Of a stretch of 64,000 bases of DNA, positions 1 to 64,000 are shown piece after piece (the stretch's first letter is position 1; every line of letters begins with the position of its first letter). The notes beneath the pieces were generated by a model, which was given only the letters and a program-made list of their open reading frames with translations, was not told the DNA's origin and ran no database searches. The translations under genes and the position numbers were made by a program. This DNA comes from Deltaproteobacteria bacterium (GTDB lineage Bacteria > Desulfobacterota > Desulfobulbia > Desulfobulbales > Desulfurivibrionaceae): positions 39,121 to 103,120 of the forward strand of contig JAJZRO010000005.1 of NCBI GenBank assembly GCA_021802645.1, written 5' to 3'.

Positions 1-446
1 ATCGAGAGTTCCAGGCTGAGGTCGCCGCCCTTGACCGGCTGGGCTCGGTGGCTGGTGCGGAAGCCTTGGCCGCCGCCCATCCCGAAGAGGTCGTCGAAGA
101 AGCCGGCGCCGCCCATCCCGCCGGCGGTGCGGAAGGTGGCGCGACCGCCGCCTCCCAGGTTGATGCCGAATTCGCGCAGGATGTCGCCGAGGTCGGCGTT
201 GCGAAAGATGTCCTCCTGGCTGAAGCGCTGCTGGAAGCCGGTGGAGCCGAAGGTGTCGTACTGTTTGCGCTTCTCCTGGTCGGAGAGGACCGCGTAGGCC
301 TCGCTGATCTTCTTGAACTGCTCTTCCGCCTCTTTATTGCCCTGGTTGCGGTCCGGATGGTATTTCAGCGCCAGCTTGCGGTACGCCTTCTTGATCTCGT
401 CGGCCGAGGCTCCCTTGCCGACGCCAAGTTGTTCATAGTAATCCAT
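1..446 (-). CDS. dnaJ: DnaJ/CbpA-type co-chaperone, N-terminal part (cut by window edge)
   Basis: This is the first ~148 residues of a J-domain protein; the gene runs off the left edge. It starts MDYYEQLGV, has the KYHPDRN signature containing the HPD tripeptide that stimulates DnaK ATPase, and continues into a Gly/Phe-rich stretch ([22 protein letters not shown]). The substrate-binding domains lie outside the window, so I cannot tell classical DnaJ (with zinc finger) from CbpA type (without it). The ATG is the complement of 444-446. It lies 53 bases behind the DUF202 gene on the same strand, so the two are probably co-transcribed from the ssb promoter. Confidence 0.9.
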
Positions 447-499
447 AGGCGACTCCATTGCCCTGAACCGTTCCGCTTCCTACGTCGTTGCGGAAGTTT

Positions 500-919
500 T
501 CACGTGTTCTGGATGAGATAGGCCACCAGGAATACCCCAACCGCCAAGATCGCTATGACCAGCAGGGTGTCGAGGAGCAGCGACGGCTGGTAGGTATCCT
601 CGTCTATCTCTTTCTCGACCTTCTTGTATCTGACGAAGGCCAGCACTCCCAGCAGGGCGCCAAGGCCCACGAGCATTATGCCGAAGATCTTGGAATATCC
701 ATGAGAGGCAGGAGGCATCGGGGTTTCTGGCAGGCCGGCCTTCCCCAGGAAATAGGAGATCTGCCGGATGAAGAGGGCGAACTTTTCGACCACGAAGCCA
801 AAGGCCATGATGCCGATGCTCGTTCTGATCCACGCCAGAAAGGTTCGTTCATTCGCCATGTGAACACGGCGATTACGAACCCTGGGCGGGGTGTTTTTCT
901 CCTCCGACAGCTCTGGCAT
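500..919 (-). CDS. DUF202 (YidH-family) small membrane protein
   Basis: A 139-residue inner-membrane protein of unknown function. After a short polar N-terminus it has the DUF202 hallmark RTFLAWIRTSIGIMAFGFVVEKF, quoted here in part as NERTFLAWIRTSI, and then two further hydrophobic helices near residues 78-98 and 115-136. The alternative Met at residue 21 sits directly before the conserved block, but the upstream start at 919 has a GGGAG-like site and is retained. The gene lies between ssb and dnaJ on the same strand. Nothing in the sequence tells what it transports or senses. Confidence 0.85.
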   Translation of the reverse strand: MPELSEEKNTPPRVRNRRVHMANERTFLAWIRTSIGIMAFGFVVEKFALFIRQISYFLGKAGLPETPMPPASHGYSKIFGIMLVGLGALLGVLAFVRYKKVEKEIDEDTYQPSLLLDTLLVIAILAVGVFLVAYLIQNT

Positions 920-978
920 ACGCTCAATTTTTCTCCCGTCTCCCGGTAAAGAAGGTGGGCGATGGTAATACAGGGATA

Positions 979-1383
979 TTAGAACGGTACGTCATCCCCC
1001 ATGACCGGCTCGGGGAAGGGCGGCTCATCCATGCCCTGGCCGCTTTCGCCGCCGGCGCCCCGCGCGGTGAGCATCTTCATCTCGCGGGCCACGATCTCCG
1101 TGGTGTAGCGGTCCTGCCCTTCCTTGTCCTGCCACTTGCGGGTCTGGAGCCGCCCTTCGATGTAGACCTTGGAGCCCTTGGCCAGGTATTCGCCGCAGAT
1201 TTCGGCCAGGCGGCCGAAGGCGACGATGCGGTGCCACTCGGTCTGCTCTTCCTTGGAGCCGTCCTGCTTTTTCCAAACCTCGGTGGTGGCGATGCGAAAC
1301 GAGGCGATAGCGGTACCGCTCTGCGAATACCGCACTTCAGGGTCCGCCCCTAAGTTTCCGATCAGGATGACCTTGTTGACCAT
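979..1383 (-). CDS. ssb: Single-stranded DNA-binding protein
   Basis: A 134-residue SSB that coats single-stranded DNA in replication, recombination and repair. It begins [12 protein letters not shown] and has the OB-fold pattern PEVRYSQSG and FRIATTE. It ends in the acidic tail DDVPF, which recruits partner proteins through the terminal Pro-Phe. I choose the ATG at 1381-1383 because AAGGAGAG precedes it; an upstream in-frame start would add 12 residues that do not resemble SSB. Length is slightly below E. coli SSB (178) because the glycine-rich linker is short. First gene of a probable ssb/DUF202/dnaJ transcript. Confidence 0.95.
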
Positions 1384-1505
1384 GCTCTCTCCTTGGTGAT
1401 AGCCGGCCCGCAGCCTCATGCCGGAACCGGTGGCGCGGTGGATGCCGCGCCAAGTCAGGGCGGAAGGACGTTGCCGACCCCTCGTCGCCTGGTTGAAGAT
1501 ACCAT

Positions 1506-1534
1506 ATACTAAGGACGGCTCCTTGAAAAATCAA
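1506..1534 (-). promoter_or_regulatory. Candidate sigma-70 promoter for ssb
   Basis: Read on the minus strand, TTGATT (-35, 1529-1534) and TAGTAT (-10, 1506-1511) are separated by exactly 17 bases and point at ssb, about 115 bases upstream of its ATG. Each box matches the consensus in four of six positions. Confidence 0.45.
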
Positions 1535-1724
1535 CCGAACAAAGACCGAAAAAGAGGGAAGGCAACGATGGCGGCGCCAGCCGAGGAAATCAAGGTCTGG
1601 TCGGTGACGGCGGGGCGTTTCTGTCACATTCCGGGCACCTTGCGGGACGGTTCCCCGGCCTCTTGGCGGTTAGGCGGCCAAGCGCGGGAAAACTGCTTGA
1701 CAACAGGAGGTTGACGGTGATGGA

Positions 1725-1799
1725 ATGAGACAAATAGGGTTGCTTTGCCGGGTCGTTGCCGCGCTCTTTCGCAGCTTTTTGCCTTTTTTCAACCACTGA
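1725..1799 (+). CDS. Possible 24-residue leader peptide before hybO
   Basis: An ATG at 1725 opens 24 codons (MRQIGLLCRVV... ending FFNH) that stop 12 bases before the hybO ATG. AGGAGG lies at 1705-1710, 14 bases upstream, which is long for a Shine-Dalgarno. The peptide is hydrophobic and basic. It could be a translated leader that couples to hybO, or chance. I know of no family for it. Confidence 0.22.
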   Translation: MRQIGLLCRVVAALFRSFLPFFNH

Positions 1800-1811
1800 C
1801 GAGGGCTCGCC

Positions 1812-2939
1812 ATGAAGGAACGTGATTTCGCACGGGTTCAGGAAAAGTTGAACGGCATCTCACGCCGTGATTTCATGAAGTTCTGCACTGTGATGGCCGC
1901 CAGCCTGGGACTGCCACTGGCCGATGCCTCCCGCCTGGCGGCGGCGGTGACCGCGCCGCGACGGCCTCCGGTGATCTGGATTGCCGGCCAGGCCTGCACC
2001 GGCTGCACCGAATCCCTGCTGCGCCCGAGCCATCCCACCCTCGAACACCTCATCCTCGACCTCATCTCCCTTGACTACAACGAGACCCTGAACGCCGGCG
2101 CCGGCTACCAGGCGGAAGCGGCGATGCAGGCCTCGATCAAGGAGAACTATGGCAAGTTCATCCTGGTGATCGAAGGCGCCATTCCGGTGAAAGACGGCGG
2201 CGTCTACTGCATGATCGGCGGCCGGCCCTTCGCCGACATCGTCAAGGAAACGGCGGACAAGGCGGCGGCGGTGATCGCCATCGGTTCCTGCGCCTCCTGG
2301 GGCGGCATTCCCGCCGCCGCGCCCAACCCCACTGGCGCCATGGGCGCTCCGGAGTTTCTGAAGGGCAAGACGGTGGTGACCATCCCGGGTTGTCCGCCCA
2401 ATGCCTACAATTTTCTCTCCACCGTGATCCACTTCCTCACCTTTGGCAAGCTGCCGGCCTTGGACGACAAGGCCCGGCCTCGTTTCGCCTACGGCCGGCT
2501 CATCCACGAAAACTGCGAGCGGCGGCCCCATTTCGACGCCGGTCGTTTTGCCGTGAAGTTCGGCGACGAGGGGCATCGCAAGGGCTACTGCCTTTACAAG
2601 CTGGGTTGCAAGGGGCCGATGACCTATGCGAACTGTCCGGCCATCCTTTTCAACGATGTGGGTTCCGGCGCCTGGCCGGTAGGTACCGGCCATCCCTGTT
2701 TCGGCTGCACCGAGTCCGGCGTCGGCTTTACCATTCCGCTGCATACCCAGGCGAGTCTCAAGTATATCACCCCGGCGGCCGGTCATCCGCCGATCACCGA
2801 ACAGCGCGGCAGCGGCGTTTCGGTAGGTGCGGCAGCCCTGGTTGGGGCGGTGGCCGGAGCGGTAGTCGGCGGTGGCGCCATGGTCCTCAAGAACCTTGAG
2901 AAAGAGGACGCGGCAGCCCCGAAGAAGGATGAAGAGTGA
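1812..2939 (+). CDS. hybO: [NiFe] hydrogenase small subunit, Hyb type (group 1c), Tat-exported
   Basis: A 375-residue small subunit that carries electrons through Fe-S clusters from the NiFe site of HybC. A twin-arginine signal (SRRDFMKFC, Arg18-Arg19) shows export of the folded heterodimer. CTGCTESLL (Cys62, Cys65) starts the proximal cluster ligands, and HPCFGCTESGVGF supplies C-terminal cluster ligands. A hydrophobic Ala/Gly helix near residues 335-362 anchors the protein in the membrane, as in HybO. It is the first gene of the hyb-hyp operon; its order with hybA, hybB and hybC matches the E. coli hyb operon. Confidence 0.96.
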   Translation: MKERDFARVQEKLNGISRRDFMKFCTVMAASLGLPLADASRLAAAVTAPRRPPVIWIAGQACTGCTESLLRPSHPTLEHLILDLISLDYNETLNAGAGYQAEAAMQASIKENYGKFILVIEGAIPVKDGGVYCMIGGRPFADIVKETADKAAAVIAIGSCASWGGIPAAAPNPTGAMGAPEFLKGKTVVTIPGCPPNAYNFLSTVIHFLTFGKLPALDDKARPRFAYGRLIHENCERRPHFDAGRFAVKFGDEGHRKGYCLYKLGCKGPMTYANCPAILFNDVGSGAWPVGTGHPCFGCTESGVGFTIPLHTQASLKYITPAAGHPPITEQRGSGVSVGAAALVGAVAGAVVGGGAMVLKNLEKEDAAAPKKDEE

Positions 2940-2958
2940 GCGGCTAGGAGGTGAACCC

Positions 2959-3915
2959 ATGAAGATCGAACGACGCGATTTTCTCAAGGGGGCGCTCGGT
3001 GGCGGGCTGTTGCTGGCGGCGGACGCCAAGCCGGCGGCGGCCCGGCATGTTGCCAAGGAACTGCCGCCCAATGCCGTGGGGATTCTTTACGACGCCACCC
3101 TGTGCATCGGTTGCCAGGTGTGCGTCGGTGCCTGCAAGCAGGCGAACAACATGCCGGTCGAGCATACCGCCGGGACCGATCCCCTCTGGGAGAATCCGGA
3201 GGATCTCTCGGCCAAGACCCTGAACATCATCAAGAAGTACGGCAGCGGCGATTACCCGGTCAAAGACACGGTGGCAGGCTACTCCTTTGTCAAACGCCAC
3301 TGCATGCATTGCCTCGATCCGGCCTGTGTTTCGGCCTGCCCGGTCTCGGCACTCCGGAAAAACTCCGATAACGGGGTGGTGACCTACGACAAGACCGCCT
3401 GCATCGGCTGCCGGTACTGCCAGGTCGCCTGCCCGTTCAACATCCCCAAGTTCGAGTGGCTCTCGGCCACGCCGCGGATCGTCAAATGCCAACTCTGTTC
3501 GCACCTGTTGGCCAAGGGCGGCATCTCCGCCTGTTGCGCCGCCTGCCCGACCGGTGCCTCGCTCTTCGGCCGGGTGGAAGACCTGCGCCAGGAGGCGAAG
3601 CGGCGGCTGGCCATGACCCCGGGCGACAGTTACGACTTCCCGGTCGCCTCCCTGGGTTCGAAGGAGTTCCAGTCGCACAAGGCCGGTCACTACATCCAGC
3701 AGATTTATGGCGAGTCCGAGGTGGGCGGCACCCAGTATATGCTGCTGGCCGGGGTGCCGTTCGACAAGCTCGGCCTGCCGACGCTGCCGGACGAATCCTT
3801 CGTCGCCCTGGCCGACGGTATCCAGTATGCGATCTACAAGGGCATGGTCTACCCGCTGGTGGTGCTGGGCGGGCTCATTTACATGATCCGCAAGGGCGAA
3901 GGCGACAAACACTGA
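2959..3915 (+). CDS. hybA: Hydrogenase-associated periplasmic 4Fe-4S ferredoxin subunit
   Basis: A 318-residue electron-transfer subunit that links HybOC to the quinone-reducing HybB. It has a Tat signal (ERRDFLKGALGG, Arg5-Arg6) and four cysteine clusters typical of DmsB/NrfC-like ferredoxins: CIGCQVCVGACKQ, CMHCLDPACVSACP, CIGCRYCQVACP and CQLCSHLL...CCAACP. A C-terminal hydrophobic helix (VYPLVVLGGLIYMI) would tether it to the membrane, as in E. coli HybA. The ATG at 2959 follows AGGAGGTG; an upstream in-frame start at 2872 lies inside hybO and is rejected. Confidence 0.95.
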   Translation: MKIERRDFLKGALGGGLLLAADAKPAAARHVAKELPPNAVGILYDATLCIGCQVCVGACKQANNMPVEHTAGTDPLWENPEDLSAKTLNIIKKYGSGDYPVKDTVAGYSFVKRHCMHCLDPACVSACPVSALRKNSDNGVVTYDKTACIGCRYCQVACPFNIPKFEWLSATPRIVKCQLCSHLLAKGGISACCAACPTGASLFGRVEDLRQEAKRRLAMTPGDSYDFPVASLGSKEFQSHKAGHYIQQIYGESEVGGTQYMLLAGVPFDKLGLPTLPDESFVALADGIQYAIYKGMVYPLVVLGGLIYMIRKGEGDKH

Positions 3916-3951
3916 ACCGCCGAGCGCCGGCACGGTAAAGGAGAATCGCGT

Positions 3952-5088
3952 ATGACAGCTCCTGCTCCCCTGAATAAAACAATCTACACCTGGAACTTCA
4001 AGGCCTGCGCCGTGATCGCCGGCCTGGCCGGGCTCTTTCTGCTCTGGCGTTTCTTTTTCGGCATCGGTTCGGTATCCAACATGAACGACGGCTATCCCTG
4101 GGGCATCTGGATCGCCTACGACGTCGTGGTCGGTACCGCCCTTGCCTGCGGCGGGTATGCCATGGCGCTGCTGGTCTATGTCTTCAACAAGGGCGAATAC
4201 CATCCGTTGGTGCGGCCGGCCCTGATGACCAGCCTCTTCGGCTACACCCTCGCCGGCATTTCGGTCATGATCGACCTCGGCCGCTACTGGCAGGCGTACA
4301 ACATCTTCCTGCCCTGGCACAGCAACCTCCATTCGGTCATGTTCGAGGTGGCGGTCTGCATCGGCACCTACGTCATGGTGCTGTGGGTGGAGTTTGCGCC
4401 GACGATCCTGGAAAAATACAAGGCGGAGCAGTTGCGCGTCCGGTTGAACCGGGTGATCTTCGTCTTCATCGCGCTCGGCATTCTGCTGCCCACCATGCAT
4501 CAGTCGTCGCTGGGCACCATGATGCTGATGGCCGGCTACAAGCTCTCCCCCCTCTGGCGCACCGGCTTCCTGCCGCTGCTTTTCCTGCTCACCGCCCTGC
4601 TCATGGGCTATGCCATCGTCATGGTGGAGTCGTTCATCTGCCAAGCATGGTTCAAGACCCCTTCCGAGATGCCGCTGCTCAGCAAGATCGCCGAATTCAT
4701 CCCCTGGCTGCTCGGCGTCTATCTGCTGATCCGGCTGGAGTCGGTCAACTTGGCCGGCAACCTGGCCCTGGCCTTCAACGGCTCGCTGCAGGGCAACATG
4801 TTCCTGCTCGAAAACGCCCTGCTCATCGCCGCCTTTGTCATCCTGGTCCAGCCCAAGAACCGCGTGCGGTCGAAGATGCTTTTCCTGGCCTCGTCGGCGA
4901 TCGTGCTGGGGGCCGCGCTGTACCGGATCGACACCTACATCATCGGCTTTGATCCGGGCACCGGCTGGCGCTATTTCCCCTCGGTGCCCGAGCTCGTCAT
5001 CACCCTCGGCGTGGTTGCCACCGAAGGGATGGCCTACATGTGGGTGGTCAACAAGCTGGCGGTGCTGCCGAAAGCGGAACATGCGTAA
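3952..5088 (+). CDS. hybB: Hydrogenase integral membrane subunit (HybB/NrfD family)
   Basis: A 378-residue multi-helix membrane protein of the NrfD/PsrC/HybB family that passes electrons between the periplasmic ferredoxin subunit and the quinone pool, and in HybB may pump protons. It starts with a short tail and then a helix (KACAVIAGLAGLFLLWRFFFG), followed by about nine more helices. GYPWGIWIAYDVVVGTALACG is family-typical; quoted in part, GYPWGIWIAYDVV. It lies 36 bases after hybA, with AAAGGAGA as ribosome site. Confidence 0.95.
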   Translation: MTAPAPLNKTIYTWNFKACAVIAGLAGLFLLWRFFFGIGSVSNMNDGYPWGIWIAYDVVVGTALACGGYAMALLVYVFNKGEYHPLVRPALMTSLFGYTLAGISVMIDLGRYWQAYNIFLPWHSNLHSVMFEVAVCIGTYVMVLWVEFAPTILEKYKAEQLRVRLNRVIFVFIALGILLPTMHQSSLGTMMLMAGYKLSPLWRTGFLPLLFLLTALLMGYAIVMVESFICQAWFKTPSEMPLLSKIAEFIPWLLGVYLLIRLESVNLAGNLALAFNGSLQGNMFLLENALLIAAFVILVQPKNRVRSKMLFLASSAIVLGAALYRIDTYIIGFDPGTGWRYFPSVPELVITLGVVATEGMAYMWVVNKLAVLPKAEHA

Positions 5089-5118
5089 CCTCTAGAGGAA
5101 GAGAGAAGGAGACTACCG

Positions 5119-6819
5119 ATGGCAAAAATCACCATTGATCCCATCACCAGAATCGAAGGGCATCTGCGCATCGACTGCGAGGTCAACGGCGGTCGGGTGA
5201 CCAACGCCTGGTCGTCCGGCCAGATGTGGCGAGGCATCGAGCTGATCCTCCAGGGCCGCGACCCGCGCGAGGCGTGGATTTTCACCCAACGCATCTGCGG
5301 GGTGTGCACCACCGTGCATGCCATCACCTCGGTGCGGGCGGTGGAGAATGCCCTGAATCTCGACGTGCCTCTCAATGCCCAGTACATCCGCAACATGATC
5401 ATTGCGGCCCACGGCATCTTTGACCATATCGTCCATTTCTACCACCTTTCGGCGGTGGATTGGGTGGACATCGTCTCGGCCTTGAAGGCGGATCCGGTGA
5501 AAGCGGCGCAACTGGGGCAGCGGCTTTCCGAATGGCCGGAGAACAGTGTTGCCAACATGAAGCAGGTGCAGGGGCGGCTGAAGAGCTTTGTCGACTCGGG
5601 CCAGCTTGGCGTTTTTGCCAGCGGCTACTGGGGACATCCGGCCATGAAGCTGTCGCCCGAGGTGAATCTGCTGGCCGTGACCCACTATTTCCAGGCCCTC
5701 GACTACCAGCGCCGCATCAACCAGGTGGTGGCGATCCTCGGCAGCAAGACCCCGCACATCCAGAACCTGGCGGTGGGCGGGGTGTCAAATCCGATCAACC
5801 CGGACAGCCAGTCCACCCTGACCCTGGAGCGCCTGGAGTACGTCAAGACGCTCATCGACGAGATCGGCGCCTTCATCAAGCAGGTCTACATGGTGGACGT
5901 GGCCGCAGTGGGTGCCTTCTACGCCGACTGGACCCATTACGGCGCCGGCGTCACCAACTACCTCTCGGTCCCCGATATGCCGCTCGACCCCAAGGGCACC
6001 ACCTTCGACATGCCGGGCGGCTACATCGCCAAGGGCGAGGTCGGCACGTTCAAGGCGATCAACACCTTCGGCGACGACTTCTTCAAGCAGGGGGTCAAGG
6101 AGTCGGTCAAGCATTCCTGGTACAAGGGTGACTGGAACCGCCACCCGTGGGAAGAGGAGACCGACCCGCTCCCCACCAAGTACGACGAGAAGGGCAAATA
6201 TTCCTGGGTCAAGTCGCCCACCTTCAACGGCAAGCCGGCCCAGGTCGGGCCGCTGGCCAACGTGCTTTGCATGTTCGCCGCCGGCGACAAATCCACGGTC
6301 AAGTACACCACCCAGATGCTCGACACGGTGAGCAGCCTGGCCGGGGCCAAGGTCGGGGTCGGGGCGCTCCATTCCACCATTGGCCGCCATGCGGCGCGGT
6401 CGGTGCGGGCGGCGGTGCTGCACGATGCCCTGGTGCGCCATTGGCAGGCACTGGTCGATAACATCGGCAAGGGTGATTACGCCACCTACAACGAGCCGGT
6501 CTTTCCCAAGGGCGAGATCCGGGGGGTGGGCTTCCACGAGGCGCCGCGCGGAGTACTCTCCCACTGGGTGGTGATTGACGGTGGCAAGATCAAGAACTAC
6601 CAGTGCGTGGTGCCCTCCACCTGGAACGCCGGCCCGCGCAACAGCGAAGAGGCCATGGGGCCGTATGAGGCCTCGCTCGTCGGCAACCCGGTGGCCGATC
6701 CTGCCCGGCCGCTGGAGGTGCTGCGCACCATCCACTCCTTTGATCCCTGCCTCGCCTGCGCCATCCATCTTTTGGATACGGAGCAGCGCGAACTGGTCCG
6801 GGTGCGGACCGTCGCCTGA
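5119..6819 (+). CDS. hybC: [NiFe] hydrogenase large (catalytic) subunit
   Basis: A 566-residue subunit carrying the NiFe(CN)2CO site. The L1 motif RICGVCT supplies Cys60 and Cys63, and L2 DPCLACAIH supplies Cys544, Cys547 and His550. All four Ni ligands are Cys, so this is not a NiFeSe enzyme. Sixteen residues follow His550; in this family they are removed by the HybD-type protease after nickel insertion. Length and motifs match group 1c uptake hydrogenases. It has no signal peptide and would be exported together with the Tat-bearing small subunit. The stop codon overlaps the hybD ATG by one base. Confidence 0.97.
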   Translation: MAKITIDPITRIEGHLRIDCEVNGGRVTNAWSSGQMWRGIELILQGRDPREAWIFTQRICGVCTTVHAITSVRAVENALNLDVPLNAQYIRNMIIAAHGIFDHIVHFYHLSAVDWVDIVSALKADPVKAAQLGQRLSEWPENSVANMKQVQGRLKSFVDSGQLGVFASGYWGHPAMKLSPEVNLLAVTHYFQALDYQRRINQVVAILGSKTPHIQNLAVGGVSNPINPDSQSTLTLERLEYVKTLIDEIGAFIKQVYMVDVAAVGAFYADWTHYGAGVTNYLSVPDMPLDPKGTTFDMPGGYIAKGEVGTFKAINTFGDDFFKQGVKESVKHSWYKGDWNRHPWEEETDPLPTKYDEKGKYSWVKSPTFNGKPAQVGPLANVLCMFAAGDKSTVKYTTQMLDTVSSLAGAKVGVGALHSTIGRHAARSVRAAVLHDALVRHWQALVDNIGKGDYATYNEPVFPKGEIRGVGFHEAPRGVLSHWVVIDGGKIKNYQCVVPSTWNAGPRNSEEAMGPYEASLVGNPVADPARPLEVLRTIHSFDPCLACAIHLLDTEQRELVRVRTVA

Positions 6820-7388
6820 TGCCGCAGACCACGAAGGGAAATCCGATTGGCCAGTCGGCAACTCCGCCGGCTGGCCTCTTTTCTGCCCCGGCGGCGGCGC
6901 CGGTCCTGGTGCTGGGTATCGGTAACCTGCTGCTGGGCGACGAGGGCGCGGGCCTCCGGGTGGTCGAGAATCTCACGGCTCGCTATACCCTGCCGCCGGA
7001 GGTGGAGGCCCTCGACGGCGGCACCATGGGCATGGCGCTCCTGCCCTATCTCGCCGGCCGGCGGTTATTGCTCCTCATCGATGCCGTGCGCACGGGGGCG
7101 GCGCCCGGTACCGTGGTGCAGATGGAACTCTCCGATCCCGCCGCCTTTTGCCGCGGCAAGATTTCCCCCCACCAGATCGGCATCGCCGAGGTGCTGGCGG
7201 TGGCCGCGCTCACCAACGAGCTGCCCGGCCGCATGGTGGTGATCGGCGTGGAGCCGAAGGAGATGAACACCGGGCTTACGCTCTCGCCGGAGATCAGCGA
7301 CCAGATTGGCGCCATGGCCGACATGGTGGCGGCCGAACTCACGGCGGCCGGTTTTGCCCTGCGGCCCCGTGAGCCGGTTGCGGCGTGA
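6819..7388 (+). CDS. hybD: Hydrogenase maturation endopeptidase (HybD/HyaD family)
   Basis: A nickel-dependent protease, 189 residues, that trims the C-terminus of HybC after metal insertion. The family start motif LVLGIGNLLLGDEGAG appears at about residue 29, and the acidic ligand in GDEG and Asp/His residues further on fit the family. The chosen ATG overlaps the hybC stop (TGATG), implying translational coupling. The first ~27 residues are Pro/Ala-rich and absent from E. coli HybD, so an internal GTG start near 6907 is possible. Function is clear; the start is less so. Confidence 0.92.
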   Translation: MPQTTKGNPIGQSATPPAGLFSAPAAAPVLVLGIGNLLLGDEGAGLRVVENLTARYTLPPEVEALDGGTMGMALLPYLAGRRLLLLIDAVRTGAAPGTVVQMELSDPAAFCRGKISPHQIGIAEVLAVAALTNELPGRMVVIGVEPKEMNTGLTLSPEISDQIGAMADMVAAELTAAGFALRPREPVAA

Positions 7389-7442
7389 CATTGTGACCTG
7401 AACTTTGGATGACACTCAGCGGTCCATTGGCTACATTATTCC

Positions 7443-7784
7443 ATGCATGAAATGTCGCTCGCGATGAGCATCGTGGAGCTGGTCGCCACCGAGGCCAAGG
7501 CCGCCGGCGCGCGTCAGGTGAACCGCATCGAGCTTGAGGTGGGAACGCTCTCGGGGGTGCTGGTCGATTCCCTGCGCTTCTGTTTCGAGGCGGCGGCACG
7601 GGAGACGGTGGCGGCCGGCGCCGCCTTGGTGATCCGGGAGATCGCGGCCAGCGGCCGCTGCCCGGCCTGCGGGGTGGAGGGTGCCATGGCCGGGCTTCTC
7701 ACCGACTGCCCCGGCTGCGGCCAATATCTGGTGCTGGACAAGGGCCGCGAGCTGCGGGTGGTGTCGATCACGGTGGATGAATGA
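7443..7784 (+). CDS. hypA: Hydrogenase nickel incorporation protein HypA
   Basis: A 113-residue metallochaperone that hands nickel to the hydrogenase precursor with HypB. It starts MHEMSLAMSIVELV; the Met1-His2-Glu3 terminus is the nickel site in HypA. A structural zinc site follows: CPAC and CPGC. Length is normal. It opens the maturation half of the locus, 54 bases after hybD and 9 bases before hypB. Confidence 0.95.
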   Translation: MHEMSLAMSIVELVATEAKAAGARQVNRIELEVGTLSGVLVDSLRFCFEAAARETVAAGAALVIREIAASGRCPACGVEGAMAGLLTDCPGCGQYLVLDKGRELRVVSITVDE

Positions 7785-7793
7785 GGGACAACG

Positions 7794-8552
7794 ATGTGTG
7801 ATTCCTGCGGCTGCGACCATGACCATGAAGACGTGACCATTGCGGTTCCGGGCCGGCCGGCTGTTGCCGGTGAGTCCCATGACCATCACCACGGCCCCGG
7901 CCGTACCCTGCGGGTGGAGCAGGATGTGTTGGCCAAGAACAACCACTTGGCCGCCCACAACCGCGAGTGGCTTGAGGGCCACAAGATTTTCGCCTTGAAC
8001 CTTGTCAGCTCCCCAGGTTCCGGCAAGACCACCCTCCTGGAGCAGACCATCCGCCGGCTGAACGGGACGCTGCCGGTGGCGGTCATCGAGGGCGACCAGC
8101 AGACCCTGCTCGACGCCGAGCGCATCGACGCCACCGGCGCGCCGGTGGTGCAGGTCAATACCGGTGCCGGCTGCCACCTGGACGCCGACATGGTCCATCG
8201 GGCGCTTCACACGCTGGCGCCGCCGGATCGCTCGCTCTTGTTCATCGAAAACGTCGGCAACCTGGTCTGCCCCGCCATGTTCGATCTGGGCGAGGCCGCC
8301 AAGGTGGTGATCATCAGCGTCACCGAGGGCGAGGACAAGCCCCTCAAGTATCCGGCCATGTTCGCCGCGGCCAGGCTCTGTCTGATCAACAAGACCGATC
8401 TCTTGCCCCACCTCGATTTCTCGGTGGCGCGCTGCATGGAGTACGCCCGGCGGGCCAACCCCGATCTCACCTTCTTCACCCTTTCCGCCCGCACCGGCGA
8501 CGGCATGGATGAGTGGCTTACCTGGCTCAATGACGCAGTCCGCTCCGCCTGA
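7794..8552 (+). CDS. hypB: Hydrogenase maturation GTPase HypB
   Basis: A 252-residue SIMIBI-class GTPase that loads nickel. The N-terminus [13 protein letters not shown] carries the CxxCGC-type high-affinity nickel site, and a His-rich patch (SHDHHHG) follows at ~33-39, which can store nickel or zinc. The P-loop SSPGSGKTT and the downstream motifs [13 protein letters not shown] and NKTDLLP define the G domain. It lies 9 bases after hypA. Confidence 0.96.
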
Positions 8553-8570
8553 TCCCGCCGTCGACCGGTT

Positions 8571-8693
8571 TTCCATTTCCAAATCAAAATGGGAACGCGA
8601 AGGCAAACGAGCAGCGACGAGACAGTACAGTGTAGTACGGCGAGGAGCCGCGCAGTGCAGCCGACAAAGTTAACGTTTGATTTGGGAATGGAA
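8571..8693. repeat. Small inverted-repeat (MITE/REP-like) element spanning the hypF start
   Basis: Two 18-base inverted termini differ at one position: 8571-8588 (TTCCATTTCCAAATCAAA) and 8676-8693 (TTTGATTTGGGAATGGAA). They enclose ~87 bases of short self-complementary pieces that look non-coding. The right terminus contains the hypF ATG (8688) and its weak purine-rich site. There is no transposase. It resembles non-autonomous elements or dispersed REP-type repeats, but I see only this copy in the window. Confidence 0.55.
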
Positions 8694-10949
8694 TTGCGCT
8701 GGCAGATCACCATCCGCGGCGTGGTCCAGGGCGTGGGCTTCCGTCCCTTTGTTCATCGTGAGGCCGTGGCCCATGGTTTGACCGGCCAGGTGGTCAACAC
8801 CGGCCAGGGGGTGGTGATCGAGGCGCAGGGAGAGGAGACGGCGCTTGCCCGCTTTGTGACCGCCTTGCGGGAGCAGGCCCCGGCTGCGGCGGTGATCCAG
8901 GAGCTGACCATCTTGTCGCTGCCGTTGGTGACGGAGTCCGCCTTTGTCATCGGCCATTCCGTGGCTGCCGGCCCCCCCAGCGCCGGTATCCCGGCGGATC
9001 TGGCCCTCTGCGCCGACTGCCAGCGGGAATTCTTCGACCCCACCGACCGCCGCTTCCGCTACCCTTTTATCAACTGCACCAACTGTGGCCCCCGCTACAC
9101 CATCACCCGCGCCATCCCCTACGACCGCCCCCAAACGAGCATGGCCACTTTTGCCATGTGCGACCAGTGCCGGGCCGAGTACGAGAATCCCACCGACCGC
9201 CGCTTTCATGCCCAGCCCAACGCCTGTCCGGTCTGCGGCCCGCACCTCTGGCTGACCGATGCTCAGGGTCAGTTGCTGGCGGAAAAGGAGGCGGCAGTGG
9301 TCGCGACGGCAGCGCAATTGCGCGCCGGCGCCATCGTGGCGCTCAAAGGCATCGGCGGCTTCCATCTGGCGGTGGATGCGACCAACCACGAGGCAGTGCA
9401 GCGGCTGCGGCAATGCAAGGGCCGCGAGGAAAAGCCCTTGGCCATCATGGTCCGCGATCTCGCCCGCGCCCGCCAGCTCTGCCAGCTCACTGCCGCTGAA
9501 GAGGCGTTGCTGGATTCCGCAGCCGCGCCCATCGTGCTGGCTCCCAAGCAACCGGCTCATGATCTCTCGCCGGCGGTGGCGCCGGGCAGCGACCGCTTGG
9601 GTATTATGCTGCCCTATGCCCCGCTCCACCATCTGCTGCTGGCCGAGGGGCCGGACGTGCTGGTGATGACCAGTGCCAATCTGAGCGAGGAACCGATCTG
9701 CATCGACAACAGTGAGGCGTTGCAGCGCCTTGGCGCCATTGCCGACTGCTTCCTCTGCCATGACCGCGACATCCTCATCCGCGCCGACGACTCGGTGGTC
9801 TGGCACCTGGCCGGCGCCTCGCGGGTGATCCGTCGCAGCCGCGGATATGTGCCGCGGCCTCTGCGGCTTGCCGGCGAGGGAGCGGCGGTGCTCGGGGTGG
9901 GCGGCGAACTTAAAGATACCGTCTGCTACGCCAAAGGCGATCAGGCGTGGGTGAGCCAGCACCTCGGTGACCTGAAAACGCTGACGGCCTTTTCTTTTTT
10001 TCGGGAGACGGTGGCCCATCTCGGCCGCATCTACCAGGTGACGCCGGAGCTGGTGGCACACGATCTTCATCCTGCCTACCTCACCACCCAGTGGGCCAGG
10101 GAGCAGGCCGGGGTGGTGCAGCTCGCCGTGCAGCACCACCATGCCCACCTGGCCGCCTGCTTGGCGGAGAACCATTATGACGGGCCGGCCATCGGGGTGA
10201 TCCTCGACGGCACCGGCTTCGGCCCCGATGGCACCATCTGGGGCGGCGAGGTGCTGATCGGCGACCGTGGCTCGTTCCGGCGTTTCGCTCACTTGGCACC
10301 CATGCCGCTGCCCGGCGGCGATGCGGCGGTGGCGGCGCCGTGGCGCACCGGGTTGGGGTATCTCTACGTGGCCTACGACGGCGTTGTGCCGGAGCTGCCC
10401 TTCCTGCAAGGCCATGATGCCGGGACGATCGTCGCCATGCTGCAGCGCGGAATCAACTGCCCGGCAACCAGCAGTTGCGGCCGCCTCTTCGACGCGGTGG
10501 CCGCCATTGCCGGCGGCCGGCCAACGATCCGCTACGAGGCGCAGACGGCCATCGAGTTCATGCAGGCCGCCGGAACGCTTGCCGGGCCTGCTTTCCCCTT
10601 CGAACTCGTGGCGGAACATGATACGCTGATAGTGGAGGTCGGCCCGCTCATCCGGGCGGTGGCCGAAACAGTGCGTGGCGGCGCGATCCTGGCCGAAATC
10701 AGCCAACGGTTCCATCGGACCATGGTGGAACTCTGGTGCGAGGTGGTGCAGCGGGCCGCCGCGGCCACGGGGCTGAGAGTGGTGGCCTTGAGCGGCGGGG
10801 TCTTCCAGAACCAGCTGCTCTTTACCGGGCTCATGAAACGGTTGCAGGCCGCCGGCTTTACCGTTCTGGCCCATCGCGAGCTGCCGGTCAATGACGGTTG
10901 CATCGCCTTTGGCCAGGCCATGGTCGGCCGGGCATACATGGAAAGGTGA
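8688..10949 (+). CDS. hypF: Carbamoyltransferase HypF
   Basis: A 753-residue enzyme that converts carbamoyl phosphate to the carbamoyl-adenylate and transfers it to HypE for cyanide-ligand synthesis. In order: an acylphosphatase domain (RGVVQGVGFRPFVH), two zinc fingers (CADC...CTNC and CDQC...CPVC), a YrdC-like domain (~180-370), and a Kae1-like domain with the metal motif HHHAHLAACLAEN. I choose the ATG at 8688 because homology begins at once (ELRWQITIRGVVQG). An in-frame ATG at 8589 would add 33 residues encoded by the inverted-repeat element. The ribosome site is poor, so expression may be tuned. Confidence 0.94.
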   Translation: MELRWQITIRGVVQGVGFRPFVHREAVAHGLTGQVVNTGQGVVIEAQGEETALARFVTALREQAPAAAVIQELTILSLPLVTESAFVIGHSVAAGPPSAGIPADLALCADCQREFFDPTDRRFRYPFINCTNCGPRYTITRAIPYDRPQTSMATFAMCDQCRAEYENPTDRRFHAQPNACPVCGPHLWLTDAQGQLLAEKEAAVVATAAQLRAGAIVALKGIGGFHLAVDATNHEAVQRLRQCKGREEKPLAIMVRDLARARQLCQLTAAEEALLDSAAAPIVLAPKQPAHDLSPAVAPGSDRLGIMLPYAPLHHLLLAEGPDVLVMTSANLSEEPICIDNSEALQRLGAIADCFLCHDRDILIRADDSVVWHLAGASRVIRRSRGYVPRPLRLAGEGAAVLGVGGELKDTVCYAKGDQAWVSQHLGDLKTLTAFSFFRETVAHLGRIYQVTPELVAHDLHPAYLTTQWAREQAGVVQLAVQHHHAHLAACLAENHYDGPAIGVILDGTGFGPDGTIWGGEVLIGDRGSFRRFAHLAPMPLPGGDAAVAAPWRTGLGYLYVAYDGVVPELPFLQGHDAGTIVAMLQRGINCPATSSCGRLFDAVAAIAGGRPTIRYEAQTAIEFMQAAGTLAGPAFPFELVAEHDTLIVEVGPLIRAVAETVRGGAILAEISQRFHRTMVELWCEVVQRAAAATGLRVVALSGGVFQNQLLFTGLMKRLQAAGFTVLAHRELPVNDGCIAFGQAMVGRAYMER

Positions 10950-10953
10950 CGGA

Positions 10954-11241
10954 ATGTGTCTTGCGGTGCCAGGCAAGGTGGTGGCGATCTTCGAGGAAAA
11001 CGGCCTGCGCATGGGCCACATCGACTATGCCGGCACGGTGAACCGCGCCTGCCTCGAATATGTACCGGAAATTGAAGTGGGCCAGTACACCGTGGTCCAC
11101 GCCGGATTCGCCATCTCGGTGATCGACGAGCAGGAGGCCGCGCAGAGCTTTGCCGCCTGGCGGGAACTCACCGAAGCGGTTCACCGCAACGGCACCGATC
11201 TCTTCGGTAACCCGCTGCCGCCGGAAGAACCCACCGAATGA
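10954..11241 (+). CDS. hypC: Hydrogenase assembly chaperone HypC/HybG
   Basis: A 95-residue chaperone that carries the Fe(CN)2CO group with HypD to the large subunit. The start MCLAVPGKV gives the essential Cys2 after Met removal. The ATG at 10954 lies 4 bases after the hypF stop. Its own stop overlaps hypD in an ATGA arrangement. It is the only such chaperone in the locus, so it probably serves HybC. Confidence 0.95.
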
Positions 11242-12335
11242 AGTACAGCGACGAATACCGCGATCCGGCCCTGGCCCGCCGGCTGGTGGAGGAGATCCAC
11301 CGCACCGCGACCCGACCGTGGACCGTGATGGAGATCTGTGGGGGGCATACCCACGCCATCATGCGTTATGGCCTCGACCAATTGCTGCCGCCAGGGTTGG
11401 AGCTGGTCCATGGCCCGGGCTGCCCGGTCTGCGTCACCCCGGTGGAGTTGATCGACAAGGCGGTGGCTATTGCCGGCCGACCGGAGGTGATCTTCACCTC
11501 CTTCGGCGACATGCTGCGGGTGCCGGGCAGCCGGCAGGATCTACAGATGGCCCGCAGCCAAGGCGCCGACGTGCGTATGGTCTATTCGCCCCTGGAGGCG
11601 GTGGCATTGGCCCGCCAGCATCCGGAGCGGGAGGTGGTCTTTTTTGCGGTGGGCTTTGAAACCACGGCGCCGGCCAATGCCATGGCCGTCGTGCAGGCCA
11701 AGCGCGAGGGGCTTACGAATTTCAGCGAACTGGTGAGCCAGGTGCTGGTGCCGCCGGCCATGCGGGTACTGCTGGCCTCGCCGGAGAACCGGGTGCAGGG
11801 CTACCTCGCTGCCGGCCACGTCTGTACGGTGATGGGCTTTGCCGAATACGAGGCCATTGCCGCGGAGTTCCGGGTGCCCATCGTACCGGTGGGCTTCGAG
11901 CCGCTCGATATCCTCGAAGGGCTCCTGCTGCTGGTGCGCCAACTCGAGGCCGGCGAACACCGGGTGGAGAATCAGTACCGCCGCTCGGTGACCCGTGAGG
12001 GGAACCTGGCGGCGCAGCAGGCGATGGCCGAGGTCTTTCGGGTGGCCGACCGCAAGTGGCGGGGCATCGGGATGCTGCCCCAGAGCGGTTTGGCGCTGCG
12101 GGAGGCATATGCCGCCTTTGATGCGGAGCGCAAATTCGCGGTCCAGGAGATCGAAGCCGCCGAGGCTGCCCAGTGCATCAGCGGCCTCATTTTGCAGGGC
12201 CGCAAAAAACCCCACGAATGCTCAGCCTTTGGCCGCGAGTGCACCCCCAGCCACCCCTTGGGCGCCACCATGGTGTCGAGCGAGGGGGCCTGCGCCGCCT
12301 ACCACAAATACCAGCGATTGCGAGCCACCGTATGA
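11238..12335 (+). CDS. hypD: Hydrogenase maturation protein HypD
   Basis: A 365-residue 4Fe-4S scaffold on which the Fe(CN)2CO unit is assembled. It shows the family signatures [23 protein letters not shown] (redox cysteines), [11 protein letters not shown] and GHVCTVMG. The C-terminal cluster ligands include [15 protein letters not shown] overlaps at both ends (with hypC and hypE) indicate coupled translation. Confidence 0.96.
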
Positions 12336-13384
12336 GCATCACGCCCGAGGATTTCTCCTGCCCCCTGCCGATCACCGACCACGACACCGTGCAGCTCGCC
12401 CACGGCAGCGGCGGCCGGCTCACCGCCGAGCTGGTCGAAAAATTCTTCCTGCCCCGCTTTGCCAACCCGACCCTGGCCCGGCTGGAGGACCAGGCGGTGC
12501 TGGAGTGCCCCGGCGGGCGGCTGGCCTTTACCACCGATACCTTCGTGGTGGACCCGCTCTTCTTCCCCGGCGGCAGCATCGGGGATCTCGCGGTGAACGG
12601 CACGGTGAACGACGTCGCCATGGGCGGCGCCAAACCCCTGTGGCTTTCTGCCGCCTTTGTGATCGAGGAGGGATTGCCGCTCGCCACCCTGCATGCGGTG
12701 CTGCTGGCCATGGAGCAGGCGGCGAAGGATGCCGGGGTCACCATCGTGACCGGCGACACCAAGGTGGTGGGGAAGGGCGCCTGCGACAAGCTCTTCATCA
12801 CCACCACCGGCCTTGGAGTGGTGCCGGAGGGGGTCAATCTTTCCGCCGCCAATCTCAGACCCGGGGACGCGGTGCTTCTCTCCGGCACCATTGGTGACCA
12901 TGGCATGGCGATCCTCACCAGTCGGGAAGGGCTTTCCTTTGCCTCCCGCATCGAGAGCGATACCGCCGCATTGCACGAGCTGGTGGCGGCCATGCTCGCG
13001 GTCTGCCCGGAGATGCGCGCCCTGCGTGACCCGACCCGCGGCGGGGTGGCCACCACCCTGAACGAATTTGCCAAGTCGTCGGGCGTCGGCATCATGCTGC
13101 GCGAGGAGGCGATTCCGGTGCGGCCGGCCGTGCGGGCGGCCGGTGAGGTGCTGGGCATCGACCCGCTCTATGTGGCCAACGAGGGCAAGCTCATTGCCGT
13201 GGTGCCGGCCGAAAAAACCGAGGCGGTACTTGCCGCCATGCGAGCCCATCCCCTGGGCGCGCACGGTGTCTGCCTCGGGGAGGTAACCGCGGCAAACGCC
13301 GGCTTGGTCGCCATGCGCACCGCGCTCGGCACCCATCGCATCATCGACATGCCGGTGGGCGAGCAACTGCCCCGCATCTGCTAG
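12332..13384 (+). CDS. hypE: Carbamoyl dehydratase HypE
   Basis: A 350-residue PurM/ThiL-fold enzyme that dehydrates the HypF-derived thiocarbamate on its own C-terminal cysteine to thiocyanate. The essential tail is present: PRIC at the very end. The N-terminal HGSGGR motif and [13 protein letters not shown] are conserved. The ATG at 12332 overlaps the hypD stop; earlier in-frame starts lie within hypD. It is the last gene of the hyb-hyp operon, and no strong terminator follows at once. Confidence 0.96.
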
Positions 13385-13589
13385 TCAATCAGGCTTTTCC
13401 GGTTTTTACGAACCTGGGGTTCCCCAACGTTCTTTCGCCTTGCGTGGTCGGGTCGCAAAAAAGTTGCGATCCTGTCGATTTTGTTTCTATTTTTTAAATA
13501 TTTTGTGGTAGGCTCGGATAATTTGTGCGGAAGGCCGGCGCGAGGAGGTGCGTCGGTTGCGATGGCGCACGGCTTTGCTGGTGGGCTCT

Positions 13590-13620
13590 CATGCAACGCG
13601 GGGTGTTGCATGTGTTTTTT
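13590..13620 (+). terminator. Intrinsic terminator / attenuator hairpin before the monohaem cytochrome
   Basis: An 8-bp perfect stem (CATGCAAC 13590-13597 with GTTGCATG 13605-13612, 7-base loop) is followed by TGTTTTTT. It ends only ~14 bases before the ribosome site of the next gene, so it could attenuate that gene rather than merely end the hyp transcript. A GTTGC at 13556-13560 could pair with the left arm as an anti-terminator. Confidence 0.6.
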
Positions 13621-13648
13621 GAACAAGGAGAATGGAGGAGGTGATTGC

Positions 13649-13948
13649 GTGAAGAAACGGCTTATTGCATGCATGGCGTTGGCCGTGCTCGTTGCGCTGC
13701 CGGGAGTGAGCGCCGCGAGTCAGGCCCTGTTCCTGCAGAAATGCGGGGCCTGCCACAAGAAGGGGGGAACCGCCGCGCCAATCAACCCGGCGGACAAGGC
13801 AGGGCAGGTATGGGAGAAGTACTTTGAGCGAGGCCGGCATCCTGGCGACCCTGGGGCCAGCGGCGGTGACCTGAAGGCAATTATTGATTACCTGAAGGCC
13901 CATGCCGCGGACAGCGACCAGCCGGCAGCAGCGGTTATCCCGAAATAA
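13649..13948 (+). CDS. Small periplasmic monohaem c-type cytochrome
   Basis: A 99-residue protein with a Sec signal (KKRLIACMALAVLVALPG, cleavage near SAA) and one haem-binding motif, CGACH, about 15 residues into the mature chain. A family-like segment NPADKAGQVWEKYFERGRH follows. No clear Met ligand is visible; His in GRHPGDP may be the sixth ligand. The start is GTG at 13649 with the strong site GGAGGAGG (13634-13641); the upstream open frame crosses the terminator hairpin and is not used. It is followed 28 bases later by the porin-like gene. Likely role: periplasmic electron carrier. Confidence 0.85.
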   Translation: MKKRLIACMALAVLVALPGVSAASQALFLQKCGACHKKGGTAAPINPADKAGQVWEKYFERGRHPGDPGASGGDLKAIIDYLKAHAADSDQPAAAVIPK

Positions 13949-13976
13949 TGCAACCTTCTGGAAGGAGGAAGGAGAC

Positions 13977-15491
13977 GTGAAAAGAGTATATCTGACCATG
14001 GGCGCGCTGCTCGTCTGGAGTACCAGCGCCTTGGCCGGCGCGGGTGGCGAGACGGTCACCATTCCGGCCGACGATTACAAGGCGATCATGCAGCAGTTGA
14101 AGTCGCTCCAGCAGCGGGTGGACACCCTGGAGAGCAAGGGCAAGGTGGCCGGGGATTCCGCTGAGCGCAAGCAGGCCGCGGCCATTCCCGGCAAGCTCGA
14201 GAAGGACGTGCAGAACATCTACTCGACCCTCGACACGGTGGAGACCAAGACCCTCAAGGACCGCATCAATCTGGGCGCGGAACTGCGGACCCGGGTGGAC
14301 GACATCGAAGTGAAAAACATGAATCTCGGTGCCGCGGGCTTTGCCAATGTTTCGCATACCGACAACCACTGGACCAACCGCTTCCGGTTGAACATGGACG
14401 CCGAGATCCGGAAAAACCTGCTCTTCACCGGCCGGCTGACCGCCTATAAGAACTTTGCCGACAACACGACGAACCAGCTTATCAATGATGCCAATCAGGG
14501 GCATGTGCCCGGGGATTCCGGCATCAAGCTGGACCGCGCCTATGTGGACTGGATTCCCGAGGGCATGCCGGTGCCGCTGGCCTTCACCTTCGGCCGCCAT
14601 CCCTCCTCCGAGGGCCCGCCCCAGGAGTTGAAGGAGAACCGCAAGCGGCAGTCCACCTATCCATCGCTGCTCTTTGACGGCGAGGCGGACGGCGTGGTGG
14701 CCACCGTCGGCCTGGAGCGGTATCTTGGCTGGAAGCAGTCGGGCTTGCGCTTTGCCTGGGGTAAGGCCTACCAGGATGACAGCGCCAGCATCAGCTATCT
14801 GGACAACTACGGCGGCGCGCTGAAGGATTCCAACATCTATGCCATGTTCTTCGAGACCGAGATTCCCGGCGTCAAGGACAGCCTCCTGGTGTTGAGCGCC
14901 CTGCGGGCCTCGAATCTGCCGGCTGAATCCAAATACATAGGCGACGCCAACAATACCTCCAAGGCGACCATCGGCGACATGGACATGTTCGGCATCCACG
15001 CCCAGGCCAACCGGGTGGCGAATTCCAATTTCGATGTCTTCCTCTCCACCGGCCTGAATCGCACCCATCCCAACGGCTATATCACTTTCGATCCCGGCAC
15101 GGGGCCCCAGAATTATGGCCTGCTGACCACCGGGCTGGATGCGGTGAACGGCACCAGCCACACGGGTTGGGCGGTCTATGCGGGTACCCGCTACAACATT
15201 CAGTCCAAGGCGCTCAACGATCCCAAGGTCGGGTTTGAGTTCAACCACGGCAGCGACTACTGGTTCAGCTTCACCTGGGGTAGCTCGGAGCTGTACAACA
15301 AGCTGGCCACCCGGGGTAACGTGTACGATCTCTATTACATCCAGCCCTTCAACGAAAACCTTTTCGCGCGGCTGGGAGTTACCTACATCGATTACAACTA
15401 CAACATGAGTGGGTTGCAGATCGGCGACTGGGGTGGCAACACCGATGCGTCTCTGCGGGATGTCTATTTCCTGCTGGACTGCCGTTTCTAG
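13977..15491 (+). CDS. DUF3373-type outer-membrane porin-like protein
   Basis: A 504-residue exported protein. After a signal peptide (VYLTMGALLVWSTSALAG) comes a short coiled coil (~35-85: LQQRVDTLES and on), then a long beta-rich region with alternating aromatic residues, ending in the C-terminal Phe (LLDCRF) typical of outer-membrane barrels. The pattern matches the DUF3373 family, common in Desulfobulbales and Geobacter-like bacteria; its substrate is unknown to me. The start is GTG at 13977 after GGAAGGAGGAAGGAG. It is paired with the cytochrome just upstream and ends in a strong terminator. Confidence 0.85.
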   Translation: MKRVYLTMGALLVWSTSALAGAGGETVTIPADDYKAIMQQLKSLQQRVDTLESKGKVAGDSAERKQAAAIPGKLEKDVQNIYSTLDTVETKTLKDRINLGAELRTRVDDIEVKNMNLGAAGFANVSHTDNHWTNRFRLNMDAEIRKNLLFTGRLTAYKNFADNTTNQLINDANQGHVPGDSGIKLDRAYVDWIPEGMPVPLAFTFGRHPSSEGPPQELKENRKRQSTYPSLLFDGEADGVVATVGLERYLGWKQSGLRFAWGKAYQDDSASISYLDNYGGALKDSNIYAMFFETEIPGVKDSLLVLSALRASNLPAESKYIGDANNTSKATIGDMDMFGIHAQANRVANSNFDVFLSTGLNRTHPNGYITFDPGTGPQNYGLLTTGLDAVNGTSHTGWAVYAGTRYNIQSKALNDPKVGFEFNHGSDYWFSFTWGSSELYNKLATRGNVYDLYYIQPFNENLFARLGVTYIDYNYNMSGLQIGDWGGNTDASLRDVYFLLDCRF

Positions 15492-15511
15492 TCGTCTTTT
15501 CCTGGTGTTGG

Positions 15512-15551
15512 AAGGGCCATGGCCGGTTTTGCCGGCCATGGCCCTTTTGTT
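15512..15551 (+). terminator. Rho-independent terminator after the porin-like gene
   Basis: A perfect 15-bp stem (15512-15526 with 15532-15546, 5-base loop) is followed by TTGTTTT-like bases. It closes the cytochrome/porin transcript about 20 bases after the stop codon. Confidence 0.85.
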
Positions 15552-15622
15552 TTCTGCCGCCCGCTCTTCTCGGGAGTGGGCGCGTGGGGTATAATGGGGC
15601 GTCTTGTTCGCAGGAGGTGCCT

Positions 15623-16924
15623 ATGCTGCCCAACAAAATGTTCCGGCTGTCCTTGCTGCTGGTGGTTTTTGCCCTGGCTGGCTGCGCGGTCAATCCGGTG
15701 ACCGGCCGTTCCGAACTCGCCTTTTACGAAATGAGCGAAAAGCAGGAGGTCGATATCGGCCAAAAGGCCTTCCCCAAGGCCATTCAGCAGATGCACGGCG
15801 AGTTCCGCGATCCGGCGCTCCAGGCCTATGTCAATGCGGTGGGCAAAAGGCTGGCGGCGGTGAGTCATCGGCCGCAGTTGCCCTACCATTTTGCGGTGGT
15901 GAACGATTCCTCGCCCAATGCCTTTGCCATGCCGGGCGGCGCCATCGCCATCACCCGCGGTTTGCTGGTGGGTATCGGGAACGAGGCGCAGTTGGCGGCG
16001 GTGCTGGGCCATGAGATCGGCCATGTCACCGCCCGTCACGCGGCGCAGGGCATCCAGCGGGAGACGCTGCTCAGTCTCGGTATGATCGTCCTGGGTGAGG
16101 CGGCAGGCGGTTACGGCGCGCTGGCCCGCCAGGGCGGACAACTGGCCGCCACCCTCATCGAGAATTCGTACAGCCGGGAGCAGGAGAGCGAGGCGGATCG
16201 GCTGGGTATCGACTACATGGTGCGTGCCGGCTACAATCCCCTGGGGTCGGTGCAGCTTCAGGAGTTTTTGCTGAAGCAGAGCGGCGAGCAGAACCCGGCC
16301 TGGCTTGCCGGTCTGTTCCGCACCCACCCGTTTTCCCGGGAGCGGATGGAGGCCAACCAGGCCTACATCCAGAGCCGTTATCCCACCACCCTGCATGACC
16401 CCCACTATACCCTGGACCCGGAACACTTCCACAGCGCAACGGCGGGCCTGCGCAAGAGCGCCAAGGCCTATGCCCTCTATGATGAGGGCCGGGAGGCGGA
16501 GCAGCGCAAGGACCTGAACGGCGCTATCGCCTTGTACCGTCAGGCGGTGCAGATGGCCCCGGATCAGGCCTTGCTGCATGCCGCCCTGGGCAATGCCCTG
16601 CTCCGTCAGGACAAAGAGGCCGAGGCGCGCACGCATTTGGAAAGGGCGGTGGCGCTCGATGGCAACTATTTTGAATCGCGGCTGGAATTGGGGTATGTGC
16701 TGTCGCAGGAGCGGGCGTGGGGGGCGGCCATCCGCGAGTTGACGCGCAGCATGGAGTTGATGCCGACCCTGCAAGGCGCCTATCTCTTGGCCGGGGCCCA
16801 TGAGCAAGGCGGCGATCCGCGGCGGGCGGTGGCGTTGTATCGGCAGGTGGCGGCGGCCGACCCGAATGGTCAGCTGGGACGCGCCGCGGCCTTGCGGGCC
16901 CGGCAGCTTGGCGGCGGTCCCTAG
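15623..16924 (+). CDS. M48-family metalloprotease lipoprotein with TPR repeats (BepA-like)
   Basis: A 433-residue periplasmic zinc protease of the BepA/YfgC type, which helps assemble or degrade outer-membrane proteins. A lipoprotein signal ends in LAGC (Cys21 region). The HEIGH zinc motif (GHEIGHVTARHA) lies near residue 133 and the third ligand in SEADRLG near 190. The C-terminal third carries TPR-like helices (EGREAEQRKDLNGAIALYRQA...). The ATG at 15623 has CAGGAGG upstream. It is a single-gene unit after a terminator. Confidence 0.93.
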   Translation: MLPNKMFRLSLLLVVFALAGCAVNPVTGRSELAFYEMSEKQEVDIGQKAFPKAIQQMHGEFRDPALQAYVNAVGKRLAAVSHRPQLPYHFAVVNDSSPNAFAMPGGAIAITRGLLVGIGNEAQLAAVLGHEIGHVTARHAAQGIQRETLLSLGMIVLGEAAGGYGALARQGGQLAATLIENSYSREQESEADRLGIDYMVRAGYNPLGSVQLQEFLLKQSGEQNPAWLAGLFRTHPFSRERMEANQAYIQSRYPTTLHDPHYTLDPEHFHSATAGLRKSAKAYALYDEGREAEQRKDLNGAIALYRQAVQMAPDQALLHAALGNALLRQDKEAEARTHLERAVALDGNYFESRLELGYVLSQERAWGAAIRELTRSMELMPTLQGAYLLAGAHEQGGDPRRAVALYRQVAAADPNGQLGRAAALRARQLGGGP

Positions 16925-17003
16925 GCCGGCGCCGGTGGCTGGCGTTCTCGGCTCGCTGAAGAACCGGAGCAGGCCGTGCGCTACCTGCGTTTTCGTCCAG
17001 CCT

Positions 17004-17741
17004 TTATGTGTCGGTAGGTCCAGGCGGTTGCCGAGAGGCCGCCTCAAGGTACGGCGCGAAAAACGGACGGAGTTCCTTCAGTTCCCGCCGAATCACGTAA
17101 GGCATGGTCTTGGCGTACATGTCGAGCAGGATGATCGCGTTGATGGAGGAGTCGCCTTCCGAGGCGGCCCGCAGCCGTTCGGCCATGGCGCGGTTGACGA
17201 TCTGCATGTTGCGGTAGATGGTGTTCAGGCCTTCCAGGCTGAAATCGGGAACCGGGGTGTCGCCTTTGCGGAAGTATTGGGCCAGCATGAAGTTGGCGGT
17301 GGCCCGATAGATGGTCTCGTCCTCCGTGGCCAGCGGCAGGTGAAAGCGGGCCATGGGTTTGAAAAAATGGGTATGGGGGCAGTGGCTGATAGCGATCAGC
17401 AGGCCCATGAGCGAACCGATTCCCCTCTGTGCCGTGGTCTTTTGCGTAACGCACCGTTCGGCGGTGACGACCTCGATGGTCATCCGGTCATAGGAGGCGA
17501 GGTGGTCGAGACGTTGCAGCAGCGGAATCAGATTGATCGCCGCCGGGCAAAACGGTTGTTCTGCCTCGGTGTAGGGACAGTGCTGGCATTGGTGGAACGA
17601 AAGGGCGGTCCACCTTGGAGGCGACGGCAACAGCTGATTGCGAAGCGTCAGCGTGACAGGATCCAGTGCCAGCTCGAACCGCTCGCACGAGCCATCCTCC
17701 ATGGTGAAGGCATAGGTGATATGCAGCGGTTCCGTGGTCAT
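17004..17741 (-). CDS. Uncharacterised protein with a Cys cluster
   Basis: A 245-residue cytoplasmic protein I do not firmly recognise; the N-terminus (LHITYAFTMEDGSCERFELALD) resembles a family I remember as DUF6901, with low certainty. FHQCQHCPYTE...FCP near residues 50-66 could bind metal. A hydrophobic but not clearly membrane stretch follows (GIGSLMGLLIAISHCP). Its ATG overlaps the stop of the upstream flavoprotein (ATGA), so the two are translationally coupled and probably work together. Confidence 0.75.
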   Translation of the reverse strand: MTTEPLHITYAFTMEDGSCERFELALDPVTLTLRNQLLPSPPRWTALSFHQCQHCPYTEAEQPFCPAAINLIPLLQRLDHLASYDRMTIEVVTAERCVTQKTTAQRGIGSLMGLLIAISHCPHTHFFKPMARFHLPLATEDETIYRATANFMLAQYFRKGDTPVPDFSLEGLNTIYRNMQIVNRAMAERLRAASEGDSSINAIILLDMYAKTMPYVIRRELKELRPFFAPYLEAASRQPPGPTDT

Positions 17742-18361
17742 TGTTGTTCGGCATCCTTGCCGGCAAGAAGAGCGCCCAGCTCTTTGCCTTTGAGGTAGGC
17801 CATCGCCAGCTGGTCGGGCTGGTGCTGCGCTTCGTCTTCGCGATCAAGCCCGCGGCAGAGCAAGGTGTCGGTCAGTTCCGTATCGAGGGCGCGAAAGAAG
17901 TAGCGCACCGAGAGCAGGGCGCCATCAAAGAGTTTCTGCCCCTGACTGGCGGCGGCGGCGATGAAGAGCCCGCGCCGGTGCCAGGTGGTGTCGTCGTACG
18001 GCCGTTTTTCCAGCCAATGCCTGCGAACCCAGAAGGACTGGCAGCGGTCCATCAGGATTTTGGTCTGGGCGCTCACCGCATAGAAGAAGATCGGCGAGGC
18101 GAGGATGACTCCCTGGGCGTGGTCCAGTGAATCGTAAATTTTCTGGAAATCGTCCTTGATGACGCAGCGGCCGTCCTTCTTGCACCCGTAGATTTCAAGG
18201 CAGGGGGAGAGTTTCAGGTCGCGCAGGTGAAATTCGACTATCCGGCAGCCCTGTTCGGTGGCGCCGCGCACCGCTTCACCAAGCAGCGTACTGGTGTTGC
18301 CGCGTCGTCGCGGGCTGCCATGGATGGCGACCACAAGGGGTTCCGGGGTTTCGCTGGCCAT
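17738..18361 (-). CDS. Flavodoxin-like NAD(P)H:FMN reductase family protein
   Basis: A 207-residue flavoprotein. The FMN phosphate loop HGSPRRRGNTSTLL near residues 14-27 and SPIFFYAVSAQTKILMDR near 93-110 are typical of the NADPH-dependent FMN reductase/iron-sulfur flavoprotein superfamily. The Cys-containing stretch SPCLEIYGCKKDGRCVIKDD follows the family pattern CxxCxxC only loosely, so a cluster is possible but unproven. It is the first gene of a two-gene unit with the Cys protein at 17004. No ribosome site is evident, and the -10 candidate lies five bases before the ATG. Confidence 0.88.
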   Translation of the reverse strand: MASETPEPLVVAIHGSPRRRGNTSTLLGEAVRGATEQGCRIVEFHLRDLKLSPCLEIYGCKKDGRCVIKDDFQKIYDSLDHAQGVILASPIFFYAVSAQTKILMDRCQSFWVRRHWLEKRPYDDTTWHRRGLFIAAAASQGQKLFDGALLSVRYFFRALDTELTDTLLCRGLDREDEAQHQPDQLAMAYLKGKELGALLAGKDAEQQ

Positions 18362-18366
18362 GTTTC

Positions 18367-18420
18367 ATTGTACGGAGTCGCAAGATATATTGCAACAAAA
18401 GCACGGTAGCCAGTTATAAT
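18367..18420. promoter_or_regulatory. Candidate divergent promoters sharing one TTGCAA -35 box
   Basis: TTGCAA at 18390-18395 is self-complementary. To the right, TATAAT (18415-18420, perfect) lies 19 bases away and serves the HD-GYP gene. To the left, on the minus strand, TACAAT (18367-18372) lies 17 bases away and serves the flavoprotein gene. Confidence 0.5.
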
Positions 18421-18474
18421 GAAAAAAACGCCGAACGTCTCTTCCTCCCTTCTCTTTTGCCAGGGGATGCGATC

Positions 18475-19989
18475 ATGACCACACCCCAACTTATTTCCCT
18501 GATTCTTGTCATTCCTGGCGCGTTGTTCATGCTGGCTTCCGGTTTCATGAGCCGGTGGCTCATCCGGGAGGTGCCGCCCAATCTGCTCGTGCGTTGGCGG
18601 GCCTTGACCATGCTCGTTTATTTCTTTTTCTGGGGCTATGTTCTTTTTTTGCTCATTCAGGCGCGGGGGCTCCTTTTCCCGCCGGAGATCGTGACCGGCG
18701 TCATCTTTTTGGGCGGCGCCATCTTCGTGTTCCTGGTTATCGGGTTGAGCCGTTTCACCATCCGCAAAACCAGGGAGAGTGAAGTGCAGTTGCTGGCCGC
18801 CAATGAGGGTATGGCGGCCAAGAATGCCGAGCTCGAACGGGAGATCACCGCGCGACTTGCGGCGGAAGCGCAGGCACTTCGGCGCATGCAGCACCTGACC
18901 ACCCTGCACGCGATCGACCTGGTCATTACCTCAAACCTCGACCTGCGGCTCACCATGCGGCTTCTGCTGGAACAGATCGTGCCGCAGCTCGGGGCGGATG
19001 CCGGGGCCGTACTGCTGCTCAATCCGTACACCCAGATCCTGGAATACGGCGCGGGGTGGGGATTCAATACCGCGGTCATCGAACGCTCCGAACTGCGCCT
19101 TGGCGAAGGGGCTGCCGGCATGGCTGCTCAGGAACGCCGGATGGTGATCCTGTCGCCGATCAATGTGGCCGGCGCCCCGTTTTTGCGGCGGGAACTGGTG
19201 GGTGATGAGAATTTTGTCTCCTACTGCGCCGTGCCCCTGATCGGCAAGGGGCAGGTGAAGGGCGTGCTGGAGCTTTTCCTGCGGCGCGATTTTGCGCCGG
19301 AGGAGGAGTGGAAGGAATTTTTCCATGCCCTGGCGGTGCAGGCCGCCATCGCCATCGACAACGCCACGCTGTTCAAGGGATTGCAGGATTCCAACGCCGA
19401 ACTCATCCTGGCCTACGACACCACCATCGAAGGGTGGTCGCGGGCCCTGGAACTGCGCGATAAGGAGACCGAAGGCCACACCCAGCGGGCCATGGCCCTG
19501 ACCATCACGGTGGCGCGGGCTATCGGCATGAAGGAGGAGCAGCTGGTTCATGTGCGCCGTGGCGCCCTGCTGCACGATATCGGCAAGATGGCGGTGCCCG
19601 ACACCATTCTCCTGAAGGACGGCCCGCTTACCCCGCAGGAGCAGGAGATGATGCGGCAACACCCGCGTTATGCCTTCGAATTGCTGGTGCCCATCGTCTA
19701 TCTGCGACCCGCCATCGATATCCCCTATTGCCACCACGAGTGGTGGGACGGTTCCGGGTATCCGCGCGGCCTCAAGGGGGAGCAGATACCCCTGGCCGCC
19801 CGCATCTTCGCCATCGCCGATACGTGGGACGCTCTGATTTCGGTCCGACGCTATCATCCGCCCTGGTCTCCGGAAAAAGCAGCGGCCCACATCCGTTCCC
19901 TGGCCGGCACTCAGTTCGATCCAGCCCTGGTGGCCCAGTTCCTGGCAGTCGTCGAACGCGGCACCGCCGGGGAAAAATATCGGGCTTGA
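18475..19989 (+). CDS. Membrane GAF / HD-GYP phosphodiesterase-type signalling protein
   Basis: A 504-residue protein. Three membrane helices come first (~5-28, 45-68, 72-95), then a coiled linker, a GAF domain (~150-300), and an HD-GYP domain with LLHDIGKMAVPD near residue 360 and DGSGYPRGLKG near 425. All canonical HD and GYP residues are present, so c-di-GMP hydrolysis is likely. ATG 18475 follows AGGGGA; a TTG at 18457 is the alternative. The signal sensed by GAF is unknown. It is a single gene under its own promoter. Confidence 0.92.
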   Translation: MTTPQLISLILVIPGALFMLASGFMSRWLIREVPPNLLVRWRALTMLVYFFFWGYVLFLLIQARGLLFPPEIVTGVIFLGGAIFVFLVIGLSRFTIRKTRESEVQLLAANEGMAAKNAELEREITARLAAEAQALRRMQHLTTLHAIDLVITSNLDLRLTMRLLLEQIVPQLGADAGAVLLLNPYTQILEYGAGWGFNTAVIERSELRLGEGAAGMAAQERRMVILSPINVAGAPFLRRELVGDENFVSYCAVPLIGKGQVKGVLELFLRRDFAPEEEWKEFFHALAVQAAIAIDNATLFKGLQDSNAELILAYDTTIEGWSRALELRDKETEGHTQRAMALTITVARAIGMKEEQLVHVRRGALLHDIGKMAVPDTILLKDGPLTPQEQEMMRQHPRYAFELLVPIVYLRPAIDIPYCHHEWWDGSGYPRGLKGEQIPLAARIFAIADTWDALISVRRYHPPWSPEKAAAHIRSLAGTQFDPALVAQFLAVVERGTAGEKYRA

Positions 19990-20016
19990 CGTAAGTCAAG
20001 GTCTCTCTGCTATGAT
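19985..20016 (+). promoter_or_regulatory. CRP/FNR-type palindrome overlapping a promoter for the octahaem gene
   Basis: A perfect 16-base palindrome, CTTGACGTAAGTCAAG (19985-20000), overlaps the 3' end of the HD-GYP gene and contains TTGACG as -35. An extended -10 (TGCTATGAT, TATGAT 20011-20016) follows. The palindrome has the TTGAC-N4-GTCAA form used by FNR/DNR/HcpR-like regulators. Overlap with the -35 would suit repression. Confidence 0.55.
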
Positions 20017-20052
20017 TTCTCTATCCTCTTTTGAGTTGCCTGGTCATCATAA

Positions 20053-20144
20053 CCGGCTGCAAGGGCCGGAGGTCTGTATTGGACAGGGCGTAGGCGGATC
20101 ACCGCCTGGAAGGTGGCAACGGGGTTTGGGGCTCCGTTGTCCAA
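20053..20144 (+). promoter_or_regulatory. Candidate structured RNA leader of the octahaem cytochrome gene
   Basis: The leader can fold into a hairpin (CCGGC 20053-20057 with GCCGG 20065-20069) and a three-way junction. P1 is TTGGACA (20079-20085) with TGTCCAA (20138-20144). P2 is AGGCGG (20092-20097) with CCGCCT (20102-20107). P3 is a 6-bp stem from 20119-20124 and 20132-20137. It ends 10 bases before the ribosome site AAGGAGGG. I do not recognise it as a known riboswitch class. Confidence 0.4.
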
Positions 20145-20168
20145 CCACAAGAGAAGGAGGGAAATCGT

Positions 20169-21503
20169 ATGAAAATGGTCACGTTGTATGCGGTAATGCT
20201 GGGAACGGCGCTGGCCGGCAGCTGTTGCCTGGCGGCGTCCGCCAACGCAGCGGGGGGCGCCTGTGTCGAATGTCATAAAAAGCAGAATCCGGGGCTCTAT
20301 CAGCAGTGGAAAAACTCGAAGCACGGCCAGCAGGGGGTTTCCTGTCTGGACTGCCACAAGGCGGAAAAGGGTGACGCGGATGCCTTTACCCATCACGGCG
20401 CCTTGATCGCCACCCTGGTTACCCCCAAGGACTGCTCGCAATGCCATCCCAAGGAGGCGGAGCAGGCCATGCATTCCTATCATGCCAATGCTGGCGAGAT
20501 TCTGGAGTCGGCGGACGCCTACATGGCGCATGTGGCAGGCGGCGAGCCGGTGGCGATCACCGGTTGCGAGAACTGCCACGGCGCCAAGGTGAAGATCGAC
20601 CCCAACGCCCCCAACAAGCTTTCCCGCAAAACCTGGCCCAATTCCGGCATCGGGCGGATCAACCCCGACGGCTCCAAGGGAGCCTGCAATGCCTGCCATT
20701 CCCGTCATTCCTTCTCCAAGGCCCAGGCGCGGGAGCCGGAGAATTGCGGCAAGTGCCATCTGGGGCCTGACCATCCGCAGAAGGAGATCTACGAGGAATC
20801 CAAGCACGGCATCGCCTATGCGGCTCACAAGGACAAACTCAATCTCAACAAAGACCGGTGGGTGGTGGGCAAGGATTACTATGAGGCGCCCACCTGCGCG
20901 ACCTGCCATATGTCCGCCACCGCCAAACAGCCGGCTTCCCATGACGTCGGCGGGCGGATCTCCTGGACCCTGCGGCCGCCGATTTCCAAACACAAGGATA
21001 ACTGGAAGGCCAAGCGGGCCAACATGGAGGAGGTCTGTCTGAACTGCCATCAGCAGCGGTTCGTGGATGGCCATTACTACCAGTACGATGCCACGGTGGA
21101 ACTCTACAACGAGAAATTCGGCAAACCCGCCACCGCGATCATGGACATGATCAAGAAGAAAGGGCTGCTGGAGCACAAGGCCGACTTTGCCAACGACATC
21201 GAATGGCAGTACTGGGAGCTCTGGCACCATGAAGGCCGGCGCGCCCGCATGGGCGCGGCGATGATCGGCCCGGACTACACCTGGTGGCACGGCATCTACG
21301 ACGTGGCCTACAACTTCTACTTCAAGTTCATCCCCGAAGCCAGACGGTACAACGATCCGGAAGTCAATGCCTACATCGACAACCTGTTGACCAAGGACAA
21401 CATGCACAACTGGGTGAACAAATCCACGGACGAACTGAAGAAGGCGATCCGCAGCGGCGAGTTGCAAAAGGTCTACGAGGAGCTGTTCAAGAAGAATATG
21501 TGA
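20169..21503 (+). CDS. Octahaem c-type cytochrome, hydroxylamine oxidoreductase-like
   Basis: A 444-residue exported cytochrome with exactly eight CxxCH motifs (near residues 32, 59, 89, 133, 173, 193, 243 and 290), then a haem-free helical C-terminal third. This layout is that of the HAO family (HAO, epsilon-HAO, hydrazine dehydrogenase), which oxidise hydroxylamine or reduce nitrite/hydroxylamine. I cannot see the catalytic-haem Tyr crosslink from sequence alone; in anaerobes reductive nitrogen-oxide detoxification or ammonification is more likely. A signal peptide ends near ASANA. ATG 20169 follows AAGGAGGG. It has no nrfH-like partner next to it. Confidence 0.88.
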   Translation: MKMVTLYAVMLGTALAGSCCLAASANAAGGACVECHKKQNPGLYQQWKNSKHGQQGVSCLDCHKAEKGDADAFTHHGALIATLVTPKDCSQCHPKEAEQAMHSYHANAGEILESADAYMAHVAGGEPVAITGCENCHGAKVKIDPNAPNKLSRKTWPNSGIGRINPDGSKGACNACHSRHSFSKAQAREPENCGKCHLGPDHPQKEIYEESKHGIAYAAHKDKLNLNKDRWVVGKDYYEAPTCATCHMSATAKQPASHDVGGRISWTLRPPISKHKDNWKAKRANMEEVCLNCHQQRFVDGHYYQYDATVELYNEKFGKPATAIMDMIKKKGLLEHKADFANDIEWQYWELWHHEGRRARMGAAMIGPDYTWWHGIYDVAYNFYFKFIPEARRYNDPEVNAYIDNLLTKDNMHNWVNKSTDELKKAIRSGELQKVYEELFKKNM

Positions 21504-21530
21504 GTTCTCTGCGCACGGGTCATTGTTCGG

Positions 21531-21562
21531 AGGGGGTGCGGCCACGCCGCACCCCCTTTCTT
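21531..21562 (+). terminator. Rho-independent terminator after the octahaem gene
   Basis: A perfect 11-bp G+C stem (GGGGGTGCGGC 21532-21542 with GCCGCACCCCC 21546-21556, CAC loop) is followed by TTTCTT, 28 bases after the stop codon. Confidence 0.88.
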
Positions 21563-21792
21563 ATGGGCAACGCCGCCCACTTTCCCATGGCAAATTTTTG
21601 TCCGCTGTGCTGTAATGAAGGGCGGAAGGGGGAAACAGCGATGCTGCGCCTCTTAAGGTCGGGCGTCGCTGCCCAGCCATGCCGCCAATGGTCGTTGTGG
21701 CGGGCCTGTTGGCGGTCAACCACGATTTTTCTTGAACGTTCCCCGCTGCCGGGGGCAAGCCGCGGTCCGCACATTCCGCTGAAGGAGGCGGA

Positions 21793-23217
21793 ATGTCGCC
21801 GCCTATGGCGGGCTTCATGAAACTCTTCTTGTGCGGTGTTTTTGTTATCTGGCTTGCCGGCATGGCCTACGGCCTCTACCGGCCCCTGCCCCCCGGGCTG
21901 GCGGTGGCCGGCCCCGTACATCAGGTGCCGGCGGTCGAATTCCTCTACGATCTTTCCTATCTGCGCGACGGCACCGTGGTCCACGAACAGCGGATTTTCA
22001 AGCGGTTGCTGGCCGAGATCACGGCGGCGCAACGCTTCGTCGTCCTCGACATGTTTCTGTTCAACGGTCTGCAAGGCCCAGGCATCTCAGGGCCGCCGCT
22101 GGCCGCCACCCTCGCCGAGGCACTCCTCAAGAAGAAGCAGCAGTCGCCCCAGGTGGCGATCACGGTCATCACCGATCCCATCAACACCGGATATGGCTCC
22201 TACCCGGCAGTGGACCTCGACCGGCTGCGGGCCGGCGGCATTGCGGTGGTGACCACCGATCTCACCCGCTTGCGGGATTCCAACCCGATTTATTCGGGCC
22301 TCTGGCGTCCCGTTCTCCAGTGGTTCGGGACCAGCGGCAAGGGCTGGCTGCCCAACCCCTTCAGCGCCACCGGGCCGCCAATGACGCTGCGCTCCTGGCT
22401 GACGCTGCTCAACTTCAAGGCCAACCACCGCAAGGTGCTGGTCACCGAGCGGGTGGCGCTGGTTACCTCGGCCAACCCGCACGATGCCAGCGGCTTTCAT
22501 TCCAACATCGCCATAGTGGCGCATGGCCCGATTCAGAACGACCTGCTGGCCAGCGAGGCGGCCGTGGCCGCCTTCTCCGGCGCCGCGTTCGCCCCGCCAG
22601 CCGTGGCGGCCCGCGAGGAAACCGGCCCCTACACCGTGCAACTCCTGACCGAAAGCGCCATCAAGCAGCGGGTGGTGACGGCGCTGCGGGCGGCAAACAG
22701 TGGCGAGAGCGTCTGGCTCGCCATGTTCTATCTGGCCGAACCGGAGGTGTGCGCCGCGCTTCTCGATGCGGCTGAGCGCGGGGTGACGGTGCGTCTCATC
22801 CTCGACCCGAACAAAGACGCCTTTGGCCGCGTCAAAAATGGCATTCCCAACCGTCAGGTGGCGGAGTGGCTGGTGAGCCGTTCCAACGGCAGGATCAGTG
22901 TGCGCTGGTACGATACCCACGGCGAGCAGTTCCATTCCAAGCTGTTCCTGGTCGAGGGGCGGGGGCAGGGGCTGGTGGTGGCCGGCTCGGCGAATCTGAC
23001 CCGCCGCAACCTCGACGACTACAATCTGGAAACCTCGCTGGCAGTGAGCGGCCCGGCGGATTCACTCTTCGTCACCGCCGTCGCCGATTACTGCCATCGG
23101 CTTTGGGAAAACCGCGGCGGCCAGTACACCTTGCCTTTCGCCGCCTATCGGGAGACGCAGAAGTTGAAACAATGGCGGGTGATGCTTCAGGAAGCGAGTG
23201 GCCTGGGAACCTTCTAG
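21793..23217 (+). CDS. Phospholipase D-family (HKD) protein, membrane-anchored
   Basis: A 474-residue protein with an N-terminal helix (KLFLCGVFVIWLAGMAYGLY) and two PLD half-sites: NHRKVLVTERVALVTSANPHD near residue 215 and QFHSKLFLVEG...GSANLTRRN near 378. Both carry HxK and an Asn, as in cardiolipin synthases and phosphatidyl-transferring or hydrolysing enzymes; the substrate is not decided by sequence. The domain faces the periplasm if the helix is an uncleaved signal. ATG 21793 has AAGGAGGCGG. It may be read with the downstream kinase, whose open frame overlaps its end. Confidence 0.88.
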   Translation: MSPPMAGFMKLFLCGVFVIWLAGMAYGLYRPLPPGLAVAGPVHQVPAVEFLYDLSYLRDGTVVHEQRIFKRLLAEITAAQRFVVLDMFLFNGLQGPGISGPPLAATLAEALLKKKQQSPQVAITVITDPINTGYGSYPAVDLDRLRAGGIAVVTTDLTRLRDSNPIYSGLWRPVLQWFGTSGKGWLPNPFSATGPPMTLRSWLTLLNFKANHRKVLVTERVALVTSANPHDASGFHSNIAIVAHGPIQNDLLASEAAVAAFSGAAFAPPAVAAREETGPYTVQLLTESAIKQRVVTALRAANSGESVWLAMFYLAEPEVCAALLDAAERGVTVRLILDPNKDAFGRVKNGIPNRQVAEWLVSRSNGRISVRWYDTHGEQFHSKLFLVEGRGQGLVVAGSANLTRRNLDDYNLETSLAVSGPADSLFVTAVADYCHRLWENRGGQYTLPFAAYRETQKLKQWRVMLQEASGLGTF

Positions 23218-23236
23218 TCCGGTGGAGCGAGAAAAC

Positions 23237-25726
23237 GTGGTCAGGGAAAAAGCGGCAAAAACAGGGGAAAAAAAAGCGCTGGTGGTGGATAACCAGCCGG
23301 TGATCCTGAAGCTGATGCAGGACTTCCTGGAGAAGGAAGGCTATACAGTGGAAACGGCGGCCGACAGCCTTCAGGCCCTGGAGGTGCTCCAACGGTTCAC
23401 GCCGCAGGTCATGTTCGTCGATCTCATCATGCCCTTCATCAGCGGCGATAAATTCTGCCGCGTCGTGCGCAGCATGCCGGCCTTCCGCGAGGTGTTCATC
23501 ATCGTCCTTTCCGGCGTGGCGGCCGAGGAGGAGGTGGATTTCCTCGGTTTCGGCGCCGACGCCTGTATCGCCAAGGGGCCTTTTGTCAAGGTCAGGGAGC
23601 ATATCCATCAACTGCTTACCCAACGCGAAAGCGGCGCCTATCGGCGGGGCGAGTCGCCTGCCATTCTTGGGCTGGCGGACATCTACAAGCGGGAGATCAC
23701 CAAGGAACTGCTCACCTCGAAGCGCCATTTCGAGATCGTGCTCCGGAACATCGAGGAGGGGATCATCGAGTTCACCGCCGCAGGCCGTATCATTTTCGTC
23801 AATCACGCGGCGGTGCTGCTGAGCGCCACCCCCGAGGAACGGCTGCTGGCTTCTGATTTCGGTGAGCTGTTCAAGGGCGCTCACAAGCGGACCATCCGTG
23901 CCGTCCTGAAAAAGCTGGGTGAACAGCCACGGGAAGTGGGGGAGGAGATGCCGGTCATCCTGGGTGAGCATCGGCTGCTCCTCAATTTTCTGCCCATCGA
24001 GGACGCGGAACACGGGCGGACCATTATCGCCATCATGCGGGATATCACCCGGCGCAAGGAGGTGGAGGAGCAGCTGCTCGGCTATCGCCAGCACCTGGAG
24101 AAGATGGTGGTGGAGCGCACCGCCGAACTCGCCCGCACCAACGAGGAGTTGCGACGCCAGATCGCCGGCCGCCAACAGGCGGAGAAAAAAAAGAACCAGG
24201 CCGAACGGGAATGGGCCAAGACCTTCGACGCCATCGGCGACATCATCACCATCCAGGACCAGGGCATGCGCATCGTCCGGGCCAATCGGGCCGCCAGCCG
24301 CATCCTGGGGCAGCCACCCGAGGCTCTGGTGGGCAAATACTGTTACGAGGTCTTCCGGGGCGAATCGACCCCCTGCCCTGGTTGTCCGGAAACGCTTTCC
24401 CTGATAGACGGCCAGACCCATTCGGCCGAGATCACCCATCAGCAGATGGGGCGGACCTTCCTGGTCTCTGCGGCGCCGATTCTGGACGACCAGGGGCGCT
24501 GCACCGCCGTCGCCCATTTTGCCAAGGACGTCACCGAACAGAAGCGACTGGCATCGCAGCTGCAACAGGCCCAGAAGATGCAGGCGATCGGCACCTTGGC
24601 CGGCGGTATCGCCCACGACTTCAACAACATCCTCGGCGCGGTGCTCGGCTATACCGACTTGGCCCTGCTCGAAATCCCCGAGGAAAACCAGGTTCTGCGG
24701 GAGCGGTTGGAGGCGGTGCTGCACGCCGGCATGCGGGCCAAGGGACTGGTGGGACAGATCCTCGCCTTCAGCCGCCAGAGCGAAACCCGCCGCGATCCGC
24801 TGGAGATCGGACCGATCGTCAAAGAGGTCTTGAAGCTGCTACGGGCGTCGCTGCCCGCCACCATCGAGATTCGCCAGGAGATCGGCCATACGCCGCAGGT
24901 CATCCTCGCCGATCCGGTCCAGATTCATCAGGTGTTGATGAACCTCTGCGCCAACGCCTCGCACGCTATGCAGGAAGGGGGGGGCACCCTCACCGTCCGG
25001 GTGGATGAGGTAACGGTGGATGCCCATCTTGCCGAGACCAACCCGGAGCTGGTGCCCGGCCCTTATGTCCGGCTGACGGTAGGCGATACCGGCCGTGGCA
25101 TCGAACCGGCGGTCATGACGCGGATTTTTGAGCCTTTTTTCACCACCAAGGAGGTGGGAGTCGGCACCGGCATGGGACTCGCGGTGGTGCATGGTATCGT
25201 CAAGGAGCATGGCGGTGCCATCGTCGCCACCAGCGAGGTTGGCAAGGGCACGGACTTCGCGGTCTATTTCCCGCGGCTCGACACGGAGGAACTGCCGAGG
25301 CCGCAGGAGGAAAGGGCGTTGCCGCGGGGCTCCGAGCGGGTGCTCTTCGTGGACGACGAACCGGTGTTGGCGCGGCTGGGCGAGGTGATGCTGGGGCGTC
25401 TTGGCTACCAGGTCGCGGCCTTCACCAGCAGTGTCGAGGCGTTGGCTGCCGTGAAGAGAAAGCCCGCCGACTTCGATCTGGTGATCACCGATCTCACCAT
25501 GCCGACCATCACCGGTCTTGATTTGGCCAAGCGGATTCGCCGTCTGCGTCCGGAATTGCCGGTGCTCCTCTGTACCGGCTACAGCGAGACGGCGGTGGAG
25601 GATGCCGCCAAGGCCATCGGCATCCGGCAATGCCTCCGGAAACCGTTGGTGTCGCTGGAGCTGGCCATGGCGGTGCGCGAGGCCCTGGACGGGAAGCCGG
25701 CCGGCAAGAAGGGAAAGCGGAAATGA
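23237..25726 (+). CDS. Hybrid histidine kinase: REC-PAS-PAS-HisKA-HATPase-REC
   Basis: An ~829-residue soluble hybrid kinase. An N-terminal receiver (phospho-Asp in MFVDLIMP) comes first, then a PAS (~165-270), a coiled coil, and a second PAS carrying YCYEVFRGESTPCPGCP. HisKA has the H-box GGIAHDFNNILGAV, HATPase has GDTGRGIEPAV and GTGMGLAVVHGIV, and a C-terminal receiver has LVITDLTMP. It has no membrane helix. I place the start at GTG 23237 (GGTGGAG ten bases upstream); GTG at 23198 or 23222 is possible, and 23198 would overlap the PLD gene by 20 bases. The Cys-rich PAS suggests redox or metal sensing. Confidence 0.9.
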   Translation: MVREKAAKTGEKKALVVDNQPVILKLMQDFLEKEGYTVETAADSLQALEVLQRFTPQVMFVDLIMPFISGDKFCRVVRSMPAFREVFIIVLSGVAAEEEVDFLGFGADACIAKGPFVKVREHIHQLLTQRESGAYRRGESPAILGLADIYKREITKELLTSKRHFEIVLRNIEEGIIEFTAAGRIIFVNHAAVLLSATPEERLLASDFGELFKGAHKRTIRAVLKKLGEQPREVGEEMPVILGEHRLLLNFLPIEDAEHGRTIIAIMRDITRRKEVEEQLLGYRQHLEKMVVERTAELARTNEELRRQIAGRQQAEKKKNQAEREWAKTFDAIGDIITIQDQGMRIVRANRAASRILGQPPEALVGKYCYEVFRGESTPCPGCPETLSLIDGQTHSAEITHQQMGRTFLVSAAPILDDQGRCTAVAHFAKDVTEQKRLASQLQQAQKMQAIGTLAGGIAHDFNNILGAVLGYTDLALLEIPEENQVLRERLEAVLHAGMRAKGLVGQILAFSRQSETRRDPLEIGPIVKEVLKLLRASLPATIEIRQEIGHTPQVILADPVQIHQVLMNLCANASHAMQEGGGTLTVRVDEVTVDAHLAETNPELVPGPYVRLTVGDTGRGIEPAVMTRIFEPFFTTKEVGVGTGMGLAVVHGIVKEHGGAIVATSEVGKGTDFAVYFPRLDTEELPRPQEERALPRGSERVLFVDDEPVLARLGEVMLGRLGYQVAAFTSSVEALAAVKRKPADFDLVITDLTMPTITGLDLAKRIRRLRPELPVLLCTGYSETAVEDAAKAIGIRQCLRKPLVSLELAMAVREALDGKPAGKKGKRK

Positions 25727-25923
25727 AGCAACCGTGGCGCCGGCGGCCGGGCTTTTTCCCGGATGGCGGCGAACCGGCCGAATGTGGCCTGGCCGTGACG
25801 GTCAAGGCATGGAATCCTGGACACGAGACGGGGTTCAGCCACAGCCTCCGCTCCGCTTGAGCGAAAACGCCTTATCCCGAAGTTATCACCTAGGGGGAGT
25901 TAGTTCGCCATCCGAGGAGAGTC

Positions 25924-28109
25924 ATGGCCGAACCGCTTATCAAAACCCTTTTTTTTGTGGTCGGCGCTCTGCTCCTGAGCCTCGTTGCCACCCTTCAGCG
26001 TGCTCTGGCGCCCAACCACCTCGACTGGCATGCCTATATCGCGCCGATGCTGATCGGCGGCAGCAGCGCGGTGCTCTTCCGCATGTGGCTGCGCCAGCGC
26101 CGCTATACCGCCGAGCGCTATGCCAAGCTGGAACTCATCAACGAGACCCTGCGGGCACTGGGCAGCCTGGTGGCTGAAATCCGCGGCCAGGGCGAGTTGT
26201 TGCAGAAGATCTGCGACACCCTGGTGCAGCGCAATCGCTACCGTCACGCCTGGAGCGCCCTTTTTGATGCGGATCAACGGCTGGTCGCCATTTCCGAGGC
26301 CGGGCTGGCAGATACCTTTGAAGCGTTTGCCGATCGGTTGGCGGCCGGCTGGCGCCCCACCTGTGTGGGAGAGGTTATGGCGCACCCGGAGCCGGTAATG
26401 GTGACCGACAACCCGGCGGCCAATTGCCCAGCCTGTCCTTTGGCACCGGCCAAGCCCGGTCTGGCCAGCATGGTGGCCCGGTTGGAGTACGACAAGACGG
26501 TGTATGGCATCCTCTCCGTGTCGGTGCCGGGCCGGCTCAGCCGCGATCCGGAGGAACTCGCCCTCTTCCGCGAGATCGCCCGCGACGTGGGCCAGGCCCT
26601 CTATCACCGCCAACTCAAGGTGGAACGGCGCAAGGCCGAGGAGGCGATCCGGCGCCAGATGCAGGAGCTGTTCGCCATCTTCAACGCCATTGAGGGCGCG
26701 GTCTATGTCGCGGACATGAAGACCTACGAGATCCTGGCCATTACCGCGCACGAGGAACGGTTCGGGCATGGGGTGATCGGCGGCAAGTGCTACGAATACC
26801 TCCAGAAGGGTCAGCATGCTCCCTGCGCCTTCTGCACCAACGACCGCCTGATCGGGCCGGATGGCACGCCCAATCCGCCGGTGGTCTGGGAATTCCAGAA
26901 TACCCGAAGCAACCGGTGGTACCTTTGCATCGACCGGGCGATCCATTGGCCGGATGGCCGGCTGGTGCGGATGGAGATCGCCATCGACATCACCGACCGC
27001 AAGCGGGCCGAGGAGGCGTTGCGCCGGAGTGAAAAGAGCCTGCGCGAACTGGTGGACAACTCGCTGGTTGGCATCATGCTCATCGAAGACGGCGCGATCG
27101 TCTACCAGAATCCGGAGCAGCGCCGCCTCTTCGGCACTCTGCCGCGCGGCTACCGACTGGAGGAGTTCCAGGGGGTGCATCCGGAGGATCTGCCCAAGCT
27201 GCGCGAGAGCTACCGGCAGATCATGCAAGGGGAGGTGCCGCAGGTGGATGTGGATTTCCGCTACTATCCGGTGCGGCCCAGGGAGGGAGAGGCCGGCCAG
27301 ATGAAGTGGGTCTATTGCCGGGCGCGGCCCATCGATTACCAGGGCAAAAAAACCCTGCTGGTCAGCATGATGGACATGAGCCATGCCCGGGAACTGGAGC
27401 GGCTGGTGCAGATCCAGGACAAGATGTCGTCGCTCGGCCGGGTGGCCGCCGGCATCGCCCATGAGATCAGAAATCCGCTTTCCGGGGTGAATATCTACCT
27501 CAACACCCTGGAGAAGATTTACGGCCGGCCGGGACGCGAGGCCACGGTGCGGGAGATCTTCCAGCAGCTCTATACCGCCTCGGACAAAATCGAGTCGGTC
27601 ATCCGGCGGGTCATGGATTTCTCGCGGCCCGGCCAACCCCATTTCGCCAAGCAGGATGTCAACGGTCCGGTGGATGCGGCGCTGCGCCTCTGCACGGTCG
27701 CCATGCGTAAGGGCGGGGTGGCGATCGAGACGGAGCTGGCTGGCAACCTGCCGCTCTGCCGGCTCGACGCGCATCTCGTAGAGCAGGTGTTGATGAATCT
27801 TTTCACCAACAGCGCCGAGGCCATGAGGAAACAGACCACCCCCCGCCGGATTCGGGTGCGAACCGAACATGCCGGCCATTTTGTGCTGGTGCGGGTGGCG
27901 GATTCCGGCCCGGGGGTGCCTGCGGCCGTGCGTGACAAGATTTTTGATCCCTATTACACCACCAAGAGTGATGGCACCGGCATCGGCCTTTCCATCAGCC
28001 ATCGGATTGTCAGTGACCATGGCGGCCGGCTTACGGTGACGGAAAGCGAGTTGGGGGGAGCGGAATTCGTGGTGGCATTGCCGGTTGAGGAGGAGGCGGG
28101 AGTCGGCTG

Positions 28110-28110
<1 letters not shown>
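25924..28110 (+). CDS. Membrane sensor histidine kinase (2TM-GAF-PAS-PAS-HisKA-HATPase)
   Basis: A 728-residue sensor. Two helices near the N-terminus (IKTLFFVVGALLLSLVATL; YIAPMLIGGSSAVLFRMWL) come first, then a GAF domain (~75-230, with NCPACP). A PAS with KCYEYLQKGQHAPCAFC, a second PAS, HisKA (GIAHEIRNPLSGV) and HATPase (DSGPGVP, GTGIGLSI) follow. It belongs to the NtrB-like class. Its stop overlaps the ATG of the sigma-54 regulator (TGATG), so the two form a cognate pair. The start has GAGGAGAG. Confidence 0.93.
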
Positions 28111-29522
<1,412 letters not shown>

Positions 29523-29655
29523 CGCCGAGGTTGGCGGTTCCTTTTTCGCAATTTTGCGAATCCTCAATCGCAGATTTTCCATCCACCGCGACAGGTCGTC
29601 GGGGCCGACGGCTGGTAAGGCCTGATTTGGCGCCGAGAAAAGCGGTGCGGGGTGG

Positions 29656-29671
29656 TGGCATGGTTTCTGCT
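29656..29671 (+). promoter_or_regulatory. Candidate sigma-54 (-24/-12) promoter
   Basis: TGGCATGGTTTCTGCT matches the -24/-12 consensus TGGCACG-N4-TTGCW at 10 of 12 defined positions, with the required 12-base offset between GG and GC. It lies ~40 bases before the lone receiver gene and just after a sigma-54 activator gene. Confidence 0.5.
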
Positions 29672-29709
29672 ACACTAGTAGAGGCACAAGGGGAAAGGGA
29701 GAGCGATGC

Positions 29710-30120
29710 ATGGTGGATGACCGAACAACCCTGTTTGAGACTTTGCAAAAGATGCGACTCTTACTGGTAGAAGACGATGCGCTGCTCCGCGATTCGCTGC
29801 GCCTTTTTTTTGAAAACGAAGGGTGCCGGCTCGACGTCCTGGAGACCGCGGAGGAGGCGATGGAAGTCGTGCGGCGTCGCGAGTACGACATCGTCATCAC
29901 CGATTACCGGCTGCCCGGCATGGATGGGATCCATTTGTTGCGCGCCCTGAACGACTCGCGGCCGCGAACCATGCGGGTGCTGCTCACCGCGTATATGGAC
30001 GAGGACGTTCTGGCCGAGGCCTTCCGGGTCGGGGTCCATGAGTTCATCGAAAAACCGTTCAGTTCCGCCGACATCGAAGAGGCGTTGAGTCGGCTCATCG
30101 CGAAACGGGCCACCATGTAA
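29710..30120 (+). CDS. Single-domain response regulator (receiver only)
   Basis: A 136-residue CheY-like protein: acidic pocket VEDD, phospho-Asp near residue 65 (IVITDYRLPGMDG), Thr in LLTAY, and Lys in IEKPF. There is no output domain, so it acts by protein contact or phosphorelay; the two kinases upstream are possible donors. ATG 29710 follows a GGGAAAGGGAGAG purine run. A later Met at residue 15 is an alternative. It is the first gene of a group with Hsp20 33 bases downstream. Confidence 0.9.
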   Translation: MVDDRTTLFETLQKMRLLLVEDDALLRDSLRLFFENEGCRLDVLETAEEAMEVVRRREYDIVITDYRLPGMDGIHLLRALNDSRPRTMRVLLTAYMDEDVLAEAFRVGVHEFIEKPFSSADIEEALSRLIAKRATM

Positions 30121-30153
30121 CCCTAGCATCATGGCGACAGCAGGAGGAAACCT

Positions 30154-30597
30154 ATGGACCTTGTACCGTGGAAGCCGTTTGGTGATCTGCGCATCCTGCG
30201 CAAGGAGATGGATGACCTGTGGAGCCGTTTTCTGGAAGGCAGACCCTTTGCCGGATTCATGGCCGAAGGCTGGGCGCCGTCGGCGGACATCTCGGAGACC
30301 AAGGACAAGGTCATCGTCAAGGTCGATCTGCCGGGTCTGGAGGCCGCTGACGTCCAGTTGAGCATCTCCGGCGATTTGCTCACCGTGAAGGGCGAGAAAA
30401 AGCAGGAGCAGGAGGAAAAGGACGAGCACCATCATTACGTGGAACGCTCCTACGGCGCCTTCCAGCGCTCGTTCCGTTTGCCGGTGGAGGTCGATTCCGA
30501 CAAGGTGCAGGCCAAGTTCGACAAGGGGGTGCTGCGTATCACCCTGCCCAAGACCGCCAGGGCGAAGAAGAAGGAGATCAAGGTGCAGGTGAAATGA
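30154..30597 (+). CDS. Small heat-shock protein, Hsp20/alpha-crystallin family
   Basis: A 147-residue ATP-independent holdase. The alpha-crystallin domain spans ~40-135, with PSADISETKDKVIVKVDLPG and the C-terminal signature FRLPVEVDSDKVQAKFDKGVL; quoted in part, KFDKGVLRITLPK. A basic tail ends the protein. AGGAGG precedes the ATG. It is placed between a receiver and a NifX-like protein, and probably shares the sigma-54-type promoter candidate upstream. Confidence 0.95.
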   Translation: MDLVPWKPFGDLRILRKEMDDLWSRFLEGRPFAGFMAEGWAPSADISETKDKVIVKVDLPGLEAADVQLSISGDLLTVKGEKKQEQEEKDEHHHYVERSYGAFQRSFRLPVEVDSDKVQAKFDKGVLRITLPKTARAKKKEIKVQVK

Positions 30598-30615
30598 CCG
30601 GCCAAAGGGGGGGAA

Positions 30616-30978
30616 ATGAAAATCTGTGTGCCATCAACCGGCCAGGGGCTGGCCGCCAGGGTCGACAGGTCTTTTGGGCAGGCCGCCTTTTTTGCGGTGG
30701 TCGATGTTCCCACCATGCGGTGCCGCTGCCTGCGGAATCTGCCACTGCTGCCGGGGCAGAGCGGCGAAAAACTCACCGCCGAGATGGTCTCGTTGCTCGG
30801 GGTCGACGGCGTGCTGGTCGAGGAAATCGGCGATGGGGCGTGCCAGATCCTGCAATCATCGGGCATCAGGATTTTTGCGGGGGTTCTGCGTCATGACACC
30901 GTGGCCGCCGCCGTGGCGAACTTCCAGCGCGGCGCCTATGAGGAGAGCAACGGCACCGGACCCCCGCCGCTCAGGTAA
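30616..30978 (+). CDS. NifX/NafY-like dinitrogenase iron-molybdenum cofactor-binding family protein
   Basis: A 120-residue protein of the small NifX-like fold: MKICVPSTGQGL, a DRSFGQAAFFAVVD segment and GVDGVLVEEIGDGAC. Members lacking nif neighbours are common in anaerobes and are of uncertain role, possibly metal-cluster trafficking. There are no nitrogenase genes here, so I do not infer nitrogen fixation. It lies 18 bases after hsp20. Confidence 0.85.
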   Translation: MKICVPSTGQGLAARVDRSFGQAAFFAVVDVPTMRCRCLRNLPLLPGQSGEKLTAEMVSLLGVDGVLVEEIGDGACQILQSSGIRIFAGVLRHDTVAAAVANFQRGAYEESNGTGPPPLR

Positions 30979-31108
30979 ACCGCGGTCGTCCCTCTGGGGT
31001 GGTGTTCGTGGGTTCGTGGGGGCGGCTTGCCCCCTACACAGGCGGGCAGGGGATCACCGTCGGATGCCCTGATGTCGGGCTTCCGTAAACCGAGCGAGAG
31101 GCAACCTT

Positions 31109-31609
31109 ATGGCGCAGATCACCTTAGGCGGTCAGCCGATTCATACCATCGGGCAGTTGCCCCGGATCGGCGAGGCGGCCCCTGATTTCGTGCTGACCAA
31201 GACCGATCTCACCGACGTGAGTCTCAAGGATTTTGCCGGGCGCCGGCTTGTGCTCAACATCTTTCCGAGCGTCGATACGCCGGTCTGCGCCATGTCGGTG
31301 CGCCGCTTCAATGCCGAGATCGACAAGATCGACAACGCCGTCTGTCTCTGCGTCTCGCGGGATCTGCCCTTTGCCCATGCCCGCTTCTGCGGCGCCGAGG
31401 GGCTGGTGAACGTGGTGTCGGTCTCCGAGCTGCGCAACCGGGACTTCGGCGATCAGTATGGGGTGCGGATCATGGATGGCCCCTTGGCCGGTTTGCTGGC
31501 CAGGGCGGTGGTGGTGATCGCGGCCACCGGCCGGGTGATCTACACCGAGCTGGTGCCGGAGATCAAGCAGGAGCCTGATTACGCCGCCGCCCTGCGGGCG
31601 CTGCAATAG
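31109..31609 (+). CDS. tpx: Thiol peroxidase (atypical 2-Cys peroxiredoxin)
   Basis: A 166-residue peroxiredoxin that reduces peroxides with thioredoxin. The peroxidatic Cys is in SVDTPVCAMSVRRFN (~residue 61) and the resolving Cys in ARFCGAEGL (~95), the spacing of Tpx. The start MAQITLGGQPIHTIG is family-typical. A G+C-rich hairpin (31018-31034) occupies the 130-base gap upstream. It ends three bases before the convergent pentapeptide gene, with no terminator between. Confidence 0.95.
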   Translation: MAQITLGGQPIHTIGQLPRIGEAAPDFVLTKTDLTDVSLKDFAGRRLVLNIFPSVDTPVCAMSVRRFNAEIDKIDNAVCLCVSRDLPFAHARFCGAEGLVNVVSVSELRNRDFGDQYGVRIMDGPLAGLLARAVVVIAATGRVIYTELVPEIKQEPDYAAALRALQ

Positions 31610-31612
31610 CCG

Positions 31613-33649
31613 TTACTTCTCTACCCCATCCATCCGGGCGCCGGTGAAGTTGGCGCCGGTGACGTCGGCGCCAGCCAGGGAGGCGTTGCGCAGATCGGCG
31701 CCGGTGAAGTTGGCGTTTTTGAGGTTGGCCTTGTAGAAGTCCGCATCCTTCAGATCCGCCCCGGCAAAGTTGGCGCCTTCCAGGTTGGCGCCCTTGAAGT
31801 TGGCGTTGGCGAGCTTGGCGCCAAGGAAGTTGGCGTTGACCAGGCTGGCCCGCTCAAAGAGGGCGTTGGCGAACTTGCCGTCATGGAGATCGGCAGCGGC
31901 GAGATCGCAGTCGGCGCAGCGGTTGGTGGTCCGCAGCCGTTCCATCGGGGTCAGCGCGGATTTGGCCGGTGGTTGTTCGACGGCCCCCTGCGGCGGGGCG
32001 TTGCGTACCAGGGTCGGCTCCGGCGGTACCGTCGGCGCGGGTTGCGGTGTTGGCGCGGTTGCGGCGGCCGGTTGCGACGGGGGATTCAGCGGCTCCTCTT
32101 CACCCAAACCGGTGGGCGACGGCGCGGGCTGGCCAGCGGGGGCGGGAGCTCCCGCCGACGGGGTGGCGGCAGGGGCAGGGGCCTGGGCCGTCGGCGGCGT
32201 CGGGGTGGTCGGGGCGGATGGTGGCACCACCACGGGCACCTGCGGTTCGGCCGCCGCGGTTGTTGCCGCTTGCTGCTCGCCAGTGGGCGCTTCCTCCGGC
32301 GTGCTCCCGCGGAAGAGCGAAGCCAGATCGGCTTGCTTCTCTCCCGGTTTTTTAGCCTTTTGGGGGTGGGGTGTGCGGGCGGCGGCCTCTTCGGCTGCCC
32401 AAGGCGATTTTGGCCGTTCGAGAGGGGTGCCAGCCAGATAGGCGCCGGCCAATTCGGCGCCGTCGAGTTTGGCCCCGGTCAGATTGGCCTGGTAGAGGTC
32501 GGCACCGGCGAGATTGGCGCCGGTGAGATCGGCACCGCTCAGGTTGGTACGGGCCAGTTCCGCGATCCGCAGCATGGTCCCGGCGAGATTGGCGCCGGTG
32601 AGATTGGCGCCGGTGAGGTCGGCCCGGTCGAGGACGGCCTTGGAGAGATCGACGCCGGTAAGATTACAGCCGGGGCAGGAGTTGGTGGCCCGCAGCCGTT
32701 CCAGCGGCGTGGCGAAGTCCTTGGCCGCTGGCGGGGGTTGCTGCTTCACCTTCCGTTGGGTACCCTCTCGGGACGTTTTTGGTTGGGCCTGCGTCTGGGC
32801 CTCGCCAGGCGCGTTTTCGTCCACCAGCGGCCTTGGAGGCGGCGGCGAGGTCGGCACCTTGGCGGCGGTGGCGGCGGCCACTGGCGCCGCCGGGGCCGTC
32901 GCTTCACCTGCCGTTGACGGCACCGCCGCTTCGGTTGGCGGCGTTGACGGCGGTGGCGCCGGCGGGCCGGCCGGGGCTGACGTGGCCTTGGGCTGGGCGG
33001 GAGGTGACGGTTTCGCCTCAGAGGCAGAGGCGAGCGGTTCTTCGGTAATGGGAACGGCAGGCGGGGCGGCCGTTGTCGCGGCGACCGCCGACGTTTCGGT
33101 AGGGGTTGCTGCCAGGGATTCTTCCGGTGCTCCGGCTGCGGGCCCGGGGGCAGTGGGTGTCTTGGGTGGGGCAGGGGCGGCAACCGCGGCCGGCGGCGGT
33201 GTCACTGGCGCCGGGGGCGGTGGCGGCGGGGGAGCATAGACCGCGGTGCGATTGGCCTCGCTGTAGTTGCTGCCATCGAAGGCGGTATCCTTGAGGGTCG
33301 CCCCTTTCATCACCGTGTCGGTGAGGTCTGCGCGGTAGAAATCGGCGTCGGTCAGATCGGCATCCGCGAGGTTGGCGCCGATGAGTTTGCTCCCTTTCAG
33401 ATTGGCCCCTTCGAGATCGGCGCCCCCGAGATTCGCATAGGAGAGGTTTGCCCGCTCCAGCTGGGCGTTTTTGAGCTTGGCCTTGGTCAAGTCGGCATAG
33501 GAGAGGTCGCATTCGACGCAGCGATTGGTCGTCTGCAACCGTTTGAGATCCTCGGCCTTGAAGGCCAGGGCCTTGGGCACCGCAGCGCCGACCAGCAGCA
33601 GGCCGGCACAGAGAGCGAGAGTGTGTTTGCGGTACGCCTTTGGCTGCAA
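31613..33649 (-). CDS. Exported three-block pentapeptide-repeat protein with Pro/Ala linkers
   Basis: A 678-residue protein. It starts with TTG (33647-33649) after AGAGG, then has a signal peptide (YRKHTLALCAGLLLVGAAVP). Three similar modules follow. Each opens with a Cys-pair motif (TTNRCVECDL ~41, ATNSCPGCNL ~330, TTNRCADCDL ~590) and continues into A(D/N)LxxAxL pentapeptide repeats that should form a right-handed quadrilateral beta-helix. The two linkers, ~150-200 residues each, are Pro/Ala/Thr-rich and look disordered. Function unknown; the design suggests an envelope scaffold. Each Cys pair may cap a helix or bind metal. Confidence 0.88.
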   Translation of the reverse strand: MQPKAYRKHTLALCAGLLLVGAAVPKALAFKAEDLKRLQTTNRCVECDLSYADLTKAKLKNAQLERANLSYANLGGADLEGANLKGSKLIGANLADADLTDADFYRADLTDTVMKGATLKDTAFDGSNYSEANRTAVYAPPPPPPPAPVTPPPAAVAAPAPPKTPTAPGPAAGAPEESLAATPTETSAVAATTAAPPAVPITEEPLASASEAKPSPPAQPKATSAPAGPPAPPPSTPPTEAAVPSTAGEATAPAAPVAAATAAKVPTSPPPPRPLVDENAPGEAQTQAQPKTSREGTQRKVKQQPPPAAKDFATPLERLRATNSCPGCNLTGVDLSKAVLDRADLTGANLTGANLAGTMLRIAELARTNLSGADLTGANLAGADLYQANLTGAKLDGAELAGAYLAGTPLERPKSPWAAEEAAARTPHPQKAKKPGEKQADLASLFRGSTPEEAPTGEQQAATTAAAEPQVPVVVPPSAPTTPTPPTAQAPAPAATPSAGAPAPAGQPAPSPTGLGEEEPLNPPSQPAAATAPTPQPAPTVPPEPTLVRNAPPQGAVEQPPAKSALTPMERLRTTNRCADCDLAAADLHDGKFANALFERASLVNANFLGAKLANANFKGANLEGANFAGADLKDADFYKANLKNANFTGADLRNASLAGADVTGANFTGARMDGVEK

Positions 33650-33747
33650 GGAAACCTCTGTCGACCGGGCAGGGCCCGGAGAAGGTACATGGTCGGGGGT
33701 TGTTCCGCCTTGGCGGGCGGCCTTCGATTTCGCTGATGCAGACTTGA

Positions 33748-33775
33748 ATTACAATGGCACCCTTTGGTTTGTCAA
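33748..33775 (-). promoter_or_regulatory. Sigma-70 promoter for the pentapeptide-repeat gene
   Basis: On the minus strand, TTGACA (33770-33775, perfect) and TGTAAT (33748-33753, 5 of 6) are spaced by 16 bases, giving a ~90-base leader. A short stem (33665-33679) lies in the leader. Confidence 0.65.
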
Positions 33776-33802
33776 GCAAAGAGTCGCCCGCCGCAGAGGG
33801 CG

Positions 33803-35866
33803 TCAGCGGGTCTTGCAGATACCATGGATGGTGTCGCAGGCCTTGCCGTAGAGGGCGGCGAGCCAGTCCTCTTCATGCGAGCGGCTGTGGGAAACATTGC
33901 CGCAGGTGGGGCAGGGGTGCATCTGCGCCCGTTTGCGGATAATGCGCTGGACAGCGGCGATGAAGGTGGCATGGCTCCAGGTAAGCGGCGACACCGAAAG
34001 CGGTGCGCCGGTGTTCGGATGAACCTGTTCGGCCAGCACCCCGGAGGGCCGGGCATGGTCCGCCACCCATTCGAGCAGGGCGACGGGCTCCTTCAGTTCC
34101 TCTTCGCTGGTCGCTTTGAGGGCCAGATAGTCGGCCAGCCACAGGGTACAGATAAACCAGGGATTCCCGGGAGAGGCGGCATCCACTTGCTGGAAGCGGT
34201 CTCCGGCGTAGCGCGCCATGCCGCCCACGCCGGTGTTGAGCCAGAGTTCCTGACGGATCGTCTTCATGGTGGCCTCGATCCGGGGATCGGTCGGGGCATA
34301 GAGACCGAAGGCGAACAGGCCCCACAGGCTGCTGTCGCAGGTTGTATCGACCTGGAGTCGGCCTTGTTCGTCGTGGGATACCATCCGGCAAAAACGGCCC
34401 AGTTCGTCGCGCCAGAGGTGCCGGCTGGCCGCGTCTCGAATCTCGGAGGCCGCCAGTTGGTACTGGCGGGCCTTTTCTTCTTCGCCGAACACGCTGCAAA
34501 AAAGAGAGGCGGCGGTCAGGCCGCCGAAGACGGTCCCGACCGTGAAGCTCAGGATGCCGTGCCGCTCCTCCCAGAGATCGTAGGAAGGGGCCGGCAGGCC
34601 GGTGGCTTCGTCGCGGTAGCGGCACATGAAGTCCGCCGCGTTTTTGATGAGTGGCAGGTAGAAGGGTTTAATGAATTCGATGTCGCGGTAGAGCACGAAA
34701 TGGTTCCACAAGGCCCACACCACCAAGGCGGTTTCGTCCTCCTGGATCGGCAACTGGCGCTGGCCGTTGCTGAACCACGGGTGCCAGGACGAGGCGAGGG
34801 TGCCATCCGGGTTGTACTTGTGCAGAAAGTAACCCTCCCGTTCGATTATCGATTCGCAGAATTCGTAAAAGCGCTGGGCCGGCAAGGGATAGCCGGCCAT
34901 GTCGAGGGCGTTGGCCACCAGCGCCCCATCCCGCGGCCAGATATAGGAATAGGTATCGCGGTTGAACTGGATGATATCGGAATCATTGGCGGCCAGCACC
35001 CCACCCTGCCAGTCGAGTTGGGTCCGCAGGACCAGCAGGCTTCGGTGGTAGAGATCGGCCACCTTGGCGGGGAGAATATCGAGGCGCGGCATCTCCTTGC
35101 GGACCCAGAGTTGCCAATAGTCGGCGGTGCGCTGGATCATGGCCTGCGGGGTCTTGCGCCGGACCGCGCTGTCCAGCCGCCGTACCGTCTGCCAGGAATC
35201 GCCGGCGGCGAGCCAGAAAGAGGCGGTGGCCCGATCGTTGCCTTTGATTGCGAGATGGAGTGCCGCCACCGAGTCCACCGAACCCTGGGCAATGGTGTTG
35301 CCGGAAAGCACGCCATCCTCGGCATCCCGATAGGTGCCCTCTTTGTCGTTCACCTTTTTCTGGCCCACGGCGAATTGAGAAAAGCCGTTGCCGTCGCCCG
35401 TGGTGCCGCCCACCAGAAAATAGCGGCTGCCCTTGTAATGAACGATGCCGCCGGTTTCCGGGTCCAGGGCGGCGGTATCGCCGATGCTGTTGCCCGAGAT
35501 ATTGAGGCTCTGGGCAAAGAAGAGGCGGATGTCCCGTGCGGTGGGCCGCAGATTCTCGACCGTCACCTCGCGGAGGTAGACGTTCTCGTGGAAATCCACC
35601 GCATCGCGGCAGGAGAGCAGGAGGCCCAGTTCGTCGTGGAAAAGGTTGACCTGGGTCACCAGGGTGTCGGGCGCATACAGGAGGTCCCGGCGCCAGTCTT
35701 GATCCACCCAGCGGAACAGGCCATCCGCCCAGACCCCGAAGCGGCAGACATCGCCGGCGACATGATTCTCCTGGCCGACATGGGGAAAATAGAGATCGCG
35801 GATACGGTATTCCTGGTCGAAACAGATGAGCAGGTGGCCGTTGCCGAGGGGAATGTCGCGAGGCAT
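33803..35866 (-). CDS. Glycoside hydrolase family 15 (glucoamylase-like)
   Basis: A 687-residue cytoplasmic enzyme without signal peptide. It has an N-terminal beta-sandwich (~1-270: IPLGNGHLLICFDQEYRIRDLYFP) and an (alpha/alpha)6 barrel. YSYIWPRDGALVANALDM (~320) and SYDLWEERHG (~450) hold the catalytic-acid region of GH15. Family members hydrolyse alpha-1,4- or alpha-1,1-linked glucosides such as starch/glycogen oligomers or trehalose. The C-terminus adds CPTCGNVSHSRSHEEDW, a possible zinc site. GAGGAGGG precedes the ATG. It is monocistronic. Confidence 0.9.
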   Translation of the reverse strand: MPRDIPLGNGHLLICFDQEYRIRDLYFPHVGQENHVAGDVCRFGVWADGLFRWVDQDWRRDLLYAPDTLVTQVNLFHDELGLLLSCRDAVDFHENVYLREVTVENLRPTARDIRLFFAQSLNISGNSIGDTAALDPETGGIVHYKGSRYFLVGGTTGDGNGFSQFAVGQKKVNDKEGTYRDAEDGVLSGNTIAQGSVDSVAALHLAIKGNDRATASFWLAAGDSWQTVRRLDSAVRRKTPQAMIQRTADYWQLWVRKEMPRLDILPAKVADLYHRSLLVLRTQLDWQGGVLAANDSDIIQFNRDTYSYIWPRDGALVANALDMAGYPLPAQRFYEFCESIIEREGYFLHKYNPDGTLASSWHPWFSNGQRQLPIQEDETALVVWALWNHFVLYRDIEFIKPFYLPLIKNAADFMCRYRDEATGLPAPSYDLWEERHGILSFTVGTVFGGLTAASLFCSVFGEEEKARQYQLAASEIRDAASRHLWRDELGRFCRMVSHDEQGRLQVDTTCDSSLWGLFAFGLYAPTDPRIEATMKTIRQELWLNTGVGGMARYAGDRFQQVDAASPGNPWFICTLWLADYLALKATSEEELKEPVALLEWVADHARPSGVLAEQVHPNTGAPLSVSPLTWSHATFIAAVQRIIRKRAQMHPCPTCGNVSHSRSHEEDWLAALYGKACDTIHGICKTR

Positions 35867-36335
35867 GGTGCCCTCCTCTGTCGGGGGTGTCCGCTTATCT
35901 TTTCATATCACGGAACCAGCCTGAACGCAATTTCTCCCAGGAATATGGGAAGATGGCCGCCAACCCCGGATGAGTATCTACCGCTATGTGGTGCTTTTTG
36001 TTGCCCCCCTCTTCCTGCGTCGAGGAATAAAGACAAAGGGAGGGGGAGGCGGAACTGCCGATTGGCCTGGCTAATCGGCCGGCGGCCAGAGGTTTCGTAC
36101 TGTTGACTCCGGCCAGGGGTGTTGCCGGAGGCGTTGCTGGAAAAGGCCGACAAGGCCCTTTACCGCGCCAAGGCTCAGGGCCGCAATCAGGCGAGCACCG
36201 TTTAAGGACTTTGCTGGTTTGCTTTCCTGTCCTGTGATATGAAATAGAGAAGGCGTTTTGTTATCTCCCCAATCTGCCTGCCGAGTTGACGGGAGAAGCG
36301 GAGAAACCTGAAACCACCACCAGGAGGTAATGCCC
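35867..36335. other. Intergenic region with a GGDEF relic
   Basis: A 469-base gap between the divergent GH15 and selenoprotein genes. It contains a 7-bp hairpin (GCCGATT 36057-36063 with AATCGGC 36073-36079), the GGDEF remnant described separately, and a weak GATATG-type -10 before the selenoprotein. No intact gene is seen. Confidence 0.5.
36107..36205 (+). pseudogene. Remnant: C-terminal end of a GGDEF (diguanylate cyclase) domain
   Basis: Reading from 36107 after an in-frame stop gives LRPGVLPEALLEKADKALYR followed by AKAQGRNQASTV and a TAA at 36203-36205. LLEKADKALYRAKAQGRN is the nearly universal end of GGDEF domains. The first ~140 residues of the domain, including the GGDEF loop, are missing from the DNA just upstream. 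So this is the tail left by a deletion or rearrangement and cannot be active. Confidence 0.75.
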
Positions 36336-36905
36336 ATGACCGCGACGATTGCGTGGCTCACCAAGATGGACGAGGCCCAGGCCCAGGCCAGGAAGGAAGG
36401 CAAGCCGATCCTGCTCGATTTCTTCAACCCTGGCTGAATTGGCTGCCAACAGATGGATGCAGTTACGTATCCAGACGCCAAGGTTATCACCTTTCTCTCC
36501 ACGCATTTTGTGCCGCTTCGCGTCCAGTTCGACGCCCAACCCTATGCCACCGACTTCAACGTCAAATGGACGCCGACTCTGGTCACCGTTGGTTCTGACG
36601 GCAAGGAGCACCATCGTACCGTCGGCTTTCTCGCGCCGGATGAACTGATCCCTTCCCTGCTGCTCGGTGAAGCGAAATATCACTTCGATAACGACCGCTT
36701 CGAGCCGGCGCTCAAGTGCCTCGGAGAGGTGGCGAGCCAATACGGCAGCAGCGACTGCGCGGCGGAGGCCCTCTTCCTTACCGGTGTCTGCCAGTATAAA
36801 AGCACCCACGACGCCAAGCCGCTCAAGGCCGCCTATGAGAAGCTCGTTGCCAAATTCCCGCACAGCGAGTGGACCAAGCGCGCCTATCCGTACCGCCTGC
36901 TGTGA
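36336..36905 (+). CDS. Selenocysteine-containing thioredoxin-fold protein (in-frame UGA, UxxC)
   Basis: A 189-residue protein if TGA at 36435-36437 is read as selenocysteine 34. The frame is open on both sides and gives DFFNPGUIGCQQMDAVTYPD: a thioredoxin redox site with Sec in place of the first Cys of CxxC (U34-I-G-C37). Thioredoxin-fold residues continue past it (KWTPTLVTV, with the cis-Pro, then GFLAPDELI). The C-terminal ~70 residues form a TPR-like helical part. The start has AGGAGG eight bases upstream. Calling genes without UGA recoding gives only a truncated product from 36453. It probably acts as a reductase or peroxidase-type oxidoreductase in the cytoplasm, as there is no signal peptide. 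Confidence 0.85.
36440..36465 (+). promoter_or_regulatory. Candidate bacterial SECIS hairpin
   Basis: Three bases after the UGA, TGGCTGC (36440-36446) can pair with GCAGTTA (36459-36465), with two G-U pairs, around a 12-base loop that contains G residues. Position and size suit a SelB-binding element, though bacterial SECIS have little sequence consensus. Confidence 0.45.
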
Positions 36906-36934
36906 TCCGTTTTCGCAAGGAATGGGTGTAACCC

Positions 36935-36968
36935 GCCGGACGGCCGAACCCTTCGGCTGTCCGGCGTT
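36935..36968 (+). terminator. Terminator-like hairpin after the selenoprotein gene
   Basis: A 14-bp stem with one G-U pair (36935-36948 with 36952-36965, CCC loop) lies 30 bases after the stop. The following GTTGTCATT is only a weak T-tract. Confidence 0.5.
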
Positions 36969-37085
36969 GTCATTGGGGGAGACCGGCACCAACGCCAGAG
37001 TGGTCAGGTTTCACTGGTTGCTTTTTGGTGTCCTGGCGGGATAGCATCGCAGGAGATGCGGATCACCCATGGAAAGGAGAGGAAG

Positions 37086-37352
37086 ATGAAACTCAATGTC
37101 AAGGCCTTTGCGCTTACCTGCGGCATCGTGTGGGGAGTGGGGCTCTTCGCCCTCACCTGGTGGATCATCGCCTTTGACGGCGTCACCCATGAGGTTACCT
37201 TGATCGGCCGGCTGTACCGCGGCTATTCCATCAGCCCCCTCGGCAGTCTTCTCGGCCTGGTGTGGGGATTCTTCGACGCCCTGGTCGGCGGCGCCATCTT
37301 TGCCTGGCTCTACAACCTGATTGCCGCCCGGTGTCGGCAGCGGGAAGAATAA
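37086..37352 (+). CDS. Small two-helix membrane protein (holin-like family)
   Basis: An 88-residue protein with two membrane helices (ALTCGIVWGVGLFALTWWII and LGSLLGLVWGFFDALVGGAI). It resembles chromosomal proteins that databases label bacteriophage holin, but there are no phage genes nearby, so a lysis role is not supported. The ATG at 37086 follows AGGAGAGG; an earlier in-frame ATG at 37056 lacks a site. Confidence 0.78.
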   Translation: MKLNVKAFALTCGIVWGVGLFALTWWIIAFDGVTHEVTLIGRLYRGYSISPLGSLLGLVWGFFDALVGGAIFAWLYNLIAARCRQREE

Positions 37353-37389
37353 TCGGCGCCGGTCGCGTCAACATCCTGGAATCATCACC

Positions 37390-38487
37390 ATGAGCACGCT
37401 TTTTTCCCCCTTTGCCCTCGGCCGGCAGACGCTGGCCAACCGGATCGTCATTGCCCCCATGTGCCAATACTCCGCAGTGGAGGGACAGGCGAGCGACTGG
37501 CACCTGATCCATCTTGGCCACCTGGCCTGCTCCGGCGCCGGCCTTTTGTACATCGAGGCCACGGCAGTGACGCCGGAAGGCCGCATCTCGCCGAGCGACC
37601 TTGGCCTGTGGTCCGACGAGACCGAGGCGGCGCTGGCGCGGGTGCTCAAGGCGGTGCGGCACTATGCCGCCATCCCCATGGCCATTCAGTTGGCGCACGC
37701 CGGCCGCAAGGCCTCTACCAAGGTGCCGTGGGAAGGCGGTGAGCAGCTCGCGCCGGAGACCGGGGGGTGGCAGACCCTGGCGCCTTCGGCCCTTCCCTGG
37801 GAAGAGGGCGAGTTGTCGCCGCTGGCCCTGCGCGAGTCAGGACTGTGGCGCATCCGGGATGCCTTTGCGGCGGCGGCCCGTCGGGCCCACCGGTTGGGCC
37901 TCGACGTGATCGAACTCCATGCGGCCCACGGCTACTTGCTGCACCAGTTCCTCTCCCCCCTGTCCAATACCCGCGGCGATCAATACGGCGGCTCGCTGGA
38001 GAACCGCCTGCGCTTTCCGTTGGAGGTCTTCACGGCGGTGCGGGCGGCGGTGCCTGCCGAGCTGCCGGTCGGCATCCGCATCTCGGCCACCGATTGGGTC
38101 GACGGCGGTTGGGAGATCGAGCAGAGCGTTGCCTTTGCCAAGGCCCTGCGGGAGCGCGGCTGCTCCTTTATCCACGTTTCGAGCGGCGGCCTTTCACCCC
38201 AACAGCGGATTCCCGTGGCCCCCGGCTACCAGGTGCCGTTCGCCGAGCGCATCCGGCGCGAAACCGGTCTGCCGACCATCGCCGTGGGGCTGATCACCGA
38301 GCCCGAACAGGCGGAGGAGATTGTCGCGGCAGGAAAGGCGGACCTGGTCGCCCTGGCCCGGGGCATGCTCTACGACCCCCGCTGGCCCTGGCATGCCGCG
38401 GCCAGGCTCGGCGCCCAAGTCACGGCGCCCAAGCAGTACTGGCGGTCGCCGCCGGCGGCGTTCAAAGATCTCTTCCACAAGGCATAG
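37390..38487 (+). CDS. Old Yellow Enzyme-family NADH:flavin oxidoreductase (YqjM-like)
   Basis: A 365-residue FMN TIM-barrel enzyme that reduces activated C=C bonds with NAD(P)H. It starts LFSPFALGRQTLANRIVIAPMCQYS, has IQLAHAGRKAS, the catalytic-pocket ELHAAHGYLLHQFLSP, and NTRGDQYGGSLENRLRF. Cys in APMCQYS and the overall length match the YqjM class rather than the large 2-enoate reductases with Fe-S domains. ATG 37390 is chosen by homology; the upstream frame overlaps the holin-like gene. The physiological substrate is unknown. Confidence 0.93.
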   Translation: MSTLFSPFALGRQTLANRIVIAPMCQYSAVEGQASDWHLIHLGHLACSGAGLLYIEATAVTPEGRISPSDLGLWSDETEAALARVLKAVRHYAAIPMAIQLAHAGRKASTKVPWEGGEQLAPETGGWQTLAPSALPWEEGELSPLALRESGLWRIRDAFAAAARRAHRLGLDVIELHAAHGYLLHQFLSPLSNTRGDQYGGSLENRLRFPLEVFTAVRAAVPAELPVGIRISATDWVDGGWEIEQSVAFAKALRERGCSFIHVSSGGLSPQQRIPVAPGYQVPFAERIRRETGLPTIAVGLITEPEQAEEIVAAGKADLVALARGMLYDPRWPWHAAARLGAQVTAPKQYWRSPPAAFKDLFHKA

Positions 38488-38670
38488 CCGCCGCGCGCGT
38501 TCGGCCTCGAGGCCGGCCGAAAGGCAACGGCGCCGACGCGGCATGGCGGCATGATCCCCTCGTTTCGCGGCTCTTTTTTGCGGTAATTCTCCCCGGCCTT
38601 TGGTATATGATAGGCCAAACCCATTTCCGGTGGCTGGCACCGGGGCAACGAGAGACAAAGGAAGGGGAGC

Positions 38671-39561
38671 ATGCTGGTCCGTGACATTCTGGCGAACAAT
38701 CGCATTTCGTTCAGCTTCGAATTCTTCCCGCCCAAGGATGAGCTGGGTTGGGAGCGGCTTTTTCAATCCATCCGCGAGCTGATGCCGCTGAAGCCCGCCT
38801 TTGTCAGCGTCACCTACGGCGCCGGCGGCTCCACCCGCGACCGCACCCACCAGCTGGTGATGCGGATCAAGCAGGAGACCGACCTCACCGTGGTGTCGCA
38901 TCTTACCTGCGTCGGCTCCACCAGGAGCGAGATCCGCGACATCCTGAGCCGTTACGCGGAGAACGGCATCGAGAACATCCTCGCCCTGCGCGGCGACCCG
39001 CCCAAGGGCCAGTGCGACTCGGTGGAGCCGGCGGACGGCTTTGGCTACGCCGCCGATCTGGTGGCCTTTATCAAGAAGAATTTCCCGCAGATGTGCGTGA
39101 GCGTGGCCGGCTTTCCGGAGGGCCACCCGCAGATGCCCAACCGCCTCAAGGAGATCGACTACCTCAAGGCCAAGGTGGACGCCGGAGCCGACTACATCGT
39201 GACCCAGCTTTTCTTCGACAATCGGGATTTCTACGATTTCCGGGAGCGGTGTGAATATGCGGGCATCAAGGTGCCAATCATCGCCGGCATCATGCCCATC
39301 AGCACCCGGCAGGGACTGGCCCGCATGGCGGAGCTGGCGGCGGGTTCACGTTTTCCGGCCCGGTTGCTGCGGGCGGTGGATCGGGCGGCCAGCGACGAAC
39401 ATGTGGAAAAGGTGGGGATTCACTGGGCCACCGAGCAGGTGCGCGACCTCATCGACAACGAGGTGAGCGGCATCCACTTCTACACCCTCAACAACTCCAA
39501 GGCCACCCTCAAGATTTACGAGGCGCTCGGCGTCGAGGATTCGGTGCAGCTTTCGGCGTGA
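38671..39561 (+). CDS. metF: Methylenetetrahydrofolate reductase
   Basis: A 296-residue FAD TIM-barrel that makes 5-methyl-THF for methionine synthesis or the Wood-Ljungdahl methyl branch. It has FEFFPPKDE near the start, VSVTYGAGGSTR, and the hallmark NILALRGDPPKG. GADYIVTQLFFD and the C-terminal IHFYTLNNS are typical. GGAAGGGG precedes the ATG. A possible extended -10 (38601-38609) and a 6-bp hairpin (38627-38643) lie upstream. No metV or other methyl-branch gene is adjacent, so the methionine role is the simpler reading. Confidence 0.95.
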   Translation: MLVRDILANNRISFSFEFFPPKDELGWERLFQSIRELMPLKPAFVSVTYGAGGSTRDRTHQLVMRIKQETDLTVVSHLTCVGSTRSEIRDILSRYAENGIENILALRGDPPKGQCDSVEPADGFGYAADLVAFIKKNFPQMCVSVAGFPEGHPQMPNRLKEIDYLKAKVDAGADYIVTQLFFDNRDFYDFRERCEYAGIKVPIIAGIMPISTRQGLARMAELAAGSRFPARLLRAVDRAASDEHVEKVGIHWATEQVRDLIDNEVSGIHFYTLNNSKATLKIYEALGVEDSVQLSA

Positions 39562-39568
39562 GGCAAAC

Positions 39569-39599
39569 GGCGCGGCTGTTCTGCCGCGCCGCCTTTCTT
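39569..39599 (+). terminator. Rho-independent terminator after metF
   Basis: An 8-bp stem (GGCGCGGC 39569-39576 with GCCGCGCC 39583-39590, 6-base loop) is followed by GCCTTTCTT. It overlaps the end of the convergent carboxymuconolactone decarboxylase-type gene. Confidence 0.65.
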
Positions 39600-39918
39600 A
39601 CCCCTGATTGAGGATATCGTCGGCCCAGCTCAAGGCCGCCGTCACCGTCGGAAAGCCGATGGTGCTGGTGAGGAGCAGCAGGGCGTGGCGGATTTCCTCC
39701 GGCGTGGCCCCGGCTGCCAGCGCCCGGCGCACATGACTGTGCACCGCGCCCTCGGAGCGGGTGGCCGCTGCGGCCGCGAGTTGGATGAGGTGGCTCGTTT
39801 TTTCGTCCAGTGGCCCCGCCTTCCTGGCCGTGGCACCCAGATTCTCCACCGCCGCAAGATACTCGGGGTGCTGCGCCTGAAGTCGTCGGTAAATCGGTGG
39901 CAGTTTCTCTTTGCTCAT
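39598..39918 (-). CDS. Carboxymuconolactone decarboxylase/AhpD-family protein lacking the Cys pair
   Basis: A 106-residue all-helical protein. The family core reads TRSEGAVHSHVRRALAAGATPEEI, cited in part as EGAVHSHVRRALAAG. In AhpD-like peroxidases this region has CxxC next to His; here both cysteines are absent and only the His residues remain, so thiol peroxidase activity is not expected. It may be a true decarboxylase-type or non-enzymatic member. The start has GGAGGAAACG. It is the last gene of a possible short minus-strand series. Confidence 0.85.
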   Translation of the reverse strand: MSKEKLPPIYRRLQAQHPEYLAAVENLGATARKAGPLDEKTSHLIQLAAAAATRSEGAVHSHVRRALAAGATPEEIRHALLLLTSTIGFPTVTAALSWADDILNQG

Positions 39919-39979
39919 CGTTTCCTCCCGCCTGTCAGCATGGTTGCCTCATCCCCGGTGAAGCCTCGCCGGAGGATGG

Positions 39980-40282
39980 CTAGTTCTTGGTGGCGCTGTA
40001 GGAGTACGAAGTAACCACGTCCTTGTCGTTGAAGCGGACCACCAGGTCGGCGTTCTCCCGCTGGCCAAGCACCGTGTAGCGGTAATTGCCGTAGGTCCAC
40101 GTCTGTTCGCCATCCTCATAGCCGGTACGCCAAGGCTCGCCGAAGAGACGGCGCACCTCTTCCTTGGTGGTGACCCCTTTCTTGATCGCCAGCACATTCT
40201 GCTCGGGGAAGGGTTTGCCGACCTGGGCGCAGGCGATGCAGGCAAGGAGGGCGAGGGCGGGGATCAGGGTTTTAAATTTCAT
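39980..40282 (-). CDS. SmpA/OmlA (BamE)-like lipoprotein
   Basis: A 100-residue lipoprotein. The signal ends in a lipobox (LLACIAC, Cys ~15 or 18). The SmpA/OmlA fold is recognised by GVTTKEEVRRLFGEPWRTG and the following WTYGNYRYTV. BamE itself is an outer-membrane assembly factor, but short stand-alone copies like this also occur with unknown roles. The gene is on its own, ~60 bases from the downstream carboxymuconolactone-type gene. Confidence 0.82.
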   Translation of the reverse strand: MKFKTLIPALALLACIACAQVGKPFPEQNVLAIKKGVTTKEEVRRLFGEPWRTGYEDGEQTWTYGNYRYTVLGQRENADLVVRFNDKDVVTSYSYSATKN

Positions 40283-40361
40283 GACAGGCCTCGTATTTGC
40301 TGTGGTGCGGAGACAAGCCGGTGCAACATGAACGGATATTTAGCGCCGCCGGGGGGTGGTG

Positions 40362-40607
40362 TCAAGTCAACTCGGCCTGGCTGGCCGTTTTCTCCCGGTC
40401 GCGCGGCTGCCACCATTTGAAGATGCCGTAGACCGAAAGCACCAGATAGACTGAAAAGAGGGTCGCCTCGGCGAGCAGCCCCTTCATGGCGAAAGCCGCG
40501 ATCCAGCCGGCGTTGGAGATGGTCCAGATCACCCACCCCGCGGCGCGTTTTTGTAGGTTGTAAAGGGTGCCGATGATGCTGAGTGCGGTGAGCAGCCATT
40601 CAAACAT
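40362..40607 (-). CDS. Small membrane protein, PnuC-like fragment family
   Basis: An 81-residue protein with about three hydrophobic helices: FEWLLTALSIIGTLYNLQK, GWVIWTISNAGWIAAFAM and FSVYLVLSVYGIFKWW. The sequence resembles part of the PnuC nicotinamide riboside transporter fold (NxxxxxxGWxxW-type pattern), but at one third of the length. The ATG at 40605-40607 begins the conserved part, although no ribosome site is seen. A longer start at 40724 would add a basic, non-conserved leader. TTGAAT-N17-TATGGT (40696-40724) could be its promoter, which favours the short form. Confidence 0.65.
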   Translation of the reverse strand: MFEWLLTALSIIGTLYNLQKRAAGWVIWTISNAGWIAAFAMKGLLAEATLFSVYLVLSVYGIFKWWQPRDREKTASQAELT

Positions 40608-40815
40608 GGGGAGTCCGTTGCGCTTTGGTGATGACCCGGCCTTGAAGGTGGCTGGCCAGGCCATCGGTTGATGACCAGGGTTTTCAAGTCTGCTCACCAT
40701 ATAACCTCTGTCGTGGCGATTCAAGTATCATTCTCCTCCAAGATGTGTTAAAGAGATCAGTTGCGTCTGCCTTCCGGCATGAGGGCGGGGTTTTCACACC
40801 AAGCAAGGAGTGGTT

Positions 40816-41244
40816 ATGGCACAGGCAAAGAAGGGTGATCGCGTCAAGATCCATTACACCGGCAAGCTGACCAACGGCACGGTGTTCGATTCCTCCGCCG
40901 GGCGCGAGCCCCTGGAGTTTACCCTGGGCAGCGGCCAGGTGATCGCCGGCTTCGACGAGGCGGTGAACGGCATGGCAATAGGGGAGGCCAAGAGCGTACT
41001 CATCCCGGTGGATAAGGCCTATGGCCCGCGCAACGAGCAGCTGGTCATGGACATCCCCAAGAGCCAGGTGCCGCCGGACCTCGATCCCCAAGTGGATCAG
41101 CAGCTCCAGATGGGCGGTCCGAACGGCGAGGTGGTCATCGTCACGGTGGTCAAGGTGACGGACAGCGCCATCACCCTCGACGCCAATCCTCCGCTGGCCG
41201 GCGAAGATCTTAACTTCGACATCGAATTGGTGGCCATCGGCTGA
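40816..41244 (+). CDS. FKBP-type peptidyl-prolyl isomerase (SlyD-like)
   Basis: A 142-residue cis-trans prolyl isomerase. It begins MAQAKKGDRVKIHYTGKL and has GTVFDSS, PLEFTLGSGQVIAGFDEAVNGM and, after an inserted IF-type flap (~75-125), a terminal beta strand. It lacks the His-rich nickel-binding tail of E. coli SlyD, so no direct link to hydrogenase maturation is implied. ATG 40816 follows AAGGAG by five bases. Confidence 0.93.
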   Translation: MAQAKKGDRVKIHYTGKLTNGTVFDSSAGREPLEFTLGSGQVIAGFDEAVNGMAIGEAKSVLIPVDKAYGPRNEQLVMDIPKSQVPPDLDPQVDQQLQMGGPNGEVVIVTVVKVTDSAITLDANPPLAGEDLNFDIELVAIG

Positions 41245-41270
41245 ACCATTGCCGCCATCCTGCCTTAGTG

Positions 41271-41310
41271 AACAAGCCCTGGTGCCTGCGCGCCAGGGCT
41301 TGTTGCATTT
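41271..41310 (+). terminator. Terminator-like hairpin after the FKBP gene
   Basis: A perfect 12-bp stem (AACAAGCCCTGG 41271-41282 with CCAGGGCTTGTT 41293-41304, 10-base loop) lies 26 bases after the stop. GCATTT follows, so the T-tract is weak. Confidence 0.6.
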
Positions 41311-41465
41311 GGGGCAACCGGATGCGGCCGGCTTGGAGCGCTTTGTTTTTCCAGGCAACACCGCGGCACCAGGATGTGCTATAGTTTTTCATGGGGTGCC
41401 ATGGCGGGCCCGCCCGGCTGAGGGGCTCCGATCTTGAGCGCGGTAATGCTACCGGCAGGTGGGGG

Positions 41466-42092
41466 ATGACACCAAACGAGAAAAGAAATTTGCGGGTGGA
41501 GTATGTGAGCTGGCCCAGGATGGCAGCCATGGGCCGGGCGCTCGCCCTGCGTATCCGCGATACCGGCTTCCGGCCGGAGGTGATCGTCGCCATTGCCCGC
41601 GGTGGCTACGTGCCGGCCCGTATCCTCTGCGATTACCTGGGAGTGAACGAACTGGCCAGCCTGCGCATCGTTCATTATCAGGCCGGGGCGAGCAAGGAGA
41701 AACGGGCGCGGCTGGTGGCGCCCCTCAACCTGCCGGTGGCGGGAAAGAAGGTGCTGCTGGTCGATGATCTCATCGACACCGGCGAGACCTTCCAGGTGGC
41801 GTTGGCCCACCTGTTGGAACTGGGAGTGGCGGAGTTGCGCAGTGCGGTGATGTTGGCCAAACCCGGGGCGGGGGCCGAGGCCGATTTCGTGGCCCGTCGG
41901 CTCAAAATATGGCGCTGGGTGGTCTTCCCGTGGGCCGCGGTGGAGGACCTCGGCACCTTTGCCCGCGAGCGGCGGATGCCTCAAGAGCAGGCCGCCCTGC
42001 AACGCCGTTTCCTGGCCGATTATGGCCTGCGGCTTTCTGCCCAGGTGGCGGCTGACCTTGTTCAATTCATCAGACTCAAGCAGCCGACCTAG
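41466..42092 (+). CDS. Phosphoribosyltransferase-family protein
   Basis: A 208-residue type I PRTase. The PRPP loop VLLVDDLIDTGET near residue 95 is intact, and VIVAIARGGYVPARIL precedes it. Similar proteins are annotated as hypoxanthine/xanthine-type or regulatory PRTases, and the base specificity cannot be read from sequence. The ATG at 41466 is adjacent to a G-rich run with unusual spacing; a GTG ~10 codons later is an alternative. It converges with the small protein gene at 42089 and overlaps its end by four bases. Confidence 0.85.
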   Translation: MTPNEKRNLRVEYVSWPRMAAMGRALALRIRDTGFRPEVIVAIARGGYVPARILCDYLGVNELASLRIVHYQAGASKEKRARLVAPLNLPVAGKKVLLVDDLIDTGETFQVALAHLLELGVAELRSAVMLAKPGAGAEADFVARRLKIWRWVVFPWAAVEDLGTFARERRMPQEQAALQRRFLADYGLRLSAQVAADLVQFIRLKQPT

Positions 42093-42337
42093 GGCGGGAT
42101 GGAACCCGCTTCGTAGAGGATGAGTTCCCAGCTGTTGGTGGGCACATCGTGGCGGATCAGGTAGGTAGCATGGTCGTCACCCACCACCTTGAAGTACCGG
42201 TGGCTGGGGGCGAGCCAGCGATCCACCACCGTCGTGACCGCCACCGCCCGGCTGCCGAACCAGAGGCGGCTTGGCACCTTTTCGCCATCGCTTTCGGCCA
42301 CGCATTCGACTTGGACGGGGAGGAGCGCCTCGCTCAT
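42089..42337 (-). CDS. Small conserved protein of unknown function
   Basis: An 82-residue protein (MSEALLPVQVECVAESDGEK...) with no membrane segment or obvious motif; the second half, RYFKVVGDDHATYLIRHD, looks like a beta-rich domain. I do not recognise a characterised family. The ATG (42335-42337) lies one base after the pcm stop, so it is probably translated with pcm. Longer in-frame starts lie inside pcm and encode Ser/Pro-rich shadow sequence. Confidence 0.7.
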   Translation of the reverse strand: MSEALLPVQVECVAESDGEKVPSRLWFGSRAVAVTTVVDRWLAPSHRYFKVVGDDHATYLIRHDVPTNSWELILYEAGSIPP

Positions 42338-42338
42338 C

Positions 42339-43034
42339 TTATTCGGAAAACTCCGGCCCCCTGAGACGCTGGCATTCGCCGGTAAGCGGCACGAACGAGA
42401 CCGCCAGCACCATCTGCTCGTGCAGGTGGCCGCGTTCGTCCTTGGTGATGACCATGAGCTCCTGGGGGGCGTGGGGCCGGCCCAGCGGGATGACGAGATT
42501 GGCGCCGGGCCTGAGCTGGGCGACGAGCGGCGGCGGAATGTGCGGGGCCGCGGCGGTGACGATGATGCCGTCGTAGGGGGCGTGGTCGGGAAGGCCATGG
42601 TAGCCGTCGCCTTCCTCCACCCAGACGTTCGCGTAGCCGAGGTGTTCGAGCCGGGACATGGCCGCACGGGCCAGGGTCGGGATGATTTCGACGGTATGGA
42701 CCTCCTTGACCAGTTCGGCGAGGATCGCCGCCTGGTAGCCGGAACCGGCGCCGATTTCGAGGATGACGTCGTCGGGTTCCGGGTCGAGCAGGTCGGTCAT
42801 CAGCCCGACGATGAAGGGTTGGGAGATGGTCTGGCCGTTGCCGATGGGCAGCGGGCTGTTGTCGTAGGCATTGGGGCGCAGGGCCTTCGGCACGAACTCC
42901 TCGCGGGCCACCTTGCCCATGGCAACCATCACCCTGGCGCTCAGCCGGGCCTTGCCGGTCAGCCCCTGGGTGTAGCGGCATTCCTCTTCGATGGTGCGCA
43001 GCATCTCCTCGCGGTCGGCGGTGTAGCTCGTCAT
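42339..43034 (-). CDS. pcm: Protein-L-isoaspartate O-methyltransferase
   Basis: A 231-residue SAM-dependent repair enzyme that methylates isoaspartyl residues in damaged proteins. The SAM motif I is VILEIGAGSGYQAAILAEL. Near it lie NGQTISQPFIVGLMTDLL (substrate/active-site segment) and YDGIIVTAAAPHIP. GGAGG precedes the ATG. It is the first gene of a two-gene unit with the small protein at 42089, divergent from archease/rtcB. Confidence 0.95.
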   Translation of the reverse strand: MTSYTADREEMLRTIEEECRYTQGLTGKARLSARVMVAMGKVAREEFVPKALRPNAYDNSPLPIGNGQTISQPFIVGLMTDLLDPEPDDVILEIGAGSGYQAAILAELVKEVHTVEIIPTLARAAMSRLEHLGYANVWVEEGDGYHGLPDHAPYDGIIVTAAAPHIPPPLVAQLRPGANLVIPLGRPHAPQELMVITKDERGHLHEQMVLAVSFVPLTGECQRLRGPEFSE

Positions 43035-43118
43035 GGCGAACCTCCGGGTACCCTGGCTCCCTCATTGTACCGCATTTTTGTCGAAAGTGGCCACGGTTTC
43101 CAGTTGCCGCCACTGTTG

Positions 43119-43134
43119 CGGCATTTCGCTTGCT
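43119..43134 (+). promoter_or_regulatory. Candidate sigma-54 promoter for archease-rtcB
   Basis: CGGCATTTCGCTTGCT keeps the -24 GGCA and -12 TTGCT elements with the correct 12-base offset (9 of 12 consensus positions). It lies 44 bases before the archease ATG. In E. coli the rtcBA genes are sigma-54 dependent through RtcR; no rtcR is seen in this window. Confidence 0.4.
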
Positions 43135-43177
43135 TCTTGAGGCAGGAGGCGGTACCACATAACCAGGGGAGGCGAAG

Positions 43178-43597
43178 ATGGCCGGGGCGGGATGGGAACA
43201 TTTTCATCATGTCGCCGACATCGGGGTGCGCGGCTATGGCGCCACGGTGGAAGAGGCCTTTGCCCAGGCGGCGTTGGCCCTCACCGCCGTGATCGCCGAC
43301 CCTGCCGCTATCGCGCCGCGGACCCCCGTCACCATCGAATGCACTGCCCCGGACCAGGAGCTCCTGCTGGTGGACTGGCTTAACGCCCTGATCTACGAGA
43401 TGGCCACCCGCACCATGCTTTTTTCCCGTTTCACGGTACGGATTGTCGGCGACCGCCTTATGGGCGAGGCCTGGGGCGAGGCGGTGGAGGTGGCGCGCCA
43501 CGCGCCGGCGGTGGAGGTGAAGGGCGCCACCTATACGTGCCTCAAGGTGGCGGAGGAGGCGGGGCGCTGGTTGGCCCAGTGCGTGGTGGATGTCTGA
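43178..43597 (+). CDS. Archease (RtcB activator)
   Basis: A 139-residue archease that speeds RtcB turnover and guanylate transfer. It shows [21 protein letters not shown] with the metal-binding Asp, [13 protein letters not shown], and the C-terminal family element [19 protein letters not shown] precedes the ATG. It lies 18 bases upstream of rtcB, which fixes its role. Confidence 0.95.
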
Positions 43598-43615
43598 GGA
43601 CAAGGAGGGTGGGCC

Positions 43616-45046
43616 ATGGAATTGAACCTCTTTACCCGCCACGGAGACTATGTCTGGCAGATCAACCCCCGCGGCGCCATGCGGGTGCCGGCGGTGCTCT
43701 TTGCCGACGAGCGGTTGATCCGCGAGATGGACGACAAGGTCTACGAGCAGGTGACCAACGTGGCCACCCTGCCCGGCATTGTCAAGGCTTCCTATGCCAT
43801 GCCCGATGCCCACTGGGGCTATGGTTTCCCCATCGGCGGAGTGGCGGCCTTCGACGCCGAGGCCGGCGGAGTGGTGTCGGCCGGCGGGGTGGGGTTCGAC
43901 ATCTCCTGCGGGGTGCGGACCATCACCACCGGCTTGGTGGCCGGCGAGATTATGGCCCGGCAGCAGGAATTGGCCATTGCCCTGGCCAGGACCATTCCTG
44001 CCGGGGTGGGCAGCACCGGGGGGCTGCGCCTCGATGCCAAGGACATGGACGCGATGCTGGCCGGCGGCGCCCGCTGGGCGGTGGCCAAGGGCTACGGCAC
44101 CAAGGAGGATCTCACCCGGATCGAGGAGGGCGGCCAGATGAGCGGCGCGGTCCCGGAGGAGGTTTCGGACCACGCCAAGAAGCGGCAACGCGACGAGATG
44201 GGCACCCTGGGCTCCGGCAACCACTACCTGGAGGTCCAGCAGGTGATGGACGTCTACGACGCCGAGGCGGCGGCGCTGTTCGGCCTGCGGGTCGGGGAGG
44301 TGGTGATCAGCATCCACTGCGGCTCCCGGGGGCTGGGCCACCAGATCGGCACCGAGTTCATGAAGCGCATGGCCCTGGCCGCGACCCGATACGGCATCCA
44401 CTTGCCGGACCGCGAGCTCGCCTGCGCGCCCATCAACTCGCCGGACGGCCAGGCCTATCTCGGCGCCATGCGGGCCGCCATCAACTGCGCCCTGGCCAAC
44501 CGCCAGATTCTCACCCACCTGACCCGCCAGGCCGTGGACGACCTCTTTCCCCAGGCGGAGTTGCATCTTCTTTACGACGTGTCGCACAACACCTGTAAAG
44601 TCGAGGAACACGAGGTGGAGGGCCGGCGGCGGCAGCTCTATATTCACCGCAAAGGCGCCACCCGCGCCTTCGGCCCGGGCCATGCCGAACTGCCCGAACC
44701 GTTTCGTGACATCGGCCAGCCGGTGCTGATTGGTGGCACCATGGGCACTGAATCGTATATAATGGCGGGCACCGCGGCAAGCGAGTCGCAGGCCTTCAGC
44801 TCCGCCTGCCACGGCGCCGGCCGGGCCATGAGCCGCCATGCGGCGCTCAAAAAGTGGCGGGGCCGCCAACTGGTCGACGAACTGGCCGGCCGTGGGATTC
44901 TGGTCCGCAGCCCCTCCTCGCGCGGAGTGGCGGAGGAGGCCCCCGGCGCCTATAAGAACGTGAGCGCGGTGGTAGAGGCCGCGCACCAGGCCGGGCTGGC
45001 CCGCAAGGTGGCCCGGGTGGAGCCGCTCATCTGCATCAAGGGGTAA
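43616..45046 (+). CDS. rtcB: RNA-splicing ligase RtcB
   Basis: A 476-residue GTP- and Mn-dependent ligase that joins 2',3'-cyclic phosphate or 3'-phosphate ends to 5'-OH RNA. Metal ligands are visible in FDISCGVRT, GSGNHYLEVQ and SIHCGSRGLGHQ. The guanylylated His lies in YIHRKGATRAFGPGH. Length is normal. Archease lies directly upstream, making an RNA-repair operon; phospholipase A starts three bases after the stop and may be read through. Confidence 0.97.
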   Translation: MELNLFTRHGDYVWQINPRGAMRVPAVLFADERLIREMDDKVYEQVTNVATLPGIVKASYAMPDAHWGYGFPIGGVAAFDAEAGGVVSAGGVGFDISCGVRTITTGLVAGEIMARQQELAIALARTIPAGVGSTGGLRLDAKDMDAMLAGGARWAVAKGYGTKEDLTRIEEGGQMSGAVPEEVSDHAKKRQRDEMGTLGSGNHYLEVQQVMDVYDAEAAALFGLRVGEVVISIHCGSRGLGHQIGTEFMKRMALAATRYGIHLPDRELACAPINSPDGQAYLGAMRAAINCALANRQILTHLTRQAVDDLFPQAELHLLYDVSHNTCKVEEHEVEGRRRQLYIHRKGATRAFGPGHAELPEPFRDIGQPVLIGGTMGTESYIMAGTAASESQAFSSACHGAGRAMSRHAALKKWRGRQLVDELAGRGILVRSPSSRGVAEEAPGAYKNVSAVVEAAHQAGLARKVARVEPLICIKG

Positions 45047-45049
45047 GAG

Positions 45050-46051
45050 ATGTACGACCAGCTCATGCTTGCCGCCTTACTCCAGGGTGGGCCGCAAACG
45101 GCAAAGGTGGATGTGGCCGCGGAACTCGCCCGCTGCGCGGCCATTGAATCGGCCGCGGAACGGCTGCATTGTTTTGATACGTTGACTGGCCGCGGGCAAC
45201 CCGAATTGTCCGTCGCCGAAGAGAAGTCGGCGCCTCCCGTCCAGAAGCCTTCCGCGCCTGATCTGCTGGTGCCGGCAGCGTATTGGAACTTTCTGGCCGA
45301 ACGGCCGATCCTGAAGCTCACACCCTACAAGCTGAATTACATCCTGCCGGTAGCCTACAATGATTCCCGGAACGAAGGAGGGTGGCAGCAAGTCCATCCG
45401 GGTGAACACCTTGACGCCACGGAGGTCAAATTCCAGTTGAGCGCCCAGGTCAAGGTCTGGGACAATATCTATCAGGGCAACGGCGACTTGTGGCTTGCCT
45501 ACTCCCAGTTGTCGTTTTGGCAGATGTACAACGCCGGCGAGTCTTCGCCCTTTAGGGAGACCAATTACGAACCCGAGGCCTATCTTGCCTGGACAACGGA
45601 CTGGAAGCTTTGGGGGTTGACCGGCCGGGTGCTGAAGATCGGCTTTGTTCACCAGTCCAATGGGCGGGGCGGGCCTGCCTCGCGGAGTTGGAATCGGATC
45701 TATGGGGCCGTTGGTATGGAGCACGGCAATTTCGCCTTGCAGGTGAAGCCTTGGTATCGCCTGCCCGAGGCGGCCGATAAAGACGATAACCCGGATATCG
45801 CCCATTACCTTGGATACGGGGAAGTGGACCTTTACTACCGATGGGGCAACCATCTCTTTCATGCCCTGTGGCGCAATAACCTGAACATGGACGGCAATCG
45901 CGGCGCTGTCCAGCTTGATTGGGGGTTCCCGATCTATAAGGGATTCAAGGGATATGTGCAGTATTTCAACGGCTATGGGGAGAGCCTCCTCGACTATAAC
46001 GCTGCCGCGCAACGCCTCGGTATCGGTTTCATGCTGACCGACTGGCTGTAG
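45050..46051 (+). CDS. pldA: Outer-membrane phospholipase A (PldA/OMPLA)
   Basis: A 333-residue beta-barrel hydrolase that removes sn-1/sn-2 acyl chains from phospholipids in a disturbed outer membrane. The catalytic region reads FVHQSNGRGGPASRSWNR (His, Ser and Asn triad). Barrel motifs YSQLSFWQMYN...SSPFRETNYEPE and YFNGYGESLLDYN are present. The N-terminus has the PldA-type CAAIESAAERLHCFDTL. No convincing signal peptide precedes it, so the true start or export signal is uncertain. AAGGGG precedes the ATG. It lies upstream of the ABC exporter genes. Confidence 0.92.
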   Translation: MYDQLMLAALLQGGPQTAKVDVAAELARCAAIESAAERLHCFDTLTGRGQPELSVAEEKSAPPVQKPSAPDLLVPAAYWNFLAERPILKLTPYKLNYILPVAYNDSRNEGGWQQVHPGEHLDATEVKFQLSAQVKVWDNIYQGNGDLWLAYSQLSFWQMYNAGESSPFRETNYEPEAYLAWTTDWKLWGLTGRVLKIGFVHQSNGRGGPASRSWNRIYGAVGMEHGNFALQVKPWYRLPEAADKDDNPDIAHYLGYGEVDLYYRWGNHLFHALWRNNLNMDGNRGAVQLDWGFPIYKGFKGYVQYFNGYGESLLDYNAAAQRLGIGFMLTDWL

Positions 46052-46087
46052 CCGCTTACGCGGCCTGAGAGAAGCAGGAGACCGGAG

Positions 46088-46978
46088 ATGAAGAAAGCAT
46101 GGTGGCTGGGGGGTGTTGTCGGCGGGGTCGTGCTGGCTTTTGCCGTTGGCTATATGTCATGGCGGGGGACGGCGGATCACACCGTGCGCACCTCCGGCGT
46201 CATCGAAGGGGTGGAGGTGGAGATCACCAGCAAGGTGCCGGGCCGCATCGCCAGGCTCTGCTGTCAGGAAGGGGAAACAGTCAAGGCCGGCGAGGTGGTG
46301 GTGCAGCTTGAGGACGATGACCTCAAGGCCGCGGTGGCGCAGGCGACGGCCGAAGTCGTCAGCGCCAAGGCCGATATCCTGCGTGCCCACGCGCAAGAGG
46401 AAGAGGCCCGTCGCAACCGGGATCGCTACACCGAACTCTACGGCAAGAATGCCGTGGCCAAGGCCACCTATGACACCGCCATCACCGCCTATGTCACCGC
46501 AGTGGCCACCACCGGGGCGGCCGAGGCACGGCTGGCGGCGGCGCAGGCCAACCAACGGTATGCCGAGGCCAAATGGGCCGACACCATCATCCGCAGTCCG
46601 CTGGACGCCATGGTGGCCTTCCGGGCCCTGGAGGAAGGGGAAACGGTGGCGCCGGGGGTGACAATGCTCACCCTGGTCGATCAGCGCCATCTTTATGTCC
46701 GGGCCGATATCGACGAGAGTCAGATCGGCCGGATTGCGGTGGGCGATGCGGCGGCCATCACGGTCGAAAGCCTGCCCGGCCAGGTGTTTCTCGGCACGGT
46801 GGCGGAAATCAGCCGTTATGGCGACTTTGCCACCCAGCGCGACGTGGTGCGCGGCCGGCAAGATTTGCGCACCTTCAAGGTCCGGATCAATCTCGACGAG
46901 GACGAGCATGGCGGCCGGCTGACGCCCGGCATGACCGTCGAGGTCACCGCCCCCGTGCGAGGTGGCCATGGCCGCTGA
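46088..46978 (+). CDS. HlyD-family membrane-fusion protein of an ABC exporter
   Basis: A 296-residue periplasmic adaptor with an N-terminal helix (WWLGGVVGGVVLAFAVGYM), a lipoyl-like half (EVEITSKVPGRIARL ... EGETVKAGEVVVQLED), a coiled coil (~70-140), the second half-motif, and a beta-barrel. This is the YbhG/EmrA-like type that works with ABC-2 exporters. It overlaps the ATPase gene that follows by 11 bases. Confidence 0.93.
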   Translation: MKKAWWLGGVVGGVVLAFAVGYMSWRGTADHTVRTSGVIEGVEVEITSKVPGRIARLCCQEGETVKAGEVVVQLEDDDLKAAVAQATAEVVSAKADILRAHAQEEEARRNRDRYTELYGKNAVAKATYDTAITAYVTAVATTGAAEARLAAAQANQRYAEAKWADTIIRSPLDAMVAFRALEEGETVAPGVTMLTLVDQRHLYVRADIDESQIGRIAVGDAAAITVESLPGQVFLGTVAEISRYGDFATQRDVVRGRQDLRTFKVRINLDEDEHGGRLTPGMTVEVTAPVRGGHGR

Positions 46979-47981
46979 ACCGGCGACGATGGTCGAGGTT
47001 CACGAGATCACCCGCAAGTTCGGCGATTTCGTGGCGGTGGACCACGTTTCCTTCGACGTCAAGGCCGGCGAGATTTTCGGCTTCCTGGGGCCCAATGGCG
47101 CCGGCAAAACCACCCTCATCCGCATGCTCACCACCCTGCTTACGCCCACCAGCGGCGGGGCTATGGTGGCAGGGGTGGAGCTGACCGAAAAACCTGCGGC
47201 GGTAAGGCGGGCCATCGGGGTGGTGCCGCAGGCGCTGACCAGCGATCTTGATCTCACCGGCCGCGAGAACATGGATATCTACGGCCGTTTTTATGGCATT
47301 CCCGCGGAGCAGCTCAAGGAGCGGGTCAAGGCCTTGCTGGAATTGGTCAACCTGACCAATCGTGCCGATGAACTGGTGGCTGCCTATTCCGGCGGCATGC
47401 GGCGGCGACTCGAAATTGCCCGCGGCCTGGTGCACCGGCCGCGCCTGCTCTTTCTCGACGAGCCGACCATCGGGCTCGACCCGCAGTCGCGCCGGCTGGT
47501 CTGGCAGTTTATCGATGCCATGCGCCAAAGCGAGCGGATGACCATCTTTCTCACCACCCATTACATGGAGGAGGCCGAGGCGCTCTGCGACCGTATCGCC
47601 ATCATCGATGCGGGCCGGATCATCGCCATGGGCACGCCGGCGGAACTCAAGACCTCGGTGGCGGGCAGCGACGTGGTGACCCTGCGCCTGGCCCCGCCTC
47701 TGGAACCGGCCCTGGCCCGCTTGACCGGCCTGCCTTTCGTCCATTCGGTGACGGTGGAGGACGGCGAGGCCCGCGTGGCCCTCGATCACGGCGCCGAGCA
47801 TCTGCCGCGCCTGATCGAGGAAGTGGCGGCAGCCGGCGGCAAGGTGCTGGCCGCCACCATCCACGAACTGTCGCTGGAGGACGTCTTCATTCACTACACC
47901 GGCAAGTCGATTCGTCAGGAGGAGACCAAGAAGGTCAGTTTCCTGGTGGGCGCTGGCATTCCCCAGAAGTGGGGACGTTGA
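46968..47981 (+). CDS. ABC transporter ATP-binding protein (YbhF-like, single NBD)
   Basis: A 337-residue ATPase: Walker A GPNGAGKTT, Q-loop region, signature YSGGMRRRLEIARGL, Walker B LLFLDEPTIGLD and a switch His in FLTTHYMEE. The C-terminal ~80 residues are the DUF4162-like extension common to ABC-2 drug/polysaccharide exporters. The ATG at 46968 is inside the adaptor gene end; a GTG at 46962 is the alternative. Confidence 0.94.
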   Translation: MAAEPATMVEVHEITRKFGDFVAVDHVSFDVKAGEIFGFLGPNGAGKTTLIRMLTTLLTPTSGGAMVAGVELTEKPAAVRRAIGVVPQALTSDLDLTGRENMDIYGRFYGIPAEQLKERVKALLELVNLTNRADELVAAYSGGMRRRLEIARGLVHRPRLLFLDEPTIGLDPQSRRLVWQFIDAMRQSERMTIFLTTHYMEEAEALCDRIAIIDAGRIIAMGTPAELKTSVAGSDVVTLRLAPPLEPALARLTGLPFVHSVTVEDGEARVALDHGAEHLPRLIEEVAAAGGKVLAATIHELSLEDVFIHYTGKSIRQEETKKVSFLVGAGIPQKWGR

Positions 47982-48000
47982 GGAGAGGGGCAGGACCGTG

Positions 48001-49116
48001 ATGCGGATGCTGGCGGTGATCGACCGCGACTTGAAAAAATTCCGGCGCAACCCGCTGGTGGTGGGCATGAGTATCATCATGCCGCTCCTGTATCTGGTGA
48101 TCCTCGGCAACTCCTTCCAGGGCAAGCTGCACCATCTGCCCCTGGTGGTAGTGGATCTGGACCCCGGCCCTTCCTCCCGTCGGCTGGTGGAAAACCTGCA
48201 CGCCCTGGAACACGGAGCGCTGGAACTTCTCACCATCACCCATCTGGTTGACGATCGCCAGGCGATTGCCGGCGTGGCCTCCGGCGAATTCAAGGCGGCG
48301 CTGGTCATTCCTCCTGACTTCAGCCGGCGGCAGACCATTGCCGCCCGCCCGGAGGTGGCGCTCTTCCTCGACAATTCCGACATCATCTCCGCCGACACCC
48401 TCCGCGCCGCGATCCAGGGCGCGGTGAACGCCATCCCGGAGGAGCATGTCGCCATCCGGGAAAGCAACGTGATGGTGCATCTGCGCGACATCAACCTCTA
48501 TCCCAAGGTCGATTATTTCCAGTCGCTGGTGCCGGGGGTGGTGATTATGGCCATCTTTCTCGGCGCCCTCACCACCGGCGCCTTCAATCTGGTGATGGAC
48601 CGCTTTCTCGGGGTGGACGAAAGCTACCTCATGACCCCGCTCACCAAGGCCGACATCGTCGGCGGCCTCATCGTCAGCGGTCTCTGCATCACCACGATCA
48701 TGGCGTTTGTCATCTTTGTCGCCAGCATGCTTATCACCGGCATTCCCTTCAGCCACTGGCTCGGCAGGACGCCCATGGTGCTGGTGATCGTCGTGCTTAC
48801 CACCCTCGGCCTCCAGAGCCTCATGTTCCTGATCCTCGGCCAGTTTCACCATCCGCGCATCGTCGGCATCCTGAGCGGTTTTCTGAACGTGATTCTTTTT
48901 TTCCCGAGCGGCGCCGTCTACCCCATCGCGAGTTTTCCCGGCTGGCTCCGGGGCTTTGCCCGCTTCAATCCGGAGGCCTATGCGGTGCATGCCTTGAAGG
49001 CGGTACTCTTCAAGGACTCGGGTTTCGCGACCATCCTGGGCGATCTGACCTTTCTGCTCTGTTTTACCGCCATCATGCTGGTGCTGGCCGTAGTGACCTT
49101 CCGCCGTGCCGAATAG
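48001..49116 (+). CDS. ABC-2 type exporter permease
   Basis: A 371-residue permease: one N-terminal helix (VVGMSIIMPLLYLVILGNSF), a ~130-residue extracytoplasmic domain (HHLPLVVVDLDPGPSSRRLVENL...), then five helices (VVIMAIFLGALTTGAF and on). The type fits YbhS/YhhJ. The start is ATG 48001 (GTG 47998 is adjacent). Adaptor, ATPase and permease form a complete exporter with one permease only, so it may act as a homodimer; the substrate is unknown. Confidence 0.92.
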   Translation: MRMLAVIDRDLKKFRRNPLVVGMSIIMPLLYLVILGNSFQGKLHHLPLVVVDLDPGPSSRRLVENLHALEHGALELLTITHLVDDRQAIAGVASGEFKAALVIPPDFSRRQTIAARPEVALFLDNSDIISADTLRAAIQGAVNAIPEEHVAIRESNVMVHLRDINLYPKVDYFQSLVPGVVIMAIFLGALTTGAFNLVMDRFLGVDESYLMTPLTKADIVGGLIVSGLCITTIMAFVIFVASMLITGIPFSHWLGRTPMVLVIVVLTTLGLQSLMFLILGQFHHPRIVGILSGFLNVILFFPSGAVYPIASFPGWLRGFARFNPEAYAVHALKAVLFKDSGFATILGDLTFLLCFTAIMLVLAVVTFRRAE

Positions 49117-49147
49117 GATGTGGTAAGATGTTTTAGGGAGGAAAATA

Positions 49148-49381
49148 ATGGGAAAAAGTCCTAGGACGTATCAATGTAAGAGGTTCACTTCATTGGTTCC
49201 GGAATTGAGATGCCCCCATAGAGATAATGAAATTTTGGAGAAGCTTCGCTCGTTGGAGCCTTCTTTTCCTAATGCAAAGGGGATAGGGGTAGGGGATACA
49301 GAACTGTGGAAAAAGGCTGATACCTTTTGTTCCCAATGTCTTGATTTCTTGCCTTACAAGACATCACCAGATCAAGAATAA
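49148..49381 (+). CDS. A+T-rich small Cys-containing protein of unknown function
   Basis: A 77-residue protein starting MGKSPRTYQCKRF with a very good ribosome site (GGGAGGAAAATA). By my count the gene is ~42% G+C, well below the high G+C of its neighbours, so it looks foreign or recent. Four cysteines occur as YQCKRF, LRCPH and FCSQCLDF, a plausible zinc site. I know no homologue. It lies between the ABC permease and a membrane-protein gene, both with normal composition. Confidence 0.7.
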   Translation: MGKSPRTYQCKRFTSLVPELRCPHRDNEILEKLRSLEPSFPNAKGIGVGDTELWKKADTFCSQCLDFLPYKTSPDQE

Positions 49382-49455
49382 GTGTTTGCGCGAGACGGCG
49401 GCTGTCCGGTCCCTGTCAGGATGGCCACGCGACATCAACAACGGAGCCACGGAAC

Positions 49456-50319
49456 ATGTACTCCTTCTTTACCCGTTGCGGCACCTGGTTCGACCACTTC
49501 GAAAGACATTGGGAAAGCTCGGAGGGGCAAAAGGTCATGGCCACCACCCTGGTGCTCTTCTTCCTGGTGGCGGTGGGGATCATCGAACTCAACCGCCGGG
49601 GGATACTGCCGCCCCCCTTTGATCACGTCTTTTCCCGAACCCATCTGGCGGCCATCGAGCAGGCCTTCACCCTCCTCCTGGCGCTGGAGGTGGTCAGCCT
49701 CATCCTCAGCCTGGTGCACTCGGTGTCGCGCTCGGTGGGCAAGCAGTTCGAGATCCTCTCCCTCATCCTGTTGCGGGGCACCTTCAAGAAAATCTCCCAT
49801 TTCAGCGAGCCGCTGGTTTGGGAGCAGATCGAATCGGTGATCGTTCCTATCGTCGTTTCGGCGGTGAGCGCCCTCTTTATCTTCGTGATCCTCGGCTTCT
49901 TCTATCGGCTGCAAAAGCCGCACCCGCTCAAGATGCGTGGGGGGGACAAGAGCAAGTTCATTCTGGCCAAGAAGCTCATCGCCCTCACCCTGCTGGCGAG
50001 CTTCTTCTGCCTCGGGATTTATGACCTTTGGGGGTATCTCGCCTACGGTCAGCCGGAAAAGATCTTCGAGATGTTCTATACCCTGCTCATCTTCAGCGAT
50101 GTGCTCATCGTGCTCATCTCGCTGCGCTACAGTTCGCAATATCTGGTGGCCTTCCGCAACTCCGGGTTTGCCGTGGCCACGGTGCTGATCCGGCTGGCGT
50201 TGCTGGCGCCGGCCACTGTTGGCGCTCTCCTGGGTTTGGGTACCGCCGTCTTCGCCCTCGGTATCACCATCGCCTATAATATGTTCGTGCCCATCCTTTG
50301 TGAAACCTGCTCCCCCTAG
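49456..50319 (+). CDS. Multi-pass membrane protein of unknown function
   Basis: A 287-residue protein with about six hydrophobic helices (VMATTLVLFFLVAVGIIEL; FTLLLALEVVSLILSLV; VIVPIVVSAVSALFIFVILGFFY; LIALTLLASFFCLGIYDLWGY; FYTLLIFSDVLIVLISL; VLIRLALLAPATVGALLGLG). A polar N-terminus and the loop LLRGTFKKISHFSEPL are conserved-looking. I do not recognise a named family. It lies 61 bases before mprF and may belong to the same transcript. Confidence 0.75.
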   Translation: MYSFFTRCGTWFDHFERHWESSEGQKVMATTLVLFFLVAVGIIELNRRGILPPPFDHVFSRTHLAAIEQAFTLLLALEVVSLILSLVHSVSRSVGKQFEILSLILLRGTFKKISHFSEPLVWEQIESVIVPIVVSAVSALFIFVILGFFYRLQKPHPLKMRGGDKSKFILAKKLIALTLLASFFCLGIYDLWGYLAYGQPEKIFEMFYTLLIFSDVLIVLISLRYSSQYLVAFRNSGFAVATVLIRLALLAPATVGALLGLGTAVFALGITIAYNMFVPILCETCSP

Positions 50320-50380
50320 GGGACCGGGCCGGGGCTTGTCGCCCGGCGTTGAGAGAAGGGGATTCTGCTGGGGTTGGATG

Positions 50381-52972
50381 ATGGACACCGCCGCTCCGCC
50401 AAGCGCCTCTGCCGGATTTCGCCAGGTTCTACGGCGGCTGATGCCGCTGTTCGCCCTTGCTCTCTTTGCCGGCGCCATCGCGGTGCTCCACTACACCCTG
50501 CGGCAGTATCACCTCTCGCAGATTCTCCACTCCCTGCGCGAGGTGCCCCTTTCCCGCATCATGATCGCCTTCTTCTGCACCGTTGCCAGCTATTGCCTGC
50601 TCACCGGTTATGATGCCCTGGCGCTTCGATACGTCGGCCGCCGGTTTCCCCTGCCCAGGATCGCCTTCGTCTCCTTCATCAGCTATGCCTTTGCCAACAA
50701 CACCGGAAGCTGGTCTCTCATTGCCAGCAGCGGCGTCCGCTATCGCCTGTACGGCGGCTGGGGCCTTTCGGTGGTCGAGGTGAGCAAGGTCATCGCCTTT
50801 GGCACCCTCACCTTTCTGCTCGGGTTTGCCGCGCTGGCCGGGCTGCTCTTCTCTCTGGTTTCTGTTCCGCTTCCCGGCGGCCTTACGGCCCACTTCCTGC
50901 CGATTCGTTTGTTGGGCGGTCTCTTCCTGCTGGCGGCAGGGAGCTACCTCCTCGTGGGGGTGTTGCGCAAACAACCCATCGCCCTGCGGGCCTGGCAGGT
51001 GGAAATACCCCCTCCCTCGCTCATGGCCGGCCAGTTTGCCGTGGCGATCATCGATCTGCTGGTGACGGCCACCGCCCTCTATGTCCTGCTGCCGGTCCCG
51101 AATGATCTCTCCTTCTGGCCTTTTGTCACCATCTTCCTTGCCGCCTTGCTGATCGGGTTGCTCAGCAACGTGCCGGGCGGCCTCGGGGTGTTCGAGTCGG
51201 CGATGCTGCTCTTTCTCTCGCCGCACATGTCCGCCGCCTCGGCGGCAGGGGCCTTGCTGCTCTTCCGGGCAGTCTATTACCTGGTACCGCTCGGTGGCGC
51301 GGTGGCCATCCTGGGCGGTTACGAACTCCTGCAGCACCGCCAGCGCCTCGGGTCTCTGACCAGTGGCGTCGGTCGGCTGATTTCCTTGGGAATTCCGCAT
51401 ATTCTCGCCCTGGCGGTCTTTGCCAGTGGGGCGCTGCTGCTCTTCTCCGGCGCCACTCCGGCACTCCGGAGCCGGCTGCTGGGGCTTGCCCTCTTTGTGC
51501 CGCTGCCGCTCCTCGAATTATCCCATTTCCTCGGCAGCGTGAGTGGGATGGGGCTGCTGCTCTTGGCCGCCGGTCTGCGCCGTCGGCTGGATGCCGCCTT
51601 TTACCTGACCGCCTTGCTGCTGGGGGCCGGCGGCATCTTTTCCCTCCTCAAGGGCCTTGATTACGAGGCGGCTGGCTGGCTTTTTTTTCTGCTCCTGGTG
51701 CTGCTCGCCTGCCGCAAGGAATTTTACCGCAAGACCCCGTTCCTGGCCGAAGCGCTCTCGCCGGGATGGATCGCGGCGGTGGCCATCGTGGTCGCGAGCA
51801 GCATCTGGCTGGGTTTTTTTGCCAACAAGCATGTGGAATATACCCAGGACCTCTGGTGGCAGTTCGCCCTCCATGGCGACGCCCCCCGTTTCTTGCGGGC
51901 GACGGTGGGGGTGCTGGTGCTGGCGCTGCTTTTTGCCTGGGCCCGCCTTGTCCAGCCGCTGCGGGCGTTGCCGCCGTTGCCGGGCGATGCCCAGCTGGCC
52001 GCCGCCGCGGCCATTGCCCGGGAATTCCCCGCCACCTATGCCCACCTGGCGCTGTTGGGCGACAAGCACCTCCTCTTTAACGAGGCCGGCAACGCGTATC
52101 TCATGTACGGCGTGCAGGGGGGCAGCTGGGTGGCCCTGGGCGATCCGGTGGGGCAGGAGGAAGAGGCTCGTGAGCTCGTGTGGGATTTCTGCGCACTGTG
52201 CGACCGATATGGCGGGCAGCCGGTTTTTTATGAGGTGAATGCCGACAATCTGCCGTGGTATCTCGACCTTGGCCTCACCCCCATCAAGATCGGTGAGGAC
52301 GGCCGGGTGATGCTAGAGGATTTCTCCCTGGAGGGGACGGGGCGCAAGGGGTTGCGGTACCTGCACAACCGGATGAGCCGGCAAGGTTGCTCCTTTCGTC
52401 TGATACCGGCCGCGGAGGTGGAAGCGCATCTGCCGCTCCTGCGGGACATTTCCGAGGCCTGGCTCAACGAGAAGCAGGTGCGGGAAAAGGGCTTTTCCCT
52501 CGGCTTCTTCAAACCGGAATACCTGCGGCGCTTTCCGATCGCCACCGTGATCCGGGAAGGACGGGTCATCGCCTTTGCCAACCTGTTGCCCGGCGGGAAG
52601 CGGCAAGAGCTTTCCGTCGATCTGATGCGTTACCTCCCCGGCATCCCCTCGGGGGTCATGGAGTATCTCTTTGTGGAGATCATGCTGTGGGGAAAGGCCG
52701 AGGGCTATCAGTGGTTCAATCTCGGGATGGCGCCCCTGGCCGGCTTCGAGGGGCGGGCCTTGGGTTCCGGCTGGAACAGGATCGGCGCCTTCATCTACCG
52801 CCACGGCGAACATTTTTACAACTTCCAGGGGCTGCGCTCCTATAAGGAAAAATTTTCGCCGGTCTGGCGGCCCCGATATCTGGTGAGCCGGGGCGGTTTG
52901 CGACTGCCGCGGGTGCTGATGGATACCGCCGCCCTTATCAGCGGCGGGGTGAAGGGATTGTTCCTGAAGTGA
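50381..52972 (+). CDS. mprF: MprF/LpiA-type phosphatidylglycerol lysyl/alanyl-transferase
   Basis: An 863-residue membrane enzyme. The N-terminal ~510 residues carry a dozen or more helices, the flippase domain. The C-terminal ~330 residues are the DUF2156 synthase, with GDPVGQEEEARELVWDF, RYLHNRMSR and the NLGMAPLAGFEGR motif. It moves an amino acid from aminoacyl-tRNA to phosphatidylglycerol, lowering negative surface charge. Lys versus Ala specificity is not readable here. I choose ATG 50381 (GGGG upstream); 50378 is adjacent. An acvB homologue follows two genes later, as lpiA-acvB pairs do in Rhizobiales. Confidence 0.93.
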   Translation: MDTAAPPSASAGFRQVLRRLMPLFALALFAGAIAVLHYTLRQYHLSQILHSLREVPLSRIMIAFFCTVASYCLLTGYDALALRYVGRRFPLPRIAFVSFISYAFANNTGSWSLIASSGVRYRLYGGWGLSVVEVSKVIAFGTLTFLLGFAALAGLLFSLVSVPLPGGLTAHFLPIRLLGGLFLLAAGSYLLVGVLRKQPIALRAWQVEIPPPSLMAGQFAVAIIDLLVTATALYVLLPVPNDLSFWPFVTIFLAALLIGLLSNVPGGLGVFESAMLLFLSPHMSAASAAGALLLFRAVYYLVPLGGAVAILGGYELLQHRQRLGSLTSGVGRLISLGIPHILALAVFASGALLLFSGATPALRSRLLGLALFVPLPLLELSHFLGSVSGMGLLLLAAGLRRRLDAAFYLTALLLGAGGIFSLLKGLDYEAAGWLFFLLLVLLACRKEFYRKTPFLAEALSPGWIAAVAIVVASSIWLGFFANKHVEYTQDLWWQFALHGDAPRFLRATVGVLVLALLFAWARLVQPLRALPPLPGDAQLAAAAAIAREFPATYAHLALLGDKHLLFNEAGNAYLMYGVQGGSWVALGDPVGQEEEARELVWDFCALCDRYGGQPVFYEVNADNLPWYLDLGLTPIKIGEDGRVMLEDFSLEGTGRKGLRYLHNRMSRQGCSFRLIPAAEVEAHLPLLRDISEAWLNEKQVREKGFSLGFFKPEYLRRFPIATVIREGRVIAFANLLPGGKRQELSVDLMRYLPGIPSGVMEYLFVEIMLWGKAEGYQWFNLGMAPLAGFEGRALGSGWNRIGAFIYRHGEHFYNFQGLRSYKEKFSPVWRPRYLVSRGGLRLPRVLMDTAALISGGVKGLFLK

Positions 52973-53044
52973 TCTGACGGCGCCTTGTTTGGCGCGGGGA
53001 GTTCGGCAACGGCCAAAGATATCCAGAGAGCAAAGGAGGGTACG

Positions 53045-55444
53045 ATGCAGACAGAAAGCACGACCACTCAGGCCAAGTCTGGTAACGCAACGGCAGCGCC
53101 CGGCCTGACCCGGCAGGAAGCCACCGAACGCCTTGGCCGCTATGGCTATAACGAACTGGTCGAGAAAACGGTAAACCCGCTGGTCAAGTTCCTGGGTGCC
53201 TTCTGGGGGCCGATCCCCTGGATGATCGAGGGAGCCGCGATCCTCTCGGCCATCGTGCACCATTGGCCCGACTTCTGGATCATCGTCACCCTCCTGATCG
53301 GCAATGCGGTGGTCGGGTTCTGGGAGGAGTATCAAGCCGGCAACGCCATTGCCGCCTTGAAGAAGAAGCTGGCCATGCAGGCCATGGTGCGCCGGGACGG
53401 GACTTGGGCCCAGATTCCGGCCCGCGAGCTGGTGCCGGGCGATCTGATCCGGGTGCGGATCGGTGATATCGTCCCGGCGGATGCGGTGCTGGAGGAGGGC
53501 GATCCCATCGAGGTGGATCAGTCGGCCTTGACCGGCGAGTCGCTGCCTGTCAGCCACACCGCCGGCGAGACCATCTATTCCGGTTCCATCATCAAACGGG
53601 GCGAGATCGAGGCGGTGGTTTCCGCCACCGGCAGCACCACCTTTTTCGGCAAGACCGCGCAGTTGGTCGAGGGGGCCGCCACCACCAGCCACTTCCAGCG
53701 AGCGGTGCTGAAGATCGGCAACTACCTCATCGTGCTGGCCGTGGCCCTGGTGCTGCTGATTCTGACCGTGGCCCTGTTCCGGGGCGACAGCATGCTGGAG
53801 ACCCTGCAGTTCGCTCTGATCCTTACCGTGGCGGCCATCCCGGTCGCCATGCCTACGGTGCTCTCGGTGACCATGGCGGTGGGCGCCAGGCTGCTGTCGC
53901 AAAAGCAGGCCATTGTCACCCGGCTGGCTTCGGTCGAGGAACTGGCCGGAGTGGACGTCCTCTGTTCCGACAAGACCGGTACCCTGACCCAGAACCGGCT
54001 CACCGTGGGGGAGCCCTTTGTGGTCGGTGGCGTGGCGGCCGACGAGGTGCTTCTGGCCGCCGCCCTGGCCTCACGGGCGGAAAACCCCGATGCCATCGAT
54101 CAGGCGATCTTCGGCCGGCTCGGCAATGGCGAGCGGACCAAGGCCTATCAGGTGCGCCACTTCCAGCCCTTTGACCCGGTGAGCAAACGCACCGAGGCCA
54201 AGGTGGAGGACGCCTCTGGCAAGGGTATGCTGGTGAGCAAGGGGGCGCCGCAGGTGATTCTGGCGCTGGCCGCCAACCGCGAGGAAATTGCGGCGGCGGT
54301 CAACAAGGCGGTGGAGGAGTTCGCCCGGCGGGGCTTCCGCTCCCTGGGGGTGGCGCGGACCGGTGCCGACGGTAAGTGGCAATTTCTCGGGGTGCTGCCG
54401 CTGTTTGATCCGCCGCGGGAGGACTCGCAGGCCACCATCGCGGCGGCCGCCACCATGGGAGTCAAGGTCAAGATGGTGACCGGCGACCAGCAGGCCATCG
54501 GCCGGGAGATCGCCGGCCAGTTGGGGTTAGGCAGGAACATCATCAGCGCCGAGGTCTTTGCCGACGTCAAACATCACGAGACCGGGCAGCTGGCCGAGAC
54601 CGTCGAGCAGGCCGACGGCTTTGCCCAAGTCTTTCCGGAGCACAAGTACTACATCGTCGATGTCCTCCAGCAGCATGGCCACATCGTCGGCATGACCGGC
54701 GACGGGGTCAACGATGCGCCGGCCCTGAAGAAGGCGGATGCCGGCATCGCCGTCTCCGGGGCCTCCGATGCCGCCAGGGCGGCGGCCAGCATCGTCTTGC
54801 TCACCCCCGGTCTTTCCGTCATCGTCGACGCCATTGCGGAAAGCCGCCGGATATTCCAGCGCATGCAGAGCTATGCCATCTACCGCATCTCCGAGACGAT
54901 TCGGGTGTTGCTCTTCATGACGCTGTCGATCCTGGTCTTCAACTTCTATCCGGTCACCGCGGTGATGATCGTCCTCCTGGCCCTGCTCAACGACGGGGCC
55001 ATCCTGACCATTGCCTTTGACCGCACCAAGGGTTCGAATTCGCCCGAGGCGTGGAACATGCGGCGGGTGATGGGTATCGCCTCGGTGCTGGGGGTGATCG
55101 GCGTCGTGCAGTCCTTCGTCCTCTTTTATCTGGGCGAAAAGGTCTTTCTCCTGAACCGGGCGATGATCCAGACCCTGATCTACCTCAAGCTGTCGGTGGC
55201 CGGCCATCTGACGGTTTTTATTGCCCGCACCAAGGGGCCGTTCTGGAGCAGCCGCCCCGCCACCATCATGATGGTGGCCATACTCTGCAACCAGACCGTG
55301 GCGACCCTGCTCGCGGTGTACGGCATCTTCATGACGCCCATCGGCTGGGGCTGGGCGGCCTTTGTTTGGTGTTATGCGCTGTTTGGTTTTTTGGTGAACG
55401 ACCGGCTCAAGTATGCCACCTATCGTTTTTTGGAACGGAATTGA
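53045..55444 (+). CDS. Plasma-membrane proton-efflux P-type ATPase (type IIIA)
   Basis: A 799-residue P-type ATPase. The phosphorylation motif is CSDKTGTLTQN (Asp ~310), and TGES and GDGVNDAPALKKADAG are in place. Ten helices are predictable. The N-terminus (GLTRQEATERLGRYGYNELVEK) and the absence of metal-binding N-terminal domains or CPx motif fit the H+-ATPase (Pma1-like) class. Length is typical for bacterial members. AAAGGAGG precedes ATG 53045. It lies between mprF and the acvB homologue, which favours a role in pH homeostasis. Confidence 0.92.
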   Translation: MQTESTTTQAKSGNATAAPGLTRQEATERLGRYGYNELVEKTVNPLVKFLGAFWGPIPWMIEGAAILSAIVHHWPDFWIIVTLLIGNAVVGFWEEYQAGNAIAALKKKLAMQAMVRRDGTWAQIPARELVPGDLIRVRIGDIVPADAVLEEGDPIEVDQSALTGESLPVSHTAGETIYSGSIIKRGEIEAVVSATGSTTFFGKTAQLVEGAATTSHFQRAVLKIGNYLIVLAVALVLLILTVALFRGDSMLETLQFALILTVAAIPVAMPTVLSVTMAVGARLLSQKQAIVTRLASVEELAGVDVLCSDKTGTLTQNRLTVGEPFVVGGVAADEVLLAAALASRAENPDAIDQAIFGRLGNGERTKAYQVRHFQPFDPVSKRTEAKVEDASGKGMLVSKGAPQVILALAANREEIAAAVNKAVEEFARRGFRSLGVARTGADGKWQFLGVLPLFDPPREDSQATIAAAATMGVKVKMVTGDQQAIGREIAGQLGLGRNIISAEVFADVKHHETGQLAETVEQADGFAQVFPEHKYYIVDVLQQHGHIVGMTGDGVNDAPALKKADAGIAVSGASDAARAAASIVLLTPGLSVIVDAIAESRRIFQRMQSYAIYRISETIRVLLFMTLSILVFNFYPVTAVMIVLLALLNDGAILTIAFDRTKGSNSPEAWNMRRVMGIASVLGVIGVVQSFVLFYLGEKVFLLNRAMIQTLIYLKLSVAGHLTVFIARTKGPFWSSRPATIMMVAILCNQTVATLLAVYGIFMTPIGWGWAAFVWCYALFGFLVNDRLKYATYRFLERN

Positions 55445-55489
55445 CCGCGGCCGTGGCGGCTTTTTTCGATGTCTTGTCGAGGTGATGCC

Positions 55490-56887
55490 ATGCAACAGAC
55501 GTTTCGTGTGATCCTGATCCTGCTGCTGCTCTTCTTCGGCAGCCGCGCCATGACGGCCTGGGCTGTCGAAGAATCCCTGGACTTCGGGCGTTTTGGGGAG
55601 GTGACCATCTATCGTGAATCCCCCACGCCGTCCCATGTGGTCCTGTTTGTCTCCGGCGATGGCGGCTGGAACCTTGGGGTGGTTGACATGGCCAGGTCGC
55701 TGGCGGCCATGGATACCCTGGTGGTGGGCATCGATATCACCCGCTACCTGAAAGAGACCGGCCGCGCCCAGGAAAATTGCACCTACTGGGCCGCCGATTT
55801 CGAGGAGCTCAGCCATTACGTCCAGAAGAGGCTCAATCTGCCCCGTTATCTCCCGCCGGTACTGGTGGGCTATTCCTCTGGCGCCACCCTGGTTTACGCC
55901 ACCCTGATCCAGGCCCCGGCCGGCACCTTTGCCGGCGCGATCAGCCTGGGGTTCTGCCCGGACCTGACCTTGCCCCGGCCGCCTTGCGAAGGGGCGGGGC
56001 TGGTTTGGCAGCGCGGCGAGAAGCAACACGAATATCTCTTCCAGCCCAAGCCGGAGTTGGCGGCGCCGTGGGTGGTGCTGCAGGGCGAGATCGATCAGGT
56101 CTGCGATCCGGCGGCAACCAAGCGGTTTGCCGGCGCGATCGGCAACGCTGAGCTCATCACGCTGCCCAAGGTGGGGCACGGTTTTGGAGTGCAGAGCAAT
56201 TGGTTGCCGCAGTTTAGGGCGGCATTCCAACGGATGGTCGCCGTCCCGGTCCAGTCGCCGTCGGCCCAGGCGGTAGCCGACCTGCCGTTGAAGGAGGTGC
56301 CGGCCGCGACGTCAGCCAAGACCATGGCGGTGATGGTCAGCGGTGATGGCGGCTGGGCTGGCCTCGACCGCGACCTTGCCGCCGCCTTGGCCGGAAAGGG
56401 GGTGAATGTGGTGGGGGTCAATTCGCTCCAGTATTTCTGGCATCGTCGCACCCCGGCCGAGGCCGCCCACGACCTGGAGCGGATCCTGGTGCATTATGCC
56501 GACAAATGGCAGCCGGAGCGGATCGTGCTGGTCGGCTATTCCATGGGGGCGGAGGTGCTGCCCTTCATGGTGAGCCGCCTTCCCGCCGATCTGGCCCAGA
56601 AGATCGATCTGCTGGCGTTGCTCGCCCCGGGGCCGGACGCGGATTTCGAAATCCATGTGGCCAACTGGTTTGGTTTGGGGAAGCAATCAGGCACCTGGCC
56701 GGTGGCCGCGGAGATAGCCAAACTCACCCTGCCCAAGGTGCTCTGCTTTTATGGCAGCCGGGACCGGGAGACGGTTTGTCCCACCCTTGACCGCCACCAT
56801 GCCCAGCCGATCGAGCTGGGCGGCGGCCATCATTTCGGCGGTGCGTCCGAGACGATCGCCACGCAGATCCTCGGGGCACTGCCATGA
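55490..56887 (+). CDS. acvB: AcvB/VirJ-family periplasmic serine hydrolase (lysyl-PG hydrolase-like)
   Basis: A 465-residue exported protein with a signal peptide (TFRVILILLLLFFGSRAMTAWA) and two alpha/beta-hydrolase repeats. Each begins VSGDGGW and has a nucleophile elbow: GYSSGATL (first) and GYSMGAEVLPF (second). The second half is the VirJ-like catalytic part, with HxF-type His near the C-terminus. Agrobacterium AcvB hydrolyses lysyl-phosphatidylglycerol; with MprF two genes upstream, this copy is likely to turn over the same lipid. ATG 55490 follows GAGGTG. Confidence 0.88.
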   Translation: MQQTFRVILILLLLFFGSRAMTAWAVEESLDFGRFGEVTIYRESPTPSHVVLFVSGDGGWNLGVVDMARSLAAMDTLVVGIDITRYLKETGRAQENCTYWAADFEELSHYVQKRLNLPRYLPPVLVGYSSGATLVYATLIQAPAGTFAGAISLGFCPDLTLPRPPCEGAGLVWQRGEKQHEYLFQPKPELAAPWVVLQGEIDQVCDPAATKRFAGAIGNAELITLPKVGHGFGVQSNWLPQFRAAFQRMVAVPVQSPSAQAVADLPLKEVPAATSAKTMAVMVSGDGGWAGLDRDLAAALAGKGVNVVGVNSLQYFWHRRTPAEAAHDLERILVHYADKWQPERIVLVGYSMGAEVLPFMVSRLPADLAQKIDLLALLAPGPDADFEIHVANWFGLGKQSGTWPVAAEIAKLTLPKVLCFYGSRDRETVCPTLDRHHAQPIELGGGHHFGGASETIATQILGALP

Positions 56888-56907
56888 TCGGGCAGCCGTC
56901 AATTTGA

Positions 56908-56937
56908 TTGACAGCCGGCAGCGCTGCCCCCTATGCT
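56908..56937 (+). promoter_or_regulatory. Candidate promoter with an internal palindrome, upstream of usp
   Basis: TTGACA (56908-56913, perfect) and TATGCT (56932-56937) are spaced by 18 bases. The spacer holds a perfect 12-base palindrome, GGCAGCGCTGCC (56917-56928), which could be an operator. Confidence 0.5.
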
Positions 56938-57042
56938 GGGAAAAAGCGCAGTCGGCAAGGGAGAGGGCCGTGCCCATCGCCGATGGTCCTTGCTTGCTCT
57001 GCCCCAAACAACACGACCACAACCCACCCGGAGGAGATGCTC

Positions 57043-57489
57043 ATGGCAGAGGGGCGCTGCGGGCTCAGGCTGCACGCTTCGATCCTGGTGGCGTACGACG
57101 GTTCGCGGTTCAGCGAGGCGGCGCTCGACCAGGCCATCGCCATGGCCACCGCCGGCCAGGGCAAGCTCTATCTGATGCACGTGGTGAACCTCAACGTAGA
57201 ATACATCGCCTTCACCCCCGGCCTTGCGGAAAAAGTGGCGGAGGAGGCGCAAGGCATGTTGCAAAAGGCGGAACAGAAGGTCAAGAACGCGGGCCTTGCC
57301 TGCGAGGTGGTCATGGGCTACGATGCCCAGCCCCACCGGCCCATCGTGGCGGCGGCGAAAAAGCACCAGGTGTCGCTCATCGTGGTGGGCAGCCAAGGCC
57401 GTACCGGTCTGGCCAAGGCGCTCCTGGGCAGCGTCTCCCAGCGAATCATCGGCCATGCCCCCTGTCCGGTCCTGGTGGTGCCGGGCTGA
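57043..57489 (+). CDS. Universal stress protein (UspA family)
   Basis: A 148-residue UspA protein. It has a strand with VAYDGSRFSEAAL and the ATP-binding signature GSQGRTGLAKALLGSVS (G-2x-G-9x-G-S intact), and ends in PCPVLVV. It is therefore of the ATP-binding class. GGAGGAG (57030-57036) sets the start at ATG 57043 rather than 57037. Family role: survival under energy or oxidative stress. It lies 81 bases before sco and may share its transcript. Confidence 0.94.
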   Translation: MAEGRCGLRLHASILVAYDGSRFSEAALDQAIAMATAGQGKLYLMHVVNLNVEYIAFTPGLAEKVAEEAQGMLQKAEQKVKNAGLACEVVMGYDAQPHRPIVAAAKKHQVSLIVVGSQGRTGLAKALLGSVSQRIIGHAPCPVLVVPG

Positions 57490-57570
57490 TTCCGCGCCTC
57501 TGCGAACGGGTGCTTGGCAGGAGGAACCTCTGGTGGCAACGAGCCCTGCAACACAACGAAGGAGATTCTC

Positions 57571-58425
57571 ATGACGCGGTTTTTCGCCCCCCTTTGCCGG
57601 GTTGCCTTGCTCGCGGCGGCACTCTTCTCCGTGTCGCCGGGTCCTGATTTTGCCATGGCGGCGGAGCCGCAGCCACGGGCGCTGCCTGCCGGGGCCATCA
57701 AGGAGGCGGCCCAGGTCGGGCTGAGCGAGCATCTCGGGGAAAAGATTCCCCTTGATCTGGTCTTCCGGGACGAAACCGGCAAGCCGGTCCGCTTGGGCGA
57801 CCTCATCACCGGTCCCACCATCATCCTGCCAGTCTATTACCGCTGCACCAATGTCTGCAATTACCTCCAGGGCGGCCTGGCCAGCGTCCTGCCGGCGCTG
57901 AAGCTGAAACCCGGCGAGGAATACCGGGTGCTGTCGATCAGCTTCGACGAGACCGAAACTCCGGAACTGGCCACGAAGTTCAAGCGGCTCTATCTCACCG
58001 CCATGAACGCCCCCTTTCCGGAGGATGGCTGGCGTTTCCTGACCGGCGACCCCGCCGACATCCATCGGCTGACCGACGCCATCGGCTACCGCTTCCTGCG
58101 CAAAGGGGTGGAGTTCATCCATCCGGTGGCGACTGTGGTGGTTGCCAAGGACGGCACCATCGTCCGCTATTTTTACAGCACGACCTTTCTGCCCAAGGAT
58201 CTGACCCTCGCCTTGCTGGAGGCGCGGCAGGGGAAGGTGGGGGCCACCATCCGCACGGTGGTGGGCTACTGCTTCAGCTTCGATCCCAAGGGCAAGACCT
58301 ATGTCTTCAACCTGATGCGCGTCAGCGCGACGGTGGTGCTCCTCTGCGCCGGCGGTTTTCTGCTCTTTCTGATCCTGGGTGGCCGCAAACGCAAAAACCC
58401 TTCGTCCGGGAAGCACACCCCATGA
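57571..58425 (+). CDS. sco: SCO1/SenC-family copper chaperone for cytochrome oxidase
   Basis: A 284-residue membrane-linked thioredoxin-fold protein that delivers copper to the CuA site. A signal peptide or anchor comes first, then the copper site YRCTNVC (CxxxC) and the distant His in EFIHPVATVVV. A C-terminal helix (VSATVVLLCAGGFLLFLIL) adds a second anchor, which is less usual for SCO. AAGGAG precedes ATG 57571. It overlaps coxA by four bases, so copper delivery and subunit I are co-expressed. Confidence 0.93.
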   Translation: MTRFFAPLCRVALLAAALFSVSPGPDFAMAAEPQPRALPAGAIKEAAQVGLSEHLGEKIPLDLVFRDETGKPVRLGDLITGPTIILPVYYRCTNVCNYLQGGLASVLPALKLKPGEEYRVLSISFDETETPELATKFKRLYLTAMNAPFPEDGWRFLTGDPADIHRLTDAIGYRFLRKGVEFIHPVATVVVAKDGTIVRYFYSTTFLPKDLTLALLEARQGKVGATIRTVVGYCFSFDPKGKTYVFNLMRVSATVVLLCAGGFLLFLILGGRKRKNPSSGKHTP

Positions 58426-60026
58426 TGCCGACCCGCAGCTTCTGGAACGACACCGGCCGGACCGGCATTGCCGCCTGGCTCTTTTCCACCGACCACAAGC
58501 GGATCGGCCTGCTCTACTTCTACACCGCCCTCGCCTTTTTCCTGGTCGGCATGACGCTGGGCGGATTGATGCGGATCGAACTCATGGCGCCGGGCCGCAC
58601 CATCATGGGGCCCCAGACCTACAACGCCCTCTTTACCGTGCACGGCGTGGTGATGATCTTTCTCTTCATCATCCCCGCCTTTCCCGGCGCCTTCGGCAAC
58701 CTGGTCATGCCGATTCAGATCGGCGCCCGCGACGTGGCCTTTCCCCGGCTGAACCTCTTTTCCTGGTGGCTCTACGTGATCGGCGCGGCGGTCGTCATCA
58801 CCTCGCTCTTCACCGGCGGCGGCCCGCCCGACACCGGCTGGACCTTTTACGTGCCGTTCAGCGAGCGCACCGGCACCAATGTCTCGCTGGCGGTCTTCGG
58901 CGTCTTCATCGTCGGCTTCTCGTCGATCCTGACCGGGATCAATTTCGTGACCACCATCCACCGCCTGCGGGCCGAAGGTATGCGCTGGGGGCGGCTGCCA
59001 CTCTTTGTCTGGTCGCTCTATGCCACCGCCTGGGTGCAGATCCTCGCCACCCCCATCCTCGGCGTCACCCTGGCGCTGATCATCGCCGAACGGCTTCTCG
59101 GCACCGGCCTCTTCGATCCGACCCGGGGGGGCGATCCGCTCATGTACCAGCACCTCTTCTGGATTTATTCCCACCCGGCAGTCTACATCATGATCCTGCC
59201 GGCCATGGGCGCCATCACCGAGATCATCCCGGTCTTTTCCCGCAAGCCGATCTTCGGCTACAAGATGATCGCCTTTTCGAGCCTGGCCATCGCCTCTGCC
59301 GGCTCGCTGGTCTGGGGGCACCACATGTTCACCAGCGGCATGAGCGACCGGGCGATTCTGATCTTCTCCTTCCTCACCTTCGTGGTCGCCATCCCCTCGG
59401 CGATCAAGGTCTTCAACTGGGTCTCCACCCTCTACAAGGGTTCGATCTCGCTGGAGGCCCCGATGCTCTTTGCCCTCTCCTTCATCCTGCTTTTTTCCAT
59501 CGGCGGGCTCAGTGGCCTGATCCTCGGCGCCGCGGCCACCGACATCCATGTCCACGACACCCAGTTCGTGGTCGGCCACTTCCACTACGTGATGTTCGGC
59601 GGGGCTGCCTTTGCCTTTTTCGGCGCCATGCACTACTGGCTGCCCAAATTCTATGGCCGCCGCTACGCCGAGAAACCGGCGACCGTGGCCTGGGCGCTCA
59701 TGTTCGTCGGCTTCAACATCACCTATTTTTCCATGATGCTCCTCGGCATAAAGGGGATGCCCCGCCGCTACTACGACTATCTGCCCGAGTTCGCCCCACT
59801 CAATCTGACCTCCACCATCGGCAGCTGGATTCTGATCAGCGGCATCCTGCTGCTCCTCGTCAACCTCTTCCGCGGCCTCCGGAAAGGGGAGGTGGTCGGC
59901 GCGAATCCGTGGGGCGGGGCCACTCTGGAATGGACCATCCCCTCGCCGCCGCCCACCGAGAATTTCGAGCAGGAACCGGTGGTGACCCACGGGCCCTACG
60001 ATTTCAGCAAGGCAGGGATGCCATGA
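58422..60026 (+). CDS. coxA: Cytochrome c oxidase subunit I, A2-type haem-copper oxygen reductase
   Basis: A 534-residue, twelve-helix subunit with the haem a/a3-CuB site. CuB and haem His ligands are seen in FTVHGVVMIF, WGHHMFTSGM and VGHFHYVMF. Helix VI reads IYSHPAVYIMILP: the GHPE glutamate of A1 enzymes is replaced by the Tyr-Ser pair, the A2 signature. The K-channel-type Lys/Tyr are not individually checked. It proceeds into a C-terminal polar tail. It overlaps both sco and coxC by ATGA. Confidence 0.97.
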   Translation: MMPTRSFWNDTGRTGIAAWLFSTDHKRIGLLYFYTALAFFLVGMTLGGLMRIELMAPGRTIMGPQTYNALFTVHGVVMIFLFIIPAFPGAFGNLVMPIQIGARDVAFPRLNLFSWWLYVIGAAVVITSLFTGGGPPDTGWTFYVPFSERTGTNVSLAVFGVFIVGFSSILTGINFVTTIHRLRAEGMRWGRLPLFVWSLYATAWVQILATPILGVTLALIIAERLLGTGLFDPTRGGDPLMYQHLFWIYSHPAVYIMILPAMGAITEIIPVFSRKPIFGYKMIAFSSLAIASAGSLVWGHHMFTSGMSDRAILIFSFLTFVVAIPSAIKVFNWVSTLYKGSISLEAPMLFALSFILLFSIGGLSGLILGAAATDIHVHDTQFVVGHFHYVMFGGAAFAFFGAMHYWLPKFYGRRYAEKPATVAWALMFVGFNITYFSMMLLGIKGMPRRYYDYLPEFAPLNLTSTIGSWILISGILLLLVNLFRGLRKGEVVGANPWGGATLEWTIPSPPPTENFEQEPVVTHGPYDFSKAGMP

Positions 60027-60625
60027 CAACGCCGCACCACCAGGACCAGGCCGGGGCCAAGCTCGGCATGTGGCTTTTTCTCTTCACCGAAATGATCCTT
60101 TTTGGCGGGCTGTTCCTGCTCTACGGCGTCTATCTGGCTCGGTATCCCCACGAGTTTGCCCAGGCCGGCCAGGAGATGCACGTGGTTTTCGGGACCGTCA
60201 ACACGGTGGTGCTCATTACCAGCAGCCTCTTGGCCGCCATGGCGGTCACCGCCATCCAGCGCGACGATTGCCGGAACGCGGTGCTCTTCCTCCTTGGCAC
60301 CATCGGCTGCGCGGTGGTTTTTCTCGTGAACAAATTCTTCGAATGGAGCAGCGAGATCGGCCGCGGCATCTACCCCAACTCCCCGACGTTGGCCGCCGGG
60401 CCGCCGGGAGAATCGGTCTTTTTCAGTCTTTACTATCTGACCGTCGGCCTCCATGGCCTCCATGTCTTGCTCGGCGCCACTGTGCTCGGCGTGGTGGCCT
60501 TGCGGGCGCAGAAGCGAACCATCCATGCCGGCCACTATGTCTTGCTTGAAAACGGCGTCCTCTACTGGCATCTGGTGGACCTGATCTGGATATTCATCTT
60601 CCCGCTCTATTATTTACTGCTCTAG
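60023..60625 (+). CDS. coxC: Cytochrome c oxidase subunit III
   Basis: A 200-residue subunit with five helices: KLGMWLFLFTEMILFGGLFLLYG, VNTVVLITSSLLAAMAV, AVLFLLGTIGCAVVFLVNKFFEW, FFSLYYLTVGLHGLHVLLGATVL and the last YWHLVDLIWIFIFPLYYLLL. Glu in FEW and the HGLHV motif are normal. This short five-helix form is typical of caa3-type operons. ATG 60023 overlaps the coxA stop. Confidence 0.96.
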   Translation: MTTPHHQDQAGAKLGMWLFLFTEMILFGGLFLLYGVYLARYPHEFAQAGQEMHVVFGTVNTVVLITSSLLAAMAVTAIQRDDCRNAVLFLLGTIGCAVVFLVNKFFEWSSEIGRGIYPNSPTLAAGPPGESVFFSLYYLTVGLHGLHVLLGATVLGVVALRAQKRTIHAGHYVLLENGVLYWHLVDLIWIFIFPLYYLLL

Positions 60626-60633
60626 GGGGTATC

Positions 60634-60924
60634 ATGGCGGCAGCACAAGGTGAACACCAGGTGATCGGCTATGGCAAGCTGACTTCGGTCTGGCTCTGTC
60701 TTTTGGCACTGACCGCCTTGACGGTCTGGCTCTCCCGGCTCGATCTGGGAATCAGCCGGATTTGGGGTTCGCTCGCCATTGCCTCGGTGAAAGGAGGGCT
60801 GGTCATCGCCTTTTTCATGCATCTGCGCTACGAGGGGCGGCTGCTGCGCTGGCTGCTTTTTGTCGCCCTCGTCACCCTGGCCATTTTCATCGGCTTCACC
60901 TTTTTTGACGTGCTCTACCGATAG
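60634..60924 (+). CDS. coxD: Cytochrome c oxidase subunit IV (small membrane subunit)
   Basis: A 96-residue three-helix protein (VWLCLLALTALTVWLSRL; IWGSLAIASVKGGLVIAFFMHL; WLLFVALVTLAIFIGFTFFDVLY). The KxxLVIAFFMHLRYEG pattern matches the prokaryotic subunit IV/CtaF-like family. It stabilises the oxidase. It lies eight bases after coxC. Confidence 0.92.
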   Translation: MAAAQGEHQVIGYGKLTSVWLCLLALTALTVWLSRLDLGISRIWGSLAIASVKGGLVIAFFMHLRYEGRLLRWLLFVALVTLAIFIGFTFFDVLYR

Positions 60925-60933
60925 GGAGGCGAC

Positions 60934-62139
60934 GTGAATCCTCTGCTCGTCACCACCACCCAGGCCGTTGACCCGGTCTTCATGTTCATCTTCGGCATCT
61001 GCCTGGTGCTGCTCGTGGGCATCACCGCCACCATGGTCTTCTTTGTCATCCGTTACCACCGTTCCCGCGCCCCGCGCCCGACCTCCCAGGCGGACGGCAA
61101 CCTGTGGCTGGAGATCATCTGGACCGCCGTGCCCGTTGTGCTGGTCCTGGCCATGTTTTATTACGGCTGGTCGGGTTACCTGACCTTGCGGGATGTGCCC
61201 AAGGACGCCCTGCCGGTGACGGCCACGGCCCGTATGTGGTCCTGGAGTTTTACCTACCTCAACGGCAAGGAGAGCCCCAAGCTCTATGTGCCGGTGGGCC
61301 GGCCGGTGCGGGTCGAACTCGTTTCCAAGGACGTGCTGCACGGCTTTTATATTCCCGCCTTCCGGGTCAAACGGGACGTGGTGCCGGGCATGAAGAACTA
61401 TGCCTGGTTTGTGGCGACCCGGCCCGGTTCCTACGATCTCTTCTGCTCGCAATATTGCGGGGTCGGCCACTCCAAGATGATTACCACCGTGGAGGCGGTG
61501 CCGCCGGCGGAGTTCACCGTCTGGCTCAAACAGGGCGGGGGAGGCGCTCAGGCCGGCAAGGAGCTGCTCGAAAAGCACGGCTGTCTCGGCTGCCACTCCC
61601 TGGACGGGAGCATCAAGGTGGGGCCGAGCTTCAAGGGGATCTGGGGCCGGTCGGAAACCGTGCTGACCGCCGGCAAGGAACATACCCTCACCGTGGATGA
61701 ACCGTATCTGCGGCGGTCGATTCTGGAGCCACAGGCCGATGTGGTGAAGGGCTTTCCGCCGATCATGCCTCCCTTTGCCGGCACCTTCACCAATGAGGAG
61801 CTGGCCGCGATCATCGACTTCCTGCGCGCCGGCCCGGCCGCGCCGCCGAAACCGGATGGCGCCCAGTTGGCCCAGGAAAAGGGATGTCGGGCCTGTCATT
61901 CCCTGGATGGTTCGCCAGGCGTCGGCCCCACCTTCAAGGGGCTTTATAACAGCCAGGTAAAGGTGAAGATGGGGGGAGTCGCCCTGACCGTTACTGCCGA
62001 TGATGCCTATCTGCGGGAGTCGATCCGGTTGCCGGCCGCCAAGGTGGTGGAGGGTTTTCAGCCCATCATGCCGACCTTTGCCGATCTGCGGGACGATCAG
62101 GTGGAGGCGTTGGTCGAGTTTATCGAGGAGCAACGATGA
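60934..62139 (+). CDS. coxB: Cytochrome c oxidase subunit II fused to two cytochrome c domains
   Basis: A 401-residue subunit. Two helices (PVFMFIFGICLVLLVGITAT; IIWTAVPVVLVLAMFYYGW) come first. A cupredoxin domain binds CuA through CSQYCGVGHSKM with an upstream His (VLHGFYIPAF). Then two tandem monohaem domains follow: CLGCHSLDG near residue 218 and CRACHSLDG near 317, each with a Met-containing tail (PPIMPPFAG; QPIMPTFAD). One such domain defines caa3; two is the form reported for the Desulfovibrio cc(o/b)o3 oxidase. The start is GTG 60934 after AGGGAGG. It lies after coxD, not before coxA. Confidence 0.96.
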   Translation: MNPLLVTTTQAVDPVFMFIFGICLVLLVGITATMVFFVIRYHRSRAPRPTSQADGNLWLEIIWTAVPVVLVLAMFYYGWSGYLTLRDVPKDALPVTATARMWSWSFTYLNGKESPKLYVPVGRPVRVELVSKDVLHGFYIPAFRVKRDVVPGMKNYAWFVATRPGSYDLFCSQYCGVGHSKMITTVEAVPPAEFTVWLKQGGGGAQAGKELLEKHGCLGCHSLDGSIKVGPSFKGIWGRSETVLTAGKEHTLTVDEPYLRRSILEPQADVVKGFPPIMPPFAGTFTNEELAAIIDFLRAGPAAPPKPDGAQLAQEKGCRACHSLDGSPGVGPTFKGLYNSQVKVKMGGVALTVTADDAYLRESIRLPAAKVVEGFQPIMPTFADLRDDQVEALVEFIEEQR

Positions 62140-62960
62140 CGAGGTCGCTTGCCCGCCTCTTCCGCTGGCGCCTTGCCCTGTTGAACGGTGTTGTGGCCGT
62201 GGGCGGTTTTCTCCTGTTTCCGGCCCGGCCAACCCAGGGGGCCACGATGGTGGCCGTCCTGTCCGGCGTCGCATTATTGGCCGCGGCCGGCTCGGCCTTC
62301 AATCAGGTGCAGGAACGGCAGCTTGACCGGCTGATGGTGCGGACGCGCAACCGCCCTTTGCCGCGAGGCGATTTGACGCCTGCCGCCGCAGTCGCCTGGG
62401 GCAGCGGCTGCTTGTCGGCCGGCCTCCTGGTTTTGAGGGTTGGTGGCGGTATGCTGCCGGTATTCCTGGGTATGGTCGCTTTGGCTTGGTATCTGCTGGT
62501 TTATACGCCGTTGAAACGCCGTACCCCGCTGGCCGTGATGGCAGGAGGATTCTGTGGCGCCCTGCCGCCGGTGATCGGTTGGGTCAGCGCTGGCGGCTCG
62601 CCCGCTGATTATCGGATCATCTTGCTGGCCGGTCTGCTCTATCTCTGGCAGATGCCGCATTTCTGGTTGTTCCAGCACCGCCATGCCGAGGACTATCGGT
62701 GCGCCGGCCTGCCGCTCTTGCCTTCTTACCTGGGACGGTTGAGTCCCTTGGGGGTCTGCCGGTTGTGGATCATGGCCCTGGCGGCCGGCTCCTTGCTGCT
62801 GCCGGCCTTCGGCCTCATCGCCCCGTCGGTGGTCCGCTGGTTTGCCGTCGGCCTCGGCGGACTCGGCGCGCTGGCCTTGAGTCGCAACGAGGCGGCCCTC
62901 TTTGTCGGCCTCAATTTTTTTCCATTGTTGCTGACCCTGGCTTTCTGCTTTCAGGGCTGA
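62136..62960 (+). CDS. ctaB: Protohaem IX farnesyltransferase (haem O synthase)
   Basis: A 274-residue UbiA-type prenyltransferase that makes haem O for the oxidase. It has the first Asp-containing motif in NQVQERQLDRLMVRTRNRPLP and the second in YTPLKRRTP...GGFCGALPPVIGW. Eight or so helices. The first Asp of the usual NDxxD is replaced by Gln-Glu, as in some other CtaB proteins. It overlaps coxB by ATGA. No ctaA follows, so haem A formation would need a gene elsewhere; otherwise the oxidase uses haem O. Confidence 0.93.
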   Translation: MTRSLARLFRWRLALLNGVVAVGGFLLFPARPTQGATMVAVLSGVALLAAAGSAFNQVQERQLDRLMVRTRNRPLPRGDLTPAAAVAWGSGCLSAGLLVLRVGGGMLPVFLGMVALAWYLLVYTPLKRRTPLAVMAGGFCGALPPVIGWVSAGGSPADYRIILLAGLLYLWQMPHFWLFQHRHAEDYRCAGLPLLPSYLGRLSPLGVCRLWIMALAAGSLLLPAFGLIAPSVVRWFAVGLGGLGALALSRNEAALFVGLNFFPLLLTLAFCFQG

Positions 62961-62984
62961 GGGATTTCCGGCCCCGCGCATACG

Positions 62985-63018
62985 AAAAAAAACGCCGACC
63001 GGGGTCAACCGGTCGGCG
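62985..63018 (-). terminator. Rho-independent terminator of the minus-strand cytochrome operon
   Basis: On the minus strand a 10-bp stem (63009-63018 with 62993-63002, 6-base loop) is followed by eight T residues (A-tract 62985-62992). It terminates the sor/cytochrome genes; in the plus direction it lacks a T-tract but may slow the cox transcript. Confidence 0.85.
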
Positions 63019-63044
63019 GCCTCATGCGGCGTGGTGCCGGAATC

Positions 63045-63359
63045 CTAGAACGTCTTCAGCACATACTCGGCAATCGCCTTGGCGTCACTGTCGGGCAATA
63101 CCTTGCTGTCGAACTTCGACATCCCCGGCCCCGGGTTGCGCATCTTGCCGACAATGGCCTCCACGGTGTTGACCTTGTTTGCCTCCCGATTTGCCTTGTG
63201 CAGCGTTGCCTTGGGGTTGATGATGTTGCCACCGCCGGGATGGCAGGCGCTGCAACGCTGCTGAAAGAGCTGTTCCCCGTTGGCCGCGGCGTGGGCGCTG
63301 GAGAAGGCCCAGAGGACGGTGGTGGCGAGGGCAAAGGTGACGACGATGATTTTTTTCAT
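63045..63359 (-). CDS. Class I monohaem cytochrome c
   Basis: A 104-residue periplasmic cytochrome with a signal peptide (KKIIVVTFALATTVLWAFSSAHA), CSACHPGGG and a Met ligand in NPGPGMSKFD, the cytochrome c6/c553-like arrangement. ATG 63357-63359 begins the signal; the longer upstream frame overlaps the next gene and is rejected. It lies 38 bases downstream of the SorB-like gene. It could carry electrons from sulfite dehydrogenase to the diheme subunit II of the oxidase. Confidence 0.92.
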   Translation of the reverse strand: MKKIIVVTFALATTVLWAFSSAHAAANGEQLFQQRCSACHPGGGNIINPKATLHKANREANKVNTVEAIVGKMRNPGPGMSKFDSKVLPDSDAKAIAEYVLKTF

Positions 63360-63397
63360 AACGCAAGGGACCTCGTGATGGTTTGGGGTGGTTCTTG

Positions 63398-63739
63398 TTA
63401 TTTGCCGGTGCCGTACTCGGTGGTGAGATAGTTGATGATGACCTTGGCGTCCTCCTCGTTGATCGGCGCGCCAAAGGCCTTGATCATCTTGTGGACTTCG
63501 GCATCCCACGTTTTGGCCGGCAGACGCGGCTGCATGGGAATGTAATCAGGGGTATGGCAGATGGCGCACAGGGTTATGACCTTGTCTTTGCCCGGTCCAT
63601 CCTTCAGGGTGGGAGGAATCTCCGGCAGGGTGATCGAGTGCACGGTGTCTGTTTCCCCGGCGTGGGCAGGGGAAGCAGGATGCTGCGCCAGGAGCGTGGC
63701 GGTGGCTGCCAGTATGGTGAAGACGATGATCTTTTTCAT
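63398..63739 (-). CDS. SorB-like cytochrome c subunit of sulfite dehydrogenase
   Basis: A 113-residue exported cytochrome (signal KKIIVFTILAATATLLAQHP). The single motif CAICHTPDYIPMQPRLPAKTW, quoted in part as CAICHTPDYIPMQP, is characteristic of SorB-type subunits. The rest (WDAEVHKMIKAFGAPI) matches too. It lies 12 bases after the molybdoenzyme gene, confirming a SorAB pair. Confidence 0.9.
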   Translation of the reverse strand: MKKIIVFTILAATATLLAQHPASPAHAGETDTVHSITLPEIPPTLKDGPGKDKVITLCAICHTPDYIPMQPRLPAKTWDAEVHKMIKAFGAPINEEDAKVIINYLTTEYGTGK

Positions 63740-63751
63740 ATCCCCTCCCTC

Positions 63752-64000
63752 CTATCGAACGGTGACCGCGACTTTTTCGATGTTGTTCCGCATGTAGCCG
63801 GCCGGATTCCACAGGCTGTCCAACGGTTGGGACTCGCCGATGCTGTCGGTGGCCCGCGCCATGAGGGTATACTTGCCCTTTTTGCTTGGCCGCCAGGGCA
63901 GCGACCACTGGATCCAGGAGTACTTGCCGAGGTCCTTGCCCAATTTCGCCTCTCTCCAGACCTTGCCGCCATCCACCGACACCACCACATCCCTGATGCC
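63752..64000 (-). CDS. Sulfite dehydrogenase catalytic (molybdopterin) subunit, C-terminal part (cut by window edge)
   Basis: The last 82 codons of a SorA/sulfite-oxidase-family protein; the gene continues beyond the right edge. The visible part (DVVVSVDGGKVWREAKLG, WIQWSLPW, YTLMARATDSIGESQP, LWNPAGYMRNNIEKVAVTV) is the immunoglobulin-like Mo-co dimerisation domain. GYMRNNIEKV is a near-universal end of this family. The active site is off-window, so substrate assignment rests on the SorB-type partner. Confidence 0.9.
   Translation of the reverse strand, partial: GIRDVVVSVDGGKVWREAKLGKDLGKYSWIQWSLPWRPSKKGKYTLMARATDSIGESQPLDSLWNPAGYMRNNIEKVAVTVR

Follow-up and report, generated by a model that had tools for sequence, protein, structure and literature searches.

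How does a cell read a UGA codon that falls inside an otherwise open frame, at the active site of the predicted protein? The question is raised by a locus in the window, i.e., the whole 64,000-nucleotide stretch of DNA that was analyzed. The gene lies at 36336–36905 on the plus strand. It is defined by a frame open across the UGA, Pfam domains over their cut-offs, an AlphaFold2 model, and a family alignment, A1. A selenoprotein is the best explanation of the locus, and we hold this reading with high confidence.

The Reading Frame and Its Surroundings

The coding sequence extends from 36336 to 36902 and is followed by a TGA stop at 36903–36905. Translation of the frame shows a sole internal stop, the TGA at codon 34 (36435–36437, plus strand). 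An earlier note had described just such an interrupted frame. It gave the length as 190 codons; the open frame stands, but the product has 189 residues, codon 190 being the stop. The note had also placed the TGA where the first Cys of a thioredoxin CxxC would stand (NPGUIGC), a placement with which frame and homologues agree. Codon 37 (TGC, 36444–36446, plus strand) supplies the second, resolving Cys of the UxxC motif and is invariant in A1. The good ribosome site claimed before the ATG is real. That is, a Shine-Dalgarno sequence, AGGAGGT, is found at 36322–36328 on the plus strand, 7 nt upstream. A second in-frame ATG is present at 36330, but it sits 1 nt from the Shine-Dalgarno sequence. Gene calling with table 11 yields either of the two miscalls that the note had predicted, i.e., a truncated 36453–36905 (150 aa) or a wrong-frame 36349–36648 (99 aa).

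Just 3′ of the gene, a 15-bp inverted repeat at 36934–36966 can be read from the sequence; it is terminator-like, without a clear T run. Just upstream, a short open stretch at 36126–36203 (PEALLEKADKALYRAKAQGRNQASTV, followed by a stop) resembles the C terminus of a diguanylate cyclase of the GGDEF type and is probably the remnant of a gene. At 31613–33649, the minus strand encodes a 678-residue protein in which several pentapeptide-repeat blocks are spaced by long Pro/Ala-rich linkers. The window also holds 215 mechanical candidates for other UGA-interrupted frames. The 25 of these with the strongest folds, inspected by eye, all had GC-rich, wrong-frame-looking translations. A search of a plasmid collection for the selenoprotein gene gave no match.

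Conservation of the UGA

Homologues on six named genome contigs are 52–80% identical over residues 1–189, and all have TGA at codon 34. Across homologues at 80–42% identity, the frame is kept on both sides of a TGA at the same codon. In a search of 97 relatives, most carriers had homologues that were full length and contained a single internal TGA. In the class sample, 68 of the 70 matches to the family profile above 160 bits have one TGA and two have none; in the phylum sample, 75 genomes have a TGA-bearing member. All 96 fetched loci that were checked have TGA at exactly the aligned codon, a count that includes repeat fetches of one gene and holds 78 distinct 45-mers after the UGA. The UGA is kept at this one codon across many families, and pN is lower than pS upstream of it as well as downstream. 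The homologue search that the earlier note had called for gives alignments that span the UGA, with U or, in rare cases, Cys in its place. Its worry about a misread base is also answered: the TGA recurs in independent genomes, so it is no isolated error.

Members lacking the TGA are informative. Cys is found in G196, G207, G534, G271, G372, G602, G620, G447, G469, and G529. Of the 13 distinct homologues in the tree set that lack the TGA, 11 have a Cys codon (TGC/TGT). Two distant TGA-less homologues have Asp or Glu instead, and their subgroup also lacks the second Cys. A divergent set of loci in family f72 (L094–L102) mostly has CxxS, or Asp/Glu, replacing UxxC; the second Cys, sometimes both residues, is lost and the fold is kept.

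In the tree, Cys homologues are nested among Sec ones. G534, of family f41, groups as sister to Sec members from that family, and G196 and G207 stand beside one Sec member. At least four changes of the Sec label are required. Because most of the tree is Sec, loss of Sec to Cys would be the simplest reading, although this tree has no root and its deep branches are weakly resolved.

One locus, L126 (G010:C12:65377-71565), from a relative in the same family, differs: around position 3007, its TGA is in place and its hairpin looks intact, but the frame is broken by one base a few codons past the UGA. It is either a decaying copy or an assembly error.

A SECIS Hairpin Downstream of the UGA

The earlier note had pointed to a 7-bp hairpin after the UGA, and comparison upholds it through covariation and synonymous-codon constraint. 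The hairpin (GGAUGC-AGUUAC-GUAUCC; 36454–36473, plus strand) starts 17 nt past the UGA and is 7 bp long in the window, where 36454–36460 pairs with 36467–36473. The loop, AGUUAC, occupies 36461–36466, with GU at 36462–36463.

In a set of 41 distinct sequences, pairing is kept in 95.5% of cells, and four of the six stem pairs show changes on both sides, the commonest being A-U to G-C and U-A to A-U. Cells changed on both sides number 15, against 2.9 ± 1.4 in shuffles; in slid controls, pairing drops to 23–64%. RNAalifold predicts the same stem independently. All six pairs are present in 70 of 78 distinct Sec genes, against 6.2 expected from random synonymous recoding that follows the codon usage of each gene, and of these 70 perfect stems 67 have GU at loop positions 2–3; since the sequences are related, these hairpin counts overstate independence. 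In six of the eight stem exceptions, the fold is in a shifted register and has a four-base loop resembling GGUU, GGUC, or AGUU. Three f41 loci (L103, L104, and L110) have a SECIS of another sequence, GAAUACG-GGUC-CGUAUUC; its loop is four bases long (GGUC), and its spacing from the UGA is roughly unchanged.

The codons tell the same story. Those of Val43, Thr44, and Tyr45 write the hairpin loop and the 3′ arm. Ranked by codon constraint among 43 columns, Thr44 is first, Val43 second, and Tyr45 fourth; Thr44 is ACG in 63 of 64. The hairpin is mostly lost in Cys homologues. Among the 13 TGA-less homologues with an intact frame, the six pairs are kept only in G196, the loop of which (AGCCAC) lacks GU.

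Folded alone, the window hairpin does not exceed shuffled sequence in stability (z −1.29), and an Rfam scan of the window at the gathering threshold returned nothing. The case for a SECIS is thus a comparative one, carried by covariation and codon constraint. Judged by these sequence comparisons, the hairpin is a bacterial SECIS; no other reading explains the counts.

Selenocysteine Machinery

The earlier note had expected selA, selB, selC, and selD, and the genome has all four. The tRNA-Sec (selC) scores 72.7 bits against a cut-off of 47 and has anticodon UCA. The products of selA (636 bits), selB (346 bits), and selD (379.5 bits) all score over curated cut-offs. The selD gene contains one in-frame TGA, at L051:1532-1534 (G-U-A-A-K), in the usual U-A-A-K place. 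By this token, the genome evidently has a second selenoprotein gene in selD.

In the phylum sample, selA is found in 71 of the 75 UGA-bearing genomes. Given a base rate as high as 355 of 395, this co-occurrence is consistent with the selenoprotein reading rather than decisive, and weak alone. The UGA-bearing genomes without a selA match are G404, G262, G298, and G333; the last three are 62–79% complete, and G404 reaches 98%, though split among about 340 contigs. A contrast within f41 says more: among the matches listed there is no selA for G534, which has Cys, whereas all eight f41 genomes with TGA members have selA.

To summarize, it is close to certain from comparative data that the UGA encodes Sec, the incorporation itself being what we infer. 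In our proposal, SelB would be recruited by the SECIS hairpin that begins 17 nt past the UGA at 36435 and, with GTP and Sec-tRNA, would read that codon as selenocysteine.

The Protein

PF13098 (Thioredoxin_2) matches with 43.8 bits against a cut-off of 27, and the Thioredoxin_7 and DsbH-type domains of Pfam are also over their cut-offs. TPR_6 reaches 22.2 bits, under its cut-off of 26.3. The AlphaFold2 model (mean pLDDT 95, pTM 0.89) has a thioredoxin fold up to about residue 100, then six helices. Pfam, the model, and A1 together define a DsbD-gamma/thioredoxin-like domain at about residues 1–107 and a TPR-like helical tail at about residues 111–184. The tail has a profile match to the CpoB TPR domain (E 1.3e-8). 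Residues invariant in A1 include U34, C37, and W78-T79-P80. Pro-80 (codon 80, 36573–36575, plus strand), which belongs to this WTP motif, is at what we take to be the cis-Pro position of the thioredoxin fold. No signal peptide was evident on inspection by eye; the protein is therefore probably cytosolic.

Proposed Function and Alternatives

The protein is likely a thiol-disulfide or related reductase, and most likely a cytosolic, selenol-based thiol-disulfide reductase. We suggest that Sec34 would attack a disulfide or other oxidized substrate and that Cys37 would resolve the selenenylsulfide. The TPR-like tail probably positions a protein partner, though any specific partner or a chaperone role is only tentatively proposed. 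A conserved neighborhood was not found among about 45 loci, the largest shared-neighbor cluster comprising 4 loci. Thus, the context gives no substrate.

One alternative is that the protein is a chaperedoxin like CnoX/YbbN, combining client holding with redox protection, Sec providing oxidation-resistant reductase activity. The order of a thioredoxin domain and then TPR-like helices would be shared, and over the full length the structures that match best are E. coli YbbN/CnoX and its Salmonella homologue. Caulobacter CnoX is, moreover, a reductase (PMC6282202). Against this, the model and YbbN superpose loosely (TMq 0.40, rmsd 11.6), YbbN has a far longer tail, and the thioredoxin domain is closer to DsbD-gamma and 2kuc, its best structural matches. 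We consider this role rather unlikely. A second alternative, which we rate slightly lower still, is that the substrate is a peroxide, methionine sulfoxide, or a metal or oxyanion. Sec in thioredoxin folds serves such chemistry in other families (PMC13188914), whereas the UxxC together with the Trx-type WTP motif points to disulfide exchange, and no conserved gene neighbor hints at a pathway. Least expected of the functional readings is a broader one: that this is an undescribed family, widespread in the phylum, in which Sec is usual and probably older, and that the minimal thioredoxin and TPR protein would be a selenol-dependent chaperedoxin of anaerobes. We regard it as a long shot.

Two further accounts concern the UGA itself, and neither is credible. 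A pseudogene or sequencing error, with the UGA as plain nonsense and at most a truncated protein from the ATG at 36453, would fit the 150-residue table 11 call, and the relative in G010 shows that decay does occur, but this UGA recurs in dozens of independent genomes, selection is purifying on either side of it, and the hairpin covaries; as a general account, the pseudogene or error reading is refuted by the conservation of the UGA. Reading of the UGA without Sec, i.e., general recoding to Trp or programmed readthrough, would explain why the frame is open across it, but the gene itself terminates at UGA, the genome has the complete Sec machinery, Cys and never Trp replaces the UGA in most TGA-less homologues, and the hairpin goes together with the UGA.

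For the selenoprotein reading, the practical consequence is that, in more than a hundred genomes, standard annotation would truncate the protein and lose the catalytic residue. The family, nearly all members of which have Sec, is also a clean natural set for Sec/Cys exchange. In f41, the one sampled Cys member comes from the genome in which no selA was found, and there the hairpin is lost too.

Comparison with Known Selenoproteins and Folds

Among the solved structures that best match the thioredoxin domain is DsbD-gamma (E. coli and Neisseria), which has its CxxC at the same place. DsbD-gamma is periplasmic, part of a membrane protein, and uses Cys, whereas the protein described here is free-standing, has Sec, and carries a helical tail. 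CnoX/YbbN would share the succession of a thioredoxin domain and TPR helices, but, as noted, the overlay is loose, and the tail of the protein described here is much shorter. We take E. coli YbbN to lack the CxxC pair.

Several NCBIfam selenoproteins, i.e., Trx7/PDZ (NF041199), VPGUxxT (NF041382/NF041383), and TsoB (NF045694), are Sec-carrying thioredoxin-like folds with local similarity to the protein, but their Sec motifs and domain partners differ. None of the NCBIfam selenoprotein models reaches its cut-off; these three score 23–44 bits against cut-offs of 275–805.

The closest entry on record is a PF13098 UxxC selenoprotein, reported in 2006 (PMC1794560) for Syntrophus aciditrophicus and for two species of Geobacter. 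A family named 'thiol:disulfide interchange protein' was placed in cd02953 ('Trx-like 2') (PMC2398784). A 2026 inventory, which covers many families, includes the selenoprotein of 2006 as 'thiol:disulfide interchange protein' with PF13098 and UxxC, WP_011366075.1 (PMC13188914); the term 'TPR' is absent from its text. The PF13098 selenoprotein shares with ours the best-matching Pfam domain and the placement of UxxC. Compared by description only, the tail and the NPGUIGC site included, it may be the same family. The protein is a genuine selenoprotein, ordinary in mechanism and broadly familiar in type; thioredoxin-like UxxC selenoproteins are an established kind.
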